A stretch of DNA of 26,350 bases from a virus: the IMG/VR virus record IMGVR_UViG_3300045454_000042, positions 1 through 26,350 of that record; one strand, given 5' to 3'. Positions 1-26,350 of the stretch are shown here, piece after piece. The translations under genes and the position numbers were made by a program. How positions within the stretch are numbered: position 1 is the first letter of the stretch; each line of letters starts with the position of its first letter. The notes beneath the pieces are model-generated. The model saw nothing but the letters and a program-made list of their open reading frames with translations. It did not search any database and was not told where the DNA came from.

Positions 1-69
1 CTGCTCGCGCCCGCCGAGGTCAACGCCGCGCTGCTGCGCGCGCTGGCGGTGGCGCGCGAGCTGGCGTGA
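1..69 (+). CDS. 3' end of an unidentified flanking gene (partial)
   Basis: An open frame enters from the left edge and ends in TGA at 67-69. The visible tail is 22 residues, rich in Ala and Leu and helical in character (it ends in ARELA). Codons are almost all G/C-ending, as in the rest of the window. It reads toward the prophage and stops before the phage left-end region, so it is probably host sequence or the end of an adjacent element. Too little is present to name a family. Confidence 0.5.
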   Translation: MLAPAEVNAALLRALAVARELA

Positions 70-78
70 GCGATGGGA

Positions 79-102
79 GTGCGGAGATTGCATGCGACGG
101 AA
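79..102 (+). repeat. Dispersed VRTLHAT repeat, copy 1
   Basis: Reads GTGCGGAGATTGCATGCGAC and continues GGAA. It has one mismatch to the core GTGCGGACATTGCATGCGAC seen at 217 and 13243. It is non-coding here, in the left-end region. Confidence 0.7.
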
Positions 103-121
103 CTCGATGCGACGGAACGAA

Positions 122-157
122 GCGTGAAGATGCGTGAGGGGGCGTGATGTAGCGTTA
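122..157 (+). repeat. Four 10-bp-phased GCGTGA-type repeats
   Basis: GCGTGA begins at 122, 132 and 142, and GCGTTA begins at 152, so the same face of the helix carries the motif four times. The array sits where transposase-binding end sites are expected, but it could also belong to the flanking host DNA. Function is unknown. Confidence 0.5.
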
Positions 158-216
158 AGTCGTTGTCGCGCAATAGGAAAAACGCGCGGCGAGCGCGCCG
201 CGCTGCGCGCGGGAGC

Positions 217-239
217 GTGCGGACATTGCATGCGACAGA
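217..239 (+). repeat. Dispersed VRTLHAT repeat, copy 2
   Basis: Carries GTGCGGACATTGCATGCGAC followed by AGA, 138 bp after copy 1 and in the same orientation. It is non-coding and lies between the left-end region and the repressor terminator hairpin. Confidence 0.75.
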
Positions 240-248
240 TTACAGACA

Positions 249-266
249 AGTGAGCGTCAGCTCACT
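249..266 (-). terminator. Hairpin after the repressor gene
   Basis: AGTGAGC-GTCA-GCTCACT is a perfect 7-bp stem with a 4-nt loop, 16 bp past the repressor stop codon in the direction of its transcription. On the minus strand the hairpin is followed by TTGTCTGTAATC, only a weak U-rich tract. An intrinsic terminator is plausible; a protein-binding dyad is the alternative. Confidence 0.45.
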
Positions 267-282
267 GCCGAAGGCGAGGCTT

Positions 283-717
283 TCAGCCGGTCTTGCGGTG
301 GCGCTGGTTGGAAGCCGTCAGCTCGGCAACGGCTCGCTTGAGCTCGGCCAGCTCTGACACCGTCGTAGCGCGAGAGAGGAACTCCTCGAGCAGCGCGGCG
401 GACTCCTGGGCAGGCATCGCGTCGAGCAGCTCGCCGATCTTGGCCAGGCGGCGCGCAAGCTGGCTGTCTGGCGCAAGTGCTTGATCCGACACGGGTTCCG
501 GCGCCGGCCGCGCGAGCATCTGGCCCTCGCCAGTGAGCAGCCAGGTCATGTTGACGCCGGTCTTGGCGATCGCGGCCAGGCTCGCGGAGCCAGGCTCGCG
601 CTCTGCGTTCTCGTAGCCGACGAGCGTGCGCTTCGGAAGGCCGGACCGCACCGCGAACTGCTCTTGCGTGAGCCCTAGCGCGTGTCGCCAGGCCTTGATG
701 CGCTCGGCTACACCCAT
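283..717 (-). CDS. CI/Cro-type repressor of the lysogenic state
   Basis: The 144-residue protein starts MGVAERIKAWRHALGLTQEQ and holds a typical HTH_3 (Cro/CI) domain at about residues 5-62 (LTQEQFAVRSGLPKRTLVGYE is the helix-turn-helix), followed by the WLLTGEG motif common in phage repressors. The C-terminal half is a charged helical tail with no protease catalytic dyad, so it is a short repressor without LexA-like self-cleavage. The ATG at 717 is chosen because AGGAG lies 6-7 nt upstream on the minus strand; the frame stays open to 831 only because it runs through the operator repeats. It is the only minus-strand gene in the left half and is divergent from the early operon, which is the classical Mu-like lysis/lysogeny switch. 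Its likely binding sites are the phased repeats at 733-840. Confidence 0.88.
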   Translation of the reverse strand: MGVAERIKAWRHALGLTQEQFAVRSGLPKRTLVGYENAEREPGSASLAAIAKTGVNMTWLLTGEGQMLARPAPEPVSDQALAPDSQLARRLAKIGELLDAMPAQESAALLEEFLSRATTVSELAELKRAVAELTASNQRHRKTG

Positions 718-732
718 GTCTGGCTCCTGGCG

Positions 733-840
733 AAAGCGGGAAAGCGCGACGCTGAAAGCGGGGACAAGCGGGGAAAAAGCGGGGAAAGCGCGACGCTGAA
801 AGCGGGGACAAGCGGGGACAAGCGGGGACAAGAGGGGAAA
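733..840. promoter_or_regulatory. Operator array of 10-bp phased AGCGGGGACA repeats
   Basis: Between the divergent repressor and early genes, AGCGGGGACA occurs at 757, 801, 811 and 821. AGCGGGGAAA occurs at 767 and 778, and the variant AGAGGGGAAA at 831. The unit spacing is 10 bp (11 at one step). A block beginning AGCGCGACGCTGAAAGCGGG at 743 is repeated at 787, which shows a 44-bp segmental duplication. Related GGGGAA cores occur at 904 and 956. Helical phasing fits cooperative repressor binding along one DNA face. Which protein binds is inferred. Confidence 0.75.
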
Positions 841-885
841 GCGCGCAACAGAACTGCCGTCGCTCGCGAAATTCCTCGATTGAGC

Positions 886-921
886 TTGACGGCTTCCTCA
901 CTTGGGGAATACGATTGCGCC
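886..921 (+). promoter_or_regulatory. Early rightward promoter (predicted)
   Basis: TTGACG (886-891) and TACGAT (910-915) are separated by 18 bp, a good sigma-70 layout. The expected start of transcription is about 921-923, which coincides with the ATG at 922, so the first early message may be leaderless or nearly so. A GGGGAA core related to the operator units overlaps the spacer at 904-909. Confidence 0.55.
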
Positions 922-1158
922 ATGTTGCGCATCATGACCCAAAGGCGGTCACAAGTGGGGAAGGACCGCCTCAAGACGGCAGCCGAGGTGCGTGCCGACC
1001 TCGACCGCCGAGGCAAGACCATCCGTGAGGCCGCGCGCGAGATCGGCGTCTCCGAGAGAGCGGTCTACGACCTGCTGCGAGGTCGGTTCAAGGGTCGCCG
1101 TGGAGAGGCACACAAGGCAGCCGTCCTGCTCGGAATGAAGCACGGAGTGCTCAAGTGA
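922..1158 (+). CDS. Ner/Cro-like early DNA-binding regulator
   Basis: A 78-residue basic protein. After an N-terminal arm (MLRIMTQRRS) comes a compact helix-turn-helix domain: TAAEVRADLDRRGKTIREAA, then REIGVSERAVYDLLRGRFKG, then RRGEAHKAAVLLGM. This pattern (HTH, then K-G-R-R-G-E/Q-x-H, then a helix ending in LG) is common in small Ner-like regulators that precede Mu-type transposases. In Mu, Ner dampens early and repressor transcription; the same role is inferred here. Possible starts are 922 and 934. The first is preferred because it sits at the predicted transcription start, though no clear ribosome-binding site precedes either. The stop overlaps the GTG at 1155, which suggests coupling to the transposase gene. 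Confidence 0.75.
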   Translation: MLRIMTQRRSQVGKDRLKTAAEVRADLDRRGKTIREAAREIGVSERAVYDLLRGRFKGRRGEAHKAAVLLGMKHGVLK

Positions 1159-3647
1159 GGTACTCGTGCGAGGATCTGAGCGCTGCCCTCGGTGTGACGC
1201 GCGACGCGACCAAGAAGCGTGCCGCCCGCGAACGCTGGCCCTACACCGAACAACCATGCCGCGGCGGCCGCCGCCGGCTCTACGCGCTGGCCGAGCTGCC
1301 GGCGGACGTGGCGGCGGCCCTGCAGAGGCAGCAAGGAGCGAACCATGGACATGCTGGACAAGGACGGCCGGCTGATCGCCTCGATCAAGCGCACGGGCGG
1401 GCAGCGGCCGGGGCGGCCGGTGATGTGGCTGGTGTACTGGGGATTGCAGTACAGCCACCTCGAGCACAAGCACTTCTGGAGCCGACTCGAGGCGCAGGCC
1501 TGGGTGAGATCGGTCGAGCGCCGGCTGCAGCGGCAGGCGCGCCGGCCGGATCAGCAGCTGTCCGACCCGGCGGATCGGCCATGACGGCCACCGGCGGCTG
1601 CGGTGAGCCCCCCCGGGCGGGGGTGCCCTCGCCCGCCTCCCATCCCGGGGCTGCGGCGGCCACCGTGGCGGGGGGGTTCACCGCAGCGGCCGGGCTGGCC
1701 GGCGCCGAGGCGCCGACGGACGCGATCTGGATCGGCACGCTGGTGCCCGAGGGCATGTCGCCTGCAGATGCGGCGGCCGAGCGCACGAGGATGGCGCGGG
1801 TGCAGCGCATCGCGCAGGCGCTGGCGCCGCTGGCGGCGCTGCCCGAGCGCCAGCGCGGGCGGCGCGCGATGGCCGAGGACATCGCCCGCTCGCTGGGCCT
1901 GACGGTGTCGCAGGTGTACCGGCTCGAGGCGCGGGTGCGCGCCGGCGGCCAGGCGGCGCTGGCGCAGCTCGGCGCGCGCGCCGACCGCGGGCGGCGCCGC
2001 CATGTCGTGAGCGAGGCCTGGGAGGCCTGGTGCGCGCAGGCGCACGCGGCGGGCGCCAGCGCGGCGCTGGCCGGCGACGCGGCGCCCAGCGCCGAGACGG
2101 TGGCGCAGACCACGCTGGCGGCCACCGCGGCGCTGGCGCAGGTGGTGCGCGCGGCGTGGGTGGGCGGGGCGCCATCGGCGCGCCAGGCGTGGCTGAAGGC
2201 CAGCGCGGCGCTGGCGCGCCAGGTGATCGAGCGCGGCGCGCCGCAGGCACTCGCCGTGGGGCTGCTGCAGGTGCCATGCCCGCGCGACTGGATCGAGGCC
2301 GAAGGCCGGCAGTACCGCACCGCCGGCCTGGCGCTGCGCGACGCCAAGGGCGCCTACGACCGGCACATCACCCCGGTGGTGCGCAGCGCGGCGGGCTACC
2401 GGCCGGGGCAGCTCGTCTGCGGCGACGTGAGCCCGCTCGACATCCCCGTGCGCCGCCCCGACGGCTCAACAGGGTACGGCCGCATGATCATGTGGCACGA
2501 CTTCGGGTCCAACTGGCTGCAGTGCGACCTGTACCTGGTCGAGCGCGGCGAGGGCATCCGCCGCGAGCATGTGGCGGCCAGCTTCGCCAAGATGTGCGAG
2601 GAGAGCCCCTTCGGCGTGCCCGAGCGGCTCTACCTGGACAACGGCAGCGAGTACAAGTGGGAAGACCTGCTGCTGGCTTGGCACGACTTGGCTGCGCTCA
2701 CCGGGCAGCGCATCGCCGTGGACCTGGCCGTGTACCTGCCCGAGGCGGCGCGGCTGGTGCGCAGCATCCCGTACCACCCGCGCGGCAAGCGCGTCGAGGG
2801 GCAGTTCGGCAACCTGCGGCACTGGCTGGCCTGGTGGTTCGGCTACGTCGGCGGCAACCGGCTGGCGAAGAAGACCGCCAGCCTCGGCCAGGCGCCGGTG
2901 CTGAGCGACTTCGACAGCCTGCGCGACTGGCTGCAGAGGGAGCTGGCGGACTACCACGTCACGCCGCAGGAGAGAGCCGAGCACATGGGCGGCATGAGCC
3001 CGCAGCAGCGGCTGGACTGGCACCTGTCCACCGGCTGGCGCCCGGTGCGCATCGACCGCCACGCGCTGATGCTGGCCTTCGCGCAGCGCGAGGTGCGCAC
3101 CGTCACGCGCGGGGCCATCCGCTGGGCCGGTAGAGAGTACACGGCGGACTTTCTGATGCACGTCGAGGGCCGCGTGCTGGCCGCGCAGCCGCGCGTCTGC
3201 GCGGCCGACCTGGACTATCTGTACGTCTTCGACGCCTCGCGCGGCAGCCTGCAGCGCGGGCAGTTTCTGGGCATCGCCACGCCGCAGCCCATCTACGGCG
3301 TGCTCGACGAGGAGGGCGCGAAGGAGGCCGCGCGCAGGCGCAAGGCCTTCCGCCTGCTCACCGGCGAGCGCGTGGCCGCCGCCGGCGGGCCGCTGGACGA
3401 GGCCGCGCTGGCCGGCACGCGGGCGCAACTGCTCGGCCTGCACAGCACCGTGGAGCGCGCGAGAGCCGCCGCGCAAGAGGTGCAGGTCAGCGCCGAGCAC
3501 CGCCAGATGCTGGCCGCGCGCGCCGAGCTCGAGCACAGCACACGCGTGCTGCTGGCGCAGGCGGATGCCGCGCGCGACGCCGAGAGCCTCTCGCGCCTGG
3601 CGCACGAGACCGAGGACGAGGCCGCGGCACGCGCCGCGGGGTTCTAG
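1155..3647 (+). CDS. Mu-type DDE transposase (MuA-like), long ORF with a nested gene
   Basis: This is the strand-transfer recombinase for integration and replicative transposition. The open frame runs 830 codons from GTG 1155. Residues 1-62 form a MuA domain-I-like winged helix (YSCEDLSAALGV... and CRGGRRRLYALAELP). Residues about 207-275 hold a second helix-turn-helix (AEDIARSLGLTVSQVYRLEA). The catalytic core shows the DDE residues D424 (LVCGDVSPLDIP), D495 (LYLDNGSEYKW) and E548 (GKRVEGQFGN), spaced about as in MuA. A Mu-type beta-barrel region and a charged helical C-terminus follow. MuA has 663 residues, so 830 is long. Residues 64-142 are low-complexity A/G/R sequence with poor third-position G/C, because that stretch is really coding in another frame (1345-1584). 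An ATG at 1581 in this frame overlaps that gene's stop as ATGA and would give a 688-residue protein. Whether one, two or both forms are made is open. Confidence 0.85.
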   Translation: MRYSCEDLSAALGVTRDATKKRAARERWPYTEQPCRGGRRRLYALAELPADVAAALQRQQGANHGHAGQGRPADRLDQAHGRAAAGAAGDVAGVLGIAVQPPRAQALLEPTRGAGLGEIGRAPAAAAGAPAGSAAVRPGGSAMTATGGCGEPPRAGVPSPASHPGAAAATVAGGFTAAAGLAGAEAPTDAIWIGTLVPEGMSPADAAAERTRMARVQRIAQALAPLAALPERQRGRRAMAEDIARSLGLTVSQVYRLEARVRAGGQAALAQLGARADRGRRRHVVSEAWEAWCAQAHAAGASAALAGDAAPSAETVAQTTLAATAALAQVVRAAWVGGAPSARQAWLKASAALARQVIERGAPQALAVGLLQVPCPRDWIEAEGRQYRTAGLALRDAKGAYDRHITPVVRSAAGYRPGQLVCGDVSPLDIPVRRPDGSTGYGRMIMWHDFGSNWLQCDLYLVERGEGIRREHVAASFAKMCEESPFGVPERLYLDNGSEYKWEDLLLAWHDLAALTGQRIAVDLAVYLPEAARLVRSIPYHPRGKRVEGQFGNLRHWLAWWFGYVGGNRLAKKTASLGQAPVLSDFDSLRDWLQRELADYHVTPQERAEHMGGMSPQQRLDWHLSTGWRPVRIDRHALMLAFAQREVRTVTRGAIRWAGREYTADFLMHVEGRVLAAQPRVCAADLDYLYVFDASRGSLQRGQFLGIATPQPIYGVLDEEGAKEAARRRKAFRLLTGERVAAAGGPLDEAALAGTRAQLLGLHSTVERARAAAQEVQVSAEHRQMLAARAELEHSTRVLLAQADAARDAESLSRLAHETEDEAAARAAGF
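1345..1584 (+). CDS. Small unknown protein read in another frame inside the transposase ORF
   Basis: Starts at ATG 1345 with AAGGAG (1333-1338) 6 nt upstream, one of the best ribosome-binding sites in the early region. It encodes 79 residues, beginning MDMLDKDGRLIASIKRTGG and continuing through an aromatic-rich segment (VMWLVYWGLQYSHLEHKHFW) to a basic helix. By hand count 73 of 79 codons end in G or C, against about half when the same bases are read in the transposase frame. The stop overlaps ATG 1581 of the transposase frame (ATGA), the junction style used throughout this operon. It therefore looks like an independent gene between a winged-helix module and the transposase proper. I do not recognise the family. 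Confidence 0.7.
   Translation: MDMLDKDGRLIASIKRTGGQRPGRPVMWLVYWGLQYSHLEHKHFWSRLEAQAWVRSVERRLQRQARRPDQQLSDPADRP
1591..1693. repeat. Near-perfect 24-bp inverted repeat (stem-loop) at the transposase 5' end
   Basis: The left arm 1591-1614 (contains GCTGCGGTGAGCCCCCCC) pairs with the right arm 1670-1693 (contains GGGGGGGTTCACCGCAGC). There is one G-G mismatch and one G-U pair; the 55-nt loop contains a second GGCGGG/CCCGCC pairing. It begins 7 nt after the ATG at 1581 and encodes low-complexity residues, so the DNA or RNA structure may matter more than the peptide. Confidence 0.7.
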
Positions 3648-3672
3648 GGCCGCGGCTTCCACAGACACCAGA

Positions 3673-3701
3673 GCCCGCTGCGGTACGCCCGCGCAGCGGG
3701 C
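3673..3701 (+). terminator. Hairpin between transposase and ATPase genes
   Basis: GCCCGCTGCG (3673-3682) and CGCAGCGGGC (3692-3701) form a perfect 10-bp stem with a 9-nt loop in the 93-bp gap after the transposase stop. No T-run follows, so it is more likely an attenuator or mRNA stabiliser than a full intrinsic terminator. Confidence 0.45.
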
Positions 3702-3740
3702 CGCAGGGCCAGGGCGGGGACATGGAGCAGAGGGCAGACG

Positions 3741-4586
3741 ATGGATTCGACAGAGACCACAGAGCGGCCGGCGGCGAAGGCCGGCAAGGGCGCCGACGTG
3801 CTGCAGGCCTGGGATTCCCAGGCCGCGCAGGGCCTGCGCGAGACCAAGTTCGTGCGCGAGGCGCTCAAGCTCGCGGAGGTCATCCTCACGGCCGATCACC
3901 CCATCGGCGAGCTGGTCGGGCCCGCCGGCACCGGCAAGACCTGCGCCGGCCGCGCCGTGGCGCAGAAGTACCGAGCCCAGCGCATCGTCGCCTGGGAGGG
4001 CATGACGCGCCACCAGCTCGCGGCCGAAGTCGCGCAGGCGCTGGGCCTGGAGGGCGCCGGCGCCGGGCAGCGGCTGCTCGCGACCCGCATCGCGCCGATG
4101 GATGGGCCGCGCCAGCTCGTCGTCGTAGACGAGGCGAACAAGCTCAACTGGCGGGGGCTCGAGGTCCTGAGGTACCTCGCCGACGAGTGCAACCTGGCGG
4201 TGCTGCTTATCGGCACCGAGCTGTACGACCGACAGTTCACCAACAGCCGCACCCGCGAGCTGCTCGACCAGCTTGGCAGCCGTATCGGCGCGAAGCGGGC
4301 GGCCACGCGGCACATGGACCGCGCCGAGACGTACGTACATGTCTTCCGCCCCTTCTTCGGCGACTCGGAAGACCGCGAGCTAGTCACCCGCTTCTGGGAG
4401 GGCTCGCGCCGTGGCAACTTCCGCGAGGCGCGCGAGCTGGCGGCCGAGTGCCGCCGGATCATGGCCGCCAACGCCATGCAGACGCTGACCAGCGCCGTGC
4501 TGGAGCTGGCGCTGAAGTGGATGGCCAACCGCCGCCCGGTGCTGGGCAGCGGCGGGCGGGCGGCGCCCGCCGGGGAGGGTGCATGA
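3741..4586 (+). CDS. MuB-type transposition ATPase
   Basis: An AAA+ ATPase of 281 residues that, by family, binds target DNA and delivers it to the transposase while giving target immunity. Walker A GPAGTGKT is at residues 60-67, Walker B QLVVVDEA at 125-132 (D130, E131), and a strand ending in a polar residue (LAVLLIGTELY) at about 152-162 fits sensor 1. MuB has 312 residues with an N-terminal helix-turn-helix and about 100 residues before Walker A. Here only 59 precede it, so the MuB-like N-terminal DNA-binding module is reduced or absent. The C-terminal domain carries a basic segment (EGSRRGNFREARELAAECRR). The ATG follows AGAGGG. The next gene starts in the stop (ATGA at 4583), so the two are translationally coupled. 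Confidence 0.87.
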   Translation: MDSTETTERPAAKAGKGADVLQAWDSQAAQGLRETKFVREALKLAEVILTADHPIGELVGPAGTGKTCAGRAVAQKYRAQRIVAWEGMTRHQLAAEVAQALGLEGAGAGQRLLATRIAPMDGPRQLVVVDEANKLNWRGLEVLRYLADECNLAVLLIGTELYDRQFTNSRTRELLDQLGSRIGAKRAATRHMDRAETYVHVFRPFFGDSEDRELVTRFWEGSRRGNFREARELAAECRRIMAANAMQTLTSAVLELALKWMANRRPVLGSGGRAAPAGEGA

Positions 4587-4867
4587 GCACGCCAGACACC
4601 GCCACCGTGGCGCCTGCGCCTGCGCCCGTGGCCCTCCTCTGCGATGTCGAGCAGCTCGTGCAGATGGCGTGCGACCTGGACTGGCTGCAGGCGCAGGGCA
4701 GCTTTGCGCCGGGCGCGCGCGAGCGCCTGGTCCAGGCGGTGCACCTGATGCACCTGGCAGCGCAGGAGACCTGCGACGACAACGGCTGGACGCCGCTGTA
4801 CGGCGAAATCCAGTGCGACGACCTGGTGCCCCCCGACTGGGATCGCAACGACTACCCCCCGCTGTGA
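4583..4867 (+). CDS. Small acidic early protein, unknown function
   Basis: A 94-residue protein starting MSTPDTATVAPAPAPVALLC. An extended Ala/Pro N-terminus is followed by an amphipathic helical part (VEQLVQMACDLDWLQAQGSF... RLVQAVHLMHLAAQETC) and an acidic tail (CDDLVPPDWDRNDYPPL). GGGGAGGG precedes the ATG, which overlaps the ATPase stop. Three Cys residues are spread out and do not form a clear zinc site. It sits in the early operon where Mu-like phages keep poorly conserved replication or host-takeover genes. I do not recognise a family. Confidence 0.6.
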   Translation: MSTPDTATVAPAPAPVALLCDVEQLVQMACDLDWLQAQGSFAPGARERLVQAVHLMHLAAQETCDDNGWTPLYGEIQCDDLVPPDWDRNDYPPL

Positions 4868-4869
4868 CG

Positions 4870-5181
4870 ATGGACGAGGCGAGCCGAGCATGCAACGCTG
4901 CAACACCACCAGCCACCGCGCCCGAGCCCGGCACGGCCGCCATCAAGCTGGTCGAGATCATGGCCGTGCTGGGCTGCGCCAAGGCCACCGCCAGCCGGCT
5001 GCGCGCGGGCGACTACAGCGCCGCCAGCGAGCTGGCCCAGCGTTACGCCGCGCTGGCCGCGCTCGCGCAGCGCCTGGGGCGCGAGCGCCAGGGCGCAGAC
5101 GGGCCGGGGGCGATCTGTCGCGCCTGCCCACGCGAGGACTGCAGCGGCTGCCGCATCGCCGAGCTGATCGGCGAGCGGTAG
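4870..5181 (+). CDS. Helix-turn-helix protein with C-terminal Cys4 zinc site
   Basis: A 103-residue protein from ATG 4870; GTG 4864, overlapping the previous stop, is an alternative giving two more residues. Residues 25-50 look like a helix-turn-helix (AIKLVEIMAVLGCAKATASR). The C-terminus has C-x2-C-x4-C-x2-C (CRACPREDCSGC), a compact zinc-binding pattern, followed by RIAELIGE. This combination suggests a small nucleic-acid-binding early protein. It is packed directly behind the preceding small gene. No specific family name can be supported. Confidence 0.6.
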   Translation: MDEASRACNAATPPATAPEPGTAAIKLVEIMAVLGCAKATASRLRAGDYSAASELAQRYAALAALAQRLGRERQGADGPGAICRACPREDCSGCRIAELIGER

Positions 5182-5259
5182 CGGCGGGCTGAGGGCACCA
5201 CGGATCGAGGGCTGGACGTCAATAGCGCGCGCTGGCCGGCGCGTGCGAGGAGCACAAAG

Positions 5260-5736
5260 ATGGGATCGACAGACATGGCGGCGGCACCCGAAGCCAAAGC
5301 CGTCAGAAGCACCGGCCGCCCGGCCGGCATCAAGGTCATGGCCGACGGGCAGACCCTGCCTCTCGACAAGGCCAGCATGCGCCTGGTCATGCAGGGCTGG
5401 CAGCGCAAGCTCGAGATGGAGGCCGCCAAGGCCCGACTCGAGGAGGTCAACGCCGCGCTGCTCGAGGCGCATGGCGGCGGCTGCAAGCTGCGCGTGGTGG
5501 GCATCGCCACGGCCACGCTGAGCGCGCGCAGCACGGTCAAGGTCAGCGACCCCGAGCGGCTGCGCGAGGTCCTGGGCGAGCGCTGGGACGACCTGGTGGC
5601 CGAGCGCGTGAGCTACAGCGCCTACGACAGGCTCGTCGAGCTGAGCGTCGACGGCGACGAGCCGCTCGCGCCGGCGATCCGGCAGTGTCTGACCATCGCC
5701 GACAGCACGGCGGTGACGTGGCGCAGCGACTCCTGA
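5260..5736 (+). CDS. Conserved-looking early phage protein, unknown function
   Basis: A 158-residue protein preceded by AGGAG about 8 nt before ATG 5260 (an ATG at 5275 is the alternative). A basic N-terminal part (SMRLVMQGWQRKLEMEAAKA) forms a long helix. An alpha/beta part follows with DPERLREVLGERWDDLVAER, then LAPAIRQCLTIADSTAVTWR. It occupies the position, between MuB and GemA, where Mu encodes its host-nuclease inhibitor Gam and related early genes. The sequence does not show a Gam signature, so I do not call it Gam. The high density of charged residues and the helix hint at nucleic-acid or protein binding. Confidence 0.6.
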   Translation: MGSTDMAAAPEAKAVRSTGRPAGIKVMADGQTLPLDKASMRLVMQGWQRKLEMEAAKARLEEVNAALLEAHGGGCKLRVVGIATATLSARSTVKVSDPERLREVLGERWDDLVAERVSYSAYDRLVELSVDGDEPLAPAIRQCLTIADSTAVTWRSDS

Positions 5737-5759
5737 CCCAGGGCACCACGGAGGGCACC

Positions 5760-6284
5760 ATGGCCAACCCGCAACGCAGCGACCGCCGCCGCCAGCTCAT
5801 CGGCCTGGCGCACCTGGGGGCTACACAGCTCGGCCTGGACGAGGACACCCGCCGCGCCGCGCAGGCGGCGTGGACGGGGCATGCCTCGTGCGCCGACATG
5901 ACCGAGGCCGAGCTGGTGGCCTGGTGCTGGGAACTCAAGCGCCGCGGCGCCACCATCGGCATCCCCACGCCGCCGGCGTGCGGCGGCCTGAGCCTGGGCC
6001 GGCCCACACCGGCGCAGCTCGCGCGCATCGAGGCGCTGGCCGCCGCGCTGGGGCTGCAGGAGGCCGCGCTGGCGGGCTTCTGCCAGCGCACCGTCGGCAT
6101 CGACGACCCGCGCTGGCTCACGCGCGCGCAGGCCAGCGACGTGATCAGCGGCCTCTCCCGCTGGGCGGCCTCGCGCGGGGCCGACGCGCGCAGCAAGACC
6201 CGCACGGCGCTCGATGCGCTGCTGCAAGACGAGCCGGGCCACGGCCCGGAACACAACCCGCAACGCACACAGGAGGCGTCATGA
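5760..6284 (+). CDS. gemA: GemA / Mu gp16-like early regulatory protein (DUF1018)
   Basis: A 174-residue protein. The N-terminus RRRQLIGLAHLGATQLGLDE, the central WCWELKRRGA and the C-terminal RWAASRGADARSKTRTALDA match the layout of Mu gp16/GemA-type proteins (DUF1018), in which two helical regions flank a Pro/Gly-rich linker. In Mu, GemA modulates host gene expression and DNA topology after induction; the same is assumed here. ATG 5760 is preceded by GGAGG at the right distance; a GTG further upstream lies inside the preceding gene and is rejected. The stop overlaps the next ATG (6281) with AGGAGG just before it. Confidence 0.75.
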   Translation: MANPQRSDRRRQLIGLAHLGATQLGLDEDTRRAAQAAWTGHASCADMTEAELVAWCWELKRRGATIGIPTPPACGGLSLGRPTPAQLARIEALAAALGLQEAALAGFCQRTVGIDDPRWLTRAQASDVISGLSRWAASRGADARSKTRTALDALLQDEPGHGPEHNPQRTQEAS

Positions 6285-6607
6285 CCGGCGCAGGCGAGCA
6301 GGGCAGCTACGTGGTCACGTGGCTGTCGAACGACGGCGTGCTGATCGCGCGCCACCAGATGTACGGGGTCAATCGGCGCGACGCGACCATGGCGGCGCGG
6401 CTGGTGGCGGCGATCTGCCAGTTCGGCGGCTGGTGCGTGGAGACGCTGAGCGCGCCCGCCCCCGCCGCGGCCACCGGCGGGCGCGACCAGGTCGCCGACA
6501 TCGTGGACATGGTCGACGACTACCGGCTCGACGACGCGCTGCGCGAGTGCCTGCGCGCCACCGGCCGCTTTGACCGCCTCGGCGGCGGGGCAGGCAATGC
6601 GCGCTGA
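6281..6607 (+). CDS. Small early protein, unknown function
   Basis: A 108-residue protein, start MTGAGEQGSYVVTWLSNDGV, preceded by AGGAGG (ACAGGAGGCGTCATG). The N-terminal half looks like a small beta-alpha fold (VTWLSNDGVLIARHQMYGVN, then RDATMAARLVAAICQFGGWC). A linker of Ala/Pro and an acidic helix (DIVDMVDDYRLDDALRECLR) follow. It overlaps both neighbours by a few bases, so it is part of the coupled early operon. No family recognised. Confidence 0.6.
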   Translation: MTGAGEQGSYVVTWLSNDGVLIARHQMYGVNRRDATMAARLVAAICQFGGWCVETLSAPAPAAATGGRDQVADIVDMVDDYRLDDALRECLRATGRFDRLGGGAGNAR

Positions 6608-7070
6608 CCCGCCCCCGCCCTGGTTCGAGCGGCGCATCAAGCACGGCCTGGCCGCGCTGCTGACACTGCGCCTGGACGGCCATCCGCCCGCCGACGTGGT
6701 CGAGGCCACCGCACGCGTGTGGGCGCTGGCACTGTGGCCCGGGCGGGCTTGGATAGAGAAGGGTGATGGCGAGCGCATCGGCGAGGCCTTCCGCGTCTGC
6801 GCGCTGCGCGAGACGCGCTGGCCCACCCCCGCGGTGCTGCTGCGCTACCTGCCCCCGCGCGCCGAGCCGCCCGCGCTGCCCAGGCCGCGGCCAGACCCGG
6901 CGCTCAGAGCGCAAGTGCTGGCCCAGTTGCGCCATGTCACGCAGCGGCTGCGCGAGCGCTCTGAGCGGCCCGCGGTGCGCCCCATCAGACCCTGGACGAG
7001 CGAGCAGCCCGACCAGGCCGACGACCCCGCTCAACCCAAGGAGCCCAGCGATGCACGCAGCCCGGATTGA
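6597..7070 (+). CDS. Early phage protein, unknown function
   Basis: The 157-residue form from ATG 6597 is chosen because it overlaps the previous stop at 6605-6607; a TTG at 6570 would only extend it into coding sequence of the neighbour. The N-terminal 90 residues are helical with several Trp (PPPPWFERRIKHGLAALLTL, VWALALWPGRAWIEKGDGER). A Pro/Arg-rich stretch (LPPRAEPPALPRPRPDP) and an Arg-rich helix follow. The strong basic charge suggests nucleic-acid contact, but nothing specific can be assigned. Confidence 0.58.
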   Translation: MRADPPPPWFERRIKHGLAALLTLRLDGHPPADVVEATARVWALALWPGRAWIEKGDGERIGEAFRVCALRETRWPTPAVLLRYLPPRAEPPALPRPRPDPALRAQVLAQLRHVTQRLRERSERPAVRPIRPWTSEQPDQADDPAQPKEPSDARSPD

Positions 7071-7290
7071 GCACAGCGAGCGGCTGCAGCGCGTGCTGGC
7101 GCTGCTCTCCGACGGCGCGTGGCACAGCACGCTCGACGTCGTGTTTGCGGCGCGCGTCTGCGCCGTCAACAGTTGCATCGCCGAGCTACGCGCTAACGGC
7201 GTGCGGGTGGACTGCCGCCGCATCGGCAAGGACCGCTTCGAGTACCGCCTGGCCGCGGCTGAGCATCAGCATCAGGAGGCCACAGCATGA
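7051..7290 (+). CDS. Winged-helix-like small DNA-binding protein
   Basis: A 79-residue protein from ATG 7051, preceded by AAGGAG. HSERLQRVLALLSDGAWHST, then LDVVFAARVCAVNSCIAELR, then ANGVRVDCRRIGKDRFEYRL reads as a winged helix: a helix, a recognition helix after the SDGAWHST turn, and a beta wing with basic residues ending in FEYRL. Proteins of this size and pattern occur in early operons of Mu-like phages. The stop overlaps the next ATG (ATGA at 7287). The target is unknown. Confidence 0.62.
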   Translation: MHAARIEHSERLQRVLALLSDGAWHSTLDVVFAARVCAVNSCIAELRANGVRVDCRRIGKDRFEYRLAAAEHQHQEATA

Positions 7291-7793
7291 GGACCGGAGC
7301 CACCCAGCACCTGCGCCGGCTCGCCAGCTCACCGGAAGGCGTGACCGTCAGCGAGGCTTGCCGTGTCAGCGGCCATAGCGCCAAGATGCTTTCGGCGCTG
7401 GCGCGCCACGCGTCCCTGCGCACCAAGGCCGTGCTGCACCGCGTCGAAGACAGCGGCGCCTGGCGCTACTTCACCGACCGCGACGCGGCCCAGGCCTGGG
7501 CGCAGCGCCACGGCCGACGTGTGGCCGAGGCCACAACGCCGCTGCGCAAGACCGGCCGCGGCCCGGCGCTCACGATCAAGGGCGAGCCCGCAGCGGTCAA
7601 GATCGGCCCCACCCGCGGCCCCGCGCACCTGCCCGGCGATCTGGTCATCACCCCGCAGACCAAGGTGACCATCTGCCCGGCCCCGCCCGACTCGCGCTAC
7701 GCCGTGCTGCGCGTGCGCCGCCATGTGCGCGCGGCCGAATGCCGGCCGTGGGCCGAGCAGGCGGCCCAGGCCATCCCCGGGGCGCAGCGATGA
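7287..7793 (+). CDS. Early protein with N-terminal helix-turn-helix
   Basis: A 168-residue protein. Residues about 5-60 form a helix-turn-helix-like region (TQHLRRLASSPEGVTVSEAC, RVSGHSAKMLSALARHASLR) followed by a short beta hairpin (GAWRYFTDRDAAQAW), as in winged-helix proteins. The middle part is basic and glycine-rich. The C-terminal part has beta character (DLVITPQTKVTICPAPPDSR) and ends near the Mor start. It lies between two DNA-binding-type genes and is coupled to both by ATGA overlaps. A transcriptional or replication accessory role is likely but not proven. Confidence 0.6.
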   Translation: MRTGATQHLRRLASSPEGVTVSEACRVSGHSAKMLSALARHASLRTKAVLHRVEDSGAWRYFTDRDAAQAWAQRHGRRVAEATTPLRKTGRGPALTIKGEPAAVKIGPTRGPAHLPGDLVITPQTKVTICPAPPDSRYAVLRVRRHVRAAECRPWAEQAAQAIPGAQR

Positions 7794-8257
7794 GCTGGCG
7801 CGAGCAGGCCACCCCGCTGCTGGTCGAGATCGCCGACCAGGCGCGCGCCGTGCTGGCCGACGAGCTGGGCCTGCCGCCCGATCAGGCCGACTACGGCGGC
7901 TACCTCGTCATGCGCCGAATCGTGGACCACCTGGGCGGCGCCAGCGTGTACCTGCCCAAGGCCGACAGCGTGGTGCGCCACGAGCGCGACGAGCGCATCT
8001 GGGCGCAGTTCACTGGCCGCAACCACCACGAGCTGGCGCGGGTGCACGGCGTGACCACGATCCACATCTACCGCCTGCTGCGCCGCATGCGCCAGCGCGC
8101 GCGCGCCGAGGTGCAGCGCACCCTGTTCGAGGGCGGCGCGACTGCCGCCGCCCCGGATGACGCGGCAGACTCGCTGCTGCCCGAGACTGCCGAGGCCGCC
8201 GAGGCCGCCGAGAGCGTCGAGAGCCACGCCGAGAGCGCCCGCCCAGCGCGCCGCTAA
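7790..8257 (+). CDS. mor: Mor-type transcription activator of late genes
   Basis: A 155-residue protein of the Mor/C family. Diagnostic parts are the dimer region with GGASVYLPKADS (49-60), the following R-x-E-R-x-x-x-I-W-x-x-F-x-G-x-N, and the C-terminal helix-turn-helix HELARVHGVTTIHIYRLLRR (80-99). Mu Mor has about 129 residues; this one carries an extra Ala/Glu/Ser-rich tail (about 45 residues). In Mu, Mor activates the middle promoter and C then activates the late promoters. Only one such gene is present here, and it directly precedes the lysis block, so it probably acts on late promoters itself. Candidate targets are the repeated elements at 8261 and 15993. The ATG overlaps the previous stop (ATGA). 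Confidence 0.85.
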   Translation: MSWREQATPLLVEIADQARAVLADELGLPPDQADYGGYLVMRRIVDHLGGASVYLPKADSVVRHERDERIWAQFTGRNHHELARVHGVTTIHIYRLLRRMRQRARAEVQRTLFEGGATAAAPDDAADSLLPETAEAAEAAESVESHAESARPARR

Positions 8258-8260
8258 CCC

Positions 8261-8310
8261 GCATTAGCTGCCCACCGGCAGCCGCGGCGGGCACGATGCG
8301 GCCCATGCCG
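8261..8310 (+). promoter_or_regulatory. Late promoter element, copy 1 (lysis operon)
   Basis: Starts GCATTAGCTGCCCACCGGCA and includes the dyad GCTGCC-CACC-GGCAGC (8267-8282). It then has GGCACGATGC (8290-8299), and ATGCC follows at 8305. It is nearly the same as the element at 15993, at the head of the other late block. It lies directly after the Mor-type gene, overlaps the lysozyme start codons and has no strong ribosome-binding site. Probable Mor target promoter. Confidence 0.55.
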
Positions 8311-8829
8311 CGCCACAGCCGTATCCTGCCTGCCGTCCTCACCGCCAGCGTCCTGGCCGTGGCCGGCATCGCCGTGCACGAGGCCTACCGTGGCGCCGCC
8401 TACGACGACGGCGTGGGCGTGCAGACCATCGGCCTGGGCACCACCACCCGGGCTGATGGCAGCCCCATCCGCCCGGGTGACCGCATCACGCCCGAGCGCG
8501 CCATCGTGCGCCTGGCGCACGACGTGGAGCGCATGCAGGTGCGCATGCGCGACTGCATCGGGCCCGTGCCGCTGTACCAGCACGAGTGGGACGCCTACGT
8601 CAGCTTGACGTACAACATCGGCGAAGGCGCATTCTGTCGCTCGACTCTGGTGCGCCGGCTGCAGCAGCAGCCGCCCGACTACTACGGCGCCTGCGCGCAG
8701 ATCCTGCGCTGGACGCGCGCCGGCGGGCGCGAGCTGCGCGGCCTGGTCACGCGCCGTCAGGCCGAGTACCGCATCTGCACCGGGCAAGCGCCCGCGCTGC
8801 CCCCACTCGCCCCGGAGGCGCGGCCATGA
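8296..8829 (+). CDS. SAR endolysin, T4-type lysozyme (GH24)
   Basis: A 177-residue muramidase. Residues 10-27 (ILPAVLTASVLAVAGIAV) form a weakly hydrophobic Ala/Thr/Ser/Gly-rich signal-arrest-release segment, so the enzyme should be exported by Sec, held in the membrane and later released into the periplasm. The catalytic triad fits T4 lysozyme spacing: E29 (VHEAYRG), D38 (AAYDDG) and T44 (GVGVQTIGLGTT). YQHEWDAYVSLTYNIGEGAF, then LVRRLQQ, then RWTRAGGRELRGLVTRRQAE are typical of the family. Start at ATG 8296; ATG 8305 is equally possible because both lie inside the conserved promoter-like element. First gene of the lysis block. Confidence 0.88.
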   Translation: MRPMPRHSRILPAVLTASVLAVAGIAVHEAYRGAAYDDGVGVQTIGLGTTTRADGSPIRPGDRITPERAIVRLAHDVERMQVRMRDCIGPVPLYQHEWDAYVSLTYNIGEGAFCRSTLVRRLQQQPPDYYGACAQILRWTRAGGRELRGLVTRRQAEYRICTGQAPALPPLAPEARP

Positions 8830-9443
8830 TCGGCTGGCTGCCGCTGCCGCGGCTGTGGCTGCACGCCGGGCTGCTCGGCGCGGGCGCGCTCGCCGGCGCC
8901 GCTGGCGGCTACGCCTGGCGCAACGCCAGCGCCAGCGCCGAGCTGGCCCAGGCCCATGCCCACCACGCCGCGCAGAGCCAGGCGCTGCAGGGCCAGATGG
9001 CCGCGCAGGCCGCCGCCCACGCCGCGCAGCGCGAGGCCGCGCTGGCCGAAGCGCTGGCGCGCTGGCAGCAGGCGCAGGCGGCCGAGCGCGCCGCCGTGCG
9101 CACATTGCATGCGACGCAATCCCGGCTCGCCGACCGCGAACGACGACTGCAGGAGGCCCTCGATGCCCTACCGGACGATGATGGCTGCGGGCTGTCTGCT
9201 GCTCGCATCAGCCTGCTCAACGACGCCATCGCCGACGCCGCTGGCGCCGCCGCTGGCGCCGCCGTGCCCGCGCCTGCCGGCGGGCCTGACGCAGCCGCTG
9301 CCGCCGCTGCCGCCGATCCCCGCGGCGGCGCCGACCAGGCCGCCCTCGCCGGCTGGGCGGCCGCGGTGATCGGGCTCTACGACGCCTGCCGCGCGCGCGT
9401 GGAGGCCATCCGCCAGTGGGACGAGGTGGTGCATGGACGCTGA
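8826..9443 (+). CDS. Rz-like inner-membrane spanin
   Basis: A 205-residue protein starting in the lysozyme stop (ATGA at 8826). One N-terminal transmembrane helix (LHAGLLGAGALAGAAGGYAW, about 12-31) is followed by a long Ala/Gln/Glu/Arg helix with coiled-coil character (about 38-120). That is the i-spanin layout needed to span the periplasm and pair with an outer-membrane lipoprotein. At residues 91-97 it carries the in-frame dispersed repeat peptide VRTLHAT. The C-terminal part after residue 140 is Ala/Gly-rich because the same DNA encodes Rz1 in another frame. By family role it fuses inner and outer membranes in the last step of lysis. Confidence 0.72.
   Translation: MIGWLPLPRLWLHAGLLGAGALAGAAGGYAWRNASASAELAQAHAHHAAQSQALQGQMAAQAAAHAAQREAALAEALARWQQAQAAERAAVRTLHATQSRLADRERRLQEALDALPDDDGCGLSAARISLLNDAIADAAGAAAGAAVPAPAGGPDAAAAAAAADPRGGADQAALAGWAAAVIGLYDACRARVEAIRQWDEVVHGR
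9096..9116 (+). repeat. Dispersed VRTLHAT repeat, copy 3 (in Rz)
   Basis: GTGCGCACATTGCATGCGAC followed by G, one mismatch to the core. It is read in frame as Val-Arg-Thr-Leu-His-Ala-Thr in the spanin helix. With the following GCAAT it also forms the short dyad ATTGC-N7-GCAAT. Confidence 0.75.
9163..9369 (+). CDS. Rz1-like outer-membrane spanin lipoprotein, nested in Rz
   Basis: A 68-residue protein wholly inside the Rz gene in another frame. AGGAGG (9151-9156) lies 6 nt before ATG 9163. The N-terminus MPYRTMMAAGCLLLASAC is a short basic-plus-hydrophobic lipoprotein signal ending in a lipobox-like LASAC (Cys18 lipidated; Cys11 is a second candidate). The mature part is extremely Pro-rich (PLAPPLAPPCPRLPAGLTQP, then PLPPLPPIP), the hallmark of Rz1 proteins. 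Partner of the Rz product in the spanin complex. This nested arrangement is known for lambdoid and other phages. Confidence 0.78.
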   Translation: MPYRTMMAAGCLLLASACSTTPSPTPLAPPLAPPCPRLPAGLTQPLPPLPPIPAAAPTRPPSPAGRPR

Positions 9444-9750
9444 CCTGGCCGCTGCCGCCGGCGGCTACATGCCGCTGATCATCGCGGCCGTGGCCGCGAT
9501 CATCGGCGCCGTGTGGGGTCTGCTGCGCTGGTTTGCGCTGCGGCTGTTGCGCGACATCGACACCAAGCTGGAGCGCATCGAGATGCTCGGCCGCGAAGTC
9601 GAACGTGTGGACGCCGCGCTGCAGCGCTTGCTGGCCGAACTGCCGGTGCACTACCAGCGCCGCGACGACGCCATCCGCGAGTACACGGCGATGAACGCCA
9701 AGCTCGACCGCGTGTGGGAGACGCTGCTGGAGATCCGCAATGCGCGATGA
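9433..9750 (+). CDS. DUF2730-like membrane/coiled-coil protein (Mu gp25 position)
   Basis: A 105-residue protein overlapping the end of Rz. One transmembrane segment (PLIIAAVAAIIGAVWGLLRW, about 14-33) is followed by an amphipathic heptad-rich helix (LERIEMLGREVERVDAALQR) and a basic end. This matches the short proteins annotated as DUF2730 in Mu-like phages at this same place before gp26/gp27. With no obvious holin in the lysis block, this single-span protein is one candidate for the pinholin that would trigger release of the SAR lysozyme; a structural or accessory role is the alternative. Confidence 0.65.
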   Translation: MDADLAAAAGGYMPLIIAAVAAIIGAVWGLLRWFALRLLRDIDTKLERIEMLGREVERVDAALQRLLAELPVHYQRRDDAIREYTAMNAKLDRVWETLLEIRNAR

Positions 9751-10051
9751 CCACCCCATCGACCACGCCCGCGCCGAGCGCGAGTACCTGCGCTGGGTGA
9801 TCCTGCTCGCGCTGTGGCACGCGCGGCCCTACGGCACCGGCGAAGGCGTGATCCTGGCCACCTGCCGCGACATCTACCTGCGCGTCACCATCGACGAGCT
9901 GCGCCGCGAGATGGCCAGCCTGCACAAGCGCGGCCTGGTGCACGTGACCCAGGACGCGCTGTGGAGCGCCGAGCTGACCGCCGCCGGCGAGGACGTCGTC
10001 GAGTACCGCGCCGACGCGCCCGCGGGCATCGCGCGCCCGCGCCGCAACTGA
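9740..10051 (+). CDS. Mu gp26-like protein (VpaChn25_0724 family)
   Basis: A 103-residue protein whose ATG overlaps the preceding stop. RAEREYLRWVILLALWHARP is a first helix, GTGEGVILATCRDIYLRVTI is a turn and second helix, and DELRREMASLHKRGLVHVTQ with a short wing (LWSAELTAAGEDVVEY) completes a winged-helix-like fold. Its place between the DUF2730-like protein and gp27 is the Mu gp26 position, where this family is normally found. Molecular function is not established; a regulatory or packaging accessory role is possible. Confidence 0.7.
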   Translation: MRDDHPIDHARAEREYLRWVILLALWHARPYGTGEGVILATCRDIYLRVTIDELRREMASLHKRGLVHVTQDALWSAELTAAGEDVVEYRADAPAGIARPRRN

Positions 10052-10064
10052 TCCGGCGGCGCCC

Positions 10065-10580
10065 ATGCCCCGCCGCAGCAAGGTCGACGGCCTGCCCGCC
10101 GAGCTCAAGGGCCAGCTCGAGCGGCTGCTGCTCGACAAGACCCACGGCGGCTACCTGGCGCTGGCCGCCTGGCTCGAGCAGCACGGCTACCAGATCAGCC
10201 ACGCCGCCGTGCACCGCTACGACCAGCGGCTGCATGCTGTCATGGGCCGCATCCGCGCCGCGGCCGAGGCCGCGGTGCTGCTCAACCGCGCCGCGCCCGA
10301 CGACGCCGACGAGCAGGGCGCGGCCACCATCCGCATGGTGCAGGCGAGCCTCTTCGAGGCGCTCACACAGATCTCGGATGCCCAGGAGGCCGACGACGCC
10401 GGCGCGCGCATCAAGCTGCTCAGCGCCGCGGCGCGGGCGGTGGCCGATGCGTCGCGGGCGAGCATTGGGCAGAAGAGGTGGCAGGACGAGGTGCGCGCGC
10501 GCGTGGATGCGGCCACCACCGCCGGCGGCATTACGCCCGAGACGCGCGCGGCGATCCGCGCGGTGCTGGGGATCACGTGA
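10065..10580 (+). CDS. Mu gp27-like protein (DUF3486), probable small terminase
   Basis: A 171-residue protein. The N-terminal helix-turn-helix PRRSKVDGLPAELKGQLERL, then YLALAAWLEQHGYQISHAAV, then HRYDQRLHAVMGRI is the recognisable DUF3486 start. The rest is helical and Ala-rich with a central oligomerisation-type helix. In Mu-like phages this gene directly precedes the large terminase and is believed to supply the small-subunit function that recognises the pac site near the phage end. Here the stop overlaps the GTG of the large terminase (GTGA at 10577), supporting a paired complex. Confidence 0.78.
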   Translation: MPRRSKVDGLPAELKGQLERLLLDKTHGGYLALAAWLEQHGYQISHAAVHRYDQRLHAVMGRIRAAAEAAVLLNRAAPDDADEQGAATIRMVQASLFEALTQISDAQEADDAGARIKLLSAAARAVADASRASIGQKRWQDEVRARVDAATTAGGITPETRAAIRAVLGIT

Positions 10581-12010
10581 GCCCGACCGCCCGGCGCGCC
10601 CCGGGCCGGGCCAAGGTGCACCTGGCCAACCCGCAGGCGTTGCTGCTGCCCTACCAGGCGCGCTGGATCGCCGACGAATCGCGCCTGAAGCTCATCGAGA
10701 AGAGCCGCCAGATCGGCATGAGCTACGCCACCGCCTACGCCTGCGTCGAGCGCACCGGCGCGGCCGGCGCGCGCCATGACCAATGGGTCAGCTCGCGCGA
10801 CGAGATGCAGGCGCGGCTCTTCATCGAGGACTGCCGCGCCTGGGCGCGCGCGCTGGGCCGCGCCGCCCAGGACCTGGGCGAGATGCTGATCGACGACGAC
10901 CACAACCGGAGGCTGTCGGCGTACGTGCTGGAGTTCGCCAACCGCCGCCGCATCCACAGCATGTCGAGCAACCCCGACGCACAGGCCGGCAAGCGCGGCG
11001 GGCGCGTGCTCGACGAGTTCGCCCTGCACCCGGACCCGCGCAAGCTCTGGGCCATCGCCTACCCGGGCATCACCTGGGGCGGCAGCCTCGAGATCATCAG
11101 CACGCACCGCGGCTCGAGGAACTTCTTCGCCGGCCTGGTGCGCGAGGCGCGCGAGGGCGGCAACCCCAAGGGCATCAGCTTGCACCGCGTCACGCTGCAG
11201 GACGCGCTCGACCAGGGGTTTTTGCACGTGCTGCAGCGCGCGCTGCCGCCCGACGACGAGCGCCAGGCCATGGACGAGGCGGAATACTACGACTGGGTGC
11301 GCCGCGGCTGCGCGGACGAGGAGTCGTTCCAGCAGGAGTACATGTGCGAGCCGGCCGACGACGAGTCGGCATTCCTGGAGTACGACCTGATCGCCGCCTG
11401 CGAGTACGCCGCGCACGAGCCGTGGAGCGAGCGCGAGGCCGGGCCGCTTTACGCCGGCATCGACATCGGCCGCAAGCACGACCTGACGGTGCTGTGGGTC
11501 GTCGAGCGCCTGGGCGACGTCTACTACACCCGCCACATCGAGGCGCTGCGCAACATGGCCAAGAGCGAGCAGGAGCGCGTGCTGTGGCCATGGGTCGAGC
11601 GCTGTGTGCGCACCTGCATCGACGCCACCGGCCTGGGCATCGGCTGGGCCGACGACGCGCAGCGGCGCTTCGGCGAGAGCCGCGTCGAGGCGGTGACCTT
11701 CACCGGCCGCATCAAGGAGGCGCTGGCCTACCCCGTGCGCGGCGCCTTCGAGGACCGCAAGCTGCGCATCCCCTACGACCCGGCCATCCGCGCCGACTTG
11801 CGCAGCATCAGCAAGGCGACCACCGCCGCCGGCAACGTGCGCTTTGCGGCCGAGCGCAGCGCCAGCGGCCACGCCGACCGCTTTTGGGCGCTGGCGCTCG
11901 CCTTGCACGCCGGCGCCACCCAGCGGCCCATCTACGACTACCAAAGCCTCGCGCGCCGGCGCTGGGCGCCTGAGCAGGAGATACTGCCGTGGCACGAGCA
12001 TCAGAGCTGA
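10577..12010 (+). CDS. Large terminase (Mu gp28-like)
   Basis: The 477-residue packaging motor. The ATPase half begins with the adenine-binding YQARWIADESRLKLIEKSRQ and the deviant P-loop SRQIGMSYA used by Mu-type terminases. Walker B is in GGRVLDEFALHP. The nuclease half has an RNase-H-like fold with acidic residues at D296 (YAGIDIGRKHDLTVLW), D349 (CIDATGLGIG) and D434 (SGHADRFWALALA). The GTG at 10577 is selected because it overlaps the gp27 stop and removes a junk extension. The end overlaps the portal GTG at 11989. It translocates DNA into proheads and makes the headful cut. Confidence 0.9.
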   Translation: MSPTARRAPGRAKVHLANPQALLLPYQARWIADESRLKLIEKSRQIGMSYATAYACVERTGAAGARHDQWVSSRDEMQARLFIEDCRAWARALGRAAQDLGEMLIDDDHNRRLSAYVLEFANRRRIHSMSSNPDAQAGKRGGRVLDEFALHPDPRKLWAIAYPGITWGGSLEIISTHRGSRNFFAGLVREAREGGNPKGISLHRVTLQDALDQGFLHVLQRALPPDDERQAMDEAEYYDWVRRGCADEESFQQEYMCEPADDESAFLEYDLIAACEYAAHEPWSEREAGPLYAGIDIGRKHDLTVLWVVERLGDVYYTRHIEALRNMAKSEQERVLWPWVERCVRTCIDATGLGIGWADDAQRRFGESRVEAVTFTGRIKEALAYPVRGAFEDRKLRIPYDPAIRADLRSISKATTAAGNVRFAAERSASGHADRFWALALALHAGATQRPIYDYQSLARRRWAPEQEILPWHEHQS

Positions 12011-13590
12011 GCCAGGAGATTGCCACCCCCACGCGCGGCGGGCCGCGCGCGCTGGCGCACTGGCGATCGCTGGCCAGCCTTACGCCGGCGCGGGTGGGCA
12101 ACATCCTGCGCCGCGCCGCCATGGGCGATGCGCGTGACTACCTGCTGGCCGCCGACGACATCGCCGAGAAAGACCTGCACTACCGCGCCGTGCTGGCCAC
12201 CAGGCGCATGGCGGTAGCGTCGCTGCCCCTCGAAATCCAGCCCGCCGACGAAACCCCAGCCGCGCACAAAGCCGCCGACCTGGTGCGCCAGGCGCTGGCC
12301 GGCCTGCCGATGGGCGAGATTGCCATGCACTTGATGGACGCCGTTGCCAAAGGCTACGCGGCGGCCGAAATCGTCTGGGATACCCGCAAGAATCCATGGC
12401 TGCCCGCGCGCGTGCTGCCGCGCCCGGCGCATTGGTTTACCTGGACGCGCGAGGGCCCGCCCGAGCTGCGGTTGTTGTCCGAGGCGCACCCCTATGCCGG
12501 GCAGGAACTGCCGGCCTCGAAGTTTGTGGTGCATACCCTCTCGAGCACGGGCGCGCCGGTCAATGCCGGCGTCGCGCGCGCGGTGCTGTGGGCCTGGATC
12601 ATCAAGAGCTACGCGCTGCGCGACTGGGCGCGTTTCTGCGAGTTGTACGGCACCCCTATCCGCGTCGGCAAATACGACGCCGGCGCCACCCCGCAGGATG
12701 TGGACGTGCTCAGGGACGCCGTGCTCGGGCTGGGCACCGACGCCGCTGCGGTGATCCCCGCATCGATGGCCGTCGAGCTGGTCGAGGCCGCGGCCAAGAC
12801 CGCCTCGGCCGACCTCTACCAGCGCCTGCTCGAGTATCTGGACCGCGCGGTATCCAAGGCCGTGCTGGGCCAGACGATGACCACCGAGCAGGGCGCATCG
12901 GGCAGCCTGGCGCAGGCGCGCGTGCACGACGACGTGCGCCGCGAGCTGATGCGCGCCGACGCCAGCGCGCTGGCGGCCACCCTGCAGCGCGACCTGGTCG
13001 AGCCGATCGTGAGGCTCAACCTGGGCGAGCAGGCGCCGCTGCCGCGGCTGTCCTACCAGGTCAGCGACCCCGAGGACCTGGGCCGGCTCGCCGAGCAACT
13101 TGAGCGCCTGGTCAAGCTCGGCCTGGCCGTGCCGGTGGCGTGGGCGAGGGACAAGTGGGGCATCCCCGAGCCCGACGGCGACGAGCCGCTGCTGGCCGCG
13201 GCCGCGCCGCCGGCAGCGCCGGCGCTGGGCGCGATGGGCGCCGTGCGGACATTGCATGCGACGGGTTTGCGGCCGCTGGCCCTGCCCGAGCCCGCGCCGG
13301 TGGACGCGATGGACGCCCTCGTCGACGAGGCCATGGGCCAGTGGCAGCAGCAGATGGCGCCGGTGCTGGGCCCGCTGGAGCGGCTCTTTGCGCGCGCCGC
13401 CGACGAGGGCTGGAGCGCGGCCGAGCTGATCGCCGCGCTGGCGCCCACCCTGGCGCGGCCCGACGAGGCCCAGCTCACCGAGGCGCTGGCGCGCGCCGCC
13501 TACGTCAGCCGCCTGGCCGGCGTGCACGGGCTCGACGACGCACCCGAGGCCGACCCCGCGGACGACCCCGAGGCCGGCCGTGCCCGATGA
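11989..13590 (+). CDS. Portal protein (Mu gp29-like, DUF935)
   Basis: A 533-residue dodecameric head portal. Family landmarks: the N-terminal LTPARVGNILRRAAMGDARD, EKDLHYRAVLATRRMAVASL, the WDTRKNPWLPARVLPRPAHW strand-rich region, and SYALRDWARFCELYGTPIRV, then the TTEQGASGSLAQARVHDDVR loop typical of DUF935. The C-terminal 110 residues after an Ala/Pro linker form a separate helical domain. The linker holds the in-frame dispersed repeat peptide VRTLHAT at residues 419-425. Start is GTG 11989 inside the terminase end. Interacts with terminase, MuF protein and tail connector. Confidence 0.9.
   Translation: MARASELSQEIATPTRGGPRALAHWRSLASLTPARVGNILRRAAMGDARDYLLAADDIAEKDLHYRAVLATRRMAVASLPLEIQPADETPAAHKAADLVRQALAGLPMGEIAMHLMDAVAKGYAAAEIVWDTRKNPWLPARVLPRPAHWFTWTREGPPELRLLSEAHPYAGQELPASKFVVHTLSSTGAPVNAGVARAVLWAWIIKSYALRDWARFCELYGTPIRVGKYDAGATPQDVDVLRDAVLGLGTDAAAVIPASMAVELVEAAAKTASADLYQRLLEYLDRAVSKAVLGQTMTTEQGASGSLAQARVHDDVRRELMRADASALAATLQRDLVEPIVRLNLGEQAPLPRLSYQVSDPEDLGRLAEQLERLVKLGLAVPVAWARDKWGIPEPDGDEPLLAAAAPPAAPALGAMGAVRTLHATGLRPLALPEPAPVDAMDALVDEAMGQWQQQMAPVLGPLERLFARAADEGWSAAELIAALAPTLARPDEAQLTEALARAAYVSRLAGVHGLDDAPEADPADDPEAGRAR
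13243..13263 (+). repeat. Dispersed VRTLHAT repeat, copy 4 (in portal gene)
   Basis: Exact core GTGCGGACATTGCATGCGAC plus G, in frame as Val-Arg-Thr-Leu-His-Ala-Thr, in the linker between the portal core and its C-terminal helical domain. Confidence 0.8.
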
Positions 13591-13819
13591 TGCCGACCTG
13601 AGCGACGAGCGCATCGCGCTGGACGTGCGCATGGCGCTGGCTGCCGCCGCCGCTGCGCTCGACAGAGGCCCCCGCCCGCGCGGCGCCTGCCTGTGGTGCG
13701 GCGCGCGCCTGGCGCTGCCGCAGCGCTGGTGCGACGCCGACTGCCGCGACGACTGGCAGCGCAGTCACCCCACCCAGCCCGCCCACGGAGCCGCCCATGC
13801 CGGTGCGCATCGACGCTGA
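13580..13819 (+). CDS. Small zinc-ribbon-type phage protein
   Basis: A 79-residue protein from GTG 13580, overlapping the portal end, and itself overlapping the start of the MuF gene (13797). Residues about 36-60 read RGACLWCGARLALPQRWCDA then DCRDDWQR, that is C-x2-C and C-x3-C, a zinc-binding knuckle pair seen in small phage proteins of the DUF2116 type. The N-terminal part is an acidic/Ala helix and the C-terminus is His/Ala/Pro rich. It is encoded among head genes but its place in the virion, if any, is unknown. Confidence 0.6.
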   Translation: MPDDADLSDERIALDVRMALAAAAAALDRGPRPRGACLWCGARLALPQRWCDADCRDDWQRSHPTQPAHGAAHAGAHRR

Positions 13820-15143
13820 CCCGGGCTCGGCGCCGCTGTTTCGGCCTGCGTCGGCGGGCACGCCGCAGGAGTTTGCGCGCGCCTGGCGCCTGCCGCCCGA
13901 GGAGGCCTTGCGCTACATGGCTGCGCGCGACCGCGTGCGCGTCAGCTACGACTGGCGCGAGCTCTGGCACGACGAGCACGCGCGCGCCTTCACCGTCAGC
14001 CGCCTGGCGCGCGCCGACCTGCTGCAGGGCCTGCGCGACGGTCTGCAGGCCAGCGTCGCCGGTGACCTGAGCCGGCGCGACTGGACGCGCAGCGCGCGCG
14101 AGCTGCTCAGCCAGGCCGGCTGGTGGGGCGAGCGCCAGGTCACCACGCCCGACGGGCGCGTGGTGACCACCACCTTCGACCCGCACCGCCTGCGCCTGAT
14201 CTACGACGTCAACACCCGCATGGCCTACGCCGCCGGGCGCTGGGAGCGCATCCAGGCGGCCAAGGCCACGCACCCCTATCTGCGCTACGTCACCCGCGCC
14301 GACGAGCGCGTGCGCGAGAGCCATCGCCCCTGGCACGGCGTGAGCCTGCCGGTGGACGACCCGTGGTGGCGCACGCACTACCCGCCCAATGGGTGGCGGT
14401 GCCGCTGCCGCGCCGTCCCGATGCGCCGCAGCGAGTACGACCGGCGCGACGACCTGGTCAAGCGCGCGCCCGAAGACGAGATGGTGCCCTGGGTCGACAC
14501 CCGCAGCGGCATCGTGCACCAGGTGCCCAGCGCGGTGGACCCGGGCTTTGCGTACAACGTGGGCGAGGCCGCGGCGCGCTGGCAAGGCCTGATCGACGCC
14601 GGCCGGCAGAAGGTATCCGGCTACGCCGCCGACATCGGCGCGGCCAACGCCGATGCCCTGGGCGGCCTGGCCGCGCGCGACTGGGCGCAGTGGCTGCCGG
14701 CAGCGCAGGCGCAGCGCGCCGGCCGGCGCCCGGGCTGGCTGGGCGTGGTCGCACCCGATGACCTGGCGCACCTGAATGCTGCGGGCATCGTGCCGCTCAC
14801 AGCCGAGGTGATGGTGCGCCCGGGGCTGGTGGCCGGGCCGAAGGCGCGCCGGCACGAGGACCGCGGCGACGCCCTCACCGCGGCCGACTGGCAGGGCCTG
14901 CCGCAGGCCTGGGCGCGCGGCGCGCAGGCGCTGCTGCTCGACGTGCGCACGGGCAAGCTGCTGTGGGTCTTGCGTGCCCAGGCCGGTCGGCCGGCGCAGC
15001 TCGCGATGGAGATCGACTTCGTGCTGCGGCGGCCCAAGCGCACGACCAATGCGGTGAAGTCGGCCTATCGCGTGGACAGCGCGGATCTGCGCGGGCGCAT
15101 CGCAGGCGGCCAGGTGCGCGTGCTGTGGGGCAGTGTCGAGTGA
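13797..15143 (+). CDS. MuF-type minor head protein (gp30) with probable C-terminal nuclease domain
   Basis: A 448-residue protein. The N-terminal part (about 1-210) is the phage head morphogenesis domain: FDPHRLRLIYDVNTRMAYAA, YLRYVTRADERVRESHRPWH, and the signature PPNGWRCRCRA with paired cysteines at the end of the MuF core. The C-terminal 90 residues (LTAADWQGLPQAWARGAQAL, then LLDVRTGKLLWVL, then AMEIDFVLRR, then TTNAVKSAYRVDSADLRGRI) resemble the phage-associated Barnase/EndoU/ColicinE5/RelE-like nuclease domains (PBECR2) often fused to MuF. Such domains are proposed to be injected with DNA; catalytic activity is inferred only. It binds the portal inside the head. Confidence 0.82.
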   Translation: MPVRIDADPGSAPLFRPASAGTPQEFARAWRLPPEEALRYMAARDRVRVSYDWRELWHDEHARAFTVSRLARADLLQGLRDGLQASVAGDLSRRDWTRSARELLSQAGWWGERQVTTPDGRVVTTTFDPHRLRLIYDVNTRMAYAAGRWERIQAAKATHPYLRYVTRADERVRESHRPWHGVSLPVDDPWWRTHYPPNGWRCRCRAVPMRRSEYDRRDDLVKRAPEDEMVPWVDTRSGIVHQVPSAVDPGFAYNVGEAAARWQGLIDAGRQKVSGYAADIGAANADALGGLAARDWAQWLPAAQAQRAGRRPGWLGVVAPDDLAHLNAAGIVPLTAEVMVRPGLVAGPKARRHEDRGDALTAADWQGLPQAWARGAQALLLDVRTGKLLWVLRAQAGRPAQLAMEIDFVLRRPKRTTNAVKSAYRVDSADLRGRIAGGQVRVLWGSVE

Positions 15144-15250
15144 CGGAGGGCCGGACGTCCCCTCATCGAGCCGCTGGCGGCAGCCTGCGCCACTGCGTGG
15201 ACTCCGAATTGCCACGCCTCGCCACCCGACACGTGCGAGCATAGCGCACC

Positions 15251-15700
15251 ATGCTCGAAATCACCGTCGACGACCGCGCCCTGCTCGCCGCGCTGCAGCG
15301 GCTGCAGCAGCGCATGGGCAACCTGCGCCCCGTCATGCGCGGCATCGCCACCGAGCTGGAGGCGCGCGTGGAGCAGCGTTTCGAGCTGGAGGTCGATCCC
15401 AACGGCCGGCGCTGGAAGGAGCTCCACCCCGAGACGATCAAGCGCAAGAAGCGCAAGACCGCCATCCTGTACGACAGCGGCGACATGCAGGGTAGCCTGA
15501 CGTCGGCGGCCGGCCCGACCTGGGCGCAGGTCGGCTTCGGGCAGCCCTACGCCGCCTACCATGAGTGGGGCACCCGCCACATGCCGCGGCGCGGCCTGCT
15601 GCTGGGCAACGTCAACGCCGGCACCCTCGGCGCGGGCGACCGCGATGCGGTGCTCGAGCTGCTGAGCGAGTTCCTGGAGGACCAGATCGGCGGGCTTTGA
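15251..15700 (+). CDS. gpG-like virion morphogenesis protein
   Basis: A 149-residue protein of the Mu gpG/virion morphogenesis family. The N-terminus DDRALLAALQRLQQRMGNLR precedes RGIATELEARVEQRFELEVD, then PNGRRWKELHPETIKRKKRK, then ILYDSGDMQGSLTSAAG and the diagnostic YAAYHEWGTRHMPRRGLLLG. A helical tail (DAVLELLSEFLEDQIGG) ends it. In Mu gpG works at the head-tail interface during assembly. A 107-bp gap precedes it. GCGAGCATAGCGCACC directly precedes the ATG without a good ribosome-binding site. No gene follows for 326 bp. Confidence 0.82.
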   Translation: MLEITVDDRALLAALQRLQQRMGNLRPVMRGIATELEARVEQRFELEVDPNGRRWKELHPETIKRKKRKTAILYDSGDMQGSLTSAAGPTWAQVGFGQPYAAYHEWGTRHMPRRGLLLGNVNAGTLGAGDRDAVLELLSEFLEDQIGGL

Positions 15701-16026
15701 GGGGCTCGGCAGGCCCCGGTCTGGCCATTTGTAACAACCGAGCCCTTAAAACGCCCCAGGAGCGCGCGAAGGCCCGAGCAGGTAGGGTGAGCCCACCCCC
15801 CAAAAAGTGAACCAAAGTGAACCGGTAAAAATGGCCTTCCCGGGGCATTGCCGGGGCCGGGGGCGGTCCGCGCGGGCGGATCCGGGGCGAACCGGGGCGG
15901 TTTGGGCCGCTGCGGCCTGCCCGGCCGGGCTGGCAGGGCAGGCAGACTGGCCGCCGGCGCCCGCAGCCAGCCCGGCGGTCAATCAGTGACGCGCATTAGC
16001 TGACCAGGCGGCAGCGCGCCGGCACG
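15701..16026. other. Non-coding gap between gpG and protease blocks
   Basis: There is no supportable gene in about 326 bp. It holds a hairpin just after the gpG stop (GGGGCT-CGGCA-GGCCCC, 15701-15717) and an A/T-richer patch with TTGTAACAACCGAGCCCTTA (15729 on) and CCCTTAAAACG. Then come two tandem AAAGTGAACC units (15804-15823) followed by GGTAAAAATGG, and a G/C-only tract with several short CCGGGG dyads (15837-15960). The late promoter element starts at 15993. The layout of terminator, A/T patch and promoter suggests a boundary between transcription units. Confidence 0.55.
15804..15823 (+). repeat. Tandem 10-bp repeat AAAGTGAACC x2
   Basis: Two perfect adjacent copies in an A-rich patch of the otherwise G/C-rich gap. 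This is the third place in the window where a regulatory-looking motif repeats with 10-bp spacing. A protein-binding site is possible; the binder is unknown. Confidence 0.6.
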
Positions 16027-16041
16027 ATGCCGGCCATGCCA
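15993..16041 (+). promoter_or_regulatory. Late promoter element, copy 2 (protease/capsid operon)
   Basis: GCATTAGCTGACCAGGCGGC is followed by AGC, then GGCACGATGC (16021-16030) and CCATGCC. It matches copy 1 at 8261 in the GCATTAGCTG box, the GCTG...CAGC dyad (one base wider here), the spacing to GGCACGATGC (28 against 29 bp) and the two ATG codons 9 bp apart. It precedes the first gene of the capsid block after a long gap. Confidence 0.55.
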
Positions 16042-17184
16042 GTAGCTGCCGCCCCTGCCGCCGCGCCCGCTGCCCCTGCAGCGGGCGCCTGCCGCAGTGC
16101 CGGCACGCTCTGGCTGGTGCCCGACACCCGCGCCGCGCAGGCCGACGACGCTAGCGCCGCGCTGACCCAGTGGGTGCACCTGCTGCCCGCAGGCACCGTC
16201 ACCGGGCGCGACGGGCGCGGCCCCTACACCGTGGACGCCGAGGCGGTGCAGGCCGTGCTGGCCGCCTACGCCGCGCACGGCGGCCACCTGCCGGTGGACT
16301 ACGAGCACCAGAGCCTGGGCGCCTCGCAGCGCAGCGGCCCGGTGCCCGCCGCCGGCTGGATCGAGGCGCTCGAAGCCCGCGCCGACGGCGTCTGGGGGCT
16401 GGTGCGCTGGACCGAGCGCGCCGCCGAGCTGCTCAGCCGCCGCGAGTACCGCTACCTCTCGCCGGTCTTCAGCTACCTGGTCGAGAGCGGGCGCGTGATC
16501 GCGCTCGAAGGCGCCGCGCTCACGCACACGCCCAACCTGGCCGAGCTGCAGGCCGCAGCCAGCCGCCAGCCCACCCCCACGGCCACCCCCACCAGGACCA
16601 CCACGATGCCCCCTGCCGCAGACCAGACCCAGCCCGCCGCCGACGCCGCCGGCACCGCCGCCGCCAGCGAAGACGCCAAGCGCCTGAGCACCCGCGAGGA
16701 GCTGCTCGCGCACATCGCCCAGCTCAACGCCCGCCTGGCCACGGCCGAGGCCACCGCCCAGGCTGCCCAGGCCACGCTGGCTGCCAAGCCCCCCGCCCAG
16801 CCCGACCCCGCGCAGTGGGTGCCGCGCGCCGAGCACCAGGCCGTGGTCGCCGCGCACGCCGAGCTGCAGCGCAAGGCAGCCGCGGCCGAGGCCGAGGCCG
16901 CCGTGACCGCCGCGCAGGCCGCCGGCCGCCTCACCCCGGCCATGCTCGACTGGGCGCGCGCCTACGCCGCCAAGGACCCGGCCGGCTTTGCCGCCTGGGC
17001 CAAGGCTGCCCCCGCCGTGGCCCCGGCTGGCACCACGGCGCAGGGCGGCGGCGCCAGCGGCGACGCGCTCGACCCGGTGGCCGTGGCCAGCGCCGCGCAG
17101 GCCTGGCAGACCGAGCGCGAGCGCGCCGGCGTGCGCGTCTCCATCGCCGACGCCGTAGCGCACGTGCTGAGCCGCCGCGCCTGA
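16027..17184 (+). CDS. Prohead protease (Mu gpI-like) with fused scaffold
   Basis: A 385-residue protein. After an Ala/Pro N-terminus the protease domain (about 22-185) shows LWLVPDTRAAQADDASAALT, YTVDAEAVQAVLAAYAAHGG, LPVDYEHQSLGASQRSGPVP, AAGWIEALEARADGVWGLVR and YRYLSPVFSYLVESGRVIAL. These are the usual Mu-like I protein blocks; the DYEH and SPVF segments hold likely catalytic His and Ser. A linker rich in Thr/Pro leads to a coiled-coil scaffold region (about 194-385). It matures the prohead by cleaving scaffold and coat. No clear ribosome-binding site precedes 16027; ATG 16036 is an alternative. Both lie in the late promoter element. Confidence 0.85.
   Translation: MPAMPVAAAPAAAPAAPAAGACRSAGTLWLVPDTRAAQADDASAALTQWVHLLPAGTVTGRDGRGPYTVDAEAVQAVLAAYAAHGGHLPVDYEHQSLGASQRSGPVPAAGWIEALEARADGVWGLVRWTERAAELLSRREYRYLSPVFSYLVESGRVIALEGAALTHTPNLAELQAAASRQPTPTATPTRTTTMPPAADQTQPAADAAGTAAASEDAKRLSTREELLAHIAQLNARLATAEATAQAAQATLAAKPPAQPDPAQWVPRAEHQAVVAAHAELQRKAAAAEAEAAVTAAQAAGRLTPAMLDWARAYAAKDPAGFAAWAKAAPAVAPAGTTAQGGGASGDALDPVAVASAAQAWQTERERAGVRVSIADAVAHVLSRRA
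16606..17184 (+). CDS. Predicted internal-start scaffold protein (Mu gpZ-like)
   Basis: In Mu-type phages the scaffold is also made from an in-frame internal start inside the protease gene. Here ATG 16606 follows the Thr-rich linker and has AGGA about 9 nt upstream. The 192-residue product is nearly all helix: Ala/Glu/Gln-rich with heptads (LAHIAQLNARLATAEATAQA) and a C-terminal segment (VRVSIADAVAHVLSRR). It would co-assemble with the coat and be degraded by the protease. The start is inferred from family behaviour and the upstream AGGA. Confidence 0.55.
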   Translation: MPPAADQTQPAADAAGTAAASEDAKRLSTREELLAHIAQLNARLATAEATAQAAQATLAAKPPAQPDPAQWVPRAEHQAVVAAHAELQRKAAAAEAEAAVTAAQAAGRLTPAMLDWARAYAAKDPAGFAAWAKAAPAVAPAGTTAQGGGASGDALDPVAVASAAQAWQTERERAGVRVSIADAVAHVLSRRA

Positions 17185-17215
17185 GCCCCCACCGACCACC
17201 CCCAGGAGCCCCCCA

Positions 17216-17575
17216 ATGAGCAACGTCCTGCTGGCCAAGAGCTACCTCGCCGGCGCGGCCATCGACCCCAGCCGCATCGTCGTGCTCACCGCCGCCGACA
17301 CCGTCGGCCTGGCCACCACCGCCACCGCCGCCTCCATCGGCATCACCGACGAGATCACCGTGGCCAGCGGCCAGCGCGTGGACGTCATCGTCGCCGGCAT
17401 CGCCTGGGTCACCGCCGGCGCCGCCGTGACCCTGGGCGCGCCGCTGACGGCCGACGCCCAAGGCCGCGCCGTGGCCGCCGCCGCGGTGGGCGACCGCATC
17501 GTCGGCTTCGCCCTCGAGGCCGCAGCGGCCGCGGGCGACCGCATCCGCTGCATCGTCGCCCAGGGCGTGCGCTGA
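17216..17575 (+). CDS. Capsid decoration/cement protein (DUF2190-like)
   Basis: A 119-residue protein. MSNVLLAKSYLAGAAIDPSR, then VVLTAADTVGLATTATAASI, then GITDEITVASGQRVDVIVAG, then AAVTLGAPLTADAQGRAV ends with IVGFALEAAAAAGDRIRCIV. This short beta-rich, Gly/Ala/Thr pattern is typical of DUF2190 capsid cement proteins that trimerise on HK97-fold heads. It sits between protease/scaffold and major capsid, as expected for a decoration protein. The ribosome-binding site is in CAGGAGCCCCCCAATG. Confidence 0.8.
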   Translation: MSNVLLAKSYLAGAAIDPSRIVVLTAADTVGLATTATAASIGITDEITVASGQRVDVIVAGIAWVTAGAAVTLGAPLTADAQGRAVAAAAVGDRIVGFALEAAAAAGDRIRCIVAQGVR

Positions 17576-17604
17576 CCTGACCCCCACCCACCGGAGCCCG
17601 CACG

Positions 17605-18549
17605 ATGAGCACCGCTTTCCCGATCAACCCCGAGCTGACCGCCATCGCGATCGGCTACCGCAACCGCGACGTCGACCTCATCGCCGACCGCGTGCTGCCG
17701 CGCGTGCCCACCGCGCTGCGCTTTGCGTACACGCAGTACCACCTGGCCGATGCCTTCACCGTGCCCAGCACGCTGGTGGGCCGGCGCAGCGAGCCGACCA
17801 TGGTCGAGTTCGGCGGCACGCTGGTCAACGCCGAGTGCGTGGACTTCGGCCTGGACGACCTGGTGCCCAACCACGAGATCGAGGCCTACGAGGCCATGGG
17901 CGCCGGCCCCGCGCAGAGCCCGCTGGCGCGCTCGACGCAGCTCCTGGCCGGCCTGGTCATGCTCGACCGCGAGATCCGCGTGCGGGACCTGGTCTTCAAC
18001 GCCGCGAGCTACGCCGCCGGGCACAGCGTGACGCTGTCGGGCACCAGCCAGTGGAGCGACTTTGCCAACAGCAACCCGCTCGACGCCATCCTGCTCGCGC
18101 TCGACATCCCCCTGGTGCGCCCCAACACCATCGTGCTGGGTCAGCGCACCTGGACGCGCATGCGCCAGCACCCGCGCCTGATCCAGGCGGCCAACGCCAG
18201 CGCGCAGACGGGCGGCGCCATCACCCGCGCCCAGCTCGCCGAGCTGATCGAGGTGCCCAACGTCATCGTCGGCAGTGGCTGGCTCAACACCGCCAGGCGC
18301 GGCCAGACGCCCAACATCGTGCGCGTCTGGGGCAACCACTGCGCGCTGCTCTACGTCAGCGAGGACGCCGCGGCGACCAACCAGCCGAGCTTCGGATTCA
18401 CGGCGCAGTTCGGCAGCCGCATCGCCGGCGAGCTGGACTCGCCGGTGACGGGCCTGCGCGGCGGCGTGCGCCTGCGCGTGGGCGAGAGCGTGCGCGAGGT
18501 CATCAGCGCGCCGGGGGCGGGGTACTACTTCGCCAACGCCGTCGCCTGA
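17605..18549 (+). CDS. Major capsid protein
   Basis: A 314-residue protein placed directly after protease, scaffold and cement genes. Landmarks are NPELTAIAIGYRNRDVDLIA, then DRVLPRVPTA near the N-terminus, TLVNAECVDFGLDDLVPNHE, a long spine-like helix (LARSTQLLAGLVMLDREIRV), NPLDAILLALDIPLVRPNTI, VLGQRTWTRMRQHPRLIQ, and a C-terminal beta region (RLRVGESVREVISAPGAGYY). The order fits an HK97-fold coat without a long delta domain, as in B3/D3112-like and related transposable siphophages. Preceded by CCGGAGCCC. The peptide should be the most abundant virion protein. Confidence 0.82.
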   Translation: MSTAFPINPELTAIAIGYRNRDVDLIADRVLPRVPTALRFAYTQYHLADAFTVPSTLVGRRSEPTMVEFGGTLVNAECVDFGLDDLVPNHEIEAYEAMGAGPAQSPLARSTQLLAGLVMLDREIRVRDLVFNAASYAAGHSVTLSGTSQWSDFANSNPLDAILLALDIPLVRPNTIVLGQRTWTRMRQHPRLIQAANASAQTGGAITRAQLAELIEVPNVIVGSGWLNTARRGQTPNIVRVWGNHCALLYVSEDAAATNQPSFGFTAQFGSRIAGELDSPVTGLRGGVRLRVGESVREVISAPGAGYYFANAVA

Positions 18550-18562
18550 TCGGGAGCCACCC

Positions 18563-18769
18563 ATGCCCAAGACCGCCACCCCCACCGAGGCCGCGCCGCC
18601 CCCGGCCCCGGCGCTGTCCACCTGGCGCGCGCTCGGCCCCATCGACCACGACGGTGCCCGCTACGAGGCCGGCGACAGCCTCGAGCTGACCAGCGAGCAG
18701 GCCCAGGCCCTGCTGGCCGTGGGTGCTGTCGAGCTGCACCCCGGCGTGCCGGTGCCCACCGTCGTCTGA
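18563..18769 (+). CDS. Small head-region protein, DUF7210-like
   Basis: A 68-residue protein with an Ala/Pro/Thr-rich N-terminus. A compact beta motif follows (RALGPIDHDGARYEAGDSLE, then LTSEQAQALLAVGAVEL), the 'I-x-H-D-G-x-x-Y-x-x-G-D' type seen in many small phage proteins after the capsid gene. It starts 14 bp after the capsid stop with GGGAG upstream. A minor virion or assembly role is likely; no experimental role known to me. Confidence 0.65.
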   Translation: MPKTATPTEAAPPPAPALSTWRALGPIDHDGARYEAGDSLELTSEQAQALLAVGAVELHPGVPVPTVV

Positions 18770-18793
18770 TCCCCGCCGCCCGGCAGCCAGGCC

Positions 18794-19198
18794 ATGAGCT
18801 ACGCCACCATCGCCGACCTCGAGCAGGCCTACGGGCCGGCCGAGCTGGCGCAGCTGACCGCCGGGCAGCCGCACACCGCCACGCTGCAGCGCGCGCTCGA
18901 CGACGCCACCGCCGAGGTGCAGGCCTACCTGGCCGCGCGCTACCCGCTGCCGCTGGCGCACGTGCCGCCGCTGCTGCGCAACCTCGCCGCCGACGTGGCG
19001 CGCTACCGCCTCTGGCGGCATGCGGCCAGCGACGAGGTGCGCCAGCGCTACGAGGACGCGCGCCGCGTGCTGGAGCACATCGCTGCGGGCAAGGTCTCGC
19101 TGGGCATGCCCGCCGCGCAGGCCCCGCGCCCGAGCCTGGCGGCGGCGCGCGCCGGCAGCGCGCCGGTGTTCGCGCGCGAGCAGACCGAGGGGCACTGA
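18794..19198 (+). CDS. Mu gp36-like head completion protein (DUF1320)
   Basis: A 134-residue protein. MSYATIADLEQAYGPAELAQ, then LTAGQPHTATLQRALDDATA, then EVQAYLAARYPLPLAHVPPL and NLAADVARYRLWRHAASDEV are the usual DUF1320/gp36 blocks: an adaptor-like helical bundle that sits below the portal. A helix with a glycine turn (ARRVLEHIAAGKVSLGMPA) follows, then an Ala/Arg tail. By position it is a head-tail connector component. The stop shares bases with the next ATG (TGATG at 19196-19200). Confidence 0.82.
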   Translation: MSYATIADLEQAYGPAELAQLTAGQPHTATLQRALDDATAEVQAYLAARYPLPLAHVPPLLRNLAADVARYRLWRHAASDEVRQRYEDARRVLEHIAAGKVSLGMPAAQAPRPSLAAARAGSAPVFAREQTEGH

Positions 19199-19446
19199 TG
19201 GAGCGCGCCGCCGGCAAGCCGTGGTGCCGCAGCCGGACCGTGTGGTTCAACGCCGGCTCGGCGGCGCTGCTGCTGCTCGAGGCGGCGGCCGCGCACCTCG
19301 GCCTGCTGGCGCCGCTGATCCCGGCCGCGTACTACCCGCTGGTGGTGGCGCTGATCACGATCGGCAACGTCTGGCTGCGCGCCATCACCACGTCGCCGCT
19401 GCTGATGCGCAGCCCCGCGCCCGAGCCCACCCCTGCCGGAGACTGA
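19198..19446 (+). CDS. Small two-span membrane protein, holin-like
   Basis: An 82-residue protein with a basic N-terminus containing Trp (GKPWCRSRTVWFNAGSAALL). There are two hydrophobic segments, about 19-37 and 42-60 (LLLLEAAAAHLGLLAPLIPA and YYPLVVALITIGNVWLRAIT), and a short polar tail. Small proteins of this shape are found in phage structural operons (DUF7940-type). The lysis block has a SAR lysozyme but no obvious two-span holin, so this could be the pinholin encoded away from the lysis genes. Assignment is by topology only. Confidence 0.6.
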   Translation: MERAAGKPWCRSRTVWFNAGSAALLLLEAAAAHLGLLAPLIPAAYYPLVVALITIGNVWLRAITTSPLLMRSPAPEPTPAGD

Positions 19447-19449
19447 CCG

Positions 19450-20151
19450 ATGACGATGCACCACTTGCGCCGCGCGCTCGGCGCCGCCCTGGCTGCTGCC
19501 CTGGCTGCCACCCTGGCCACGCCCGCCCACGCCGGCGGCATGTCCGACTGGCTCGAGGCCCAGGTCCTGACGCACGCCTTTCGCACCGGCACCTGGACCA
19601 AGCCCACCACGCTGGCCGTGGCGCTTGTGCGCGCCACGCGCGGCACCTGGGCGGCCAGCACCGCCTACGCGGCCAACGACACCGCCATCCCGCCCACGCC
19701 CAACGGCCGCATCTACCGCCAGACGGCAACGACTTGCACCAGCGCGGCCAGCGCGCCCACCTTCCCCACCGCCGCCGGCGGCTCGGTGGCCGACGGCACC
19801 TGCATGTGGGTCGAGCAGACGGTGCAGCTCGAGGCCTGCACCTTCACCGAGGTGGCCAACGCCGGCGGCTACGCGCGCCCCGTGGTCAACCCGCTGGACG
19901 CCAACTGGAGCGCACCCACCGCCGGCGCCGGCGTGGGCACCGGGCAGACGGCCAACGCCGCCGCGATCAACTTTGCGACGCCCACAGCCAACTGGGCCGG
20001 CACCGTGTGGGGCTTCGTGATCATGGACAGCGCCACCTGGGGCGCCGGCAACTGCCTGTTCTATGCCGCGCTCACCTTGCCCAAGATCGTCAACCAGGGC
20101 GACACGGTGAGCTTTGCCGCCGGCGCGCTGACGGTGCAGGTCGACGACTGA
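19450..20151 (+). CDS. Phage fibre-like structural protein with N-terminal signal peptide
   Basis: A 233-residue protein. The core matches a common phage structural type: GGMSDWLEAQVLTHAFRTGT, WTKPTTLAVALVRAT, then FTEVANAGGYARPVVNPLDA, NWSAPTAGAGVG, and DSATWGAGNCLFYAALTLPK. Two oddities. First, residues 1-28 (MTMHHLRRALGAALAA... ending ATPAHA) are a textbook Sec signal peptide with AHA cleavage, ahead of the usual MSDWLEA start. Second, residues about 70-125 (WAASTAYAANDTAIPPTPNG, RIYRQTATTCTSAASAPTFP, ... MWVEQTVQ) are a separate WAASTAYAANDTAIPP-type module inserted in the fibre core. GGAG precedes ATG 19450; there is no ribosome-binding site before the internal ATG at 19540. Confidence 0.65.
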   Translation: MTMHHLRRALGAALAAALAATLATPAHAGGMSDWLEAQVLTHAFRTGTWTKPTTLAVALVRATRGTWAASTAYAANDTAIPPTPNGRIYRQTATTCTSAASAPTFPTAAGGSVADGTCMWVEQTVQLEACTFTEVANAGGYARPVVNPLDANWSAPTAGAGVGTGQTANAAAINFATPTANWAGTVWGFVIMDSATWGAGNCLFYAALTLPKIVNQGDTVSFAAGALTVQVDD

Positions 20152-20163
20152 GCGGGGGCGGCC

Positions 20164-20613
20164 ATGTCCCTGACCCCCGACGCCATCCGCGCGGCCATCC
20201 AGGCCGATCCGGCGCTGCTTGCCAGCGCACGATCGCCGCAGCCCGATACCGTCGAGATCGCGCGCTGGCTCAGCGCCGGCCGCACGCGTATCGGCAAGGT
20301 CAGCCGCGGGTGGTTTGCGTTGTGGGCTGCAGAGACCGGCGCCCGGGCCGCCCTCGAAGATGCCTCGCAGGACCGCGCGCATCCGCTGCGCAGCGTCGCG
20401 CTGGCCACGCTCGACGTGCTGCGCGGCTCGGCGGACTGGATCGATTTCGGCCTGCCGCAACACCGCACGATGCTCGACGCCTGGGTGACTGCCGGCGCCG
20501 TCACTCGCGCGCAGGCCGATGCGCTGCTGGTGCTCGCCACGCACCCCGATCCGGTCGATGAGATGAGCGTGCGCCTGGCACTCTGGGCCGATGACGGGAG
20601 GTTGCTGGTATGA
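20164..20613 (+). CDS. Accessory virion-region protein, unknown function
   Basis: A 149-residue helical protein: LTPDAIRAAIQADPALLASA, then RWLSAGRTRIGKVSRGWFAL, then ALEDASQDRAHPLRSVALAT and IDFGLPQHRTMLDAWVTAGA. It ends with HPDPVDEMSVRLALWADDGR. It resembles proteins that lie next to fibre genes in lambdoid and Mu-like prophages, but a firm family name is not supported. Preceded by the fibre-like gene and coupled by ATGA (20610) to the next one. Confidence 0.58.
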   Translation: MSLTPDAIRAAIQADPALLASARSPQPDTVEIARWLSAGRTRIGKVSRGWFALWAAETGARAALEDASQDRAHPLRSVALATLDVLRGSADWIDFGLPQHRTMLDAWVTAGAVTRAQADALLVLATHPDPVDEMSVRLALWADDGRLLV

Positions 20614-21008
20614 CTACGAAGACCCAAACCGGCCACACCATCATTGCGCGCCAGTCGCTGGCCGCTGGCGCGACGATTCGCGGCACTCTTGACGTCAGCG
20701 GGGCCAACATTCACGGCGGGCACGTGACGCTGCGGATCACTACTGGCGGCACCGGGCCTAACCCCGAGGCAACGATCCGTGTCATGACCGCGCATCGTGG
20801 CGCGAGCATGCCGGCCGCCGGGCCAGAAGGTACTGGGCCGCTCGACTGGAAGGAACTGTTTAGATTCGGCAGTAGTATTGCGGCAAACATCCCGCAGCGC
20901 CGTCGCTTCACGTTCGGCCCGGAAGTGGCCTATATCCAGATCGAGGCTGTCGGGGGAGGCTTGCAGCCGGTGGATGTCGAAGCTCACGGCACGACCTTCG
21001 GGGTATAA
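20610..21008 (+). CDS. Beta-rich accessory virion protein, unknown function
   Basis: A 132-residue protein with GGGAGG before ATG 20610. TTKTQTGHTIIARQSLAAGA, then TIRGTLDVSGANIHGGHVTL, then RFTFGPEVAYIQIEAVGGGL suggests a small beta-sandwich with a Gly/Pro loop in the middle. It resembles in style (not provably in homology) the later gene at 22631, which brackets the mosaic fibre-like gene on its other side. Codon third positions begin to contain more A/T here than in neighbours, as the low-G+C cargo region starts. Confidence 0.55.
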   Translation: MTTKTQTGHTIIARQSLAAGATIRGTLDVSGANIHGGHVTLRITTGGTGPNPEATIRVMTAHRGASMPAAGPEGTGPLDWKELFRFGSSIAANIPQRRRFTFGPEVAYIQIEAVGGGLQPVDVEAHGTTFGV

Positions 21009-21011
21009 GCC

Positions 21012-22634
21012 GTGCGCATGAGGCAGCGCATCATTCCGTGGGAGTCGCAGCCCACGGATAACGGCTTTGAGCTGAATGAAAGTCTGATCAATGGCTTCCC
21101 GCGCTTTGATGTTTTTGTTACGCCAAGTCTGCATCCTCGGTGTTGGCAGCAGCCACAGAATGTGTTGCGGGATGTTGTTACACCAAACACATTTTCATCA
21201 GGCGTAAATAATACGCCGTTTGGCCCAGCTTATCCTGTATGGCTAGGGGCCGGGTTTGGGGTTAATTCGGTAGCTGGCGCAAATAATCGACGAAGCTTTA
21301 TCGGTTTGGTGGCGTTTTTTGTTACGGAAAATTCTGCTGCGGGGCAAATTGACTTTGGCTATTCGAGTGGTCTTGGCGCAGGCGTTTTGGGTGTTTCTGT
21401 TGGATCTAGCGTAACTGTAGTTGTACGCGACAACAACTTCGGTAGTGTAGGGACTTCATTTACTGGTTACGATCCCCGCGGCAGGTTGTCGGTTGTAGCG
21501 ATTAATGGGCGCAATAGTGGCGGACAAAACTTTGTCAGTGCAGCGCTAAATGGTGAGATTGTTGTTAGTGCTCAAGCGTCTGCACAAGGCGCTTCGCTTG
21601 CAAACGGCACCCATTTAGAAGTTAACCGAGGAAATGGATTCGAAGGCTGGACTGGCGGTATTTTCTACGCGGGACAGGGGTGGGTGGGGGGGGGTGAGGT
21701 AGATACTCCTCTTACGGGTCAGCAGCTACTTGAGCTGTCTACGCCGTGGGCCGTTTACGCTCCGCAGCGGATATGGGTGCCGGTGCATGCAGCGGCGGGG
21801 GTCGTAGACCTGGCCGGCGGCGCGGTGGCGTCGGCCGGGGCCAGCGGGGCGTTGTCGGTCACGGCGCAGCTCGAGGCGGCGTCGCTGGCGGTCAGCACTG
21901 CGCAGGGCTCGCTCACGCTGGCGCTGCAGCCCGCCGGCGCGGTGCAGGGCGCTGCGCTGGTGGCCGGCAGCCTGGCGCTGGGCGTGCCGCTGGCGGCCAG
22001 CGCGCAAGCGCTGACGCAGGCCGCCGGCGGGCTCGGGCTGGTCAAGCCGCTCTCGGGCGTCAGCGCCGCGCTGACCAGCGCCAGCGGCGACCTGGCCGTC
22101 TCCGCCGGCGCCGCGCTGGCCGGCGCCGTGCACGGCCGCACCGACGCGCAGGGCAGCATCAGCCTGCACGTGCACCTGTCGGCCCAGGCGCTGGCGCAGA
22201 CGCTGGCGCAGGGCACGCTGGCCACCACCGGCACCGCTGACCTGGCCGGCGCTGCCGCCGCCAGCGCCAGCGCGCAGGGCACGCTGGGCCTGGGCAAGGA
22301 CCTGGCCGGCCCCGCGCAGGCGCTGGCCGGCGCGCAGGCGACGCTGTCGCTGGTGGTGCAGCTCAGCGGCGCGGCCGGCGGCGTCAGCATCGGCAGCGGC
22401 ACGCTGATCGTCGATGCCGGCATGAGCGGCGCCGCGCTGGCCCAGGCGCTGGCCGCGGGCGACCTGAGCCTGGGCGTGAGCCTCTCGGGCGCCGCGGTGG
22501 CCGCCGCACTGGCCAGCGGCAGCCTGGCGCCGGCCGCGGGCCTCGCGCAGATGGCCTTTGCGCGCCGCCTGAGCGTGCCGCGGCGCACCTGGCGCGTGGC
22601 CCGCCAGGCGCGCCAGTGGAGGATCGCCGCATGA
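21012..22634 (+). CDS. Mosaic fibre-like/receptor-binding candidate with 20-residue repeats
   Basis: A 540-residue protein from GTG 21012 (ATG 21018 is the alternative). It has two parts of different origin. Residues about 15-255 come from DNA of clearly lower G+C, with many A/T-ending codons. They read as a lectin-like (concanavalin/LamG-type) beta domain: LSVVAINGRNSGGQNFVSAA, then LNGEIVVSAQ, then EVNRGNGFEGWTGGIFYAGQ. Residues 267-510 are twelve tandem repeats of 20 (two of 22) residues with the pattern L-S/A-G-A-A-x-A-x-A-x-A-x-G-x-L-x-L-x-V-x, again very G/C-rich, followed by a basic C-terminus (RRTWRVARQARQWR). A G9 tract (21686-21694) lies at the end of the first part. An adhesin or side fibre is the best guess. 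Confidence 0.62.
   Translation: MRMRQRIIPWESQPTDNGFELNESLINGFPRFDVFVTPSLHPRCWQQPQNVLRDVVTPNTFSSGVNNTPFGPAYPVWLGAGFGVNSVAGANNRRSFIGLVAFFVTENSAAGQIDFGYSSGLGAGVLGVSVGSSVTVVVRDNNFGSVGTSFTGYDPRGRLSVVAINGRNSGGQNFVSAALNGEIVVSAQASAQGASLANGTHLEVNRGNGFEGWTGGIFYAGQGWVGGGEVDTPLTGQQLLELSTPWAVYAPQRIWVPVHAAAGVVDLAGGAVASAGASGALSVTAQLEAASLAVSTAQGSLTLALQPAGAVQGAALVAGSLALGVPLAASAQALTQAAGGLGLVKPLSGVSAALTSASGDLAVSAGAALAGAVHGRTDAQGSISLHVHLSAQALAQTLAQGTLATTGTADLAGAAAASASAQGTLGLGKDLAGPAQALAGAQATLSLVVQLSGAAGGVSIGSGTLIVDAGMSGAALAQALAAGDLSLGVSLSGAAVAAALASGSLAPAAGLAQMAFARRLSVPRRTWRVARQARQWRIAA
21686..21694 (+). repeat. G9 homopolymer in the fibre-like gene
   Basis: Nine consecutive G encode part of WVGGGEVD. In the two other frames the next codons include TGA at 21695 (after a one-base gain) and TAG at 21700 (after a one-base loss), so any single-base change truncates the protein near residue 229-231. 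Confidence 0.75.
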
Positions 22635-22933
22635 GCACCCGCCTGCCGCCCAAGGACAGCGCCGAGAGCGTCATGATCGAGATCGACTTCAGCACCGAGA
22701 TGGCCGCCGGCGAGACCATCAGCAGCGCGCTGCTGAGCATGCGCCTGGTCGCCGGCACTGACCCCAACCCCGGCGCCATGCTCGCGGGCGCCGCCGCCAT
22801 CGTGGGCCGCAGCGTGTACCAGCGCGCGTCGGGCGGCATCGACGGCAACGACTACCGCCTGCGCTGCGTGGCCCACATCAGCAGCGGCAACATCCTTGTG
22901 CGCGCCGGCGAGCTGCCGGTGCGGGAGGCCTGA
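22631..22933 (+). CDS. Small accessory virion protein, unknown function
   Basis: A 100-residue protein from ATG 22631, overlapping the previous stop (ATGA); the upstream extension to 22616 is only the end of the neighbour read in another frame. STRLPPKDSAESVMIEIDFS, then TEMAAGETISSALLSMRLVA, then GTDPNPGAMLAG and DYRLRCVAHISSGNILVRAG describe a small all-beta fold, a type commonly placed near fibre genes in siphophage operons. G+C is back to the high phage level. Role not known. Confidence 0.62.
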   Translation: MSTRLPPKDSAESVMIEIDFSTEMAAGETISSALLSMRLVAGTDPNPGAMLAGAAAIVGRSVYQRASGGIDGNDYRLRCVAHISSGNILVRAGELPVREA

Positions 22934-22936
22934 CCC

Positions 22937-23374
22937 ATGCTCGCCGACTACCTATCCGCCGGCGCCGCCATCGTCGAGCACCTCTCCGCGAGGATGACGG
23001 ACGTCAGCGCGGTGCGCCAGGCGCCGTCGCGCGCGGCCGTCAACGAGAGCGCGCTGGGCGCCCTGGCCGTGCTCGTCATCTACGACGGCGACCGCCTGGG
23101 CGACGAGGCCGGGCGCGGGCGCGCGCAGATCGTGCACCAGCAGTGGCTGGTGCTGCTGGCCGTGCGCCACGCCGCGCAGGGCGACGGCGGCGCCGCGCAG
23201 GCCGCACTCGCCGGGCCGCTGCTGTCGCGCCTGCTCCAGGCGCTCAGCGGCTGGCCGCCCTCGCCGCAGCACCGGCCGCTGATCCGCATCAATGCACCGC
23301 GGCCCGCGCACACGCCCGGCTTCACCTACTACCCGCTGGCGTTTGAGACAGCGGTTTCTACGCTGGGCGCCTGA
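22937..23374 (+). CDS. Tail terminator-like protein (gp37-type)
   Basis: A 145-residue protein. ADYLSAGAAIVEHLSARMTD starts with the helix usual in tail completion/terminator proteins. SALGALAVLVIYDGDRLGDE and HQQWLVLLAVRHAAQGDGGA give the central beta-alpha region. LIRINAPRPAHTPGFTYYPL then AFETAV is the typical end. It lies immediately before the tail tube gene, the normal place for the protein that caps the tail tube and joins it to the head. Confidence 0.72.
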   Translation: MLADYLSAGAAIVEHLSARMTDVSAVRQAPSRAAVNESALGALAVLVIYDGDRLGDEAGRGRAQIVHQQWLVLLAVRHAAQGDGGAAQAALAGPLLSRLLQALSGWPPSPQHRPLIRINAPRPAHTPGFTYYPLAFETAVSTLGA

Positions 23375-23411
23375 TGCCCGGCCATAGTCCCCTCACCCAC
23401 GGAGCCACACG

Positions 23412-24440
23412 ATGAGCACCAACGACCGCAGCACCCACTACTACTCCGGCCAGGGCGTCGTCATGGTCGGCGAGCGCGACGCGCAGGGCCGCGCCGTCAA
23501 CCTGCGCGCGCTCGGCGACTGCACGGCGCTGGCGATCCGCACCGAGACGCAGACACTCGAGGTGCAGGAGAGCCAGAGCGGCCTGCGCTCGACCGCGGCG
23601 CGCCTGGTCACCGCGACCAACGTCTCGCTCAGCATGACGCTGCTCAACGTCGCGCGCGACGTGCTGGCACTCGCCTTGCGCGGCGACTTCACCGCGCACG
23701 ACGCGGGCACGGTCACGGCCGAGCCGACCGCCTGGCACCCGGGCGGCGTGATGCCGCTGGCGCGCGTGCGCGTGTCCTCGGTGGCGGCGCGCCGCGGCGC
23801 CGCGGCGCTGACCGCCTGGGTCAACGACGCCACGCCCTGGGACTACCGAGTCAACCCGGGCGCGGGCAGCCTGTACTTCAACGACGGCGCGCTCCAGCCG
23901 GTGGCGGCGATCACCACTGGCGGCGCGGCGCCGACGGCGATCACGGTGGGCGCGACCACGACCGTGACCGTGGCCAACAGCGCGTCGGCCGGCGACTTCG
24001 CGGTGTTCACCGGCTTTACCGGCGCCGACGCGGGCATGATCAACGGCCGGCCGCAGCGCATCGTCTCGGCCACGGCCACGCAGGTGGTGCTGGCGCTGAA
24101 CACCACCGGGCGCACGATCACGGTGGGCACGCCGGCGCCGCTGTCGTGCTTTTCCGGGCAGGCGCTGGCGGTCGACTACAGCTTCGCCGCGCAGGCGCAG
24201 GTCGATGCGCTGACGCAGGCCGCGCGCGACCGCTTCCTGCGCTTCGAGGGGCTGAACACGCTGGACGGCAACAACCCGGTGGTGGTTGAGGCGTTCCGCT
24301 TCGTGGCCGACCCGGCCGCCGAGCTGGCGTTGATCTCGGGCGAGGAAGCGGCCAACTTCACGATCGAGGGCTCGCTGCTGCTCGACGGCCTGCAGCCGGC
24401 CGGCGGCAGCCGCTTCTTCCGCGAGCGCCTGCTGCGCTGA
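23412..24440 (+). CDS. Major tail (tube) protein
   Basis: A 342-residue protein. The N-terminal part (STHYYSGQGVVMVGERDAQG, then LGDCTALAIRTETQTLEVQE, then LVTATNVSLSMTLLNVARDV) matches the tube fold of siphophage major tail proteins. The middle (about 160-245, AITVGATTTVTVANSASAGD, then FAVFTGFTGADAGMINGRPQ) looks like an inserted Ig-like beta domain. The C-terminal VVVEAFRFVADPAAELALIS, then GEEAANFTIEGSLLLDGLQP returns to the tube fold. Followed by the chaperone pair and the tape measure, the classic order. No sheath gene precedes it, which argues for a non-contractile tail. Confidence 0.8.
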   Translation: MSTNDRSTHYYSGQGVVMVGERDAQGRAVNLRALGDCTALAIRTETQTLEVQESQSGLRSTAARLVTATNVSLSMTLLNVARDVLALALRGDFTAHDAGTVTAEPTAWHPGGVMPLARVRVSSVAARRGAAALTAWVNDATPWDYRVNPGAGSLYFNDGALQPVAAITTGGAAPTAITVGATTTVTVANSASAGDFAVFTGFTGADAGMINGRPQRIVSATATQVVLALNTTGRTITVGTPAPLSCFSGQALAVDYSFAAQAQVDALTQAARDRFLRFEGLNTLDGNNPVVVEAFRFVADPAAELALISGEEAANFTIEGSLLLDGLQPAGGSRFFRERLLR

Positions 24441-24462
24441 GTGAGACCGACCCGATGCGCGC

Positions 24463-24483
24463 GTGCTGACATTGCAGGCGACG
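24463..24483 (+). repeat. Dispersed VRTLHAT repeat, copy 5
   Basis: GTGCTGACATTGCAGGCGAC plus G, two mismatches to the core, in the gap after the tail tube gene. It is followed by GCAATG, so CATTGC-N7-GCAATG forms a short dyad, which copy 3 shows in a weaker form. Same orientation as the other four. Confidence 0.7.
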
Positions 24484-24501
24484 CAATGCAGCCCGACCCG
24501 T

Positions 24502-24527
24502 CCGCGCGCAGCTTCGGCTGCGCGCGG
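24502..24527 (+). terminator. Strong 11-bp hairpin with TTCG loop after the tail tube gene
   Basis: CCGCGCGCAGC-TTCG-GCTGCGCGCGG is a perfect stem capped by the very stable UUCG tetraloop. No T-run follows. It may stabilise the tail-tube message or partly terminate, giving more tube than chaperone. Confidence 0.6.
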
Positions 24528-24550
24528 CCTCTGACGACGAGGAGAGCCCA

Positions 24551-24967
24551 GTGAGCGACACCCAGGACCTGCACGTGCTCTGCCCCGAGCCGCGGCGCGT
24601 CGCGGCCGGCGGGCGCACGATCGAGGTCACGCCGATCCGCGTGCGCGAGCTGGCGGCGTTTGCGCGCGCCGTCGAGCCGCTGGCGCAGGCGCTGGCGCAG
24701 GGGCCGGACCTGCCGCGCCTGCTCGCCGAGCACACCGGCGCGGTGATCGAGGCGGTGGCCGTGGGCGCGCGCGTGGAGGCGGCGTGGATCGAGGAGCTGG
24801 GGCTGGACGAGCTGATCGACCTGGCCGAGGCGGTGATCGAGGTCAACGTGGATTTTTTCGCGCACCGGCTTGCGCCGCGGCTGATCCGCGTGGCGGCGCG
24901 CGTGGGCGAAACGGTAGCTGGCTCGAGCTCGACGCCCGCTTCCGCGCCGCCGGGCTCGGCGCCGTGA
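24551..24967 (+). CDS. Tail assembly chaperone (G-type)
   Basis: A 138-residue protein from GTG 24551, with GAGGAG shortly upstream. CPEPRRVAAGGRTIEVTPIR, then VRELAAFARAVEPLAQALAQ, then HTGAVIEAVAVGARVEAAWI and EELGLDELIDLAEAVIEVNV are the usual helical tail-chaperone blocks. The C-terminus is the Ser/Thr/Pro/Ala-rich tail typical of the short chaperone form (GSSSTPASAPPGSAP). At 24853-24859 the zero-frame codons GAT TTT TTC form a T-TTT-TTC slippery heptamer, a striking run of T in this G/C-rich gene. A -1 shift there would give a 190-residue fusion into the following frame, ending at 25122. Confidence 0.72.
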   Translation: MSDTQDLHVLCPEPRRVAAGGRTIEVTPIRVRELAAFARAVEPLAQALAQGPDLPRLLAEHTGAVIEAVAVGARVEAAWIEELGLDELIDLAEAVIEVNVDFFAHRLAPRLIRVAARVGETVAGSSSTPASAPPGSAP

Positions 24968-25122
24968 GCGAGATGACGCTGGCCCAGGTGCGCGGCTACG
25001 CCGCCGCGCTGGCCACGATCGAGGCCGAGCGGCTGCGCGCCGCCGCGATCGCCGCGCGCGCCGGCGGCGCCGACGACAAGAGCTGGCGCGCGTGGATCAA
25101 GAGTCTCGAGCGCCGGGATTGA
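24964..25122 (+). CDS. Second chaperone part (GT extension), coupled or made by frameshift
   Basis: The next frame ends at 25122. If translated on its own from GTG 24964 (overlapping the preceding stop as GTGA) it gives 52 residues: VSEMTLAQVRGYAAALATIE, AERLRAAAIAARAGGADDKS and WRAWIKSLERRD, a helical small tail protein. The same frame stays open upstream, with plausible protein (GSWLELDARFRAAGLG) already before 24964. So a -1 frameshift fusion of the G/GT type known from siphophage tails is a real alternative. The G/C-ending codon pattern changes frame at about 24907-24920, well after the TTTTTTC heptamer, so the shift site is not certain. Confidence 0.55.
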   Translation: MSEMTLAQVRGYAAALATIEAERLRAAAIAARAGGADDKSWRAWIKSLERRD

Positions 25123-25195
25123 CCAGGGCGATCATGCACCACAGAGATGACTTCAACCGCGCGGGCGCGGCGGCGGGGTTCCTGGCCGGCGAGGG

Positions 25196-25420
25196 CTACC
25201 GCCGCCCCGCGATGAGCAGGAAGGCGAGCAGCGCGCCGAGCGCGGCGGCGGCCGCGACGGCGGCCCAGCCCAGCGCGCCCGCCAGCCACGCCAGCGGCGT
25301 GGCCAGCGGGGCCGGCACGCCCAATCCGATCATGAGCACGACGGCGACGCCGAAGGCCAGGCCCGCCAGGATCTGCCAGGGCGACAGGTGAGATGATGGC
25401 CGATGCTGGGACGCTCTCAC
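25196..25420 (-). CDS. Lone minus-strand two-span membrane protein
   Basis: A 74-residue protein read against the late operon, between the chaperones and the tape measure. GTG 25420 has GAGGAG 7 nt upstream on the minus strand. Segments about 17-37 (ILAGLAFGVAVVLMIGLGVP) and 41-70 (TPLAWLAGALGWAAVAAAAA, then LGALLAFLLIAG) are strong transmembrane helices; the N-terminus is polar (SQHRPSSHLSPWQ) and the end basic (GRR). Orientation, size and topology fit a prophage-expressed moron such as a superinfection-exclusion or lysis-control protein. Third-position G/C cannot separate it from the opposite frame, because wobble positions coincide. The plus-strand reading (25134-25391) lacks a good ribosome-binding site and is Ala/Ser/Pro junk-like after 25 residues. 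Confidence 0.58.
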   Translation of the reverse strand: MRASQHRPSSHLSPWQILAGLAFGVAVVLMIGLGVPAPLATPLAWLAGALGWAAVAAAAALGALLAFLLIAGRR

Positions 25421-25482
25421 TGCCGATCTCCTCGGGTCAACAGCAGGCGGTCCGATCTTAACCGAGCCGACCGAGCCGCTGT

Positions 25483-26350
25483 ATGGCTACCGCTCCGACC
25501 CTCAAGGTACGAATCAGCGCCGACCCGCGCGAGCTGGTCGAGCAGTTCGCGCGATCCAAGCGAGCGCTGAAGGATCTCGAGGCGGGGTTCCGGCAGTCGA
25601 CCGCGGCGGTGGCCGCCGCCGCGCGCCAGGTGCGCGCGCACCCGGGCGATGCGGCGCTGGCGCGCGAGTTCGAGCGGCTCAAGACCGCCGCAGCCGCGGC
25701 CAAGCGCGAGTTCGTCGGCCAGCAGATCGAGACCGAGCGGCTGCGCCGCGCGCTCGCCGCTCAGGGCGTGAGTGTCGCCAACCTGGCCGCCGACTGGCGC
25801 CGGCTGAAGGCGGCGCAGGCCAGTGCGGCGACGCGCGAAGCGGGCGATACGGCGGCCGCCGCCGCCGCCGCGCGCCAGATGCAGGCCGTCGACCGCCGGC
25901 GCGAACGGCTCGCGGCGGCGCGCCAGATCATCGGCATCGACGGCGCGGATACCGAGGCCGAGATCCGCCGCGTGCAGGCCGCGCTCGGGCGGCTCAAGAC
26001 CGAGGGCGGGCTCGCGGGCGAGTCGCTCGCGCGCGCGGCACTGTCGGCCAAGACGCGCATCGCCGAACTGCGCGCCGAGACCGGCGGCCTGGTGAGCAGC
26101 CTCGGCCGGGTCAAGGAGCAGGCGGCGCTGGCCTTTGCGCCATTCGCCGCCGTGGGTGCGCTGGCAGTCGCCGGGGCGCGCGACTTCATGGCGCTCGGGC
26201 GCAGGCTCTCGGAGATCGGCACACTGACCGGCGCCACGCGCCAGGAGATGGGCGCCTTCGGCGCCGGTGTGCGCCGCGTCTCGCAGCAGATGGGGCGCGA
26301 CGCCGGCGAGCTGGCCGCCGCCGCCTACAACGTCATCTCGGCCGGCGTGG
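25483..26350 (+). CDS. Tail tape-measure protein (TP901 family), 5' part
   Basis: An open frame from ATG 25483 runs off the right edge (289 codons visible). TAPTLKVRISADPRELVEQF is a common tape-measure start. A long helical Ala/Arg/Glu region follows (about 25-210). Then the TP901 core appears: AFAPFAAVGALAVAGARDFM, then ALGRRLSEIGTLTGATRQEM, then GRDAGELAAAAYNVISAGV. It sets tail length and carries the DNA-injection function. No strong ribosome-binding site is visible before the ATG (GCCGACCGAGCCGCTGT), unlike the chaperone gene upstream. Confidence 0.82.
   Translation, partial: MATAPTLKVRISADPRELVEQFARSKRALKDLEAGFRQSTAAVAAAARQVRAHPGDAALAREFERLKTAAAAAKREFVGQQIETERLRRALAAQGVSVANLAADWRRLKAAQASAATREAGDTAAAAAAARQMQAVDRRRERLAAARQIIGIDGADTEAEIRRVQAALGRLKTEGGLAGESLARAALSAKTRIAELRAETGGLVSSLGRVKEQAALAFAPFAAVGALAVAGARDFMALGRRLSEIGTLTGATRQEMGAFGAGVRRVSQQMGRDAGELAAAAYNVISAGV

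Follow-up and report, generated by a model that had tools for sequence, protein, structure and literature searches.

The Rz/Rz1 pair of phage lambda consists of embedded spanin genes (PMC6139136). Like the gene described here, its small member is complete and embedded within a larger phage gene, in the +1 frame, where gene callers easily miss it. The proteins and their function are unrelated, however: in our case the nested gene occupies the part of a transposase gene that encodes a disordered linker, and its stop overlaps a start codon that is in frame with the transposase. The Mu-like phage Fc02, a transposable Pseudomonas phage, also carries overlapping small genes in its early region (olg1, olg2 and gene 10), of which olg1 and gene 10 have superinfection exclusion activity (PMC9936078). 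Those genes lie upstream, in the repressor/ner region, rather than within the transposase, and no homology to our gene is shown. Our junctions are of the same types as those of ATGA/TGATG termination-reinitiation pairs (PMC6728339), but the codon at which translation would restart here lies within a gene that is probably also read through, and shares its frame. The transposase itself resembles MuA and its relatives (phrog_310, Mu-transpos_C) in its N-terminal winged helix, linker, helical DNA-binding region, catalytic core and Mu-type C-terminal domain, and in having MuB-like and GemA genes nearby. It differs from MuA in that the linker bears a +1-frame gene and a conserved RNA structure; we know of no description of either for MuA. 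In the open literature that we searched, no Mu-type transposase was described as having an internal start or a nested gene. Genes nested in the +1 frame of a transposase appear to be undescribed, and standard gene callers would miss them.

The window (the whole stretch of DNA analysed, 26,350 nucleotides) is a 26 kb viral contig, IMGVR_UViG_3300045454_000042, which we assign to a Mu-like phage because of its gene content. An XRE-type repressor is encoded upstream of the transposase on the opposite strand, and short tandem repeats (AGCGGGGACA-like) at 735–845, in the gap that separates the repressor from the divergently oriented early genes, are probably operators. A small HTH protein with weak Pfam HTH matches occupies a Ner-like position (922–1158, + strand); its TGA and the GTG with which the transposase begins overlap in a GTGA at 1155–1158. 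Directly downstream of the transposase lies a MuB-like AAA ATPase (3741–4586, + strand; phrog_296, 5e-29; AAA_22), and a GemA homologue is also found downstream.

The transposase ORF (1155–3647, + strand) encodes 830 residues, with matches to phrog_310 (1.4e-46) and to Mu-transpos_C (PF09299, 27.1 bits against a curated cut-off of 21.7). The phrog_310 match falls into two blocks, residues 5–62 (profile 12–73) and residues 209–814 (profile 122–633). In the AlphaFold model of the full chain, a folded winged helix (residues 1–64) is followed by disorder from 65 to 202 and by folded helices from 203. The winged helix-turn-helix domain (1155–1346, + strand), already proposed as a module in an earlier note on this DNA, is borne out both by its separate phrog_310 match and by its predicted fold (pLDDT about 75–91 over residues 1–60); it is 42–58% identical to its counterparts in six relatives, whether or not these carry the nested gene. 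The linker (1347–1580, + strand), which is the other frame over the nested gene, has a pLDDT of about 25 across residues 65–202 and lies outside the phrog_310 match. Residues D424, D495 and E548 are invariant in seven relatives and, by analogy only, are the putative catalytic DDE residues.

Over this linker, in the +1 frame relative to the transposase, an ORF of 79 codons runs from ATG 1345 to TGA 1582–1584 (1345–1584, + strand), with a Shine-Dalgarno sequence, AAGGAG (1333–1338, + strand), 6 nt before its ATG. Of its 79 coding codons, 73 end in G or C. The transposase frame over the same stretch is stop-free, rich in A, G, R and P, and has G or C at 37 of 78 third positions; past 1581 it reaches 659 of 689 (96%). 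The earlier note had drawn attention to the Shine-Dalgarno spacing, the codon bias, the ATGA junction and the low complexity of the transposase frame, with about half of its codons ending in G or C, and each of these held on re-counting. The length of the nested ORF is no proof in itself because this GC-rich transposase gene abounds in long spurious frames, which reach 367 aa elsewhere in it (2030–3133). What lifts the ORF above chance is homology.

Relatives were gathered with alignments of the transposase, the ATPase and the small protein from IMG/VR and bacterial genomes. In ten divergent phages or prophages (the window, L004, L013, L022, L120, L041, L121, L122, L037 and L039), a related small ORF stands at the identical position and in the identical relative frame, +1 with respect to the transposase, and all ten copies have a Shine-Dalgarno-like sequence ahead of it. 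GC3 in the ten copies is 0.81–0.95 in the nested frame versus 0.47–0.57 in the transposase frame of the same stretch. When related nested copies are compared in pairs, most changes fall at nested codon position 3, and amino-acid identity is higher in the nested frame than in the transposase frame. The small protein of the window is 27–38% identical to the six relatives found first. The core that these relatives have in common reads approximately A-S-I-x-R-x-G...P-V-x-W-L-x-Y-W...R-x-E-A and is complete in the closer ones only. Carriers of the nested gene include isolate genomes, for example of Pseudomonas thermotolerans, Caldimonas and Tepidicella. Three further homologues stand free in other contexts. 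The 1345 product is thus conserved and the suspicion of a genuine separate gene was justified: judged by its sequence, 1345–1584 is a real, conserved small-protein gene with predicted translation, probably from its own Shine-Dalgarno sequence and ATG 1345.

In all ten copies the nested stop overlaps or abuts a start codon of the transposase frame, the first two bases of the TGA completing an NTG codon; this codon is ATG, GTG or TTG in nine, and in L121 it is CTG with an ATG directly after. In the window the overlap is ATGA (1581–1584, + strand). Stop/start overlap is a signature of termination-reinitiation, and 13 of 14 tested ATGA/TGATG pairs were coupled (PMC6728339). Since translation would restart in the frame of the read-through gene, the extra product would be a transposase without its winged helix; by analogy, ATG 1581 is perhaps the start of such a restarted 688-aa form, which would lack the enhancer-type domain. 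In MuA, it is the N-terminal region that contacts the enhancer/operator, a site to which the repressor also binds. The enhancer and the repressor/transposase homology of Mu are covered in PMC3820752.

We consider it likely that a pre-existing small gene was inserted into the transposase linker in the +1 phase that keeps the fusion, giving three predicted products. A small phage gene would have entered the flexible linker that connects the core of a Mu-type transposase to its N-terminal winged helix, in a phase that left the transposase frame open. The early mRNA would then yield the 830-aa transposase from GTG 1155, the 79-aa basic protein from the Shine-Dalgarno sequence at 1333 and ATG 1345, and, from ribosomes that end at TGA 1582 and restart on ATG 1581, a 688-aa transposase without the winged helix, which on the MuA analogy would be the internal enhancer/operator binder. 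Such a layout would be a simple way for one gene to supply two transposases, one that keeps and one that lacks the regulatory DNA-binding domain, and it would show that a gene can be inserted into the disordered linker of a protein without destroying the host protein.

The earlier note had preferred another arrangement, in which winged helix, small gene and transposase are joined only because no stop occurs. The long ORF would then be a high-GC accident, and three cistrons would encode a winged-helix protein, a small protein and, from 1581, a transposase, with the enhancer-binding part acting as a separate subunit. An ATGA, GTGA or TTGA at the transposase restart of nested copies fits this arrangement, as does the linker frame, whose residues (about 64–142) an alignment check found not to be conserved as protein among homologous transposases. 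Yet in none of the ten copies is the winged-helix frame closed by a stop, which obliges ribosomes that start at 1155 to enter the transposase, and in relatives that lack the nested gene (L036, L012, L019, L020, L040, L043, L044, L008 and L002) the winged helix runs through a short linker straight into the transposase, just as both parts belong to one profile in phrog_310. On this comparison, the fusion looks like the ancestral state. The transposase frame is open in ten of ten nested copies, whereas the equivalent frame is stopped in all three free-standing copies, near the 3′ end and no more than a few codons from it. When synonymous codons were re-sampled according to the usage in the transposase of the respective phage, 0.4–2.1 stops per copy were expected in the transposase frame. 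The joint probability of no stop in ten copies is 3e-6 if they are independent, a value that is too small because nested copies share ancestry, and 0.002–0.07 with one copy per clade; codon shuffles within the ORF did not make the open frame significant for any single copy. As the three-cistron reading emphasizes, +1 frames often stay open in GC-rich genes, and some openness is indeed expected because T is rare at the third position. The third frame carries stops in nine of ten copies, so that only the +1 insertion phase generally keeps the fusion. We therefore regard three separate cistrons as unlikely. Since the frame from GTG 1155 has no stop, read-through to the 830-aa protein is predicted and likely, the linker being whatever sequence that frame yields from the DNA of the small gene. 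A transposase chain that begins at 1581 survives as a plausible restart product, with its overlapping ATG in frame and the junction kept in ten of ten copies; a two-polypeptide transposase might exist alongside the fusion and is less likely to have replaced it.

How the small gene came to lie in the linker is informed by its free-standing homologues, all in non-transposase contexts (L103, L113 and L114). Two of them, L113 and L114, are close relatives of the L037/L039 type (62% identical) and sit in ordinary phage gene arrays with no transposase nearby; the third, in L103, is 85% identical to the L004 type and is followed by a different gene. At L103 4001–4267 the small gene adjoins a remnant of about 20 codons of transposase linker; the transposase is gone and the neighbourhood is different. 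The earlier note had described the gene as overprinted, and it does lie wholly within the transposase ORF, over a linker free of constraint, as an origin de novo would have it. Homologues in other phage contexts make insertion of a pre-existing gene more likely, and the relatives without a nested gene have a much shorter linker, not the same linker minus the ORF; we hold de novo overprinting to be very unlikely. The nested copies also stand behind three different winged-helix types, so the small gene appears cassette-like in the linker. That the 1345 frame is untranslated, its GC3 and Shine-Dalgarno sequence being coincidence or the product of a sequencing frameshift, might be argued from a single metagenomic contig with many spurious ORFs in its transposase gene. 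A frame shared by ten separate contigs or isolate genomes, with homologues outside any transposase and a confidently predicted fold, makes this exceedingly improbable. The two main small-protein types, A4 and A5, matched weakly when their profiles were compared, and their common origin is probable. Matches in G332 and G369 (L111, L112) were weak, with a gene layout that did not correspond, and were dropped.

AlphaFold predicts strands at residues 2–4, 10–18, 26–32 and 42–44 and a C-terminal helix at 47–66 for the 79-aa protein (pLDDT 85). Its pI is about 11 in the window; the protein is basic in all nested copies and acidic in L113 and L114. No significant family or fold match was found in Pfam, PHROGs, PDB or BFVD, the best Foldseek E-values being 0.9 in PDB and 0.09 in BFVD. 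Several weak resemblances were set aside: the MMO inhibitory subunit (the best VIA match, Z 6.2), the Tn916 integrase N-domain and dsRBDs (Z 2–4), and families such as PF08857 and phrog_36813 (E 0.03–0.05, judged to be chance). A single small-protein query matched nothing among viral contigs and phages before the family alignment was built, and no copy was found among plasmids. The silence of the "phages" collection is uninformative because even the MuB ATPase and the transposase core had no match there. We weakly infer an early accessory or regulatory protein, possibly one that binds nucleic acid.

A separate find beside the nested gene is a conserved structured RNA within the transposase coding sequence (1589–1700, + strand; R1 match 55 bits), which begins 5 nt past the junction TGA. 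The element recurs at about 20 loci, some with the nested gene and some lacking it, including L004 548–653, L013 4272–4380, L028 608–710 and about 16 others. In the RNAalifold structure 97.2% of cells are paired, against 43–57% when the structure is slid, and both sides have changed in 13 of 32 pairs. On the mRNA-sense strand many of the pairs are G-U; columns 24 and 90, for example, form U-G in 16 of 19. No Rfam family was found for the element. Across 151 genomes of the Caldimonas family, strong matches occurred only at two already-known transposase loci, with one weak match in addition; the window has a weak R1 match at 12730–12830 (− strand). L127 and L132 match the pattern without support from the RNA model and were not retained.

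The RNA element could tune translation of the transposase. More tentatively, and with the odds against it, the nested gene, the in-frame restart codon and the downstream RNA structure may together form a translational switch. If so, the switch would set the ratio of full-length, enhancer-binding transposase to a short, enhancer-independent one, and the small protein would be a partner or regulator.

Two other nucleic-acid features were seen in transposase genes of the relatives. Sequence resembling tRNA is read in frame as transposase linker in L002 (about 390–540), L007 (120–214) and L013 (4448–4510), and also in L019, L022, L037 and L039; it has a T-arm, GGTTCGATTCCGGCC, and acceptor-like pairing, and gave an ARAGORN call in L007 and a weak tRNA-Sec match in L013. 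In L013, L039 and L044, the stretch directly before the RNA element has repeated coding units for ATPDVA with palindromic DNA (CGCTACGCCGGATGTAGCG).
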